From contig OY727100.1 of NCBI GenBank assembly GCA_963402885.1, positions 12,555,395 through 12,619,394 on the forward strand: a DNA stretch of 64,000 nt. Direction: 5' to 3'. This stretch comes from Antedon bifida (lineage: Eukaryota > Echinodermata > Crinoidea > Comatulida > Antedonidae). The notes below the pieces were generated by a model that worked only from the letters and a program-made list of their open reading frames with translations, made no database searches and was not told the origin of the DNA. Made by a program: the position numbers and the translations under genes. This document shows, piece by piece, positions 1-64,000 of the stretch. Every line of letters begins with the position of its first letter. The first letter of the stretch is position 1.

Positions 1-1054
1 GTAATACCCTATAGACCGTTTAGACCATTTGAGCTTAATACATTACTATATTAAAAATACGTCTGTGTTTTTAACTTTCCACCAGATACATAAAATAATA
101 CAAAAACTTAACTTACTCGTCGTTTTCTTAGGCCTATGTGTTTATATTACCAAACTTACCTCCATGCTCCAAATATATACAATCTAAGCATTGTGTCGCA
201 CTTAATTACCTTGAACAGTTTAAGACCTATTACAATTAAGCTTAGGCCTAAGGTGACTTCCTCCACTATATACACCATTCAACAATAACATTTACCTTAT
301 GATTTCTTCAATCTTGCCAACTCCACACAAAACACACAGTATGTTTAACTGTTCCGCATTCATAAAACACCTATACATTATTATTTGAGTTTACCTTACG
401 AAATGTGGTTTTGAAAGGTACCGTCATTGATGGCTATTATCGTTTATCCCTATAGCTGTACAGTCATTCCATAATATTGACGGTTTAAAAAGCGGAAGAC
501 AATTGTAAGGAATGCATCCTGAAATTGCGGAAATCGAAATAATAATATTCTAGCCGATTCTCAATACTATATCTATTATGTCCTTTGTCACTGACAAATG
601 CTATAATAAAGTATCACATGTGATTGTCCCCTGACCTTTCAACAGCAAAATCATTAAATTGTTGAAATGAAATAAAAAGTAAGACTTCTATAGACATATC
701 GTATGTAATTTCAGAAAATACAGTATCTAAGAAGAGTAGATTTTGCATAAATATAACCAGTGGCGCATCATCAAGACCAGTGCGTAACGCAAAATAATTG
801 TATTCTTCTGGGCAGAAATTGATTGAAACGACCTATAAATTACTCAAAGAGCCGGGCTCTTGGACCAGGCTAAGGTTGCTCGCCCCCCCCCCCCCACCCC
901 CCCCCCCCCCCCCACTAATAAAATCGGATCTGCGCCGTTGGATACCGGTATCATAATCCTAACCGTTTATTCAGGGGTAGAGGGCGGTGGGGTGTTATTC
1001 AAAGCGGGGCGTTTATTCAAATAAATACGGTATGTATGTGTATATTATTGAGAT
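1..1054. other. Non-genic flank with C-tract and partial foldback repeat
   Basis: No coding exon is visible. A nearly pure C run lies at about 883-913, broken by one A. At about 945-1031 there is a GC-richer stretch (GTTTATTCAGGGG..., GGGGCGTTTATTC) that ends in AAATACGGTA. It resembles one end of a foldback-type repeat; compare the ACGGTA-ended element at 46,259-46,657. The palindromic satellite begins just after it. Confidence 0.5.
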
Positions 1055-1159
1055 AACATGCGAAAATGTCCACCTTTTTATTTTTCGATCTAACTGGTTA
1101 TTATAGCATAATCGACGTGATCAAAACACATTATTCAACTATGCGCATGTTAATTATTT

Positions 1160-3545
1160 AAGAAATAAATAGGTCGAAAATTGGCCATTTTTCGAAAATT
1201 TTCCTGTACTATAGTACAGGGATTTTTTCAAAAAATGGGCAAATTTCGACCTTTTTATTTTTCGATAAAACTGGTTACTATAGCATAATTGACATGCGCA
1301 GAACCCATTATTCGACTCTGCGCATGTTTATTATGCTATAGTAACCATTTATGTCAAAAAATAAATAGGTCGAAAATTGGCCATTTTTCGAAAATTTTCC
1401 TGTACTATAGTACAGGGATTTTTTCAAAAAATGGGCAAATTTCGACCTTTTTATTTTTCGATAAAACTGGTTACTATAGCATAATTGACATGCGCAGAAC
1501 CCATTATTCGACTCTGCGCATGTTTATTATGCTATAGTAACCATTTATGTCAAGAAATAAATGGGTCGAAAATTAGCCATTTTTATTTTTCGATAAAACT
1601 GGTTACTATAGCATAATTGACATGCGCAGAACCCATTATTTGACTCTGAGCATGTTTACTATGCTATAGTAAATTGGCAATTTTTCGAAAATTTTCCTGT
1701 ACTATAGTACAGGGATTTTTTCAAAAAATGGACAAATTTCGACCTTTTTATTTTTCGATAAAACTGGTTACTATAGCATAATTGACATGCGCAGAACCCA
1801 TTATTCGACACTGCGCATGTTTATTATGCTATAGTAACCATTTATGTCACAAAATAAAAGGGTCGAAAATTGGCCATTTTTATTTTTCGATAAAACTGGT
1901 TGCTATGGCTTAATTGACATGCGCAGAACCCATTATTCGACTCTGCGCATGTTTATTATGCTATAGTAACCATTTATGTTAAGAAATAAATAGGTCGAAA
2001 ATTGGCCATTTTTCGAAGGTTTTCCTGTACTATAGTACAGGGATTTTTTCAAAAAATGGGCAAATTTTGACCTTTTTATTTTTCGATAAAACTGGTTACT
2101 ATAGCATAATTGACATGCGCAGAACCCATTATTTGACTCTGCGCATGTTTACTATGCTATAGTAACCATTTATGTCAAAAAATAAATAGGTCGAAAATTG
2201 GCAATTTTTCGAAAATTTTCCTGTACTATAGTACAGGGATTTTTTCAAAAAATGGGCAAATTTCGACCTTTTTATTTTTCGATAAAACTGGTTACTATAG
2301 CATAATTGACATGCGCAGAACTTATTATTTGACACTGCGCATGTTTATTATGCTATAGTAACCATTTATGTCACAAAATAAAAGGGTCGAAAATTGGCCA
2401 TTTTTATTTTTCGATAAAACTGGTTGCTATGGCTTAATTGTCATGCGCAGAACCCATTATTCGACTCTGCGCATGTTTATTATGCTATAGTAACCATTTA
2501 TGTCAAGAAATAAATAGGTCGAAAATTGGCCATTTCTCGAAAATTTTCCTGTACTATAGTACAGGGATTTTTCCAAAAAATGGGCAAATTTCGACCTTTT
2601 TATTTTTCGATAAAACTTGTTATTATAGCATAATTGACATGCGCAGAACCCATTATTCGCTCTGCGCATGTTTATTATGCTATAGTAACCATTTATGTCA
2701 AGAAATAAATGGGTCGAAAATTGGCCATTTTTATTTTTCAATAAAACTGGTTACTATAGCATAATTGACATGCGCAGAACTAATTATTCGACTCTGCGCA
2801 TGTTTACTATGCTATAGTAACCATTTATGTCAAGAAATAAATAGGTCGAAAATTGGCCATTTTTCGAAAATTTTCCTGTACTATAGTACAGGGATTTTTT
2901 CAAAAAATGAGCAAATTTCGACCTTTTTATTTTCGATAAAACTGGTTACTATAGCATAATTGACATGCGCAGAACCCATTATTTTCACTGCGCATGTTTA
3001 TTATGCTATAGTAACCATTTATGTCGCAAAATAAAAGGGTCGAAAATTGGCCATTTTTATTTTTCGATAAAACTGGTAGCTATGGCTTAATTGACATGCG
3101 CAGAACCCATTATTCGACTCTGCGCATGTTTATTATGCTATAGTAACCATTTATGTTAAGAAATAAATAGGTCGACATTTGGCCATTTTTCGAAAATTTT
3201 CCTGTACTATAGTACAGGGATTTTTTCAAAAAATGGGCAAATTTCGACCTTTTTATTTTTCGATAAACCTGGTTACTATAGCATAATTGACATGCGCAGA
3301 ACCCATTATTTGACTCTGCGCATGTTTACTATGCTATAGTAACCATTTATGTCAAAAAATAAATAGGTCGAAAATTGGCCATTTTTCGAAAATTTTCCTA
3401 TACTATAGTACAGGGATTTTTTCAAAAAATGGGCACATTTCGACCTTTTAATTTTTCGATAAAACTGGTTATTATAGCATAATTGACATGCGCAGAACCC
3501 ATTATTCGACACTGCGCATGTTTATTATGCTATAGTAACCATTTA
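1160..3545. repeat. Higher-order satellite block, copy 1
   Basis: This stretch recurs at 4,534-6,922 with an offset of 3,374-3,377 bp. The same order of long and short units is kept, as are private variants: CTCGAAAATT near 2,533 and 5,910, a TTATTTTCACTGC junction near 2,979 and 6,356, and GATAAACCTGG near 3,265 and 6,641. Confidence 0.85.
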
Positions 3546-4533
3546 TTTCACAAAATAAAAGGGTCGAAAATAGGCCTTTTTTATTTTTCGATAAAACTAG
3601 TTACTATAGCATAATTGACATGCGCAGAACCCATTATTCGACTCTGCGCATGTTTATTATGCTATAGTAACCATTTATGTCAAAAAATAAATAGGTCGAA
3701 AATTGGCCATTTTTCGAAAATTTTCCTGTACTATAGTACAGGGATTTTTTCAAAAAATGGGCAAATTTCGACCTTTTTATTTTTCGATAAAACTGGTTAC
3801 TATAGCATAATTGACATGCGCAGAACTTATTATTCGACACTGCGCATGTTTATTATGCTATAGTAACCATTTATGTCACAAAATAAAAGGGTCGAAAATT
3901 GGCCATTTTTATTTTTCGATAAAACTGGTTGCTATGGCTTAATTGACATGCGCAGAACCCATTATTCGACTCTGCGCATGTTTACTATGCTATAGTAACC
4001 ATTTATGTTAAGAAATAAATAGGTTGAAAATTGGCCATTTTTCGAAAATTTTCCTGTACTATAGTACAGGGATTTTTTCAAAAAATGGGCAAATTTCGAC
4101 CTTTTTATTTTTCGATAAAACTGGTTACTATAGCATAATTGACATGCGCAGAACCCATTATTTGACTCTGCGCATGTTTACTATGCTATAGTAACCATTT
4201 ATGTCAAAAAATAAATAGGTCGAAAATTGGCCATTTTTCGAAAATTTTCCTATACTATAGTACAGGGATTTTTTCAAAAAATGGGCAAATTTCGACCTTT
4301 TTATTTTTCGATAAAACTGGTTACTATAGCATAATTGACATGCGCAGAACCCATTATTCGACACTGCGCATGTTTATTATGCTATAGTAACCATTTATTT
4401 CACAAAATAAAAGGGTCGAAAATTGGCCATTTTTATTTTTCGATAAAACTGGTTGATATGGCTTAATTGACATGCGCAGAACCCATTATTCGACTCTGCG
4501 CATGTTTACTATGCTATAGTAACCATTTATGTT

Positions 4534-6922
4534 AAGAAATAAATAGGTCGAAAATTGGCCATTTTTCGAAAATTTTCCTGTACTATAGTACAGGGATTTT
4601 TTCAAAAAATGGGCAAATTTCGACCTTTTTATTTTTCGATAAAACTGGTTACTATAGCATAATTGACATGCGCAGAACCCATTATTCGACTCTGCGCATG
4701 TTTATTATGCTATAGTAACCATTTATGTCAAAAAATAAATAGGTCGAAAATTGGCCATTTTTCGAAAATTTTCCTGTACTATAGTACAGGGATTTTTTCA
4801 AAAAATGGGCAAATTTCGACCTTTTTATTTTTCGATAAAACTGGTTACTATAGCATAATTGACATGCGCAGAACCCATTATTCGACTCTGCGCATGTTTA
4901 TTATGCTATAGTAACCATTTATGTCAAGAAATAAATGGGTCGAAAATTAGCCATTTTTATTTTTCGATAAAACTGGTTACTATAGCATAATTGACATGCG
5001 CAGAACCCATTATTTGACTCTGCGCATGTTTACTATGCTATAGTTAATTGGCAATTTTTCGAAAATTTTCCTGTACTATAGTACAGGGATTTTTTCAAAA
5101 AATGGGCAAATTTCGACCTTTTTATTTTTCGATAAAACTGGTTACTATAGCATAATTGACAAGCGCAGAACCCATTATTCGACACTGCGCATGTTTATTA
5201 TGCTATAGTAACCATTTATGTCACAAAATAAAAGGGTCGAAAATTGGCCATTTTTATTTTTCGATAAAACTGGTTGCTATGGCTTAATTGACATGCGCAG
5301 AACCCATTATTCGACTCTGCGCATGTTTACTATGCTATAGTAACCATTTATGTTAAGAAATAAATAGGTCGAAAATTTGCCATTTTTCGAAAATTTTCCT
5401 GTACTATAGTACAGGGATTTTTTCAAAAAATGGGCAAATTTCGACCTTTTTATTTTTCGATAAAACTGGTTACTATAGCATAATTGACATGCGCAGAACC
5501 CATTATTTGACTCTGCGCATGTTTACTATGCTATAGTAACCATTTATGTCAAAAAATAAATAGGTCGAAAATTGGCCATTTTTCGAAAATTTTCCTGTAC
5601 TATTATAGTACAGGGATTTTTTCAAAAAATGGGCAAATTTCGACCTTTTTATTTTTCGATAAAACTGGTTACTATAGCATAATTGACATGCGCAGAACCC
5701 ATTATTCGACACTGCGCATGTTTATTATGCTATAGTAACCATTTATTTCACAAAATAAAAGGGTCGAAAATTGGCCATTTTTATTTTTCGATAAAACTGG
5801 TTGCTATGGCTTAATTGTCATGCGCAGAACCCATTATTCGACTCTGCGCATGTTTATTATGCTATAGTAACCATTTATGTCAAGAAATAAATAGGTCGAA
5901 AATTGGCCATTTCTCGAAAATTTTCCTGTACTATAGTACAGGGATTTTTCCAAAAAATGGGCAAATTTCGACCTTTTTATTTTTCGATAAAACTTGTTAT
6001 TATAGCATAATTGACATGCGCAGAACCCATTATTCGCTCTGCGCATGTTTATTATGCTATAGTAACCATTTATGTCAAGAAATAAATGGGTCGAAAATTA
6101 GCCATTTTTATTTTTCAATAAAACTGGTTACTATAGCATAATTGACATGCGCAGAACTAATTATTCGACTCTGCGCATGTTTACTATGCTATAGTAACCA
6201 TTTATGTCAAGAAATAAATAGGTCGAAAATTGGCCATTTTTCGAAAATTTTCCTGTACTATAGTACAGGGATTTTTTCAAAAAATGAGCAAATTTCGACC
6301 TTTTTATTTTCGATAAAACTGGTTACTATAGCATAATTGACATGCGCAGAACCCATTATTTTCACTGCGCATGTTTATTATGCTATAGTAACCATTTATG
6401 TCGCAAAATAAAAGGGTCGAAAATTGGCCATTTTTATTTTTCGATAAAACTGGTAGCTATGGCTTAATTGACATGCGCAGAACCCATTATTCGACTCTGC
6501 GCATGTTTATTATGCTATAGTAACCATTTATGTTAAGAAATAAATAGATCGACATTTGGCCATTTTTCGAAAATTTTCCTGTACTATAGTACAGGGATTT
6601 TTTCAAAAAATGGGCAAATTTCGACCTTTTTATTTTTCGATAAACCTGGTTACTATAGCATAATTGACATGCGCAGAACCCATTATTTGACTCTGCGCAT
6701 GTTTACTATGCTATAGTAACCATTTATGTCAAAAAATAAATAGGTCGAAAATTGGCCATTTTTCGAAAATTTTCCTGTACTATAGTACAGGGATTTTTTC
6801 AAAAAATGGGCAAATTTCGACCTTTTAATTTTTCGATAAAACTGGTTATTATAGCATAATTGACATGCGCAGAACCCATTATTCGACACTGCGCATGTTT
6901 ATTATGCTATAGTAACCATTTA
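4534..6922. repeat. Higher-order satellite block, copy 2
   Basis: Second copy of the 1,160-3,545 block. It is almost identical apart from point changes and a 3-bp insertion at the palindrome centre near 5,598, which explains the offset moving from 3,374 to 3,377. Similarity stops where 3,545 reads ATTTCACAAAATAAAAG and 6,922 reads ATGTCAAGAAATAAATG. Confidence 0.85.
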
Positions 6923-7459
6923 TGTCAAGAAATAAATGGGTCGAAAATTGGCCATTTTTATTTTTCGATAAAACTGGTTACTATAGCATAATTGACATGC
7001 GCAGAACCCATTATTTGACTCTGCGCATGTTTACTATGCTATAGTAACCATTTATGTCAAAAAATAAATAGGTCGAAAATTGGCAATTTTTCGAAAATTT
7101 TCCTGTACTATAGTACAGGGATTTTTTCAAAAAATGGGCAAATTTCGACCTTTTTATTTTTCGATAAAACTGGTTACTATAGCATAATTGACATGCGCAG
7201 AACCCATTATTCGACACTGCGCATGTTTATTATGCTATAGTAACCATTTATGTCACAAAATAAAAGGGTCGAAAATTGGCCATTTTTATTTTTCGATAAA
7301 ACTGGTTGCTATGGCTTAATTGACATGCGCAGAACCCATTATTCGACTCTGCGCATGTTTACTATGCTATAGTAACCATTTATGTTAAGAAATAAATAGG
7401 TCGAAAATTTGCCATTTTTCGAAAATTTTCCTGTACTAGTACAGGGATTTTTTTAAAAA

Positions 7460-8600
7460 ATGGGCAAATTTCGACCTTTTTATTTTTCGATAAACCTGGT
7501 TACTATAGCATAATTGACATGCGCAGAACCCATTATTTGACTCTGCGCATGTTTACTATGCTATAGTAACCATTTATGTCAAAAAATAAATAGGTCGAAA
7601 ATTGGCCATTTTTCGAAAATTTTCCTATACTATAGTACAGGGATTTTTTCAAAAAATGGGCACATTTCGACCTTTTAATTTTTCGATAAAACTGGTTATT
7701 ATAGCATAATTGACATGCGCAGAACCCATTATTCGACACTGCGCATGTTTATTATGCTATAGTAACCATTTATTTCACAAAATAAAAGGGTCGAAAATAG
7801 GCCTTTTTTATTTTTCGATAAAACTGGTTACTATAGCATAATTGACATGCGCAGAACCCATTATTCGACTCTGCGCATGTTTATTATGCTATAGTAACCA
7901 TTTATGTCAAAAAATAAATAGGTCGAAAATTGGCCATTTTTCGAAAATTTTCCTGTACTATAGTACAGGGATTTTTTCAAAAAATGGGCAAATTTCGACC
8001 TTTTTATTTTTCGATAAAACTGGTTACTATAGCATAATTGACATGCGCAGAACTTATTATTCGACACTGCGCATGTTTATTATGCTATAGTAACCATTTA
8101 TGTCACAAAATAAAAGGGTCGAAAATTGGCCATTTTTATTTTTCGATAAAACTGGTTGCTATGGCTTAATTGACATGCGCAGAACCCATTATTCGACTCT
8201 GCGCATGTTTACTATGCTATAGTAACCATTTATGTTAAGAAATAAATAGGTCGAAAATTGGCCATTTTTCGAAAATTTTCCTGTACTATAGTACAGGGAT
8301 TTTTTTCAAAAAATGGGCAAATTTCGACCTTTTTATTTTTCGATAAAACTGGTTACTATAGCATAATTGACATGCGCAGAACCCATTATTTGACTCTGCG
8401 CATGTTTACTATGCTATAGTAACCATTTATGTCAAAAAATAAATAGGTCGAAAATTGGCCATTTTTCGAAAATTTTCCTATACTATAGTACAGGGATTTT
8501 TTCAAAAAATGGGCAAATTTCGACCTTTTTATTTTTCGATAAACCTGGTTACTATAGCATAATTGACATGCGCAGAACTTATTATTCGACACTGCGCATG
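7460..8600. repeat. Second higher-order satellite duplication (copy of ~3,235-4,375)
   Basis: Matches the 3,235-4,375 interval at an offset of 4,227-4,228 bp. Shared rare variants include CCTATACTATAGTACAGG, GGGCACATTTCGACC and GAAAATAGGCC. It overlaps the end of copy 1 of the first block, so two separate segmental amplifications are layered on the monomer array. The match weakens after about 8,500. Confidence 0.75.
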
Positions 8601-10431
8601 TTTATTATGCTATAGTAACCATTTATGTCAAAAAATAAAAGGGTCGAAAATTGGCCATTTTTATTTTTCGATAAAACTGGTTGCTATGGCTTAATTGACA
8701 TGCGCAGAACCCATTATTCGACTCTGCGCATGTTTATTATGCTATAGTAACCATTTATGTCAAGAAATTAATAGGTCGAAAATTGGCCATTTCTCGAAAA
8801 TTTTCCTGTACTATAGTACAGGGATTTTTTCAAAAAATGGGCAAATTTCGACATTTTTATTTTTCGATAAAACTGGTTACTATAGCATAATTGACATGCG
8901 CAGAACCCATTATTTGACTCTGCGCATGTTTACTATGCTATAGTAACCATTTATGTCAAAAAATAAATAGGTCGAAAATTGGCCATTTTTCGAAAATTTT
9001 CCTGTCAAAATTTTGACATCAAATTTATGTCAAAAAATAAAAGGGTCGAAAATTGGCCATTTTTATTTTTCGATAAAACTGGTTGCTATGGCTTAATTGA
9101 CATGCGCAGAACCCATTATTCGACTCTGCGCATGTTTATTATGCTATAGTAACCATTTATGTCAAGAAATAAATAGGTCGAAAATTGGCCATTTCTCGAA
9201 AATTTTCCTGTACTATAGTACAGGGATTTTTTCAAAAAATGGGCAAATTTCGACCTTTTTATTTTTCGATAAAACTGGTTACTATAGCATAATTGACATT
9301 CGCAGAACCCATTATTCGACACTGCGCATGTTTATTATGCTATAGTAACCATTTATGTTAAGAAATAAATAGGTCGAAAATTGGCCATTTTTCGAAAATT
9401 TTCCTGTACTATAGTACAGTGATTTTTTCAAAAAATGGGCAAATTTCGACCTTTTTATTTTTCGATAAAACTGGTTACTATAGCATAATTGACATGCGCA
9501 GAACCCATTATTTGACTCTGCGCATGTTTACTATGCTATAGTAACCATTTATGTCAAAAAATAAATAGGTCGAAAATTGGCAATTTTTCGAAAATGTTCC
9601 TGTACTATTATAGTACAGGGATTTTTTCAAAAAATGGGAAAATTTCGACCTTTTTTATTTTTCGATAAAACTGGTTACTATAGCATAATTGACATGCGCA
9701 GAACTTATTATTCGACACTGCGCATGTTTATTATGCTATAGTAACCATTTATTTCACAAAATAAAAGGGTCGAAAATTGGCCTTTTTTATTTTTCGATAA
9801 AACTGGTTGCTATGGCTTAATTGACATGCGCAGAACCCATTATTCGACTCTGCGCATGTTTATTATGCTATAGTAACCATTTATGTTAAGAAATAAATAG
9901 GTCGAAAATTGTCCATTTTTCGAAAATTTTCCTGTACTATAGTACAGTGATTTTATCAAAAAATGGGCAAATTTAGACCTTTTTATTTTTCGATAAACCT
10001 GGTTAATATAGCATAATTGACATGCGCAGAACTAATTATTCGACTCTGCGCATGCTTACTATGCTATAGTAACCATTTATGTCAAGAAATAAATAGGTCG
10101 AAAATTTGCCTTTTTTCGAAAATTTTCCTGTACTATAGTACAGGAATTTTTTCAAAAAATGGGCAAATTTCGACCTTTTTATTTTTCGATAAAACTGGTT
10201 ACTATAGCATAATTGAAATGCGCAGAACCGATTATTCGACTCTGCGCATGTTTATTATGCTATAGTAACCATTTATGTCTCAAAATAAAAGGGTCGATAA
10301 TTTTGACATTTTTGAAAATTCTACTATAAGTAGGCCTACAAGAACTTTTTTTTCCCTAAATGACCAAATTTCAACCTTTCTTTTTTCGATATAACTGTAG
10401 CATAATTGACATGCGCATATTTTTATTGTTA

Positions 10432-10437
10432 AAAGAT
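10432..10437 (-). promoter_or_regulatory. Candidate poly(A) signal of the acyltransferase gene
   Basis: TTTATT on the plus strand reads AATAAA on the minus strand, about 190 nt after the stop codon. It lies inside the diverged edge of the palindromic satellite, so the 3' UTR may run into the array. A single hexamer in AT-rich DNA is weak evidence. Confidence 0.3.
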
Positions 10438-10626
10438 ATGTTGAGGTATTATGCGCAGAACAGATATGTGATTCTGCGCATGTCAATTTTTAGAGGATTT
10501 TTTTCGAAAAATGAGAAAATATCGCCTTATTGAACTAAATAAAAACAAATAGATCCATACTTTGGTTGATTTTTCGCAAATACTTTTTACATAGCTGTGA
10601 ATGTTTAGAACTGAAGTAATTTGTTA

Positions 10627-13600
10627 TTAGACTTTCTCATCATTCTCTGTTCTTTTTGTATCATAGGGTTTGTGTTTTCCGGAATTGTTCAGCTTACTTA
10701 ACAGTTCAACTAAGTTCGAAAATGGCAGCTCCACTAAGATGTAAACAATCCCGGCAATAGAAAACGACGCCAAGACAAATGCAAAAAAATAAAAACACTG
10801 AAATAGAAAAAAATAATAATGCATTACACTCACACACAGGCAAAGTGGTCAAAGTTGTTCAAAAGTCATAATAATTCGGAGCAATGTTTTGCATATGATT
10901 CGCCGGCAGGCAATAGAAAGAATTCTGATGTAAACTCTAAGGAACGTGACGTATGCGCCTAGAATTTGAATCAATTGAGCAGTGTACATGATGTCAGCAA
11001 GAACACAATGCAGTGTAACTCGTATAAAATAACTAAAAACGCAAAGTAAAGTTATGCAACATACCATCATTGTGTACGAATAATGAATCGGCTGGAATGC
11101 ACTGTAAAAGAACACCATCATCAGTATTGGGTGAACCAGGTAAGTGGTAAATACGAGGCGACTGAGTGGCACCCAAGCGGAAAAACTCAGAAACTTATTA
11201 ATCCATCCTATAAAAAAATAATAAAGATACGCCTTGATTTATCAACGTAAATAGGTAAGTCACTAGGAACTTTCGATTATGCGACGTAACTCTTCGAGAT
11301 CCCTGTTACAACCGCTAATGTAGAAAACGCCAGCTAATGTCGAAACAACCGTTAATGTAGAACAATCCACCGCTTATGTAGTAAAACCTCCAGCTTATGT
11401 AGAAACACCAACAGCTTATGTAGTAAATAAAAATCAACACCACCTAATGTAGAAACAGTCAACAGCTTATGTAGTAACGAAAATTGCCAGCTAATGTAGA
11501 AAATGTTATATATTTTACAAAAATGTCTAATTCATGTGCAAGCATCGATCTTTACTTAGCAATCAGTCTGTCCGCCTCTCGTAAGCAACCAACTTTCTAA
11601 AACGACTACACATCGTAATAAGCTACCATCTCTGTTAAGGGACCGCTTCTCATAATCGACCACCTCTCATAAGGAATCACCTCCTCTCATAAGGGACCGC
11701 TTTTCATAATCGACCACCTCTCGTAAGCGACCACCTCTCCTAACGACCAAACCTCTCGTAAGTGACCACCTCTTTTAAGGGACCACGACCTCTTTCTCTC
11801 TATTAAAGAACCGCTTCTCATAATCGACTATCTCCCGTCACAACGACCTCTGGTAAGTGACCACCTCTATTGAGCGACCACCGTCTCTTTTAAGGGACCA
11901 TTTATCATAACCGAGAAGCGGTCTCTTAACAGAGATAGTGGTCGTTCAATAGAGGTGGTCACTTTCGAGAGGTCATTGTGATGGGAGATGGTCGATTATG
12001 AGAAGCAGTCCCTTAATAGAGGTAGTGGTCCTTTAAAAGATGTCGTCACTTACGAGAGGTGGGGTCGTTAAGAGAGGTGGTCCTTTAAAAGAGTCGTCAC
12101 TGACGATTATGAGAAGCGGTCCTTTAATAGAGAGAAAGAGGTCGTGGTCCCTTAAAAGAGGTGGTCGCTTACGAGAGGTGGTCGATTTTGAGATTTTATT
12201 ATTTTTATTTACTACATAAGCTGTTGGTGTTTCTACATAAGCTGGAGGTTTTACTACATAAGCGGTGGGTTGTTCTACATTAACGGTTGTTTCGACATTA
12301 GCTGGCGTTTTCTACATAAACGGTTGTAACAATCCCGCCTGTTATGTTGCACGCGGAGGAGCAATGGACAATTGTCTGTCCGTATTTAATCACACTTCAG
12401 ATTACTAACATTCCATAGGCGTACTAAATACTAGCTACTAAAATACAGTCAATAATATAGTCACATGTGTCTAAGAAGTTGTGTTAAGGAGATATAGTGA
12501 CGACGTAATACCCTTTGGTCATGTACCGTATAATAGCAAAAATAAACATCACTTACCGCCATAGCCGTAGAAGCAAGCAAATACGACCCAGGTAAGTGCT
12601 ATTGCCCACGAAATCCGACTTAGACCCTCATAAATTGAATTCGCAGTAACCGATATCGGATCACCGTGGTGGGACGGGTACAATCCAAAGACAACCAGTA
12701 TCATAGTAGCAACTGAGAGCCCCCAGCCACAGAGCATCGCAACCTTAATGTTTACACAGTTTTAAAAAAAGTATAAAAAAGGTCCATACAACTTAAATTC
12801 AGTATAGAACATTAAGATGAAAATATTGGTTATGAGTGTTACTTACTGGTGATAGTTTGACAACCTGATCGTTGGCTTTTAGGCGTGTCATACCATAGCC
12901 CAAAAAAAGGCCAATCATATATGGCGAAATACGACAGTACGGCTTAGCATACACGACAGATACATATTCTTCACCTTTAGGTCTAAAATAAGAAGATATT
13001 AGTGTATCAATATTTTTTTCGGAAATTCTTAATCCTTAGCCGTTTGCTCAAACGTGGAAGAAGTAATTCTCGTCGGTTCAAACGTTAGAAACGCTTAACA
13101 CAATACTCACAAATACTATTAAAAACGTTAAATTTAGACTTAGAATGATTAGTAGCTGTCTAACCTTTGATCAATAATACCCAAAAATCCAGATGGGAAC
13201 TCATTGACAGCCATCAAGGCAATGGTGGATGCGATGCTGACGCAACATATGAGAGTCACTAGGCTTATTCCAAGAAATTTAGACCTTTAAAAGAAAATAA
13301 ACAGAAATCTTCATTTAAATTATACATTTTAGAGCTTTTTTTAAAACATGATACAGTATGATTCAGCATTCGAGCAGATCATCAGAAAAGCTTCATTTTT
13401 GTTTTCTTTAATGTTGGATTTCAACATACGACATCTCGTCTTTATGATGTCATGTGTATTGAAATGACAAGCTCTTTTTTTTCTTAGCACTTACTTATAT
13501 AGCACAATCAGCACGAAAGAACTAAAGACATAGAATTGCATGTCGTTTGCTAGGTACCATGACCATTCAACACACTGCAAAAGAAAGAAATAAGCGCTTC

Positions 13601-16600
13601 ATTTATTAACATTAACGATCCTATGTTTATTTTCAAGCTTTCTACATAACAAAAAAAACATAAGTATAACAGGGGGTAGCGGAAAAGCAAAAGTAATACA
13701 ACTGTCATCTTGTGATGTGCTTGACCAGCCCCTGTCAACTAGGACGATACAATAAAACCGAGATTTAACAAATTTAGAGAAATACATAGAAAAATATGCT
13801 ATAATAAAATGTTAATAAAAGTGTTGCTATCTGAACATTCTGATTGTATAAAAGTTAAAAAGTTAAAAATTCTGATGGTATAAAAGTTGAAAATTTTGAT
13901 TGTATACAAGTTAAAAAGCTAAAAATTCAGAGTAGGTACAATCTAAAAAAAAAGCATGTACATTTGCAAAACTTTTGGTTTATAAAAATATGAAAAGTTA
14001 AAAATCTATAAAATGTTGCTTAAAAATGTTGCTCTATAAACAAATTCGATCTTAATAAGGCAGTTGTAATCATACCTGATCCCGGAATGAAATGGGGTAG
14101 AAATTGTTGATAAAAAGCATGTTTGTCCACCAGTACGATCTACAGTCATCTACTGCGCGCAGAATCGAAAACCAGATAGGCCCTTGACTCAGATAAGGCA
14201 CGACGAATATGAACAACACAATTATGAATATGTAACTTGGTAGTATCCTGAAAGTTATAGATAACATAATGTATAACAATAATGACATGAAGGCAAAAAA
14301 GCTGTATCATTCACATGACATGATTTAATTGAAAAAGTCCTTCTTAACTAAAACAAAAACTAATTTCACCCCATTCAATGTCTGTATAGCTACTGTATAT
14401 AGTTTTCGCAAGTAATGAATTCCGTATTAAATTATTTATTTCGTAAATTCACAAAATATAGGCCTAAATTAATAATAGTGTAAATGTTTATATAATACTA
14501 AACAGTGTCGGTAGACTTACCTCAGAAAGCGATACAAATAGAACGAAATCAGTGATATTGATCCGCCGTTTTGTTTCATTCTCTTTAATGTTACGTAACT
14601 TACAAGCAAACCACTACAAAATATAATATTGGTCATAATACATTAAGTACTTGCTTCTACTTGAGAAGCTAAATTGTGTAAAACATGTATAGAAATAGCT
14701 ATCTTGTTTTAATAATTATGGTTATTGTAATAGTGGAAAACTAAAAATAAAACATTAAAAAAATAAAAATAAAATTTAAAAAAAAGGCAAGTTGAAATGC
14801 GATGGGTCACATAAGCTAAAAGCTTTTCAACGATCCAACATTATTAAGCAAGTAATTCACAGCAAAGAATATAATTAAAATAAACAAACACAGAATTAAT
14901 TGCCATATTTACAAAGTGTTTCTTTACTTGAGGCCTAATTCTTGCTTGTATTAATGTGGATTCATAAAGGTATTGATAAAAATAAAAGTTAGTTTACCCT
15001 AAGAAGAAAAAACTATCCACAGCCACACCAGTGTTGGCCGCAATCTGCATCCAAATTTCACCAACTGCTTCCACCTGACGTGACGGATTATCTGGTAATA
15101 ATAATAATAGAATAAACCATGTAATGAAAATTTAGTAGACTATCTCGAATAGTTTTCCAGTGGGTCTTGAATCTCATCGTTGTCATCACTATAACTCACT
15201 ATAACTCTGGAACACTCTGGAACACTCTACCCCTCGAAATACGTTCATCAAAATCTGTAATCACATTTAAAACTAAACTCAAAACTCATCTCTTCAGAGA
15301 AGCATAATCACACGCTACTACTTGCACAGATCTTGGAAAACACAGCGCTTTGAAACCTTTGTCTCTTGCGCTTTATAAATGTTATTTATTATTATTATTA
15401 TTATTACTATCAATATAACTACCATCATTATAATTGTAACATTCATTCTATCTCAACACCACCGCCATCATCATACAAATGTCATTATCGTCATAATCAT
15501 CTATTAAATCAAAGATTTATTCTTTTCTTCAAATCAACTTTATTCATTCATTAATTCATTATTGTCGTAAACGTCATTATCGTCGTAAACGTCATTATCG
15601 CCGTAAACGTCATCATCACCGTAAACGTCATCATTGCCGTAATTTAAAAAATAAATATGACCATGTGTTATCGCATGACATGATAAATAAACATGATATA
15701 GAATAGTTATAAAGATGCAGTAAATACCAACAATGCCGGACGAAAATTGATAACTGGACGTATGACCGAAGATAACCCACAATATGCTGACCACTCGTAT
15801 ACCGTTCAGGCATTTGATAGCCTTTGTTGATTGCGTCGTGTTTAACAATTTCATCAAGTTTCGATTGATTGCGAAACAGAGAAAAATTCTGGTAAGAAAA
15901 CTTTCTGTAAAAAAAACAGTGACTTAAGAAATCTCAAACAAACCAATTGCAATAAAAACATTTCTGAATGAAAATTTACAATATTTTTCATTTATCACGT
16001 AGGCATATCTTATCGGTTGACGCAAAACACTCGTCTTCAATAGTTCTGTCTCACGAATAACACGTGTCGCATGCGCATACTTACGATGTTGTTTTTTAAC
16101 ATCGCCATTATCTGTAGGGCTCAGTGGAGTCGACTCTTCTTTCATAGCAAATTCGTCATTTGCACTGATTCGTCGTATTTTAAATTTACAATATTCATCA
16201 TAAACGCCACTTGTAAAGATTAATATTACCAAAATAGAACAAAATACTCTGCAAGATAAAATAATTATCGGTTTGTTATTACCGATATATATGATATATA
16301 TATATATTATTATTATACATTTAGGCAAATTGCCAAGGATAGAACTATAAGCGAATTCATTCAATATCCTTCTTAAAGGTGGCAATCCTGTTCACAAGTC
16401 AAACATAAACATCTTATTGCAAGACTTTGGGAGTGGAGTTGTAATTTGTCATTAGAAAAATAAATCTTGAAATGATAGTAGTTGAAACCGGGACCCTTGG
16501 ATTGGTAGCTGAGCATCATAATCACCAAGCTACAACTGAAATAGTGACGACGACAATAATACACATGGAAGTTGAAAGGAACTGTCACTATGGAGGACAT

Positions 16601-18505
16601 TTCTGAATGTGAACATATTCCACACAACATGTGGCATGTACCACATTGTTCTTATTGTATTGCAGATATTTATAACGATGCTACAAGATAGGATGTTGAG
16701 AAGACATTGGAATCGATGCATGTTAAAACCATAATTTAGTTATACAAAATCGATATATTATTAATTACAAACTACCAGTTAATTGTCGGTAATTGATACT
16801 TACACAACGCAGTAGAAGCCAGGATCGTAAGGTTTGACTGGATTTTGTGCACAGTTCAACAACACCCGATTAATGTGTACGCTCTTTAAAGGCAATGTTG
16901 CTGAAATAACAAATATCGTATCATTAGGCAGCTTTCGTTTTGCGACGCGACGACCTAGCAGAATGGGAGTACGAGGGCCTAAAGTATGCATTACATCATT
17001 TTTCAAGTCGTCGTCCAAGTCTGTAAAATTCGTTTTCGCGACTACCGTATACACCCAAAACAAGTACAAATGCGCATGTCTGTGATAAAAGATCGTCACT
17101 AGAATCGACCAAATCGGGTGGTATGAAGACAAAGAATGTCAAACCAAACTCAACGTTTGCAAATACCAAACTGTACCTCAATATGACTCACAAGAGTGGG
17201 CCTACTAGATCCTGTCGATATTTTAGATAATAAAACTATGACTATTTTCTATAACTTAAAGCTTTGTTCCCACTAGCACTCAACACAATGACGTAAGCCG
17301 CGACGCAAGCGAATTGACCAATCCAAGCGATGGATCATTCAAACCGTTCGTTGTGCCTTACGTCCTTGCGTTGCGTTATAGTGGGAACCAAGCTTGAGTA
17401 AAAAGCAACATTACCGTGACTGTTGCAGTATTACCTAACGAGTCTGCCAAGTTATTAGATAAAACTTCCTCTGAACAGGATTGCGGAACACACAATCCCC
17501 AATGAAACACGTTTGATAACCATCCGATCTATTAAAAACACCAAATTATTTTGAATGAATTAGTTGTCCTTTGTTGACATATTTGTTTTTACATTTTCGT
17601 AAAACCAAAAACTCGATGAGGTTTCCGTTTTGAAAAAAACATTATCCATTTAAATTCACTATACTAATTTTGCATTGTTTGGTTTTTAGATTTGGGAGAG
17701 AACTTTTGAAAGAGGACTTTCTTCATTGACTGTTCTAAAACATATCGGACGAGCAACTAATTCTATGTCGTAATGTTGAATACTTAATATATTCATACAG
17801 TACCGGTATCCGATTACTTTATTGCGTAAATAAATACGTTTGTAATTTTGAATTAACCTTTGCTTTACTTTGGGTTTTCTAAAAGTGAAATACCATTACT
17901 TCATAATTGAAGTATTATTCTTACAAAATTAAGATAATTTTACAACGAACTTACCGATTCAGAATCATTTACAGACATGTGTAAATCTGCTAAGCAAAAC
18001 TTAAATTCAGAAATGGACTGACATTCGTCGAAGTGTCCAAGTGCAACCCAGTTACCAACGAGAAGACCGGCCGGTAGCTTCCCTGTTGCATCGTCAGACA
18101 TGCTGGTAAACCAACCTTTCAAACAAAAACAAAAAGCGAAAAACAGAAAAAAAATAATACGATAGAGAATGTCGACGCGTTTTTCATATGAGAGACAAGG
18201 TTGACGCGTTTTCAGAAATATGATTGGGTTAGATTCGTATTTATGAAACTTAAATTGAAACAGATATACATACATAAGCTGTGGGTGTATTTGGAATCTG
18301 TATATCACATACGGTTAATTGGTAGACACATTTTGCATTCCATACTTGCCTAACTGTTTACCAAATATTAATTGTTGTCCAATGGCATTCCATACTTACC
18401 GAAGTTTTTACCAAATAATAACTGTAGATCCACTTGGCATTCCGTACTTCCAACAACGTTCACGAATGTGGCAACTGATAGTATTATTAGGCGAAACGAA
18501 TACAT
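10627..18505 (-). CDS. NRF-6-like acyltransferase-3 membrane protein, complete, 15 coding exons
   Basis: Exons, 5' to 3' on the minus strand: 18400-18505, 17955-18115, 17435-17528, 16804-16900, 16085-16248, 15728-15904, 14998-15091, 14521-14613, 14076-14247, 13495-13574, 13165-13284, 12847-12982, 12557-12743, 11065-11207, 10627-10797. All have GT-AG borders and compatible phases; they sum to 1,995 nt, 664 residues plus stop. Residues 1-20 are a signal peptide (MYSFRLIILSVATFVNVVGS). About 25-150 is the extracellular NRF domain, with Cys-rich GLCVPQSCSEEV at 100-111. A membrane segment follows at ~153-167. About 222-645 is a multipass acyltransferase-3 domain. It keeps the R-x10-H signature (R244, H255 in GIRVVSILWVIFGHT), WYLANDMQFY (392-401), KPYCRISPYMIG, WVPLSRL and a terminal VELPFSNL. 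Nematode NRF-6/NDG-4 relatives act in lipid or drug transport; the acyl donor and acceptor are unknown. No key residue is missing. It could be one member of a larger paralogous family. Confidence 0.95.
11304..12331. mobile_element. Foldback (long inverted repeat) element in the last-but-one intron
   Basis: The ends TGTTACAACCG... and ...CGGTTGTAACA are inverted repeats and are flanked on both sides by ATCCC (11,299-11,303 and 12,332-12,336), a likely 5-bp target duplication. The left arm carries tandem variants of GCTTATGTAGTAAAACC and then repeats of GACCACCTCTCATAAG. The right arm (about 11,915-12,331) is their reverse complement, so about 1 kb can fold into one hairpin. The left arm has an extra ~130 bp near 11,440-11,570. 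There is no transposase ORF. It sits between the exons at 12557-12743 and 11065-11207, whose splice sites are intact. Confidence 0.85.
13835..13930. repeat. Short AT-rich tandem repeat in an intron
   Basis: About three degenerate ~33-bp copies built on ATTCTGATTGTATAAAAG, inside the intron between acyltransferase exons 14076-14247 and 13495-13574. Confidence 0.6.
15366..15645. repeat. TTA microsatellite and 18-bp minisatellite in an intron
   Basis: A TTATTA run at 15,385-15,406 is followed at 15,560-15,643 by about five copies of an 18-bp unit (CGTAAACGTCATTATCGC). Both lie in the intron between acyltransferase exons 15728-15904 and 14998-15091. Confidence 0.75.
16384..16540 (-). mobile_element. 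tRNA-derived SINE in an acyltransferase intron
   Basis: On the minus strand the head reads TAGCTTGGTGATTATGATG (A-box-like, about 16,513-16,532). A B-box-like GGTTTCAACTA follows at ~16,480-16,490, then the body CAACTCCACTCCCAA. The same head and body recur at 31,658-31,745, so this is a dispersed family. Confidence 0.6.
17256..17398. mobile_element. MITE family C (AAGCTTGGTTCCCACT ends), intronic copy
   Basis: Palindromic element of about 140 bp with ends TAAAGCTTTGTTCCCACTAG and TAGTGGGAACCAAGCTT. The interior holds inverted CGCAACGCAAGGACGTAAG-like arms and CCAATCCAAGCGATGGATCA. It lies between acyltransferase exons 17435-17528 and 16804-16900. Relatives lie at 19,700, 23,011, 28,212 and 43,735. 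Confidence 0.8.
18342..18443 (-). repeat. Tandem duplication spanning the exon-1 donor of the acyltransferase gene
   Basis: Two ~50-52-bp copies (18,392-18,443 and 18,342-18,391) share GGAATGCCA, ATTTGGTAAA and the splice-donor context. The first copy contains the end of coding exon 1 and the donor G|GTAAGTAT. The second, intronic copy carries GCAAGTAT at the same place, which fits a GC-type donor. A partial third copy follows. Confidence 0.75.
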
Positions 18506-18627
18506 TTTTAACAAATTAATTTCGAACAATAATACATTTTAGTAGACAAAATTATTGAGAAAACTAAACTAGATCACAGTATAAAAAATAAGCAGAATTA
18601 TTGCAGAATGGTACAAGAATGCAGTCA

Positions 18628-18937
18628 TTACGGCATGCGATCATTTAGTGGCTTCCAATATATTCTTTCCCTGGATTTATACAAGTTCACAAAGACATTA
18701 TCAGTACCAGCATTTTCAATAGTTAAGAATAGATATCTGATATCAAGTTTAATCTGAGGGGCATCGCTTTCCAGTACACGAAGAGTAACTGTAACCTAAC
18801 CGATCAGGTTGAACTTAAAACAAAATACAGAATTACATGACATAGTATGAGCATTATACCTGACATTTAAGGTGTTTATGGGTAATTAAGCATAATAGTT
18901 TGAAAATTAACAGTACTGGGAAAATGTGGCGAGCCAT
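18628..18937 (-). CDS. Possible two-exon small secreted protein (81 aa), not recognised
   Basis: Candidate exon 1 (18860-18937) encodes a hydrophobic leader, MARHIFPVLLIFKLLCLI..., ending KCQ before a GTATAATG donor. Candidate exon 2 (18628-18795) starts after TTAG in the compatible frame and is open for 55 codons to TAA. It contains DIRYLFLTIENAGTDNVFVN, which looks like alternating beta-strand sequence. It lies ~120 bp upstream of the acyltransferase start on the same strand, so it could also be 5' material of that gene, although the acyltransferase has its own start and signal peptide. The family is unrecognised, and a chance pair of ORFs is possible. Confidence 0.3.
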
Positions 18938-18939
18938 TT

Positions 18940-20905
18940 TACCAAAATTATTAAATAGTTTAAAAACCGGATATAGACCGCCGCCTATTGACCAGCATTG
19001 AAACAAACCTTCGATAAGATAGTACAGTAGTATAATCATGAATATTTATGAACCTCACAACTGGAACGTATCAGATGACCTTTGATCTCTAGTAACATGA
19101 GAAAATGTATACTGTAATGGCTGTTTAATGTAACAAGTACTATCGATTACGAAATTCAAATTAATTACCGTTCAGTAAGAGTACAGGAAGTTACCAAAAT
19201 AAAATGAGACATGCGTAGGCCCTAGGCCTACTTTATTGATACAATTCAAATAATGTTATAATGAAGAAAAAAAATCCCTTATCTTATCTGTTCTTTTAAT
19301 TTGCATTTCACACATTAACTGAACACTATGATAATCACTGAAATTAGATACAATTACAGTGTTTCAATATATTTTGTTATGAGTTAGAGTTTCTATTTTT
19401 CCTATTTTGCTATTTGATCTGAAATGTGACAATGTAAATAACACCTCATTTTACATTAAAAAAACAATATATTAAAACAAAATTATGATTGGTATTACTG
19501 TAACAATTGTATCGGCCTACTATTTATGACACTGGCCTATGATAGCTTTGATACATTAATAAGAATTGTAATGTGTTAAATAGCAGTTTAATCAACATTA
19601 ACCAGAATTTTAGTATTTTTGTAATTTATTATCTACATGACATATAAGTATCGATGTTTGCGCATGCCCAAACACGTATATTTAAACGTTTTGATCGACC
19701 ATTTCTTCTTCTTAATATTGCTTGATTCCCAACGTAAGCACAACGTCTTAACCAATCACGAGCGATGGATTATTCGAACTGTCGCTTGCCATTGGTCAAA
19801 ACTTCGACGATTAAAAATAAGTCTTAGCAACAGCAAATAATGCCTTTATAAAAACCACAGAGAGAAAAGTTACTTTTGATAAACATAAAACCGAATAACG
19901 GGGTTAACAAAACATGTAGGGCCGCCTTAACCGTTTGATCTGCTAGTTTACCGTTCTACACAAACGTAGGGTTGAATATTGAACATTAATTTAATCCATA
20001 TAATCAACGGTATAGGCTGTGAAACAAATATTATTGACTGCTAAAAATATATTTTGTTTTTTTATCCTAACTACTTATATAAAAACGTTTGACTGTCGTG
20101 TTGTAAGTATATACACTGTACACTTTTAAATTCTATGTACATCCTTAAAATGTTTAAGTTAACTATTGTTTATAAGAACACGGTGCGCGTGACCATTAAA
20201 TACAAAGCCATAATTATTTCCCCAAAATAGATATACATCATCATTATATTGTACGTGTATTGCGAAATATCCGTTGTCATTATACAGAATAGGTAGACTA
20301 CCTCCAAGGCCTGTTAGTAAAATCAGCTAGGCCCCTCAATATTAACAACTTGATAGGCCTAGCTTAACAATGAGCACATCTTTTTATTCGAATATTCATT
20401 TGCTTAGATTTGGCATTCAGCACTTTATGGTATGACTTATAGCCTACAAATGGATTTCTCGAAAACATCCATCAATTTGATCAGTGGTTATTTCCAATTT
20501 TCACTCGCGATGTTTATCTTAATTTTAGATTATTTTTTTTCACGTTCTCTGATTGGCTGCGTAGTCCATTGTCTGATCAGATTGAACACATCATTATTTA
20601 TTTTGTTTTAGCATATTGATGACGTGTGTATGGCAGACAACATTCTAATGATAGTTCTAAATTATGCGTTATTCCACGCTTATCAGAAGTACGTACTTGA
20701 ATTCTATGTTTAAATCGAATTAATAAATGATATCCTCGTGTGCTTATGTGTATACTATTCAGTGGAAGGCTGTATACTTTTATTTAAATCAAGACAAAAA
20801 ATACTTCAGTCACGTGTTTAACGATTGGCGTGATGTGACGTGTGGATTCAATTTAGAGTACAGTTTTAAAAAGAGCAAACCATTAAATCCTGGTACGCTA
20901 TCTTT
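18940..20905. other. Intergenic stretch with a decayed MITE C copy
   Basis: No supported exon. 19,700-19,840 carries CAACGTAAGCACAACG and AACCAATCACGAGCGATGGATT, the interior of MITE family C. The rest is AT-rich unique-looking sequence. Confidence 0.5.
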
Positions 20906-21140
20906 GCGCGCCGCCTCATACAGTTTACGTCTGCCAATCTTCCCTGGTTAAACACTACAGTTGGCGCGCCGCCTCATACAGTTTACGTCTGTCAATCTTC
21001 CCTGGTTAAACACTACAGTTGGCGCGCCGCCTCATACAGTTTACGTCTGTCAATCTTCCCTGGTTAAACACTAGTTGGCGCTCCGCCTCATACAGTTTAC
21101 GTCTGTCAATCTTCCCTGGTTAAACACTACAGTTGGCGCA
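20906..21140. repeat. 58-bp minisatellite just 3' of the NETO gene
   Basis: Four near-perfect copies plus a partial fifth of a 58-bp unit (GCGCGCCGCCTCATAC...CTGGTTAAACACTACAG). Unit starts are at 20,906, 20,964, 21,022 and 21,078. The unit contains the 8-bp palindrome GGCGCGCC and is much more GC-rich than its surroundings. It ends about 60 bp beyond the NETO stop codon. Confidence 0.9.
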
Positions 21141-21199
21141 CTATATTGATGTCTGTTCTTGTAATTCCATATAATAAGTATCAACATTAAAAATTATTT

Positions 21200-24100
21200 T
21201 CAAATCGGCGGATCAAAAACCAAGGTTTCATATCCAGGTGGCTTATAGCAACTATGCAATTGTACTTGATGTGTTGTGGATTTACTCGACTGTGTTTTCT
21301 TCACCGACTCTGGTTTATTGTCACGTGGTATAGGGTCACCATTCATAGTCTCATACGTGAATGCACTTTGAACTGATTGTATCCCATTGGATACGGGATT
21401 TAAGGTCAAAGGTAAATATTCTCTTCCTTGCTGATGATGTCTATGTCTTGTTCCTCCTGGAATATCTTCGTTCGTGTCCATTAGGTAATTTATATTTTGG
21501 AAGTTTTGTTCGCTTATTTTTCGTTCTTTCTCTCTTACTGTGGCTTTTTTCTTTGTTTTATGGATGGAATGACGACAGACGAAACATAAAGTTACAATGA
21601 TTACGACACTGATGACACCTATCATGCACCCAAGCATTGTGTCAACTTTGTCAAAAAAGTTTTTGCTTTCAATTATATCTGTTGGTTTAAAGAAATAGAG
21701 AATTGAAATGAAACACAATTTATACACAAGTAACACATCATATGGGAAATAAACAAACATGTATTAGATAAAAAAAAATTTTAAAAAAAGCTTACCGCAA
21801 TCCTGTTCATCTAATGATAATTTGTGGCAGTCTACAATTCCATTACATACAAGGTGTTTATCTATACAAATCTCATCATTACATGAGAAATTTATTGTTT
21901 CATTACAAGGACCTGGAAAAAAGGTATATAGGTTACGTCATTATTACGACGAATCGTGGAGAAATAACTCTATCGACAAATAAGAAAAATAATAATAATA
22001 TTCGTTCTTATATAGCGCTTATTACATAATACTTCTAAGCGCTTCACATTGTTTATGATCAAACACGTATGGATACATACTCCCGTAATGCAGCTAGTAA
22101 ACAGCGCAAATTTGTGTTTGATCTAACCGGGTACCCATACACCTGGGTGGAGAGAGGTAAAATGATTCATAGACAATTTAGTTTAGGTGCGCTAATGTCG
22201 TTATCGTCTTCCAATATTCCTAGCATGCGCAAATCGTCGCAAAGCTGAAATATTCCTTGATCTTTACAACCTGATAAAGAAACATAAATCTTACCATCTC
22301 TATAAGTTGAATAAATAATCCTGAACGAACTTCTTCTACCGTTTCCCTTCGCTTTAAATCTAACGAACGCTTTACTCGTTATCATTGCTACATAAGGGGC
22401 CGACGTACTACAGTATCGCACTCTCTGCAGATTTTGAGATTCTTGGATAGAATCACTGCTCAAACGTTCATAAAGAGTGATAGAATTATCTTCACAACTA
22501 TGAGGTACTCTAAGGTTAAATATGTCAAATTGAAATAATAGCTAAAGAAAGAAAGAAAAATATACGTTTAGGACTAATAATGACAATTAGGCTGATGTAG
22601 TGCGACGTGTTCGTGTAAAGCTCTACATTATATCAAACTTCATGTGATGTGTCCATATATGACGACGCCATATCATTAACAACTAGTTTGAAAGTGTAGA
22701 CAGAGCTTAACATAAGACAGTGCGTTAATCTAGATCTAGGTTCCTATACCTTGTAACTTAACGATCTTGGCCAAATTACCCAGACGCACTCCAGTTCATC
22801 ATCTGCTGAGAAACCCGACATATTATATAATTTATGGAAATCCGACGATGAAATAATTCCATCTTGTTCTTCTAGCATAAAAACGCAATCTGAATAGTTA
22901 AACGCAATAAAAAAAATAGTTAAACGCAATAAATAAATAGTTAAACGCAATCTAAATGGTTAAGAAAATAATTCAATTTTGTTACACTTATGCTATGATT
23001 TGATAGCTATTAAAGCTTGGTTCCCATTGGGACACAACACAAAGGCGTAAGTGTATCGCAAGTAACTTAACCAATCACGACGCGATGAATCATCTGATTG
23101 CGATTGCGATTGGTCAATCATCTCAGTTCTGTTGCGCCTGCGTACGTTGTTCCGTTGCGTCAAAGTGGGAACCAAGTTTAAGAAATTATTATTACACAAA
23201 ATTAATGTTTAATTTGAATTTTAATTAGAACATTTTTTTTTAATTACCTGGTTCTGGTGGCTCGGGTGGAGGTTCAACTACACAGAAAACAAAAAAAAAA
23301 TAATTAAATTGGTACTAAATAACAAATAAATGACGTAGCGTCATACTAGGTCCATGCCACGACCAACAAAACATGAAGAGGTCCTAGTAGACGCAAATCG
23401 AAAACTCCCAATGATCAACTGTACAGTAAGTAGTGATTGTTGTATTTTTACATAAATAATATTAACTGACCTTTGATATATTTATAAGAAGCATTAAATC
23501 CTTCTCCATCGATCATATCATCAGCTATAAAATGTGCCCAGGCGTATCTACCAGTCGTTCTGACGGGAGCAGGCTTTCCACTGCCGCAGAATTTACCAAG
23601 AAGCGGCGAGAATCCAAACATACCATCTCTGATTTCTAACCTATCAAACTTACAATTTTCTGATGATTCCATTGAAAGGGCAGTTGGAAAAGAAAATTCA
23701 ACAACGTAATTTTCGGGGGCTGAAAATAATTTAAAGATAATAATAATAATAATAATTTAAAGAGCACTAGAAAAGTTGGTCTCATAAAAAGAAATTGTCG
23801 ATAACTTTTTTGTTGCAGTACCTACCTTTAAACAAATATACTTGTTCATCATTTGTGATATATTCCTCTGGATAAAAAGGACTATAAAAACTTCCAGACA
23901 TACCGGTATCATTCGAAAATTCTTCGTAATAAGGCGGTTCTAGATAGAAACCAGGATAGGGAAAATCTGAATCCATCGAAGGATTTTCATCCCCTAAAAT
24001 AAATAAAAAACATACTTCCATTCTTTAGCTTAAGCTCTGTCTACACTATCAAATTAAATTTGACAAAAAAAGTGTGGTGTGTCCATATATGGTGTGATAT

Positions 24101-24351
24101 GACATGATATGTCCAAGTATGAGCGAACGAGCTTTAGGCCTAACACTATTTTAAACTGTTCCGTCTAACTGCCCTCAATATAGTAAATGTGTAGCGTTGC
24201 AATAGTAGGCCTTTTCTTTCTTTTAAATATATGTGTCAAAATCAAAGACCCTCGGTTTTCTAGTCTAAAATGAGTGGAAATGTGAAATAAAATTAAACTT
24301 TACCTCCGACAATTTGGCTTGAACCATGGAAGATGAGTAGAGATATCACTG
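21200..24351 (-). CDS. NETO-like protein (CUB-CUB-LDLa-TM), eight exons, first coding exon missing
   Basis: Exons, 5' to 3': 24304-24351, 23826-23993, 23471-23719, 23248-23277, 22750-22889, 22295-22541, 21796-21912, 21200-21678; GT-AG borders and phases all agree, giving about 492 residues. The first seen exon encodes the hydrophobic part of a signal peptide (VISLLIFHGSSQIVGG) and starts in phase 1, so the ATG exon lies upstream and was not found. CUB1 has GSFYSPFYPEEY and CKFDRLEIRDGMFGFSPLLG. A proline-rich microexon (VEPPPEPPEP) links it to CUB2 (CVWVIWPRSLSY, FQFDIFNLRVPHSCEDN). A six-Cys LDLa module (CNGIVDC, DEQDC) is followed by one membrane segment (GVISVVIIVTLCFVC) and a ~125-residue tail. 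The CKFD...RDG.FGFSP block and domain order are those of neuropilin/tolloid-like NETO proteins, auxiliary subunits of kainate-type glutamate receptors. CUB1 lacks the first Cys pair of the usual domain. Confidence 0.93.
22617..22710. mobile_element. MITE family A, diverged copy in a NETO intron
   Basis: Ends AAAGCTCTACATTATATCAA and AAGTGTAGACAGAGCTT are inverted, with TGATGTGTCCATATATG inside. It lies in the intron between the two CUB2 exons. Confidence 0.7.
23011..23187. mobile_element. MITE family C, full copy in a NETO intron
   Basis: Ends TTAAAGCTTGGTTCCCATTG and AAGTGGGAACCAAGTTTAA are inverted repeats, with CCAATCACGACGCGATGAATC at the centre. It lies between the 30-nt exon and the first CUB2 exon. 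Confidence 0.85.
24033..24135. mobile_element. MITE family A, partial copy in a NETO intron
   Basis: Starts AGCTCTGTCTACACTATCAA and continues TTGACAAAAAAAGTGTG and TGTCCATATATGG. The right half is degraded. It lies between the leader exon and the first CUB1 exon. Confidence 0.7.
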
Positions 24352-27300
24352 CTGCAAAAAATAAACAAATTTAGTTTTCAAATACACAAGTTTTTTTATG
24401 TTCGGTAACTAGTAATTAGAAGATAAATCAATGATTATTATTATTGTTGTTTACACTTCACACGCCCAAGGAGGTAAGCGCGACGCACGTGAGTTCAATC
24501 GCAATCGACAGTTCTGATAAACCGCTTGTGATTACTAAGCGAATTATTAGTACTTAGCAAAAACAGTGCAGAAAGCGACAGCAAGGGGCCCACATATCAC
24601 TAGGCCTAGCCTAGTAAGTCTACACCATCAATAATTGCAACTTACAGAGATAGACATACAAACTGGCACGTACGTAAACCAATAAGCTATTGGTTATTCG
24701 CTAATTTCTGCAATTTCATAACGGCCATCAATTTAATGGAAAAAGTTGTATTCTACTCATGGTAAATGCTTTCACCATTATCAACAATACCGACTGCCAT
24801 ACGTCATAACAAATTTGAAACATTATTTTATGAGCAACAACAATTTTAATGGATTTTATTTCTTATCTTTATATTTATGTCGTAAACGTAATTGAAAGAA
24901 CATTAATCAGAAGTAATAAAAGCCAATGCTAAAATAAAGAATAATAAAAAGCCATAATGACAGTAGTTGAACAAGCTGACGTCACTCAATATTGAGAATT
25001 AAATTCAAACTATCAAACTAGTTGTGATGTGTCCAAATATCGTAGTGATATGCCCAAATATGGTAGTGGTATGACATCATCATGTCCATATATGGGCACA
25101 TCACATTTTTTTTGTCACAATAGTGTGATAGTGTTGTAGACGACGTATATAGTTTATGAAATCATAAGAACCCCTATAAAAGGGACACATATCCGAAACC
25201 CAAGTTGTTTGTAGTGTTCAAAATAATTCCTCGAGTTCGTTGAACGGGAAAGCGTCCCCTTAAATACTAATAAATGTGTCACAAAGTTTTACCAAAATAT
25301 AACTAATACATTAAATACATTTACGTATTGAAAAACACACACAATTGCCACGAAGTTGAAGCCTTTCATTATTGAAATATATAACCATATCTGCTACATT
25401 TTTTACTTAACATGTCAGAAGTTGATATTTTGTAAAGTTTCGGGTTTACAAAAGGATATAGTATCGTTTATATTGCAGTATATTATTGATGACATCTATA
25501 ATATATACAGTATCTGTTATATTAGCATCAGCTACGTGACGCCACTGTCTACTATAGGCATTAATATGTCTACACAGGTATATTCGTCAAATGGTATTCA
25601 TATTTCATTTTACAATAACTGTTCTTTATTATGCACAACGGTCAAATGGGGTTTGAATACTAGTCGATTCTCAGTAGGCCTCTATATCCATGATATTTAC
25701 ACTATTATAGGCAAATTCTGTAATACAGTATCACATGTGTATCACGGCTGTATCATGAGCAATAAGCCTAGCCCATGATACAGGTGTCATACGTGACACA
25801 ATGTTACTACGGTACTGGACATATATCTATGTGGCGATATAGATCCTCAGTTTGTTTTATCTTAATAAGTATAACATTAACACTCATTACTGAATATAGT
25901 AGAAAAATAATATGTAATGACGGATATACTATTATTGATTAAATAGCTCATGATTGATTAGCACAATTAAAATAAATCCAAGACATAAATCATAGACAGA
26001 CATACTGTCATAAAAATTATGATTCCGAGTGATTTATATTTTAATATATTATACAGTAGGCCTTTTTATCTTGACACGCATGGTTGCGTCAAATTGAAAA
26101 GCAGAAACAAGAACATACACCCAACATATTAATATTTATTAATTTTATTTAAATCTCATATATGCATGACTGTGTTAATTGGGAAGGGGTGACCGTTACC
26201 GAATTAACACATCAAACTTGGTAGAAGTGGGTCGTTGCCGTGGTCGTGAAGATAATACTCAAATAATATTATTGAAAGCGCAATTAGTCACGCGCACTTG
26301 AATAGGCAATAAGCTAAACTTTCTTCTCCGCACTCTTTGTTCAAATTTATATCATGATTACGAGATTTAAAGCCTTTTGGGCGCAAAGTGTTCGAATTCG
26401 GTGCATTATAGTATTATTGTATATTAACATAATAGTTCAAAACGTCGACAATGCTACGAATGACATATACAGACCAACATGTGACACACTAAGTATACCT
26501 AGGGACAGACATCACAATATATTCAAGACAAATTAACTTAGAGCTACTAGGAGTTACTGCGATGTTCTCGATCCGATTCAGCCGGAAATTGCATTTGACG
26601 TTGCCAGACTCCGTGCTTTTAAGTTATTGCATCATTACCAGTTAGCCTAGGCTCTAGACCGAAATTAGTAAAAAGATTAACATTTTGGCACATATGGCGT
26701 TTCATACGTATAACACATGAGCTTGACAAACATGTCTGGCTGGTGGACTAACATAAAAACGACAATAACTACAAACTCATTTTCAGAACTCTGTCTCTAA
26801 CATTTCTTTGCCTTTTAATAAAACATAATCACGTATGCGCATGCTTTCAATGATCATATTCGAAAGGCCGAATTCAAATTGCCACAGATTAAATATTATT
26901 AATAATACTTAATGATAACGTAAGCCTGGAGGAGTAGATACATATTTAAAGTGCATAAATTTAATTCCGCAAACTGTTGATTTTACAGAGCCCTACAGCA
27001 AGAATGTATTAAAGTCCAGGAAGTTTAAAATATTTTAGAATTTCCATAAATATTCCGGTATAATTATAATGGTTTGGTCATCATTTATTTAGTTTTCTGT
27101 AATGAAATCCCATCAGAGACGACTGTTTGCCGTCACCTCTACGTCACCATGCCATGTACTTATTATAAGTTACTAAAAATAGATATTTAAACATTTAAAG
27201 ATGCACCGTCGTCTCATCGAAAAAACATTTATGCATTTAAACACAGTAATGCAAATTGCTTATATAAAAAACATACGATCAACCAAATCAATTTTGGTTG

Positions 27301-28211
27301 ACTTAGACATCATAAGTTAGTTGCAATCAATTAAAAAGAAATCCATAGGCACTGATGATGTTGCTGATCGTAGGTACTGTATATCGTAACTGACCATACC
27401 AGACGCTACTCGTATCTAGATGACTGTCAGTAGTCAGTTACGATTTACCTAATGACAGAAGAAGAATCGGCTGCAATATCTATAACATTCTTTTACTGAT
27501 CATCACCAAAGTAAAAATGAAGCTTATATACATTTGGACACGAAATAATAAATCTTGTTATATGAGATACCGTACTGTACGTTTCTTGGCCATACATCGT
27601 CACCGGTTATGTTATCTGTTATTTATGAAAACCTTATTAAAGATTAGATTTCTTTTTATTCATTCATTGGTTTTGATATTTCTAGAGGCAATTGCAAAAA
27701 AAATTGAAAAAATAAAAAAGATAACATACACGTACAACTTATTCGGAAATTTGTTAAAAGACCACAATTTTCACATACATGTTATATTTATGGGGATTCA
27801 AACTATTACCGACAAGCCGGTTATCTTGTCTTTAAAAAGAAATCTTTCAACACATCGAACATGTTTTATTCATGGATGGTACACGGTTAAAAGATTAAAT
27901 GCTTTTTTTAAACATAATTCTATGAATTAGATAGGACCATTTTAGATCTATAGTCAAATATAACATAACAGAAGCCGGTTGTATAATTGCTCAAATACAT
28001 TTCGGACATTATATATTCAAAAACACTAAGCACAATTTATAAATTATATCGACATCAATGAGTAGAGTATACGTGATACTCAGTGAATGTAGAAATAATA
28101 AACATATTGGATTCAACAGTAACAAATTTCACCGATAATACATATATTATTTTTTTGGCGCAGACTATATAAAGTCTTTTTTTTTTATTGCACGGCCTTT
28201 TAGTTCCAAGC
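24352..28211. other. Intergenic or 5' intron stretch without a supported gene
   Basis: The NETO ATG exon should lie upstream on the minus strand. None of the donors inspected here combined an in-frame ATG with a phase-1 exit. Several 60-140-codon open frames occur (25,356, 26,354 and 27,517 on the plus strand) but show no recognisable domain or splice context. 25,166-25,265 is a weak AAGGGGACA-type inverted repeat. Confidence 0.4.
25006..25150. mobile_element. MITE family A copy
   Basis: ACTATCAAACTAGTTGTGATG at the left and ATAGTGTGATAGTGTTGTAGAC at the right are inverted around ATGACATCATCATGTCC, with a partly duplicated CCAAATATGGTAGTG segment. Confidence 0.75.
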
Positions 28212-28345
28212 AAACATTTAAGCTTGGTTCGCACTAAGACGCAACGCAAGGATGTAAGTGAAAGGCAATCACGACACGATGGATGATTCATATTCAACTC
28301 GTGATTGGTCAAATTACTTGCGTTACGTTCAAGTGAGAGCCATTT
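28212..28345. mobile_element. MITE family C copy
   Basis: Left end ATTTAAGCTTGGTTCGCACT, then GACGCAACGCAAGGATGTAAG. The right arm GTGATTGGTCAAATTACTTG, GCGTTACGTTCAAGTGAG is inverted but truncated at its end. Confidence 0.75.
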
Positions 28346-28679
28346 CATTAACATTTTTGGGGGAAATACGTGAGAACCTCTTCTCTGGGACACCCTTTAT
28401 AAGGGGTAACTTTCCCCGGAAACAAACGAGGGGTAATATTTATTTTGGCATTATATAGACCAGCCCTTATTAATGGGACATCCCTATTAAGAGGTCATTG
28501 TTATCGAATGATTCACCTTTGGTTCTTTATTGATATTCATTTTCGCAATACGCAGAGTGTAGAATAGTATACTGTTTGATCGGTCTCCGTACGAATAGAC
28601 ATATGTTTGGCTGTTCAGAGTTGGAACTTGGGTAGCGAGATAAAACATGTCAGGCTTACTCATTAAATGGATCTTATCT

Positions 28680-29235
28680 TGAAAGAAGGAACAAAAAGAC
28701 CTAGGAGTTTGTAATAGTAACAGCTTGAAACCTGGTCTGCACATCAATAAAATATGTAACAAAGCCAAACTGCGAATAGGAATGATAAAGAGATGTTTTA
28801 CTAATTTTACTGAAGATAAGTTATCAATCCGGTACAAATCAATCATAAGACCTATAGTTGAGTATGGATCCGTTGTATGGAACCCCATCTTAAAACAAGA
28901 CATTTCCAAACTAAAAGGTACAGAGTACGACTTTTTCAAACTGAAATAAAAATGCGTACACTTGAGGAAAGGAGAAAAGAAATTGATTAAATTGAAATAT
29001 AGAAATATGTTAATAATTGCTACAAACAACCTCCTGTTCCCAACTTTTCCCAACGTGCTGGTCTTAGAGGTCAGATCCATAAAGTAAAATATAACTTCGA
29101 CGTTGGGAAGACATTTTTGGCAATCGAGTCATCGACAGCTGGAATTGCATCATCAGTGGCATCTTTTAAAAAAAGACTGTGGAACCTTCCCAGGAATAAA
29201 GGGCCAAGCAATCAAGTATCAAGTAAGTAAGTAGT
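28680..29235 (+). pseudogene. Decayed non-LTR retrotransposon: C-terminal reverse-transcriptase fragment
   Basis: The plus strand reads EQKDLGV, then LHINKICNKAKLRIGMIKR and IRPIVEYGSVVWNPILKQDI, the usual order of the end of a LINE reverse transcriptase (thumb region; RP.LEYG..VW.P). The frame breaks near 28,920 and a second frame gives LEERRKEID. A further in-frame stop and VASFKKRLWNLP near 29,160 match the conserved LINE C-terminus. The fragment ends in ATCAAGT/AAGT repeats near 29,233, which could be the element's 3' end. It is 5'-truncated and frameshifted, hence inactive; the clade is not determined. Confidence 0.75.
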
Positions 29236-29989
29236 CCTGAAAATAATCCTCTACCGAATTGGCTGTTTGTTTGGATCCAGTTGGAAAATCAGTCGCGGAA
29301 TCCCCTTGATTGTTTCGTATTATTATAATTTTATTTCACTCATGGTTTAACGTTACCAATAATTCCCCCCTTCACGGGGTCGTTGATAGACCATGGATAT
29401 ACGCAGCGGAACCCATGCGTTACGTTGAAGCATAATAGCTAATTTGTAACAAATTATGAGATACAATCCAATGCTTACATAATCATTATCATGCTGTATA
29501 GTGACTTAATTCAGTTAGAGATAGCCGATATTGTGAGTCGCAAGTGTTATCTATGTTAGTGTTAGTGACTTATAGTATAGGAAGATATTCGACGTTTTGA
29601 GCCACAATGCTATTTATCATTTAGCTGTAGGTTTAGCATACGGTTGTCGCCTCCCCAAACACTATATTATGCCTACATGTATAATGCCCTAAACATTATG
29701 ATTGTGACGTACGTTGCTTACCTTACTCCCAGGCTAAAATATGACAATAACTAAAAATTTAGAAATATACCTAAGTTTGGATATTTCTTACAGCACTGTA
29801 CGTGTACATGCAAACACGCCGCATATAAGTTAGAACTACAGACTTATACAGTGAATATGTGAGGTGGAAAACAGTATAGTTTCTTGTAAAATCTGATGGT
29901 AGAATACCGACTTTAGGCCTACAGACGGATTTCCCCTGTAAAAGATTTATCACGAGAAATTACAGTAATAAAACTACTTTTTCTTTGTT
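29236..29989. other. Non-genic stretch
   Basis: No gene or clear repeat seen. 29,340-29,440 is GC-richer but carries no open frame of note. Confidence 0.4.
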
Positions 29990-30240
29990 AAAGATGTACT
30001 ATTCTTCCAAAAAAACAACATTAACAGAATCGGATTTTGAATAGGCCAATTCAGAGCTTCTGGCAATGTTATTCACTTCCCGTAGAAAAAAACCCAAAAT
30101 AACGATTTCACTTATAAAAAAGACAAAATAAACGGTTGAATTTAACCAAAAACCATTGTCTGAAAGACAATTTGACTATTTAAGAAAAATCTTTAAATTA
30201 CAGGTTTTTTTAAAGTCCAATTTTTGGTAAAACTATAAAC
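29990..30240. mobile_element. MITE family B, diverged partial copy
   Basis: Begins TAAAGATGTACTATTCTTCC and contains ACTTATAAAAAAGACAAAATAAAC and CAATTTGACTATTTAAG. It aligns with the interior of the complete copy at 54,957-55,369. Confidence 0.55.
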
Positions 30241-30445
30241 TATTTGACATTAAATGGCATATTAAAACAAAAATTATGATTTCTTTAAGGCGACAACTAA
30301 TCTTTAGTAAGTTAGGATAAGAGGTTATTTGTGGAACTTAACCATTGCTATATTCTGTTTAAAAAAAAGTCTCGTTTAACCTAATGTATTCATTTCACCA
30401 AAACAGTATACATTCTTATGTCATTCTTATATATCCATACTTATG

Positions 30446-30905
30446 TCTCTGTCTACACTATCAAACTAGTGTGACAAAAGTGTAATGTGCCCAAATATGA
30501 TAGTTATGCTTAAATATGTATTGTCCCTTCTTCTTTGTTGAATATGCCATTTTAATGTCACCCAATAGTTATCCACTTTGACAAAAAAATTGGATGGAAA
30601 AGAAAATAAATTTACCTAAAAAACTGTAATCTAAAGCAAAAAAATAGTCAAATTGGCTGCCAGCCAATGGATTTTTGATTGAATTTAACCATTTATTTTG
30701 TAACCTTATAAATGAAAACATTATTTTTTTCCTACGTAACTGATTAACTTTAAAATTATAAAATAATCTATTCAAAGTCTATTTTATGAATCTTTATTTT
30801 TCATGTTTGGGGAACAATACAAATATGGTAGTGATATGACATCATCATGTCCATATATGGGCACACCATATAAAGTTTGATAGTGTTTATTAGAGGGAGC
30901 TTAAT
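30446..30905. mobile_element. MITE family A split by a MITE B insertion
   Basis: The left half (30,446-30,510: CTGTCTACACTATCAAACTAG, TAATGTGCCCAAATATG) and the right half (30,825-30,905: TGACATCATCATGTCC, GGGCACACC, TTTGATAGTG) belong to one family A element. They are separated by about 315 bp of family B sequence. Confidence 0.75.
30513..30824. mobile_element. MITE family B nested in MITE A
   Basis: TATGTATTGTCCC at the left and GGGGAACAATAC at the right are inverted. The interior contains TATGCCATTTTAATGTCACCC, as in the copies at 33,177 and 54,957. The exact insertion junction is ambiguous because both elements contain AAATATG. Confidence 0.7.
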
Positions 30906-31657
30906 ATACATCCTTATGTGTTTGTTAAATAGATGAAGGTTATGCGCTCACCTGAGGTGCCGCAAAATAGTAGGCCACCGACAGTCACAGACACGCGCCG
31001 TTCGCTCACTTTACAGAGTATTAGAATGGAATCCCTACTCAAAAATGAAAACACGTATCCATTAACCATTGACATGCAATGCTTATTTTGTTTTTGTACG
31101 TTGATTGCTTGGTGTGAGGCTATTTTAGTAGGGTCAAGCGAATTGTTGATTAGGCTAAATTACGCAAACGATGCGACGTGAAGACGCGAGTAGATATCAA
31201 ATTTTAACAAGTTTCCAGATATATCTGTAATAGGCCTATGTCCTAAATAGTGATAAATTATGGTATTTATATAGGATACTATGAATTAACTATTTATTTT
31301 ATTTATTTCATTTTATATGTAATTCTTATTATGTCTTTTACATTTCCATATGTCCTTCTTATGATCCTTGTTCACTTTCACATCTCCGATTTCTCTTGCA
31401 ATGGACCCCATTGGAAATAAATTGACATGTCGATTTTATGGGTCGTCCTCGCATCCATTCACTTTTGTTTTATTCAATTTTAATATTCCAATTGTTTTTA
31501 TTTTCTTCCTTGTTATGTATTTTAAATGTATTGTTGAATGGATGCTAAATGAAAAAATAAAAATAAATAAAAAGCATCGCATCAACCAGCGAGTAACTCG
31601 CCAATTACAGGATAATAAACTATTTTATAATTAATCGTGCTTTATAAACTAAGTTTT

Positions 31658-31745
31658 ATTGGGAGTGGAGTTGAAAGAGTCGCGAGTTACAACCTTTACA
31701 CTAGGCCAAGATTGGAAGGCAAGCATGTTAATCACCAAGCTACAG
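31658..31745 (-). mobile_element. tRNA-derived SINE, same family as at 16,384
   Basis: The minus-strand head TAGCTTGGTGATTAACATG, GGTTGTAACTCGCGACTC and CAACTCCACTCCCAAT match the copy at 16,384-16,540 in order and spacing. Confidence 0.6.
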
Positions 31746-32535
31746 ATCCACTATTATACTTGTAGTTAAAATCAACCTAATCAACAATCAACCTAATCTA
31801 TTTGAGGCACTGAACAGTGAAGAAGAAAAATGTTCAAAAACAACCACAGACCTCCCTTTCAATCCTTCGTCAGGGCTAATCTTTTCAAGATTGTTTTACA
31901 GCATTGGCTTTTCATACTTCACTTTGATGCCACGATAAAATTCATAATCATTACAATAATCAAATTATGTTTTCCTAACCAGGTACAAGAATACCTTTAA
32001 CTTTGACCCCACTTAGAAATGAAAACATAAATTTATATATCTGTAATTTGAAATAACATAAACCGCATGTAATTTAATTTTAGCCTCTGGCTTTAAGACA
32101 CACAGTTGACATAACGTTTCAGTAAGGTCAGATATTTATGACTATTGAGATAAAACCTTTAATAGTCAAATAAATATAAATTCTAGCCACAGGCAAATTA
32201 TACTTCTTGATTATATTGTGACTTTGATTTATTGGTTAAAACCTGGTTGAAACAAATGGTAGTTCTGTTGTATTCACAAATGGCTATTGATTAGGTAAAA
32301 TGTATCCTCAAAATATTAAATTAATTTAGGTAGCAACTGTGCTTATATATTACATTAACACTAATATCAATTTAGAACTAGTGATAACTTCATGTAAACT
32401 TTGACATTTATCACGTGAATGAAGAGACTATAGAACGAGAAAACAAATATAAGATCACTTTTTCTCTTTAAATATATTATTGCCATTTAAGTTGGTTCGT
32501 AGAACATTCTAAAACTGTCTCCTACATAAATCAAC

Positions 32536-32682
32536 ATTATAAAGTCTTGTCTACACTATGAAACTGACAAAAAAAAATTTATGTGCCCATATATGGACAT
32601 GATGATGTCATATTACTGCCATATTTGGGCACATCACACTTTTTTTGTCAAACTAATTTGATAGTGTAGAACAGAGCTTTAT
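32536..32682. mobile_element. MITE family A, near-complete palindromic copy
   Basis: TAAAGTCTTGTCTACACTAT and TAGTGTAGAACAGAGCTTTA flank inverted arms (TGTGCCCATATATGG; ATATTTGGGCACATCACAC). At ~147 bp it is the best-preserved copy here, with no coding capacity. Confidence 0.85.
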
Positions 32683-33176
32683 ATTGTTTTCAAGTCTTTA
32701 AAATGTAGAGATTTAGGACCGTTTGTACTTGTACTACAGTCGGAGATGTTAGCAAAACGATTTGAATAATGTAAGTATAGTGGCACATTCGAAATAATGG
32801 AAGAAATAGTATTTGTGCCACCACATTCACTTGGTTTGTACAAAAGTACGACGCGTGTTAGTGTGGGTATAAATTCGATTCATCATATTCCCGATACTCG
32901 TGAAACGTAATACTAAAGCAATTATGAGATTCTACTAAAATGATTTTATATTCTTGCACTGTATATAAATCGAAAATCAGAATATCATGATCTTCATAAC
33001 CCATCTTATTCGCATCTCTATAATTAGAACCAAGAATAATAAAATTCGAGTCTCATTGTTATGTATAATACAATTACAGTATACTACTATAGGTAATAGT
33101 ATATTACTGCTGAATCGAAACGGGAAAATGAAATGTTTGTCATTAGGGGGGAACTTTTTTGGGCCTCAAAAGCGTA

Positions 33177-33752
33177 AAGATGTATTGTCCCCCTGACAAA
33201 ATTATTATTTAAAAAAATTCTGTTGAATATTCCATTTTATTGTCACATAATAGTTATTCACTTTGACAAAAATAGGGGTCTCATTCTAATATGAATAGAA
33301 GCATAGGTTGGGAGTAAACCTTGCAGATATATATTCCTGACAAAAATATTTTTTTTTTTTAAAGAAAATTATTGTTTCGGTTGTTTCTTCTACAGGAAGG
33401 GATTAACCTTGTTAAACAACAAAATGGCCGAGCGGTTAAGACAGTGAAACCGTAATTACATAATCAAAACATCGGCAAGGGTTCTAGGCTCACTCGCTCC
33501 ATGGTTATGGTGGTAGAACAAGTCTTCTCCGATAAGAATCATAAACCAGTGCTGCTCAGTAAATCTTTCGAGACAAGTAAGAGGTTACCTCACACACAGC
33601 CACTGTCACACACATCCACTGATAAAAACTGGGCCCTCTGGACTGAAGAGTCTACCCAGTATAAATAAATATAAAGAAATAATATGAAATAGTCTAATAG
33701 CCTGATGATTTTATTAATCTTCATTTTTCATGTTTTTGGGAAAATACATTTT
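33177..33752. mobile_element. MITE family B, interrupted by a SINE; TA target duplication
   Basis: The left end AAGATGTATTGTCCCC is preceded by TA. The right end, GGGAAAATACATTTT followed by TA, is its inverted partner. TA duplication and short inverted ends fit Tc1/mariner-mobilised MITEs. The centre is displaced by the SINE at about 33,415-33,670. Confidence 0.75.
33415..33670 (+). mobile_element. tRNA-derived SINE inside MITE B
   Basis: The head TGGCCGAGCGGTTAAGAC (33,425-33,442) is a near-perfect A box of Ser/Leu type. GGGTTCTAGGCTC about 45 nt later is B-box-like. A body with CACACACATCCACTG and GGGCCCTCTGG follows, ending in an A/T-rich tail. The long spacing and missing acceptor stem argue against a functional tRNA gene. 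Confidence 0.75.
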
Positions 33753-33759
33753 TAAGTGA

Positions 33760-36700
33760 ACGTTATATTAATGTTTTACGGCAACTCTGATTCAGTGGCT
33801 ATTCATTCATTAAGGTAACAGAGTGTAACAACTTGAAATATAACCGAATGAAGTACAGTTAATGTATGTACAGGCATTAATGATTTATTCACATAATTTA
33901 TTATTATTATTATTTGATGATTGACTGTTACAATAAGTGGTATAATATACCAGCTAAATTGATTGTCAATCTATAATATCTTTCTGAATCACGCAATATG
34001 CAAATAGTAGTAATAATAATAACCATTTAAGTGCATGATCAAGTATGCATTATATTGCGTACTATTGCACGTTATGTGACCAACAATCGTCCAATCAAAT
34101 GACTGGATTTATTTCGGTGTTGTATATACATTATATTGTTTAAAACCTTTATCTTTGTTTGGATATGAATTTTAAACATTATTACAGTAATGGTTAATAC
34201 ACCCGATGTATTCTTTCATTAGACATTCTAATTTAAGAGATGTGAATTGCATTTACACTGCTTTACATACATTTGTTGAGTGATGCTATTCATTGTCGCT
34301 ATGAACAATGATTATTCAGCTAATAAATCGTCATTTATACAAAATAACGATTTACCAGCCTTAAAGGGCAACTCCGGGTTTAAAATGTCGATTTATTATA
34401 TAAGCGATGCAATCATGACGTCACTCATTTACCAAAGTATAACAAACGTTCTGAAGTTTATTCTTTTTGTGTTTTTATTGTGTTACAGTTTTCACTAACT
34501 AAAATTAAACTATAACCTATACGATATTTGCCAGATACCCAGCATATATTCACTATTGTTTATGAATACCAATCAGTGTCTATGGCGACTGCTCAAAGTG
34601 TATGATGTTTCTGATATACAGTGTTATGAATCACATTCTCGCACAACGACAAAGACGAATTACACCACTATTGTGAAGGCTTGTGGTTCCAATTTTTTTC
34701 TTTACAATGTTGCTTTTTGAATTGGAATAAAACAAATATAAATTTCAAAACTCCCAGACATAAAGGATTTATTGATTTCCATTGTGTGGAAAGTAGCCGA
34801 CATTCTTTGAGTGAATGACGCCGACACTAAAAATGCAATAAACACAGTAATATCATTTTTTTACGCATTTTTATCAGCGCCGTTCTCAAAGTGCTTCCTA
34901 ATATTACCCCCAACGTAATCTATATCTCTCCTGAGACTACGGTAATAATATATCAGCAATATCAGTTAATTTCAGAAATGGTATATAAATACAGTAAACA
35001 TATATCTATGTTTCTCACTAGGGATTTCAATAGTTACCTAAATACAATACACTATCTGACGGATATTGTAGCTAATCACATCGAATTATCGTTAAAAATC
35101 CACTGGGATTTATCTACTTATGAGAGAGAAACACGTCAGACGATACGTGTACACAAACCCGCAATTCTAAAATGCACCGACATCCCAGGTATATACGGTA
35201 GTACTGTATAACCTCCTGTCCCACAGAGACAGAAAACTGTGCATTCTCTGATACACGGGACACAACTGTAGCCCAGTCATCTCCCAAGACCCAGACCACA
35301 GAAGTTTAAGCACATAGGACATCAATTGCACTTTATGTTTTATTTAGGAGACAGAATACTAAGAGAGGATTTGCGTAATAGAGATGGTGCTAGTTTATAT
35401 ACAGTTTCACTGAAATGTTATATCTTATCTCCTCAAGAGCAAAATAAGAGCATAATGTTATCGCAAAATAAGAGCAATAATGTACTGTTTATAAAACAAG
35501 ACCATAATTCGAATGATGTATTCAAGGTAATTGAATGTCCTGTTTAACAAATGACCGACCGTCCAACAGACAGCTTGGTGTAAGTGTGTACGATTAGTAG
35601 GTCTAACATTTCTTTATATACGGTATCTTAACATAATAATAATCAACATTATTCATATAGGACCCGGTGCATGTCTGATTCCTGACCAGACCAGCGTTGA
35701 CAATACAAGACTGGTTTGTGGTAATTAACTAGGCCTACAGTACATAATTGCTCGGTGACGAATTTCAGCATCATTGGGGATTTCTCCCTATGATAAATGA
35801 GATACCGTGGACAGCGAAATTCATAGCAGACAGCAAACTAATGTAATGCGTTTAACAAATTTGGCTAGAGTTTAAATATTAAAATTGTTATAGCTGCAAA
35901 CTTCAACATAATATATGAAGCATCTAAATTTATATAATCTTCTACCTACCTCTTAGGTTATGAAAATCCATTAATATTTTCATAATTCAAAGTAAATCAT
36001 CCAAAATCACGTTTTTAAATTCCAACTGTTAAATATCAATATCGAAATCCACACAATCCAATGGTAATCAAAGTATCGAATGTATAGGCGTCATTCCAAG
36101 CGATGTTCATCATATTCAACGTGCACGACGAGGGAGCCTATTCACGCATTTCTTGAACGTCTGCTGACGAAGTGTGAGAAGTGCGTCGTCGGACGACGGC
36201 TGCCCATACACACTTATTAATGATATACACTCAGTAAGCTGAAATTGATCATATTCCTGTTGTATAATTCATTGAGGGTGGTCTTGATCAATTATGATTA
36301 CTAAACCCCAGAGTTAAACGGCAATTAATAGTAAGTGCATGTTTGGCATTCACTCAGCAAAACGTTCCGTTAGTTCTTCAATAAATGTATAGTTTTCCAT
36401 CAGAGTATTGTTTTTGATATAAATTGTCAGAACTTGTCTGATTGGTTGTCTTTAAAATTCTACCAATGGGGATCGACATTCATATTATGTTTCTAATGTA
36501 CGTGCTATAAATAGATAATTGTCTCGCGTATTATATTTGTAAAGAATCTTTCACCGTGCTTATTAATTTTTCCTTTTTTGAATAACTTAATATATGAAAC
36601 GTTATCAACAAATCAATATGATCTTGATGATGTATTATTATTATTTATAATACCACAAGAAACACATTGATGAAGAGCGCGTTGAAATAATGATAATCAT

Positions 36701-37540
36701 CATTATCAATTATTTTCAGATATTTATCAATTAACCTAATGACACAAATACATTTCCATCAAATTTAATTAATCTACAAATTGATTACCTAATCGGTGAT
36801 GGATTAAAAAGCGCGTCTAAATGCTGATAATTATAGCACGTATTTGTGTACGCGCGCGTTCATTTTACCTCTTTACCTCACGTTCCGAATTGTATTAGGT
36901 ATTACACTATCGTGCTTTATGCGATAACCAATTTAGGTAGAGAAAACATCTCTGCTACATTGACTGTCTAACTGCCGTTGGTATTTGTACGAAACAAGAT
37001 ATACATACGCTTTAGGCCTGTTCATAAATTGAGTATATCAATAAGACTGACTTAAGTAAAGATATCAGACGATAGAAAATGTACAAGAATCGATGATTAG
37101 CTTAAGGCTACCCTGACTGTTGACATTGCTAAACATGATTGGAATTCCTAAAAAAAGTGTGCCTTTAAGATTATGGATTGTATGCTAACTTTAAAATCTG
37201 CTGAAAATGTTTAGATAATTTACAGTACCCCCTCCTCCATCTCTGGTTCTCTCGAGTGGTTATGCATTTAAGTCAATCTAAGCTCAGTCCTACATTCGTC
37301 GTATACGGGGCCTGTGTATATTATAAAGCCTATGTTCCATATATTAGATTGTTAACGTGTTGACGCATTGAACATAAATAATTGATGTAACATATGCTCC
37401 ATTATAAAAGTAATTGGAAATGATAATAACAAATATGTTAAATGTACGGGATCTTCCTTTTCATAACATTGAGTTACTTTATTGTCGAATATATCAGTTT
37501 ATTTAATTTCAAAGAAACGCTCAGTATGTAATGATGATGA
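33760..37540. other. Non-genic stretch
   Basis: No supported exon. A single TTAAAGGGCAACTCCGGGTTT motif at 34,361-34,381 resembles the repeat at 43,975-44,380. Open frames at 34,891 and 35,326 (plus strand) have no recognisable domain. Confidence 0.4.
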
Positions 37541-38039
37541 TATTACAGCAAGGTATGAGGAGACAAAGACGAAAATGAAGATGATGATGATGATTATGAC
37601 GACAATAATGATAGAGTGATGCGGATTTGGACGACATTTTACCAATAAAATGCTACGATCTCAACATTATACATTATTCGCTGGCATCTCATTTCATCCT
37701 GAAATCACGTAATATAATTGGTTTAAAAACAGTGTTGAAGCGACATATAATTTGTTTTTTTCAATTACGTTAATAAACATGATATAATCTAACCTAATTA
37801 GGCGTGATTGTGCTGTGTTGTCACGTATACATTGTTTAATCATTCAATAAGTTGATATCGAAACCATGTCAGCCACATTTCAGATTTATTCGATTATTGT
37901 ACTTGTTTATATTGTTATCTATTATTGATATGTGCCTTGCAGTTTTGAAAACAATGAGGACAGTGAAGGTATTATGTAAAACGTATGAGGAGGAAGAGGA
38001 TGAAGAAGTAAAATGATCTATGATGATGATAATGAAAGA

Positions 38040-38168
38040 AGATGATAAATGATGATGATGATGATGATAATGACGATAATGGTGATGATAAAAGGGACGA
38101 TGATAATGATGGTGAAGATGATAATAATAATGATGATAATGATGATGCTGATAATGATGATGATCAAA

Positions 38169-38206
<38 letters not shown>

Positions 38207-38480
38207 AATAATAATAATGATGATGATGATAATGATGATGAAGATGATAATAATGATGATGATGATGATAATAATGATGATAATGGTGACGATGATAATG
38301 ATGATGCTGATAATGATGATGATGATCAAAATGATGATGATGATGATGATGCTGATAATAATGATGATGAAGATTATAATAATAATGATGATGATAATAT
38401 TGATGATAATGACGATGAAGCTGCTGATTCATTTCATTTTTTTATGATAATAATGATGATGATGATGATAGATAATATAA
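38040..38480. repeat. GAT/AAT trinucleotide-derived array (~440 bp)
   Basis: Imperfect GATGATAAT repeats fill the interval, which produces poly-Asp/Asn, poly-Met/Ile and poly-His/Tyr frames on both strands. None is preceded by a splice or start context, and codon-like structure is explained by the triplet period alone. A weaker patch lies at 37,525-37,615. Confidence 0.95.
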
Positions 38481-38499
38481 TAATGCACTGCGTAAAATG

Positions 38500-41230
38500 A
38501 TATTAATAATTGGCCACAATGACCGTAATCAGTAATAACTGTCTTCAGTTTTCCTTTGAATGTTACTTTTGATTGATTTGCCTGATTTGTTCTATATAAG
38601 ACATCAGCACAGAAGTGGTTGAACTCAACGGATGATGATTTCCTCAAGAATGCTAACACAAATATAACGAATATGCTAATGTGAAACTATTTGAGAAAAA
38701 GGATTCTTTGGAGAATAAATCCATAAAATAAAAATTGTATCATAAAACGGGATTATACACGTTCTAAGAACCAATTCGGGGAAACGCAACGCAGATAACA
38801 CACTTTTCTTTTTTTATCTATCCTAGTCCTATCGATAATGATACCAAAGAGCAAATAATATATATATATATATACTGACCACATTGTATAATCCGGGTTC
38901 TAAAATGAAAACAAACAAAAATGAAAATGAAAAACTCACAAAGAGATTGTTCTTTCTGGATAGATGATAATGATGATTATTGTCTAGTATATAGGAAAAT
39001 ATAAGAAAATTAATGAAAAAAGGAGGTAATAAATACGGAATTCAAAAATGTAAAAATGTTGCAGATGAATTGTAACGACATTTGGAATTAACAAAAATGT
39101 GCTAAATAATATGATTTTATGTAATGACATGAGATAATATGAATATGAATAAAAGTGGTGTATGCGCCACAAAAGAGAAAAAATATATATACTGACCACG
39201 AAGTAGCACAGTGAGTAGGCCTACCAATAAAACACAATTCGTGGCAAATACAATATATTTATAACATAATGTTATCATTGACTTAATCAGAAAGTATATT
39301 GAAATTTATATTTGGAATAGTTTATTTCATTTCACTTGTTCGACAAAACGTCCGCGACTTTTAAAGAGTCAAATTGAAACTCATTCTGGCTCATAGGCCA
39401 CAAGTCACAGCTTACAAATTACACACCTCATTTATATTGAAGCTTGACTTTAGCCTACAAGTAAAACAACAGGCGAGGTGGTAGTATATGTGGCGTGCGG
39501 TGACCATTTATCAAACAGCTTTGAAACACTCACCGAGGAGTCATTAACAGTTGCAAATTATGTAAGATAAATTAACTATGGTACATTGACAACTGTATTA
39601 ATATATACATCACACGTGTATGTATATGTGTTCATCTATTTATGTCGCCATGTGGTGAATAGTGTCATCATATCCTATGGCTAGCCTGACCCGGGTGTGA
39701 ACTATTTGAACATAGCTAGAAGAGCCTATTTACTGGAATAAAATTGTACAACCTTATGGCTTGTGGAACATAGAATTTTCTTTCTATTTATTCAAAGAAT
39801 TACGTGACAGCGATTTTTCAATTTATAAATAACTATTTTTAATGTTTTCAAGATACATGCTTCATTACATCTATTAAAATAAATAGACCTAATATTGCAT
39901 GCACTCAAAATGAAGTCAACCAAAGATTCTATTTCAACGTAAAATTGTTTTTCAAATGTGTTTATTCGTTGCTTCTCGTCTTTCTTTCAATATGATAACC
40001 AGTCTTTATATTCATAGTATGGTGACAGATTAAGTTATTATTTATTTGTGTAATGTGCAAAAAAATCAATTAATGATAACGAATTGGATATCTCGTCCAG
40101 ACAAAAAAGAACCAATCATATAATAATTATTATTACATTATAATACACAAACGAACCATCTTATTGTCGAAAATGTATAGTTAGGCCTATAGTCCTAAAT
40201 TTGTTTAGCAAATAGATAAACAAACGATGTCTGTTAATTTTCCGAAAAATCGATATATTGGTGACGTCACAAAAGCTTATTAAAATCTCGAGCATCTTTA
40301 TTTTCAGTATTGGTCGAAATGTAGAATAGCACGCCCTCTATCGCTCCTAATTGTTTTTTATTCAGTTCTGGGTGCTTATCAATTTTTATTACAAGTTTGT
40401 TTTATATTGATCATTAAACTCTTTTTATTTCTTGAATTTTATCACAAAATAATAATTACTAACAACTTTGGAATCAATATTTTCTCGGTATAACAAGTCC
40501 AGATAATTGTATTGCAGAGAAATTATGCATTTATTATAATTGGTTATACCTGCAATTCAATATTTGATTGATCCTTATATTTCGTATTTCGTTACTTTAT
40601 GGAATTAATAGTGTTCAGTTTCGAACTTTTGTGCAAAGATCTCGAGTTTAGTTTAAGGTAACTCGATATTTAACATCAACTGTATCAAGGAAAAACTAAG
40701 AAGCAAATTCTCTTTGGTGAGGTTTGTATTTCGTTTGCTGAATGTACCTATAATATTAAGATGTAGGTCTAATGTCAATCTATAGATGTAATATTTGACT
40801 GAATAATATTTTTTTTTATATTTTACTTTCAATATATTATTAAATTCCCCAGTAAGGTACTAATTAACAGGCATTATTAAGATACTGTACATGAACTGGT
40901 TAAAAGTGAAAATTTAAATGAATATTGCCTATATTAAACATTCTTTGTTTGTTTATTGTCATCAACCATGCAAAAGCTGTTGATGAAAACATATATTGCG
41001 ATAAAGGTTATGTTTTCACTATTCAAGATATTTCTGTTCTGACTGTTATTTGCTGACATTAAAACAAAATTACTAGCGTGAATGGTAGCTAAAGTTGTGA
41101 GAAGTGCAAGCAGTTGTAGACGCAACAATCATGTTCAACAATAATTTAGGGGTTTGAAATTATTTTTAGAAAGGGTTATTTATAGTAAATAAGGCCATAT
41201 ACATGGCTGCAGTCGCGTTCTCAAGTTAGT
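38500..41230. other. Non-genic stretch
   Basis: AT-rich sequence with a short TA run at 38,858-38,874. No supported exon, RNA gene or recognisable mobile element. Confidence 0.4.
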
Positions 41231-41231
41231 G

Positions 41232-41297
41232 TTTACCGACCAACCGACCGACCGAACAACCGACCGACCAACTGACCGACCGACCAATCGACCGACA
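41232..41297. repeat. CCGA tetranucleotide microsatellite
   Basis: About 15 imperfect CCGA/CCAA units (ACCGACCAACCGACCGACCG). A related GGTC run occurs within the MITE at 54,957-55,369 (near 55,270). Confidence 0.85.
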
Positions 41298-41654
41298 TAG
41301 TGAGCTGTAGTAAATAAATGCTAATAGATGAGAAGAAACCTAACACTATGGTAAGCTACTGTGGACAAAATTATGCGGTCAAACGACAGGAAGCATCCTT
41401 CAAGTTTATACACTAGTCTGGAAGAAGGAATTATTTCATCTGCTGCATGTGAACTAGTTATGGTGAACTTACTAATGTTTCAATATTTAACAATATTGTT
41501 TGAATTGACAGAATGGTTCAACATTATGATTTAGAATTGAAAACAGCGCCCTCAAGATCATAATAAGTACTGTATAACAAAGATTATTTGACAAGCATAG
41601 AAGAAACACTAAATACTAGAAACTAATTAATTAAACGGTGAAGATTAGGAAACC

Positions 41655-41735
41655 TGCGAGAATGAGGAACCGATCGAGATTCGAACCAGGAACCTTCTGC
41701 TTGATATTCACGTCCATTAGACCACTGGAGCTTTC
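41655..41735 (-). mobile_element. tRNA-like SINE head
   Basis: The minus strand reads GCTCCAGTGGTCTAATGGAC (A-box region) and GGTTCGAATCTC (B box) about 25 nt later. The arms do not pair into a convincing acceptor stem, so a SINE head or tRNA pseudogene is more likely than a working tRNA. Confidence 0.55.
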
Positions 41736-41739
41736 ACGG

Positions 41740-43725
41740 TATGGTTCAAATTCAATTGCGAGTCTTTATAATTATTAATCTATTATTTAACAGAATCTTC
41801 GATCTAATATGAATGCAAACGACTTTACTCTAACTTTATTCAATATTTTTAAGGTTAAACTTAGTAAATTTTTTAATCTAAATTAAATTGTTTTTTAATA
41901 TTTGATGAATAGATTAAAATTGTAAACGCCTAAATTTCCAGCTAATGACAAGTCCAGAAATATACGCCACAAATTCTGGTAGTTACGAATAACAGAAATT
42001 ATCAAACAGCTAAGATGGTAAGAATATGACGTCATAACTATCGCCATTTAATTTGATATAAGCACTTTAGTCCGAACTGTTGATTGGCAGACTGGAATGT
42101 TATCTACAATCAGAGTGGCCCGCGTAATATCCTAGCATCAGTATCACCTTGCTGTCAAAACATCTTGTGACACATATCAAAATCAGTAAAAACAAAATGT
42201 TGAACATACGGCGATGGGTCAGTTAATTATTACAGGAGCCCAGGACATAATAATAATAGTACGTTAAATTTACAGGAGACTTGGTTATGGGTTAAAAAAA
42301 ATAATGCAATAGCACGTTCAAACTGGGCTTAGGCGTCTGCGAAATCCGTGTCGATTTTGACACCTTGTGTGATAATTATAATGACTTTGTCAATACTAAA
42401 CAGTAAGATGAGATGCGATTTGGTCTCTGGCACGTGGAACAAAATTCACGCTATATTGGCTAAAATTAAACGCTGAGTAACTTTTGATATCATACAGCCT
42501 GGGAAAAGTTTAGTAAAGATAATTACAAATTATTTAAACATTTACGTATAAGTAAAGAATATCAAAGATATATTGAAGCACTGTGCGAAACGGGTCTACG
42601 CGTAGACATTGGGACTTCGGGTGAACCAATTTGCTTTCACAAACATTATATTGAGAACGTATATCTTACGCTAAAAATGACCTAACCTAAGATAAATTAT
42701 AATGTCTATCAAATACCTATCCGTCGGCGATCAAAATATGTTCACCAACCGAAAGCAATAAAGCAACAAGACAAGAAAACAGATATTGTGCTTAATTTTA
42801 AGATACTTAGCAGGTTGTGTTTTTAGTAATTATGGACTTGACGACAGATTGAGTAAAATAAATAAAACAACTCGTCAACTAATCAGCAACAGCGCCTTTG
42901 GGTCCCAAAACACATCCTATATTGTGATAATTTTCATAACATACTGAGAAAGTTATTAATGTTACATGACACTGTATTACAACATTATTGGTTAATTATG
43001 AATACAGTAGGGAGCTAGTACCTATCATACATTTTAGCTTCTTCCACGGTGTAGTATGGGAAGCTAACATAATAGTAAAGCTAACATGATAAAAGAAACT
43101 ATCTTGTTATAACCTGTGAGTTAGATCTTTCGTTCAAGAGCATGCTCTATCTAAACCTTCCTTCCTAGGAAGGAAAACATTTTAAAAAGGAAGAAATAAT
43201 CTTTTAAGAAGCAAGTTGAAAGAATGGTTACTACAATGTTTAGACCAATACCAGTATGTATTACCTTCATTTATCATCAACGCTTGCCAAAATATGGGAC
43301 ATTTGACATTTAACATTTTGCTTAGATATATTCCCCGCCTAACGATTACCACATTCGTTTGCAATACGGTGTTATGTAATAATATCTGTAAAAGTGATCA
43401 TAAAATACGATGATATTGGTTGAATATTTATGAAACATATGTAAGGTTGTAAATTAACGATTGCTTTTACAACGAATTCAAATACATTATTCTTATTACG
43501 TAAAATAAATATATATGCAGAGCCTACGTACATATGGCCGGCGTGAACTATGATTTTAAAGAGAGTCATAGTTTTTTTGAATGTATGAATCGAATGTAAA
43601 CATCTATATTTAAGGATCGTTCTTTCCAGAAATTCACAAAATAATATTTTAAACATACAGTAACAGTTTAATGCTGTATTTAAAATCTGTATTAAACAAT
43701 ATTATTTCTTCGATCTTTCCAAACA
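41740..43725. other. Non-genic stretch
   Basis: No supported exon. Short open frames near 43,200-43,650 overlap on both strands and show no domain. Confidence 0.4.
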
Positions 43726-43734
43726 TTCGTACAA

Positions 43735-43875
43735 TCTACACACAACCATATGTCGTTTCTCTGATCAACAAAAGCGATGGATTATCCAAAGTTTTGCTTG
43801 TGATCGGTCAATATTTGCTTGCGTTGCGGCTTACATTTTTGCGTTGCGTGCTAGTGGGCACCGAACTATGCGTAT
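43735..43875. mobile_element. MITE family C, right-half copy
   Basis: AGCGATGGATTATCC, GTGATCGGTCAATATTTGC and GCGTTGCGTGCTAGTGGGCACC match the right half of family C. The left half is not preserved. Confidence 0.65.
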
Positions 43876-43974
43876 TGTTTTAAAAGGTAGGTTCGGATAT
43901 GAATATTTTCTACTTTTATTATAACAGTTTGCAACAGCATTTGATAATAACCGCATTTATTTTCCAACAGAGGT

Positions 43975-44380
43975 TGAAGCATTACGAGCACCGTAAATGA
44001 AACCCACTTTTGCAAACCCGGAGCTACCCTTTAAAGAATCCATTGCACATTACGTCATAGATGACGAGGGTATGTAAATTTATATGTAAAACATATTCAG
44101 TGGTGAAGCATGCATCAAATCCGTAAATTAAACCTACTTTTGCAAACCCGGAGCTAACCTTTAAAGAATCCATTACACATTACGTCATAGATGACGAGGG
44201 TACTTGAACGTAAATTGATATGTAAAACATATTCGGTGGTGAAGCATGCAACGAGCGCCGTCAATTAAACCCACTTTTGCAAATCCGGAGCTACCCTTTA
44301 AAGAATCCATTGCACATTACATAATAGACGACGAGGGTACTTGAACGTAAATTGATATGTAAAACATATTCAAAGGTTTC
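43975..44380. repeat. Three tandem copies of a ~130-137-bp repeat
   Basis: AACCCACTTTTGCAAACCCG, AGAATCCATTGCACATTACG and AGATGACGAGGGTA recur with starts near 44,001, 44,131 and 44,268, and are joined by ATGTAAAACATATTC. The segment TTTGCAAACCCGGAGCTACC reads on the minus strand like the GGGCAACTCCGGGTTT motif near 34,361. Confidence 0.9.
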
Positions 44381-44829
44381 TGAACACGCTGTTCAAAAAT
44401 CACCACCTGTTCACGTGATATTCAGTTTTAATTGTAAAGTCAATAATAAATGCAAGCATACACTAATTGATATTAGGTTAGTTGGTTATTATTGTAGCAT
44501 CAGTTTACAGAAATATTACAATTTCCAAAGTATCGTATCAATAATACTAATCACCATAGATTCATTTAAATTCCAAAATGGGACGAAGCGACAAGTCTAA
44601 TGGAATTACTGATTGAGGATTCATAATTTAATTATTTCAGACTGCGCTGGATAATATATACAATTTGAATCACATTAAATTATATGTCGCTTGTCAGCTT
44701 TAAAACTTCAATAATTGATGATGTCGATAATGATGATTATGATGATAAAGAGACGACGATGTATTACGATTATGAAATAAAAATTATAGTTATGACGGAG
44801 AAGTGACGATGACCATGTCTAGATCACGA

Positions 44830-45525
44830 TTTAAATGATGACGATAACGATGGTAACCATATCTAGATGATGCTGACTATGTAGATCATGATGTAGATGA
44901 TGTAAATGATGACGATAACGATGGTAACCATATCTAGATGATGCTGACTATGTAGATCATGATGTAGATGATTTAGATGATGACGATAACGATGGTAACC
45001 ATATCTAGATAATGCTGATTATGTAGATCATGATGTAGATGATATAGGTAGATGACTATAACGATGGTAACCATATCTAGATGATGCTAACTATGTAGAT
45101 CATGCTGTAGATGATGTAGATGATGACGATAACGATGGTAACCATATCTAGATGATGCTGACTATGTAGATCATGATGTAGATGATGTAGATGATGACGA
45201 TAACGATGGTAACCACACCTAGATGATGTAGATCATGATGTAGATAATGTAGATGATGATAACGATGGTAACCATATCTAGATGATGCTGACTATGTAGA
45301 TCATGATGTAGATGATGTAGATGACGATGGTAACTATATCTAGATAATGCTGATTGTGTAGATCATGATGTAGATGATGTAGGTAGATGATGACTATAAC
45401 GATGGTAACCATATCTAGATGATGCTGACTATGTAGATCATGATGTAGATGATGTAGGTAGATGATGACTATAACGATGGTAACCATATCTAGATGATGC
45501 TGACTATGTAGATCATGATGTAGAT
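44830..45525. repeat. ~69-bp minisatellite, about ten copies
   Basis: The unit contains GATGACGATAACGATGG, TAACCATATCTAGATGATGC and TATGTAGATCATGATGTAG. Copies differ mainly in the number of GAT triplets, and two are shortened (near 45,200 and 45,310). It probably grew from a GAT microsatellite. Confidence 0.92.
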
Positions 45526-46258
45526 GATAAGAGTAGGAGTCATGCTATCGCAAAGCGTGAGGATTTCTAAAAACAATAATATTACTAAGAACTGACAGAT
45601 AACCAACATTCATTGCTGTTATTAATCCCAAAGGTCGGGCAATTCGCCAATGTCGTAACAAAAAATGTGACGCGCTCGTTCAAAAAGATATTATGGTTTT
45701 ACTAATTTTACCAGATCTGTGTATACACGGTATCATCTTATCAATTTCACAGAAACGCTGCAACATGATTACAAGAATTACACAGAAACTCTTTAACAAG
45801 ATTACAAGAATAAGAACTGCTGTTGAAATTTGAGAATAGCCAAGACAAACATAACTTTTATGTTGCGGGTTTATGATAAAATGAGTTTTCATTTGATTTT
45901 TCCACCTATACTGAATCCTGTTCAAACACTATATAGTATAAATTACTGCGAAACACTTTTAGTGTCATTCCGATGCCCAACATTGTTCGATTTAACTTGT
46001 TTAAAATGTCATGATGGTTGAAATAATGGCTGGTCGTCGCGTGTTTCATGCATTATGGTAATTTGTAAATATAAAATGCAAATGGACTGTTTTAAAAGAA
46101 AAGGTATTGTATTGTATTACAATACATTTGTATTTGCATAATTGGCAACGGGCAAACCAGATGTATTATTACAACAATGGCACGCACATTGTGCCGTTAA
46201 CTGTATTATTGAAAACATTTGCACGCGAATAGGACTATGTCACAGGATTGGAAAAGGG

Positions 46259-46657
46259 TACCGTAAAATCTACCGTAATTGTAACCCTGGGTTAGGGTGG
46301 GTTACTATTTGAAGGGGGGGGGGGGGGGGGGTTACTATTAGAGTAAGTTGGCGGTTACTATTAGAGTAGTGGGTTACTGTTATTAATCTTTAATTAGTGA
46401 CCTGAAAATAGTAACCAACACCCCACTCCCCAAACTTTATTTTATAAACTCAAAAACACTCAATCCTCTCCCGAGATCAACATGCATTATCGCCTTATTT
46501 TCAAAATACGGCTGCATCATAAGTTTTTGTGACTAATAGTAACCACATGGGTTACTATTAGAGTAGTGGGTTATTATTATAGATTGACTTATAAGGTGGG
46601 TTACTATTAGAAGGGGGTTACTATTAGAGTGTGGGTTACTATTGAAGATTTACGGTA
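46259..46657. mobile_element. Foldback-type element with TACCGTAAA ends and GGGTTACTATTAGAGTA repeats
   Basis: The ends TACCGTAAAATCT and AGATTTACGGTA are inverted repeats. The interior has at least six copies of GGGTTACTATTAGAGTA-like units, one of them reversed (GAAAATAGTAACC at 46,405), and a ~20-nt G run (about 46,312-46,331). No ORF. Confidence 0.75.
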
Positions 46658-46659
46658 TT

Positions 46660-48690
46660 TCTATTATTATTTTATTGAAACACTTAACCAATAAATGACA
46701 TTACTATAAACCAATTCTTAATCACTAGATGGTTATAATAATTGTATTGGTTAATCTTTTGAGATTGAGATGAGTAATGTAATGATGCCGAGCAGAACAT
46801 TTCTACAGACACTGTAAATTATTTGCGTACCTATCTTTAAAATATAATGCCATTAAACAAAAAAATGTTTCTCTTAATAGTTGCAATAGAAGAGATAAGA
46901 TCTTATATCACTGCTGTCCTTCACATATCATACGTTTTCATGAATTATGGCACGCACATAGCCTTTAAAGATGTGTCATAATTTTTGTCCCTAATGACGT
47001 CTCATACATTGAGATTTCATTATTGTGCTCTAAACCTAATTGTTGGTAATTGTTTATGTATCTAGATTTCAACATGCCTGTATTTCATAGTTCATTTACG
47101 CATTGAAAATAATGTAAGATTGTTTGGGGAGAAAAAAACCGAGGCAATGTTTCAACTACGTTGCTGATGATAACGTGGCATAACGTGCGATATGATGTCA
47201 TTGCGAAAAATAAAATTGTATTTCGATGTCTAAGCCAAAATACAATCCTTAAAAGGAAAATGGTACGGTAAAATGTGGCCAGATTCCCATCGTATCCCAA
47301 ACCATGAAACGTATAAGACTCAACTATACAGACATGGTCGGATACTATAGGCCTTAAGTTACACTAATTATTTAATATTTATAATTTAACCTATGTATAT
47401 AAATAACAAGTAACATTATATCCATAGATAAAATTACAATTTATATAGGATATACAATTACTTTAGAAGTCAAATTTAAGAATTTCTAAAATATGTTAAC
47501 AAGTCTTCAGTGGAAATTAAAGCAGAAGTTCTGATATGCAGTGTAACAGCGCGCAGACGAACACAACATCATAACCGCTAAAATTCAAGAAATATTATAA
47601 TTTTACGATTATAGTAAAAAAAAGAATGAAGTATCAATAGAAGTATATAATGACACTTACCTGAGAATACAAGTCTATGCACAAAAGATGTGGCCGGCAA
47701 ACGCAGGACAAAGTAGGGCGCATTCCCTTCCATTCAAATACTCGTTAGGTCCATTAGCACTCATCCAAAAGTAAAAAAACACATGGACGTTTTATGCTCC
47801 AGGTAGATAGCGTATGATCTCTCGAGAAGTCAGTTACCGTTTGATCATTTGACGTGCTAATAGAAGAGAAAAAATATAGGCCTATTGATTAGGCCAGAGT
47901 AGAATCCCGATTAGCTCCTATCCTATTAATCAATGACCAATTATCATCAATATAAATGTTAAACTATTCGTCAAAAAGCGAATGTTATGTTTCCGGCTGA
48001 CGCGCAGAAGCAGACGATACCGTTACCGTACGCACACAAAAGTGCAACACCGTCGTGTAACCATTGACACACGATGCCATCAAATAAACTCTAGATTCCT
48101 AACGTCCAAAATAATATTAATATTTCAGAGAACATACTAGTCAAGAGATCACTGTACATTTAATAAAGTTATTCTTGTAATTTGATTCGAGTCATGTGAT
48201 TGTCGTGTTCTACTAACAGTGGTTAGTAGAATTAGCAGCGACCGTAATTTGGGTGGGGCTTGCGTTGTTTGCGCACGGTTCTATTAATTCTATTGAATAC
48301 CAGCACTACCATCAATAACACTAATAATATGAAATGCAAATTTCCATCGGAGATACATTAGCAATTTACGTTGTAATTTCTAAATTTTAGAGGCAAGTTG
48401 ACCATTTAAGTATTATGACCTAGTTGTGTACGTTTCGATGTGTACGAGTGAGAAAGAATGAAATATGATGAATGTTAGTAGGGGCGGAACAAGACGTGAA
48501 TGGCAAAAGGAGGATCAAAAAGGACAAAATTACGATCAAATATTGTTCTAAACCGAGACCATATGACGCGCTACCGTTACAAACATTATCTGAAAATATC
48601 ACTAAGCATAAAAATATAAACATATTTTTTTAATAAATGCTCAACAAATAATTCTCAAATTGTATTGTATGGAATTACTAAGCTTCACGT
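46660..48690. other. Non-genic stretch; isolated splice-donor-like site at ~47,660
   Basis: On the minus strand, CTCAG|GTAAGTGTC at ~47,660 follows a GC-richer ~100-bp segment, but the ATG frame in that segment stops before the donor. It could be a non-coding first exon of a minus-strand gene. Nothing else is supported. Confidence 0.3.
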
Positions 48691-48699
48691 TGTGTGGTA

Positions 48700-48858
48700 G
48701 TGAGGCCAGTGCCTTCTACGCCGTCTTAGCCACCCCAGTACAGCATTGTTCAACCAGGGAGGCCTACGCATTCAACTGAGTTCTAGGAGTTTTTTTTTAT
48801 CGGGAATTGAACCCGGTATTTCTGGAAATTGTGTCCTAATCACTCGGCTACTGCAATT
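48700..48858 (-). mobile_element. tRNA-derived SINE
   Basis: The minus-strand head GTAGCCGAGTGATTAGGAC (A box) and GGTTCAATTCCCG (B box, ~48,801-48,813) are followed by a T/A-rich linker and a body containing AGGCCTCCCTGG. There is no anticodon stem that fits a functional tRNA. Confidence 0.65.
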
Positions 48859-49496
48859 AACGATAGGCCTAGGAGATTAAAATATACAGTAGGCCCATAA
48901 GTTCAATTAAAATTGTTGTGATTGCCGATTGTGGGAAATAGTCTTTTTTGTCAACAACCCACCTTTATTATTTCCACTCTTTTTCATTACTTCTTACAAT
49001 TACAAATAAGTTGACAATACAAATAGTCAACTCATAGAACAATACTATATTGCCCAGATTAAGTAACTTCCCCCGCTTGGTCAGTTATTTGGACGACTCT
49101 AACTCGGCAGTATGTTTATCTTAGGAGAGAAGTTTCAGATTATTTACTTCCAGCTGCCTCGATTCATCAACAGAGTTTGTTCGATCAAGCTGTGTTCGTA
49201 GACGAACATCATAGAGTAAAGAAATCTATTTCTTTGCTATGACTTGGTGTTAGGAGACGACACCCCACAGAGGTGTCCCCTCGTTAGACAAGTGTTTAAA
49301 TACAGGATGAACGACATACATACTGGGTTAAAACAAACAAGCACAGTTGTGCTACTCTTTTGGACGTTGTCCTGACCACATGACATGAAATATCAGTGTC
49401 CAAACTGACAACCTGTGTCACTTACAAACATTTTCTCTCCATTCATTTTCGTCTTTTATTTTTCTATATTTAGGCAAATTGCCATATATAATAATA

Positions 49497-49580
49497 AACG
49501 TATATACGTCATGCATCACAAAAGGATTCGAACCGAGAGCTCGTTAGACAAGCATCTTAACCACTAAACTATACATTCAC
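49497..49580 (-). mobile_element. tRNA-like SINE head
   Basis: The minus strand reads TATAGTTTAGTGGTTAAGATG (A box) and, after CTAACGAGCTCTC, GGTTCGAATCCTTTTGTG (B box). Spacing is near that of a tRNA but the 5' and 3' arms are not complementary. Confidence 0.6.
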
Positions 49581-49599
49581 TTAAAATAGAATATAATAT

Positions 49600-52500
49600 G
49601 TCAATCAGACAAATTGTCTCTTGAATAAGGGTTGGTCATTCCTATCGAGAATCTCCCCTTAATAGGGGTGTTCAAAGAAGGAGTTTATTATGACATAATA
49701 TTTTTTTCAGACTCTATTAAGTATAGAAATCATTTCCGAGAATAGGGTAGTAATTGGAAAACATGAAAATGAAGATAGCAATCGATGGTTAGTGCCAGTT
49801 TGCTATACATTACAGTTACGCTTCCGACTTCCATAAATCATGAAGCTAATAAAACATATCTATGCAAGGGTTTCGCAGAATGTAGTCCAGCTAGGCCTAA
49901 TATAATGTTCACATTACATTCAGGTGAATCTAGTGTTTCTGAAATAAATTCCATTCGTTTTAATACCGTAAGTGTATTCAAGGAGTTAAGTCAACTATAA
50001 CAACTCCTTGGTGGATCACAGTGTTCGACTATGAAAACACAATCAATAAACTAACGCATTCCTTCATTTATGTGCACCGTTAAGTCGATAGCGGCGCCGC
50101 GTAGAGGTTCAGTGCCGCTTGACAGATCATTTTACGGTGTTTTTTTTTACAAAGTTCAGAAGCATCGAGGTAAACATGAAAATGTAATTAATGTTAATTG
50201 ATGAGAGAGGGAAGTATAAGAAAGCTAAAAACATTGAAAAACAATGTAAATGTTCTATTGTACATTGTGGTCAGTAACATTCGATGACGTCACATCGCAC
50301 TTAGCAAATTATTATCCAACATGGCCAATCTATCATTCATAAACAGACAAAATGAGAAGGTCCACCAACAGCTAATTAGGGTCACAAGTGAAATATTTTC
50401 GCATATTATTTTAGCAGGCGTACGGGATGGAAAAATATTGATACGACCTGCTACCTATATTTATCGACGGCTGGGTTTAAACTATTTAAAGCGGTATTTC
50501 TATTGCAACGATGGATCGGATATCAAAAATACGGGCTAAATTAAAAAGAACATCAAATAAAGATATTCAATTTACGCTTACAGTTACATTAGGCTACTAA
50601 GTAAGCTATCATAATATCCATTATCATCACAAAATGTACACGCGCGTACTAAAAGCAATGCTGTCGGTTGTTGAACGCACGTCTTTGGTGATGTCGCAAA
50701 CGATTTGTGACGGTCAATGACGCATCAGCCAGATTGCTGTACGAATTCTATCACAATTAGCACGCGCCGCTGAAAGAACCGATTCATATCACATTTAAAT
50801 CATGTATAGATAACAGAGGGTATTTACTCGTTGGAGAAGTTTGATGGTATTTTAACTACACTTTTGACGTAGAAAACCATTGCTTTTTACTGTATTTACA
50901 ATCTCACTTTTCCCCGATACAAAAAATGTAAGCCACGTTTTATTCGACATACGCGTTTTAGCAAACACATACAATCACAAAAGTATAATAGTAAAGTAAT
51001 TAATACCATGGAAGTACCTCCATGTTAATACAGTCACCAGTAGGCCTACAATAGTATTATTAAAGTACAAAATAAGTACTAATGTACGGGTGACTCGAAA
51101 TAACTCGTTCCAAAACGAACTATATTACAACAGCTTTATATTTCAGAATAGCCTAAACGTTACTAATAAAACACAATTACTAGAATTCGAGTGTATTCAA
51201 TTTCTTCGTGAATTTTTAATAACATCACATACGTTTACTACATCAAATAAATCTTACTATAGCTGCTATGATTATTATCTTGAATAGATCTATTATACAA
51301 TTGCATTGCTTGTTATTCTTTTTTATAAAGCGGAACAAAATAATATATTACATAATTTATTCATAAATCAATACAAATTTTAAACATGATTTTGACACGA
51401 TATAGATACACCATTTAAATATTGAGATTATATAGCTTCGAATTATATCACAATTTATGTGAACCGATGGTTGACGCAATGACGATAAATGTAACGCAAT
51501 ACATATTAAAAACTGCTATGAACAAAAACATTGATCGAATATTTTACAGTGGTAATAACGAATTACGTTGTAAGGCAAACGAAACGAAAAAAACAGGAAC
51601 ACAAGAGCGAAGTTGCGTTAACTGCATAGATAAATTATCGGCCGTTTAAATCCATGGAGGAACATAGACATATCGATACGCGAGTATTGGACACGAATGA
51701 TTGTGGCTTAGTTTACACTAATCGGTCATTCGCACACATAATATAAATGGTGATCCGCTTTTGTATAACAACTGCATATCTACGTGCTGGACATTTACCA
51801 CAATTTTTAAACATTGTCAATGTGACTTTCTGCACGAGGGCACACTTTCATTTAAAACCAGTGTAGCCGGAAAAAATTAACTTAATTGACTGCATCAATG
51901 ATAAAATTATCAGTCTTTTCCAGATCTAAATTTAGTCCGATATATAAGAGAACAATTTCAAATTGTATTTCGTAAATTGCTAAGAAAAACAAACCAAATG
52001 TTCTCCCAGTTAGTACGGTATAATTACCGAATACAGTAATTGTGGCTTAAAAACAAAACACTTCGTAACTTACACTGTCACGAATTCGAATATTAATAAT
52101 TAGACATTATTGTGTGTATAATTTAGTAGTGCAAGTTAAATCTTCCCGGATTTTAGAAAATATTTGCGAACCTCGGTGGCATGGAAGCAACGATTGAACT
52201 AAATTGACAATCGTATTTAAATCTTATCTTATTTAACTAGAAAGACTTGTATTGAATCAATTTCTTCACGTCATATACATAGGAATATAATATCTATCAG
52301 CATATTTTTATATATACATATATATCTGTATTGAATGCTCAAGTAAACATATGGAACGCCATATGTGCCAATATTAAGCCAAATTGCCGCATTCATTATT
52401 TTGCAATTATATTTTATCTACAGTAGCAATTTGGACCAGGGAAGAGTGATATTACTGTACTCCTTGGTAAAGGCCATAATATTTAATTCATTCTTTTGAA

Positions 52501-52665
52501 CATAGAAATTAGCGTTTTTAATCTATATAATATATGCAGACAATATCTTTACTTAAAAATAATTTCAATTTTAACATTATTAAAACATTTTACAATCACA
52601 ATCAATTATGTTTTATTGCCTCGAGTATCTCTCAAAAATTCTTTTATATTTTGTTGTCAGGGTTA
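49600..52665. other. Non-genic stretch
   Basis: No supported gene. At 50,284-50,291 a perfect CRE palindrome TGACGTCA lies ~37 bp before an ATG opening a 72-codon plus-strand frame (MANLSFINRQNEK...). No splice partner or known domain is visible. Confidence 0.35.
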
Positions 52666-52749
52666 ATTATTCTCTGGGTTGTTGGTTCCTTAAAAAGTGT
52701 TGCCATAGGGGGGTGATGGATGAGATGATGTGCCTGTATCGTTTGTTTT

Positions 52750-52844
52750 TCATAGCATTACTGGTGCTGGGTTGCCCTTCTTCATTCTGAAGGTGTCTGG
52801 CTGTTCCTGTGCTTTGGCAGGACCCAGTACTTTCAACTTCACAG
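52750..52844 (-). CDS. Candidate terminal coding exon of a minus-strand gene, possibly NDRG
   Basis: A strong acceptor (CTGTTTTCGTTACAG) opens a GC-richer 95-nt segment. In phase 1 it reads VKLKVLGPAKAQEQPDTFR... to TGA, 30 residues. Phase 1 is what the NDRG exon ending at 60,000 needs, and NDRG C-termini are variable, so this could be the true 3' end across a ~7 kb intron. In phase 2 the same acceptor is also open, for 59 codons to 52,667. The other candidate is at 57,125. I cannot tell which frame or gene is right. Confidence 0.35.
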
Positions 52845-52924
52845 CTGTAACGAAAACAGCGATTAAAACTATGGTGAATGTGTAATATTATGTTAGAAAT
52901 AATATAGGCCTAAGTGATGCTTGG

Positions 52925-53552
52925 TGGTTGTAATGATGATGATGATGATGATGATGACGGCGATGATGATGACGATGATGGTAATGATGATGACGATGAT
53001 GGTAATGATGGTGACGATGATGGTAATGATGTTGACGGCGATGATGACGGCGATAATGATAACGATGATGGTAATGATGATAACGATGATGGTAATGATG
53101 ATGGTAATGATGATGACGATGATGATGACGGCGATAATGATAACGATGATGGTAATGATGATAACGATGATGGTAATGATGATAACGATGATGGTAATGA
53201 TGATAACGATGATGGTAATGATGCTGACGATGATGGTAATGATGATGACGGCGATGACGATGATGGTAATGATGATGACGGCGATGATGATAACGATGAT
53301 GACGATGATGGTAATGATGATGACGATGATGGTAATGATGATGACGATGATGGTAATGATGATGACGATGATGGTAATGATGATAACGGTGATGGTAATG
53401 ATGGTGACGATGATGGTAATGATGATGACGATGATGGTAAAGATGACGACGATGATGGTAATGATGACGATGATGATGGTGGTAATGTTAATGACGATAA
53501 CGGTAATGATGATGACGATGATGGTAATGATGATGACGATATGATGAAGACA
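52925..53552. repeat. GATGGTAATGATGATGAC minisatellite (~630 bp)
   Basis: About 35 units of 15-21 bp, all multiples of three, built on GATGATGACGATGATGGTAA. It therefore stays open for more than 200 codons in three frames (poly-Asp/Asn/Gly; poly-Met/Thr/Val; reverse poly-Ile/Thr). No start context, splice signal or flanking coding sequence supports translation. Confidence 0.95.
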
Positions 53553-53559
53553 ATGTGAT

Positions 53560-54956
53560 GACAACTGAATTAGTCCTGATAGTGTGGTGATGAGAATGAC
53601 AATATAGATTTACGACATGGGAAAAATACTGTTATGATGACAATAATCATTATCATAAATGAATTGCTTCATTCAAACTATAATAAAACTACAAAACACA
53701 CAACATTAAGTTATTTCTACACAGCATGCTTACAGGCACAATTATAACAACCACACATTTTCTAAACTGTCGAATCATGAATTAAATTCATAAAACTAAA
53801 TTATATTAGTTGAAAACGATAATTACATGCTGTATAACATTATTGAAATATCACTTACGAAAATCACACACTTATACATCATTTTAAAGAAAGGTTTAAA
53901 TGGTAAAACAATAATACGCAATTGCAATGTATTTAAATCACCCTATGGGGACTACAGTGATTTTGACTGTTATAATATACATTGTAAAATGCATTATTGC
54001 ACAATAGCACTAATAATCATGACCCGGTTTTATTAGCCGGACACCTCTCGTGTAAAGCTGACTGTAGGCCTCTTTGTTCTGCTGCGATGATTGTGTTATT
54101 TTCGCCTATAATTTTTTTTTATTTCAAACTGATTTTAGAGGTCAGGTGTAAAAAAAAATGGTTCAGGTTGATTATTAAAGACAGAACAGGGAAGAATTTT
54201 AGCCTTAATGTATTCTTTAACATGCATTTTATGTCAAAATTATTCTGCTGAAGTTACTGCAGTAACTAAATGTATTTACTGCAATAACATGCAAAATTCA
54301 ATAAACAGTGTATATGATGATGACGAAAAAAAACTTGTTAAATAATGAAATAGTATAATAGTAAAGAAAACGTAGTAGAATAATTTTGACATGGCTACAT
54401 ATGCTCTCTTTCTGGTATGGTACAACATTTAACATTCTAATGTGACATATATCATACATATTACAGGGTACAGTAAAATATTATGACAACTGGTTGATTA
54501 AAGCATGCAACACATAGAAACATTATAATATACAAATCATTGTAATCATGACAAATGGAGGCGGTGTACAGTAGTGCAGCAAGCCTCAAATAAGGGTCAA
54601 ATGGAGAGAAAGCAACTCCCCACCCCTCTCCCCTAGAAAAAACCCACCGTCATAAGAGGGTGGGCTTATACCCGAGTGCGTGATGCGATTTAAAGCGCAA
54701 CATGACAGTTTATTGTGCTCAACGTATGTATGATACATAGTGTATTGATTCAACGATTCAACATTCCACGAATATTTATATGTATAAATTTGGCATGTTT
54801 ACGAGCTAGTATGAAACAATTTCAATAATTGACTTGGTTTCTGAATAACAGATGATTGATATAGGCTGATGCATTTATACAGAAATAATAATAATATATT
54901 ATCTATATAAATAATAATTAAATAACTGTCTATAACCTAATTTTGATATTTGGTTA
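53560..54956. other. Non-genic stretch
   Basis: AT-rich, no supported exon. 54,560-54,680 is slightly GC-richer without an open frame. Confidence 0.4.
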
Positions 54957-55369
54957 CAGATGTATTGTCCCCAAAAAAAATGAAAAATGAAGATCATTAC
55001 TTTGAGTATGTTATTTTGTAGTTTTAATAAGTTAATCACTTCGGCAGGAAAAAAAAAATTAAAACAAAAAAATGTTTTCACTTATAAAATGACAAAATAA
55101 ATGGTTAAATTCAACCAAAAACCCATTTGCTGACATTCAATTTGACTATTTTTTTACAGTTTTTTCAGGTACTGTAAATACATTTTTTTCGATCAAAGTG
55201 GATAAAACTATTATGTGATATTAAAATGTCATATTCAACAAACATTTTTTTAGTCGCGTGGACGCGTGGTCGGTCGGTCTGTCGGTCCGGTATCACTATG
55301 CGTTTTAGCACGCGACTTATGGCTGTTGGCCTTGTTAATAATTATTTTTCCAGAGGGACAATACATCTT
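54957..55369. mobile_element. MITE family B, complete copy with an inner hairpin element
   Basis: The ends (C)AGATGTATTGTCCC and GGGACAATACATCT(T) are perfect 14-bp inverted repeats, flanked by TA on both sides (54,955-54,956; 55,370-55,371). Inside, AGTCGCGTG (~55,252) and CACGCGACT (~55,311) flank a ~67-bp GC-rich block with a GGTC run; this may be a second small insertion. Confidence 0.85.
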
Positions 55370-55914
55370 TAATAAACAGTCTACTCATAAACTATTTTAG
55401 TTGGTGAATATAGCTTAAACATACAGCTCTGCATTGTTTTAATTGGTTAATAATAGCTTTGAAACGTAAACAATCTGATCTTAAAATTTGTAATTGGTTA
55501 ATAGCATGTTAGCTTTTAGCCGTACATTCATGCCACATATTATCATGCATGGCAAGTTGAAGCTGACACAAAAACTTACAGACTCCTGGATATTAAAAAT
55601 TGAAGCATAAAAGAAGAATTAATAGAATAACAGGTTTAAGAATTTTTATGTGGTAACTAAAAACGAATAAAAAGACATAATTTACATATTTTGGTTTATA
55701 CAAATTGAATAGCCTGACACATTGTATTACTGTAGGCTAATAACTGCTAATGGAAATAGATACAAACTGAATTAATTTCAAAATTCATTTGCATACAGGT
55801 GACAGATGATCAATTTTGACACATGATCAGCCCAGGGCTTTTATTGAATTCTAAGAAATTGACACAGTTGTTAACAGTAAAGATGGAATATTTCAATTAT
55901 AGAAATATACAAAG

Positions 55915-56215
55915 AAAAAGGTGAAAGGTGAAGGAAAAGGTGAAAGGAAAGGTGAAAGGTGACAGGCAAAGGTGAAAGGTGAAGAGAAAGGTGAAAGGTT
56001 AAGGAAAAGGTGACAGGCAAAGGTGAAAGGTGAAGGGAAAGGTGAAAGGTTAAGGAAAAGGTGAAGGAAAAGGTGAAGGAAAAGGTGAAGGGAAAGGTGA
56101 AAGGTGAAGGAAAAGGTGAAGGAAAAGGTGAAAGGTGAAGGGAAAGGTGAAAGGTTAAGGAAAAGGTGAAGGAAAAGGTGAAAGGTGAAGGAAAAGGTGA
56201 AAGGTTAAGGAAAAA
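55915..56215. repeat. GGTGAAAGGTGAAGGAAAA minisatellite
   Basis: About 25 units of 12-14 bp (GGTGAAGGAAAA, GGTGAAAGGTGAAGG, AGGTTAAGGAAAA) in mixed order. It is the start of a purine-rich strand that continues to ~56,570. Confidence 0.93.
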
Positions 56216-56570
56216 AATGGAGGAAGAGAAGTTTATTGAAAGAATGAGAATGGAATCAAAGATAATGAGTGGATGAGGAAGTGACTGTCGGAAAAGGGTG
56301 TGGGGGAGGGACGGGGAAGAAGTAAAAAATATTGATCAGTAGGAAAATGATGAAAGATGGGGCACATAAAAAAAGAGAAAGAAGAAATAGAGAAAAACTG
56401 TGGTGAAGAATAAGACGAAAGAAGAGAGTGGAAAAATGAATGGGATACTATGAGGAAAATACACAATGTAGAGGAAGAGGGGGGAGAGACAAAAAAGGGA
56501 CAAATATTCAGTAGGAATAAACATGTGAAAATAATAATTAATAGATAGGAGGAAAGATAATAATAGATCC
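56216..56570. repeat. Purine-biased tract
   Basis: The plus strand is overwhelmingly A/G (GGGGGAGGGACGGGGAAGAAG, GAAGAGGGGGGAGAGAC). The long Leu/Ser/Phe-rich open frames on the minus strand are its pyrimidine complement and are not taken as genes. Confidence 0.7.
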
Positions 56571-57124
56571 AATTACTGAAGTAATTTTATTATAGTTACT
56601 GCAGTAACAGCTGTATAAATGTATTGACTTCTATGCATAATGTTTTTCTAGCATACAATACATTGAGAAGGTCAAACAGTTTTTCTCACTGCGTGGTAAT
56701 AAAGCATGTATGTAATAATTTCAGACATAATTCATGCTCAGTAAATCTGAATCTTTTCAACTAGTTATATGTCATTCCTATTAAGTAAAGACATAAAAGA
56801 AATGTATTTCATAAATACAGTATCTTATACATAAATATTGTATATACTTTTTAATGCATCTCAAATATTATTAGTAATACTGTGTATAATAGTGATTTAC
56901 TTTATTACTGCAGTAAACTGCAGTATTTTTCACATGATCCCTTAAACTGACTACAATACATACATTAGAGATTGAGCTAACATAATTTAATGATAATTTT
57001 GTCCGTGGTTTTCTGGGTTAGAAACATTCTCATACACATAAACATGCCATTAGGACAAGCCATTCGAACGCTATAAAGTTAAAAATGAAAATGTAATACC
57101 ATGACGATGGGAGTCTTTGGCTTG

Positions 57125-57168
57125 TTAGAGAGAACGACTCGTAACCAAAGCCCCTAGGAATTTCTGTG
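57125..57168 (-). CDS. Alternative candidate terminal exon for the NDRG gene
   Basis: After ATTACAG the minus strand gives, in the phase-1 frame required by the NDRG exon ending at 60,000, AQKFLGALVTSRSL and a stop. A second acceptor 5 nt further in would give IPRGFGYESFSLTSQRLPSS instead. Either is short, and neither resembles a known NDRG tail strongly. Confidence 0.2.
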
Positions 57169-57309
57169 CTGTAATTCAAGGAACAGATATTATACAATAA
57201 AATTAGATTATATTTCAGATACAAATAACATTTTATTCCCAAAAAATGTCCAATATAATTCATATGAAATATATTGTACATTTTTTATATATATTGGCAT
57301 GATAAAATC

Positions 57310-57500
57310 TTACCATGATCAAATATGTACACATCATTATTCATTAGTATGTGTATGATGAAGGTCTATCACAATCAAATACACATCATTATGGGCATGA
57401 AATCACATCACAACTAAATATGTACACATTACTATATATGGAAGTGATGAAAATGCACAATAATCAAATACTGTAGGTACATATTATTCCCATAATATGA
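57310..57500. repeat. Degenerate AT-rich tandem repeat
   Basis: Three to four diverged ~57-bp copies built on ATCACAATCAAATA and TGTACACATCATTAT. Confidence 0.6.
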
Positions 57501-57587
57501 ATATTTCATTTTCGAATAAAATATACAGTATCTGTCGGATACTAATCAATTTCTGCTTTGCGTAAGTACAAGTTTCATTGCGGATCA

Positions 57588-57601
57588 GTTGCCATAGAAA
57601 C
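57588..57601. promoter_or_regulatory. RFX-type X-box match
   Basis: GTTGCCATAGAAAC fits the published X-box consensus GTHNYYATRRNAAC at every position. RFX/DAF-19 factors bind such sites near ciliary and other genes. It is not next to a known transcription start here, so function is speculative. Confidence 0.35.
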
Positions 57602-58855
57602 AGGTCAATGACCCTAAAGTTAACACCACATTTACGAATGTCTGAGCAATCAACACCAACGATGATGAGATTTTTGTGACTTACGATTCATGTTGTGAAA
57701 GGTAAATGAAGCAGAAATGAAAAAGAATTATGTACGTTTTAAATGCAATTGAACAAAGTTCAAATTGAATGTTTACTATAGTTTTATGTTTATGAAAAAT
57801 GTTAAAGATAATACAGTAGAATCCTTCTTTGGGACATCCATATTAAGGGGACACTTGTTAAACAAACGATGGGCTAGTACATATGCTTTTACACTAGGGC
57901 CTACCAATATTTAGGGGACACCTTTAATACTAAGGGGATACTTTTTCGTTAAAAACAAGAAGCTATCTTTACTGACAACTCCTATTTAGGGGGCCCACTA
58001 TAGTATAAGAAGACATTTTGTCCTGAAGGTCTCCTTGCTATGTATGTCTATATTTCATTAAAAACAACATTATTTATTATTAAACCTTGGAGAGTTTGTA
58101 GAGGTCCTATAAGTCGAACCATGCCCCTTAACAAATATATTTTAGCAAAATTTGTAACCTTTAATCCACTTTCTTTTGTGAATAAATATCAATTAATTAA
58201 AATGAATACATTTAATTGTTTAGTTTAGTTTATACTGTAGAAATGTTCACAACATTTGCTGCATTCAACAAATGAATGAATTTAAATTTATGTAGTGTTC
58301 GTGTGATTTCTTATGCTGATAGGCGGGTTATATTGAATACAGCTGGTAAAGCAATTGCCTTATAAAAACTCAATGGCATATTACATTATAAAATACATCA
58401 ACAAAAAACGAGCTCAATAATATTATGATAATATTGTATCATTGTAAACCTGAGCTTTTAGTTTCAACCAGTTGTTATTTGGTATGATGGTGATGATATT
58501 AAAACGTGGCACACAGCTGCTGGAGGATACTTCATTTAGTATTCCTGCTAATATTTCATTGATTTTTCCTAATCAATAATAATTTAACTTTATACGAATA
58601 TAATTTTTTAAAACATAAAGTTTGTCAGAGATGGAAATGGAATATCAGGTGTTATAAAGTGTCATGCATTAAACCATTCCTATACTGCATGGAATTTTTT
58701 TTTTTTGAATATAAAATAAATTACAGATATTATACAAATAAATAAATCTTACCATATTTTATCAACTCATATTCTGATCAGTACTAGTATCATTAATTAT
58801 TATTATTAGTTTCACAAAATTACTTACTAAATTAATGAAAGGAATATAATAGTAT

Positions 58856-59013
58856 ACAGTCGACTCTACCAATACCTGACCCTCTGGAAACTCTCCCAAT
58901 ACCATACGTTTCGTGAGTTCTAAACAGTCCCAAATTTCTTTTTACCATTAAAACACATTCCTAACACCAGACATTTCTGGTCAGCCCAAAGGTGTTGGGA
59001 GAGTTGACTGTAC
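58856..59013. mobile_element. Short MITE with ACAGTCGACTCTACCAA ends
   Basis: The left end TATACAGTCGACTCTACCAA and the right end TTGGGAGAGTTGACTGTACA are inverted repeats enclosing ~120 bp. The CAGTCRACTC start with flanking TA is typical of mariner-derived MITEs. Looser relatives with AAGGGGACA motifs are near 57,815-58,010 and 63,470-63,530. Confidence 0.65.
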
Positions 59014-59639
59014 ATGGATTACTAGCCAATCATAGACAATATATGCTAAGTATCTATGGGTAGACAAGGTAGACAAACCTAGAAAGTATCTAAAACATCC
59101 CTACTAAAATAAAATCATGAAGGCCTTCATGGTGTAACCCTATATTGGATGGCAAACTAAAAGAAAAAACATGCTATCAAATATGGTGGTATGATGTCTT
59201 AAAACATGACTGAGATAACTACGCTCTCATCTTTAGTATAAATCAACAAGGATTAATACATAATCAAATTTTGAATAGAAAGAAAGAAACTGTAAACCAT
59301 AATAGTGATCAAATAAATAAATGAATAGATCGGTAACGGTAAAGATGAGAAATCTGTGAGAATGAAAAATCTTTAATATCAAATAGCAAACAAATAGCGA
59401 ATTGGAGAATGATATGATGCTGTTTATACTGCTGTAATTATAAATAAAAGCATTCTTAAACAAAGAACATTGGTTTCAATCATTGTATGGACAAGCATAG
59501 AGGAAGCCACAGCCACAACAAATTTTGTTAAAGAGAATTATAGCCATGAAAGCATTTAAAATTGACATTCATTTTTTCGTAATGTTTAATAATATAGAAA
59601 TTAAATTGAAGCCTTTACACATCTTTTGTCGTGTGTTGA

Positions 59640-59848
59640 CATGGTCATAGCAACCAGTAAAGTAGACAGATGTACTCTATCATAGCAACCAATTTTCTGC
59701 AACAGCAACCACTTTTTGACAGAAGCGCTGCTCCATAGCAACAAGTATGTTGTCAGAGTCATGAGCATTCTATATAAAGCAATTTGTTACCTAAATGTGC
59801 CATGGCAACCAATTTGTTGACATTTGCGCTATTTCATCATAGCAACCA
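59640..59848. repeat. Cluster of CATAGCAACCA motifs
   Basis: Six copies of (A/C)(A/C)TAGCAACC-like words occur in ~200 bp, including GTGCCATGGCAACC at ~59,795. They lie 150-350 bp beyond the last certain NDRG exon. The words are RFX half-sites or simply a degenerate tandem repeat. Confidence 0.5.
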
Positions 59849-59999
59849 GTCAGTTTATGGAAGCAACCTGACTACATATTCTGTCAAAGAATACATGCTA
59901 TCGAAACATGTCAAGAAATAAAACCATTTGTGTTCCATGAATTCTAGAAATTAGAATAAGAATTTATGTAATAAAAATAGATATTTAGTTGATACGTAC

Positions 60000-62900
60000 C
60001 GTAACCTATTCCTTGGAGATAATAACGGAAAGACTCAGCAAGTTTGGAGGGTTGCTCCTCAAGGATCATGCCACCACAGTCTGAGATGTTAACCCAAGTG
60101 GATTTTGCTGGATCTAACCGTCCGTTCATCTCAACCTTTAAACAAAATTAAACTTTATTTAAGTATTATAATATTTTTTGTAATTAAGGACAGAGATACC
60201 CAATTTGTCCTGAAAAATGGTCAACAATTTAATCATATCATAACAATTTTAATATCAAAATAAATAAAATGGTTTCTTTACATCTTTGTTTATGGAATTA
60301 AAATAAATATTATATTGAAATTTTAATAATTTCCAAACTGTTATTTTCATCAAATAAGATTGCATTAAATTTCAAATGCCAAAAACAAAAAATTGAGTTA
60401 TGTTTTTATTTTATGGCTTCAAACAACCACTCTACTCCTACATTCTCATAAAGAGACCTAGGTTGATAAGCAAAACATCTTAACTTGAATCCAATAAGTG
60501 CATTTAGCCGGCCATGTCGTAGAAATAAACATAAATTCAACTATGTTGATGTAGTTTTATTTTACTCATAATAAGAATAAAAGAATTACTATTATTGATA
60601 TACATCTTAAAAGAAATGTTGTCGTAAAATGTTTATATCATCTTGGAGCAGAAATGTAAATTTAAATCTGTGTAGACCAAGTTTGTGTAGTTTTATTTTA
60701 TTCATAATAATAAAAACATTACTACTGATGTTATACATCTTAACTTTGATGCACGCACACACACACAAAAAGATATGTTGTTGTAAAGTGTTGTATATCA
60801 ACTTGAAGAGAATATCACAAAAATGAAACAAAAAAATCAAAACTTCTTTCATTGCTTTCGGTTTTTCCAGCGATTATGACTCCCTCAGCTCTCAGTTGTG
60901 TACATGATTTTTATGCATACAAATTTAACACATGAATGAAACATAGTAGGTCAATTCATCCATTATATAATTAAATTTAATAACTAGGTAATTAATCTAA
61001 TTTATTCGAAGGCCAACAAATTAACAGATGAGAACATTTGGCACAATCTTCCAACGATGACCACGTACAAAATGAGGGTGCTTTGATTTGCTATATACTT
61101 TGTTGTAAATGTAACATATGTTACTAAATATATTCCCACCTGTTAATTCCACATGGAACAGGGGGAGGTAGAACAAAAGATGGGATATTAAGGCAGATAC
61201 GTTAATGTTGTAGCAATTTAGTTGATATTTGCGAGCCTAGAGGGTTTAATTATTGTAAGGCTTAAACATCATTTATGTAAACTAATTCAATTCTTTCACA
61301 GTACCTAGAAAGTCATTTCAAAAGGTCAATGAAATCCCAATTCTCTTATCTCTTCTTCCGCAGTATGAGATAGGTTTTTTTTAACATTCATTTTAAGCTA
61401 GAGGGAGACAAACAACTTTATGGTCTGAAATTTTAAGAGAGGGAGCTAGAGAGAAAAATGTATAGAGAGATGAGAAAATAATTCCTAGGTTGTATACGAG
61501 TGATGAATACAACCATTACACTCCAACATTATCTAAAGACATTTGAATAAATTTTTTATTTCCTCTTTGTACTGAGGGGTCTCTTCCATACAAGTCTGTC
61601 TTCCCATGGTAAAGCATACTGGAAGACAACTACTCTTTTTGAATAGTGCACAAACAACGTAGTGCTTTACTCAACAGGAGACATGTATGTGAGTTTTTCG
61701 CAGTACACAGAATTATTATTAATAACAAATCTAGTCCAAGGAATAGTACTCACAGTGTCGTTAATGTGTGGAGAGTTTTTACCACATATAAGCATGGTGT
61801 TGCACTTGAGTGTTCTTGCATTTTTCTTCTTATTCTTGTCTAACTCTCGTACAATATTAAGATCTGTCCTCCTATAACAAAATAAGAAAGAAGGATGGGA
61901 AGGGTCTTTCATTCTCTCCAAAGATATCATACATATAAGTATAATTGTCATTTTAATTTTTAATAATTCTCCTTTTGATTAGTATAATACTTACTTGATA
62001 TAGGTGTTGATAAACTGTGCTAAGTTTGCAGAATTCACACTTTTTGCAAGATTTTCTCTATACACAGCTACTAAGTCATGATTTGATTCAAGAGTTTTCT
62101 GTTAAAATAAACATAAAACACTTTTTAGGCATTCCGCCAAGGTGTGACAAAAATGAAGTTCATGACTAAAGGTCAATTTACACAGACGATCGGTAACGGT
62201 ATACAAATTTTTAAAAACGTGGTGCGGTTCTCTGCTCAGGAGAGATACAGAAGCTACTTGGTTTTCCGCTTTAAATACCGCTCGTCTGTGTAAATGTTCC
62301 TTTCCTTCAATAAAGTAGTTCCTTATTTACAATTAATTCATACCCACTGGACTAATTTCTTACTACATACATAGTTACTTCATCATGTTTGTAGTATACA
62401 AACGTATGATGGTTTTCTATAAGCTATTAACTTAGCAGATAACTGAAACAATAGACCAAACATTAATCGATCAAATCAATATAATAAGATTGAATTTTTT
62501 TTAACCGTTTAGGAAACTGATTCATATGAAACCTAAAAACTACCAAACCAGAACAAAACCAACATAACTGCATTTACCAGCAATTTAAGGTGCAATTATC
62601 AACTATTATTACCTTGCCAAAATAATGCCAAAGCAGGTACTCTTGTGTGAAATTCGTCATTCCTTTACCTTTAAGGTAAAATGATGAAAACTGAAAGGAA
62701 GACAAAATAATAGTACATTATAATATAACGATCAATCAACCAATCTACAATATAAGAATCATTTTCAGCAAACCGTATCATTATCATTTATCATTATTAT
62801 TCATTACATTATCAATAGAGTAGAACTCCTATTTATGTAAACAAATTCAATTCTTTCATAGTACATAGAATGTCATTTTAAAAGGTCAATGAAATCTCTC

Positions 62901-63601
62901 TATTCTATACTCTCAATTCTCTTATCTCTTCTTCCGCAGTATGGGATTGGTTTTCTTTTACATTCATTTTATTAGCTAGAGAGAGAAATGGTCTAAAAAT
63001 GTACACTAAGCCATGATGATTGTAATAGATATGATAGATGAGAAAACAATTCCTTTTTGTTGCAACAAAGTGTTTTCTTAATGGGGGTGGCCTCTGAATT
63101 GGGAAAGTGTTTAAACATATACTTTCCGTCGTTATTTTCACAGGAAAGTGTCCCTTTAATAGGATTGTCCCAATCGTTCTAATCGTTAATCACAAATTAC
63201 CTTTTGATGTCCCCACTCTGACCATGTTGCAGTTGACGCGACACAATTTATAAGTGTGAGTCCTCGTACGTATGTATGATGCTCCAACTAGATACAGAAA
63301 GCAATCATAATAAACAAGTAATAGTCATTAAAAAATGCACAATTCAAAGTTCAACTGAAGATCTATAAATTAAAAGCAATCAATTTTAGCAAAATAATAG
63401 TAATATCAGGTCAAAGTTCAAATAAATTAAAGCAGAGCAATTATAACAATATGTCAATGCAGATATGGAACCTCTATTAAGGGGACACATTCGGAATCCA
63501 GCAATGTTCCTTAATCTATATAAAACATTTTTAAATTTACCTCAAATCTAGCTAAAATATTGGCACCAGCACCAACTCCAAAACCAACAAACTCTTTAAT
63601 T
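60000..63601 (-). CDS. NDRG-family protein, six internal exons; 5' end beyond the window
   Basis: Exons, 5' to 3': 63541-63601, 63201-63287, 62613-62690, 61995-62098, 61754-61871, 60000-60135; GT-AG borders and phases agree, giving ~194 residues. They cover the second half of the N-myc downstream-regulated alpha/beta-hydrolase fold. IKEFVGFGVGAGANILARF is the nucleophile-elbow region, which in NDRGs reads G.GAGA and lacks a catalytic Ser, as here. Then come YVRGLTLINC, EYLLWHYFGK, FINTYIKRTDLN and LKCNTMLICGKNSPH (usually a VVGD.SP-type motif, so diverged). The block GRLDPAKSTWVNISDCGG...KLAESFRYYLQGIGY is strongly NDRG-like. NDRGs are cytosolic, non-enzymatic proteins in stress, differentiation and trafficking. 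The 63541 exon begins mid-codon, so earlier exons lie to the right. The 3' end is unresolved. Confidence 0.9.
60540..60815. repeat. Diverged ~130-bp tandem duplication with a CA run, in an NDRG intron
   Basis: TGTAGTTTTATTTTACTCATAATAA...ATACATCTTAA...TGTTGTCGTAAA (60,550-60,630) recurs as TGTAGTTTTATTTTATTCATAATAA...ATGTTGTTGTAAA (60,685-60,787). The second copy has gained a short ACACACACAC run. Confidence 0.75.
61265..61505. repeat. Dispersed repeat D, copy 1 (NDRG intron)
   Basis: TTATGTAAACTAATTCAATTCTTTC, CAAAAGGTCAATGAAATC and TCTTATCTCTTCTTCCGCAG recur in the same order at 62,832-63,056. Both copies are in NDRG introns and in the same orientation. Confidence 0.8.
62832..63056. repeat. 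Dispersed repeat D, copy 2 (different NDRG intron)
   Basis: Same-order, same-orientation copy of 61,265-61,505 with a ~15-bp insertion (CTCTATTCTATACTC). It lies between exons 63201-63287 and 62613-62690. It ends near AGATGAGAAAACAATTCC, matching AGATGAGAAAATAATTCC of copy 1. Confidence 0.8.
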
Positions 63602-64000
63602 CTAATAAAAAAGAAGTTAACACTAGTAAAAAATTAATAACGTGAAGTGACGATTATAAAACTAAAATGCAATAAATATTTTTACATTAACCTTTCTAGT
63701 ATGTTACTATGTTGGTTAATTTCACAATTGCAACGATACAAAGGCAGATTCAATTTATTTCATATTCTCCATAATTGCTTTTTACAAATGATGCGTAGCA
63801 TTGCCACCAAAACGCCAATCAGGTGTTCTTGAACTCTGTAAAAGTTCTAGATTGATCTAATCAATCTGGTTCAAACTAAATTGTATTTCATTATTAAAGA
63901 GACACAGATTGACAAAATTATGTATGAAATGTGGAGAGAGAGCGCTATCTATTATTAAGATTTTCCAGATATGAGTTTACTCTATGCAGACAATTCTTGT
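63602..64000. other. NDRG intron or upstream sequence running off the window
   Basis: No further NDRG exon was recognised. The preceding coding exon is expected beyond position 64,000. Confidence 0.4.

Follow-up and report, generated by a model that had tools for sequence, protein, structure and literature searches.

Short palindromic satellite arrays of Antedon bifida and a Dada-like transposon that lands at the centres of their units

Dada transposons insert site-specifically into multicopy sequences. In the portions of two reports on which we draw (PMC3706591, PMC8869645), their target classes are U6, U1, tRNA, and 5S genes, the target-site duplication is 6-7 bp, and there are no terminal inverted repeats. 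Tandem copies are separated by one hexamer, and in Dada-tA the target hexamer is replaced by TTGCGC (PMC8869645). Single off-target copies are also reported, such as one in a hAT element (PMC3706591, PMC8869645). These target classes are conserved RNA genes, and the choice of target is entangled with gene function. Among the literature matches listed, we found no report of a Dada element in satellite DNA. As for satellites, the initial annotation of the DNA studied here held that ordinary ones lack strand symmetry. This was too strong: excerpts of PMC13081366 describe palindromic monomers in Tribolium.

The window, which is a stretch of 64,000 nucleotides from Antedon bifida, contains a tandem array of palindromic units (Table 1). 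We cut the array at the junction centres into 52 consecutive units. The 31 long units (194-206 bp) have identities to their own reverse complements of 0.69-0.83 (mean 0.79), and the 19 short units (131-132 bp) have identities of 0.68-0.77 (mean 0.71). For comparison, 200 base shuffles of one long unit gave a mean of 0.53 and a maximum of 0.60, and 200 shuffles of one short unit (itself at 0.68) gave a mean of 0.53 and a maximum of 0.63. Nearly all of the units are palindromic, as had been annotated, but to say so of every monomer is a slight overstatement because the decayed edges and two 165-bp units (0.62 and 0.54) deviate. The array contains 30 copies of the centre CCTGTACTATAGTACAGG (with up to 3 mismatches). 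The junctions are indeed inverted: there are 54 palindromes of the form CATGCGCAGA..TCTGCGCATG (with up to 2 mismatches per arm). The annotation also described the shorter unit as the longer palindrome minus its middle, and this is correct. Loss of the 64 bp between two TTTTT repeats turns the 196-bp unit into the 132-bp one; the deletion takes out the centre, yet it is asymmetric about it.

Table 1. Features of the satellite array, in positions of the window
Feature	Position	Strand	Remarks
Satellite array with both edges decayed; its palindromic units are 196 bp or 132 bp	1055..10531	.	
Typical 196-bp unit, from junction centre to junction centre	4684..4879	.	Self-reverse-complement identity 0.83; RNA fold z -20.6
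Dyad centre CCTGTACTATAGTACAGG of the unit at 4684-4879	4773..4790	.	Sequence that hosts transposon X at other loci
Junction palindrome CATGCGCAGA..TCTGCGCATG	4667..4700	.	
Typical 132-bp unit	4356..4487	.	Long unit that has lost 64 bp with the centre; identity 0.68 (at most 0.63 in shuffles)
3.6-kb block duplicated within the array, copy 1	1154..4762	.	98.4% identity to 4527-8137
3.6-kb block, copy 2	4527..8137	.	
CCTGTACTATTATAGTACAGG, a centre variant with 3 extra bases at the dyad	5594..5614, again 9599-9619	.	Sequence
CCTGTACTAGTACAGG, a centre variant that lacks 2 bases at the dyad	7430..7445	.	Sequence
Centre replaced by CCTGTCAAAATTTTGACATC	9001..9020	.	Sequence

Short arrays like that in the window are found across the genome and form a superfamily: their units are imperfectly palindromic about CCTGTACTATAGTACAGG, and the spacer differs from one subfamily to another. 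Exact copies of CCTGTACTATAGTACAGG occur 1,645 times in 315.6 Mb (the reversed control occurs 0 times), and the junction motifs occur 1,574 times (885 + 689; control, 0). The arrays are small and are scattered along the contigs. With head-to-tail tandem units and many genomic copies, they are satellite DNA.

The centre of the satellite unit is the specific landing site of a young ~7.3-kb DNA transposon, which we call X. We identified 26 rows for 3' ends of X (19 non-tandem ends, 6 X-X tandem junctions, and 1 truncated match) and 22 rows for 5' ends (15, 6, and 1, respectively). Leaving out the tandem junctions and the truncated matches, 28 of 34 ends lie in satellite, at its centre (15/19 3' ends and 13/15 5' ends), and BLAST of the flanks gave the same counts. 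By comparison, satellite arrays make up about 0.3% of the portion of contig C1 that was sampled (a sum over loci, and a lower bound). Of the six ends outside satellite, three belong to copies that are just 84-88% identical to the query. None of the 34 flanks was recognised by eye as U6, and no X junction was seen by eye in the window array. The joins are base-exact and recur on C1, C9, C10, C13, and C14, in different satellite subfamilies and in both orientations.

X sits at the dyad, where 6 bp are exchanged: each of its ends has as hexamer either TAGTAC, which is that of the target, or TTGCGC, and beyond the 3' end lies the AGGG half of the palindrome. X uses either half: 10 insertions are towards one arm and 5 towards the other. 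TTGCGC is found at 13/15 satellite-flanked 3' ends and at 4/13 of the 5' ends; among satellite sites without X, it was seen at only one (from reading three genome hits of TATTGCGCAGGG). In six pairs with both ends read, the hexamers match in three and differ in three. Because the end hexamers are mixed, most pairs do not show a clean target-site duplication. Tandem copies of X are separated by one hexamer (the six tandem junctions were assigned by their coordinates, and one was read). The ends of X that were inspected by eye showed no terminal inverted repeats.

By its motifs, the predicted X protein matches the Dada superfamily. It matches DUF6729 (E = 1.8e-80), and it has the DDE residues with DxxH, an N-terminal CCCC zinc finger, and a C-terminal CCHC zinc finger; the DDE assignment is by motif positions, with the exon join counted by hand. 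The CCCC finger is C-x4-C-x32-C-x2-C (x4, x34, x2 in published Dada elements), and the CCHC finger is C-x2-C-x8-H-x8-C (published, x2, x9, x8). The first and second catalytic D are 68 residues apart, as in Dada-U6_DR, and the DxxH is 24 residues after the second D. The spacing from the second D to the E is 190, versus 176 in the published elements. A search of solved structures with one X frame gave no match. A tyrosine recombinase had been considered for the mixed hexamers, but the protein has DDE-type motifs and such mixtures are reported for Dada (in the part of PMC8869645 used here). A resemblance of the arms to Tc1/mariner ends was dropped once the Dada evidence emerged.

Two more matches to DUF6729 lie within a U6 cluster on contig C16. 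One of the two, which was compared with X, is 69% identical to it over 239 residues. The other lies 3.9 kb from a U6 gene that is broken at GCGCAA, at position 65; this is the published Dada-U6 site (PMC3706591/PMC8869645, in part). X carries the U6 hexamer TTGCGC, which suggests that X switched its target from U6 to the satellite.

The initial annotation proposed that the satellite arose from a short non-autonomous transposon with inverted ends (a MITE) that amplified in tandem. In favour of this, the palindromy spans most of the length of the unit. Also, X contains a diverged single satellite core near its 3' end (E = 5.6e-9), so a lone unit can exist outside of an array. But MITEs are characterised by solitary copies scattered in the genome, with defined ends and target-site duplications, and no such copies were seen among 20 loci on C1. 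These were chosen from several hundred places by exact matches to the centre, so the sample is biased towards exact centres, and part of the centre's conservation follows from this choice. All 20 loci have at least three core matches and none is solo (the counts include matches inside X: 2/5 at L011, 1/8 at L012, and 1/18 at L020). The flanks of the loci are unrelated, save for a single transposon insertion and some short stretches that 1-3 loci have in common, and no target duplication was seen. Nor do the arrays end in a fixed phase: 11 of 63 boundaries are within 25 bp of the centre, where ~27% would be expected if they were uniform, although this is a weak test since the edge units are decayed. 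(The 63 boundaries leave out X junctions and most cut edges, and one, at L039, lies 14 bases inside the edge of the stretch analysed.) These boundaries do not confirm the idea, suggested by a few boundaries, that the centre is the terminus of a mobile unit. We consider tandem amplification of a MITE to be unlikely as the explanation for these arrays; an ancient MITE may be the origin of the satellite. Separately, patterns for free array ends matched 17 and 167 sites; judging from the letters matched and from the few sites that were read, these are centre variants and another subfamily.

The units have a strong potential to form hairpins, as had been predicted. As RNA, the unit at 4684-4879 has a folding energy of -104.8 kcal/mol, while shuffled sequences average -31.3 (z = -20.6) and 0/200 are as low. 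As DNA, the energy is -64.9, with a shuffled mean of -15.4 (z = -17.5). Hairpin or cruciform extrusion, the latter thought plausible in the annotation, is supported indirectly. The length of the centre changes at the dyad in 37/235 cases, versus 8/481 for the same hexamer (CTATAG) off the dyad, or about nine times as often, and there are three different deletions of the centre, each with 3-5 bp of microhomology. However, cutting by a transposase could also cause these changes.

Could the units be a multicopy gene for a hairpin RNA, which X targets because Dada elements target RNA genes? The reported target classes are RNA genes (PMC3706591, PMC8869645, as excerpted) and the units fold far better than shuffles, but any palindrome is expected to fold strongly. 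No known RNA family or ribozyme reached the Rfam gathering score, either in the window or in 10 loci, where there were 38 hits below it (the best was mir-85 at L022, with 46.3 of 68 bits). Also, covariation between the arms is no higher than in shuffles (0.089 versus 0.084, and 94 of 500 shuffles reach it). The covariation does exceed that of slid controls, which is expected because the structure was taken from one row. We think an RNA gene very improbable. The covariation likewise gives no evidence in these sequences that pairing is kept by selection, and we rejected that idea. More broadly, the palindromes might be maintained for some role, such as in centromere function or replication, and one proposal is that the dyad symmetry of satellites is important at centromeres (PMC13081366, in part). 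Besides the lack of a covariation excess, the arrays are small and scattered and the arms keep fixed mismatches across loci, and we give this explanation even less credence. Assembly artefacts might account for a giant inverted repeat of two X copies around two units (L029, with arms over 4.4 kb) or for the 98% identical blocks in the window array, but identical base-exact joins on five contigs, in varied subfamilies and both orientations, make artefactual junctions or arrays the least credible explanation of all.

Overall, we think it probable that this is a palindromic superfamily with a Dada-like transposon at the dyad that descends from a U6-targeting element, and that instability at the dyad has shaped the units. 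X would have moved from U6 to the satellite via the shared hexamer-plus-AGGG motif, and the satellite would be a plentiful and harmless harbour for it. At the dyad, hairpin formation or cutting by the transposase would cause the changes in length of the centre and the deletions behind the 132-bp unit, and unequal exchange and local duplication would spread the units. A more tentative proposal, which we think could be true but would not bet on, is that the transposon and the satellite shape each other: after the change of address, cutting at the dyad or of hairpins would drive mutation of the centre, deletions, and the growth of arrays, with X carrying its diverged copy of the target near its 3' end. 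If so, a DNA transposon would be helping to maintain its own host satellite.

X in a non-genic palindromic satellite and its relative in the U6 cluster share one genome, so the two can be compared to learn how a transposase comes to change its target; the hexamer-plus-AGGG register is the same and the surroundings differ. The satellite also has a built-in control for testing the extrusion of palindromic hairpins in cells, since one hexamer is found both at the dyad and away from it.

Among known systems, the Helentron arrays of oyster resemble this satellite in forming short tandem arrays across the genome that are tied to mobile elements (PMC7492417, in the portion used). In oyster, the array is inside the Helentron and has conserved flanks, whereas here the element is inside the array and the sampled flanks are mostly unrelated; Helentron-type carriage, with conserved flanks around arrays, was not observed among the sampled loci. 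As in TmSat2 of Tribolium madens and the satellites of T. brevicornis and Trichogramma, each monomer has long inverted arms and a very low predicted folding energy. The monomers of those satellites are 385-1061 bp, versus units of at most 196 bp here, and the Tribolium satellites form large (peri)centromeric blocks, as opposed to small dispersed arrays with a transposon at the dyad (PMC13081366, from the same excerpts). X is like Dada in its putative DDE domain with DxxH, its CCCC and CCHC zinc fingers with similar spacings, its intron, its size (7.3 kb, within the 4.7-11 kb range of Dada), its site-specific insertion into a multicopy sequence, and its hexamer-separated tandem copies (PMC3706591, PMC8869645). 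As in Dada-tA, the target hexamer becomes TTGCGC (PMC8869645), and as in U6, AGGG lies beside the hexamer. X is unlike the Dada elements described in those portions of PMC3706591 and PMC8869645 in that its target is a palindromic satellite instead of a class of RNA genes.

Each 196-bp unit of the satellite array in the window is an imperfect palindrome with CCTGTACTATAGTACAGG as its midpoint, and a second palindrome, CATGCGCAGA..TCTGCGCATG, is found where neighbouring units join. The mean identity of a unit to its own reverse complement is 0.79 for the long units (n=31) and 0.71 for the short units (n=19), while shuffles of one long unit gave a mean of 0.53 and a maximum of 0.60, and shuffles of one short unit gave a mean of 0.53 and a maximum of 0.63. 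This confirms the claim of the initial annotation that units and junctions are palindromic, with the exception of two 165-bp units (just 0.62 and 0.54). In the 132-bp unit, a 64-bp deletion between two TTTTT repeats has taken out a stretch with the centre, as expected from the earlier description of a ~131-bp unit as the palindrome without its middle. One unit is predicted to fold with -104.8 kcal/mol as RNA (z -20.6) and -64.9 as DNA (z -17.5). Because window positions 1154-4762 and 4527-8137 are 98.4% identical, blocks of the array have been copied recently.

Features of the window and the U6 cluster on contig C16
Feature	Location	Strand
Satellite array, 196-bp and 132-bp units, single polarity	window 1055-10531	
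Foldback-like element, ~1 kb	window 11304-12331	
Pfam matches in two frames	window 17940-18314 and 21200-21763	-
Other tandem arrays	window 20906-21139, 44828-45528, 38020-38418, 52933-53561	
U6 snRNA cluster that includes incomplete U6 copies and two DUF6729 frames	C16:3620483-3644426	

The outer inverted arms of the Foldback-like element (131 nt, 98% complementary) are short tandem repeats (CAGCTAATGTAGAAA type), and inside are 17-bp GACCACCTCTC-type repeats in inverted halves. One of the Pfam matches, to the NRF N-terminal domain, clears its cut-off (E 3.6e-7); the other, to TMIE, stays below threshold (21 of 27 bits). The other tandem arrays comprise a 58-bp GCGCGCC unit (4 copies), a 71-bp unit (10 copies), and ATG-rich triplet repeats.

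Across the genome (315.6 Mb in 27 contigs), we found 1,645 exact centres (reversed control, 0) and 1,574 junction motifs (control, 0). Centres occur in 20 places in the first 9.5 Mb of contig C1; we took all 20 with their flanks, and each contains at least 3 core matches. These loci share the core arms and differ in the spacer: some have the window-type junction palindrome, others have an alternative spacer with GCATATATGGCAATATTATTGC (a 41-base stretch of it has 104 exact copies; control, 0), and L014 has yet another type. Most loci retain fixed differences between the two arms, so the arrays are polar despite their nearly symmetric units; in L020, L023, and L024, the arms are alike on both sides. 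Loci L034-L036 form a further subfamily with another centre, which is CCTGTGG-TCCC-CCGCAGG in some units (L035, L034). A subfamily spread over L037, L038, L039, L045, and L046 has the centre CCCTTACTATAGTACAGGG, which is 1 base shorter, precisely where the second cut of the transposon X described below is inferred to lie. Palindromic satellite monomers are known in Tribolium and others (PMC13081366), and the satellite by itself is a further example of this described type.

The initial annotation also proposed that the satellite is a MITE that amplified in tandem. As far as tested, the evidence is against this. There were no solo units among the 20 C1 loci; the flanks of different arrays are unrelated, save for a few short stretches common to 1-3 loci and the X flank; and array ends have no favoured phase (11/63 lie at most 25 bp from a centre, with ~27% expected if uniform, which is a weak test because edge units have decayed). 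Separately, at L014 (about 1000-1345), a satellite unit is interrupted by a MITE-like insert whose ends read AAGATGTATTGTCCCCC / GGGGGACAATATATCTT.

The flanking sequence common to L011, L012, and L020 starts at the centre palindrome and belongs to a ~7.3-kb element, X, which is frequently in head-to-tail tandem. Among matches to its 3' end, 23/26 are at least 98% identical. Flanks were read for all matches to both ends, leaving aside junctions between tandem copies and, for each end, a single truncated match. A satellite centre adjoins 15 of 19 3' ends (15/16 without three copies that are 84-88% identical) and 13 of 15 5' ends, and BLAST of the flanks against the satellite arrays gave identical counts. 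In the part of C1 that was sampled, arrays take up ~0.3% (summed; a lower bound). An empty centre reads CTA-TAGTAC-AGGG. The ends outside the satellite are in L062, L064, L065, and L066 (3') and in L030 and L031 (5'); in L031, CCCTGTA still adjoins the hexamer. One arm is faced by 10 of the 15 satellite-flanked 3' ends and the other arm by 5, which makes each half of the palindrome a target of X. X itself contains a diverged satellite core (nhmmer E 5.6e-9) at a distance of 350 bp from the 3' end; in L049, at about 7262-7299, this core is ATGTACTATAGTACAAGG with both arms. At L029 (C1:529000-538900), a two-unit satellite array lies between two oppositely oriented copies of X; together the copies make up a giant inverted repeat, whose arms exceed 4.4 kb and are mostly 99% identical.

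CTATAG changes length at 37/235 centres (29 distinct locus-variants) and, away from the dyad, in 8/481 copies (6 distinct). The Fisher p for this difference, 2.4e-12, is optimistic because units within arrays are related. In three loci, centres were removed by separate deletions whose lengths are 64, 74, and 108 bp and whose microhomologies are 5, 3, and 4 bp. These changes agree with hairpin formation in replication. Alternatively, they might result from cutting by the transposase: one inferred X cut is at the dyad itself, and the other is also richer in length variants (8 and 11 distinct, versus 1 in a junction-spacer control). One variant at this second cut, in 63/211 copies, is a spread subfamily. 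As for the hairpins, arm-to-arm covariation was not above shuffles, so nothing shows that selection maintains them.

The product of X matches DUF6729 in Pfam (E 1.8e-80); it has two zinc fingers, CCCC and, at the C terminus, CCHC, as well as a DDE-like triad with DxxH. The genome has 29 matches to DUF6729, of which 21 are at X's score. By eye, no terminal inverted repeat is evident in X. In PMC3706591, zebrafish Dada-U6_DR has the same spacing as X between the first and second catalytic residues (68); the largest difference is from the second D to the E (190 in X, with the exon join counted by hand, versus 176), and the other spacings are close. A single hexamer separates tandem copies of X, as in the Dada tandems described there. 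Two DUF6729 matches outside those 21 are in the U6 cluster on C16; one of these, which we compared with X, shares 69% identity with X's protein over 239 residues. A U6 gene 3.9 kb from the other match has its break precisely at GCGCAA, position 65, the Dada-U6 site published in the same source. X is in all likelihood a Dada element. We found no report of a Dada-type transposon with a palindromic satellite as its specific target in the open-licence literature that we searched.

The hexamer at satellite-flanked ends of X is usually TTGCGC on the 3' side (13/15, with TAGTAC in 2/15) and TAGTAC on the 5' side (8/13, with TAGTA in 1/13 and TTGCGC in 4/13). TTGCGC is almost missing from X-free sites: TATTGCGCAGGG has 3 matches in the genome, versus 4 in a control. 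Of these, one sits inside a satellite array with an X 0.8 kb away and could be a remnant of excision or conversion; around the other two, no satellite arms are visible by eye. In U6, the hexamer GCGCAA is read as TTGCGC on the complementary strand, and there, too, AGGG comes next. According to the 2022 Dada paper (PMC8869645), Dada-tA swaps its target hexamer for TTGCGC, at times on one side only; its descent from Dada-U6 is a speculation of that paper. A U6 ancestry would fit X as well: like Dada-tA, X may still bear its old U6 address, as TTGCGC.
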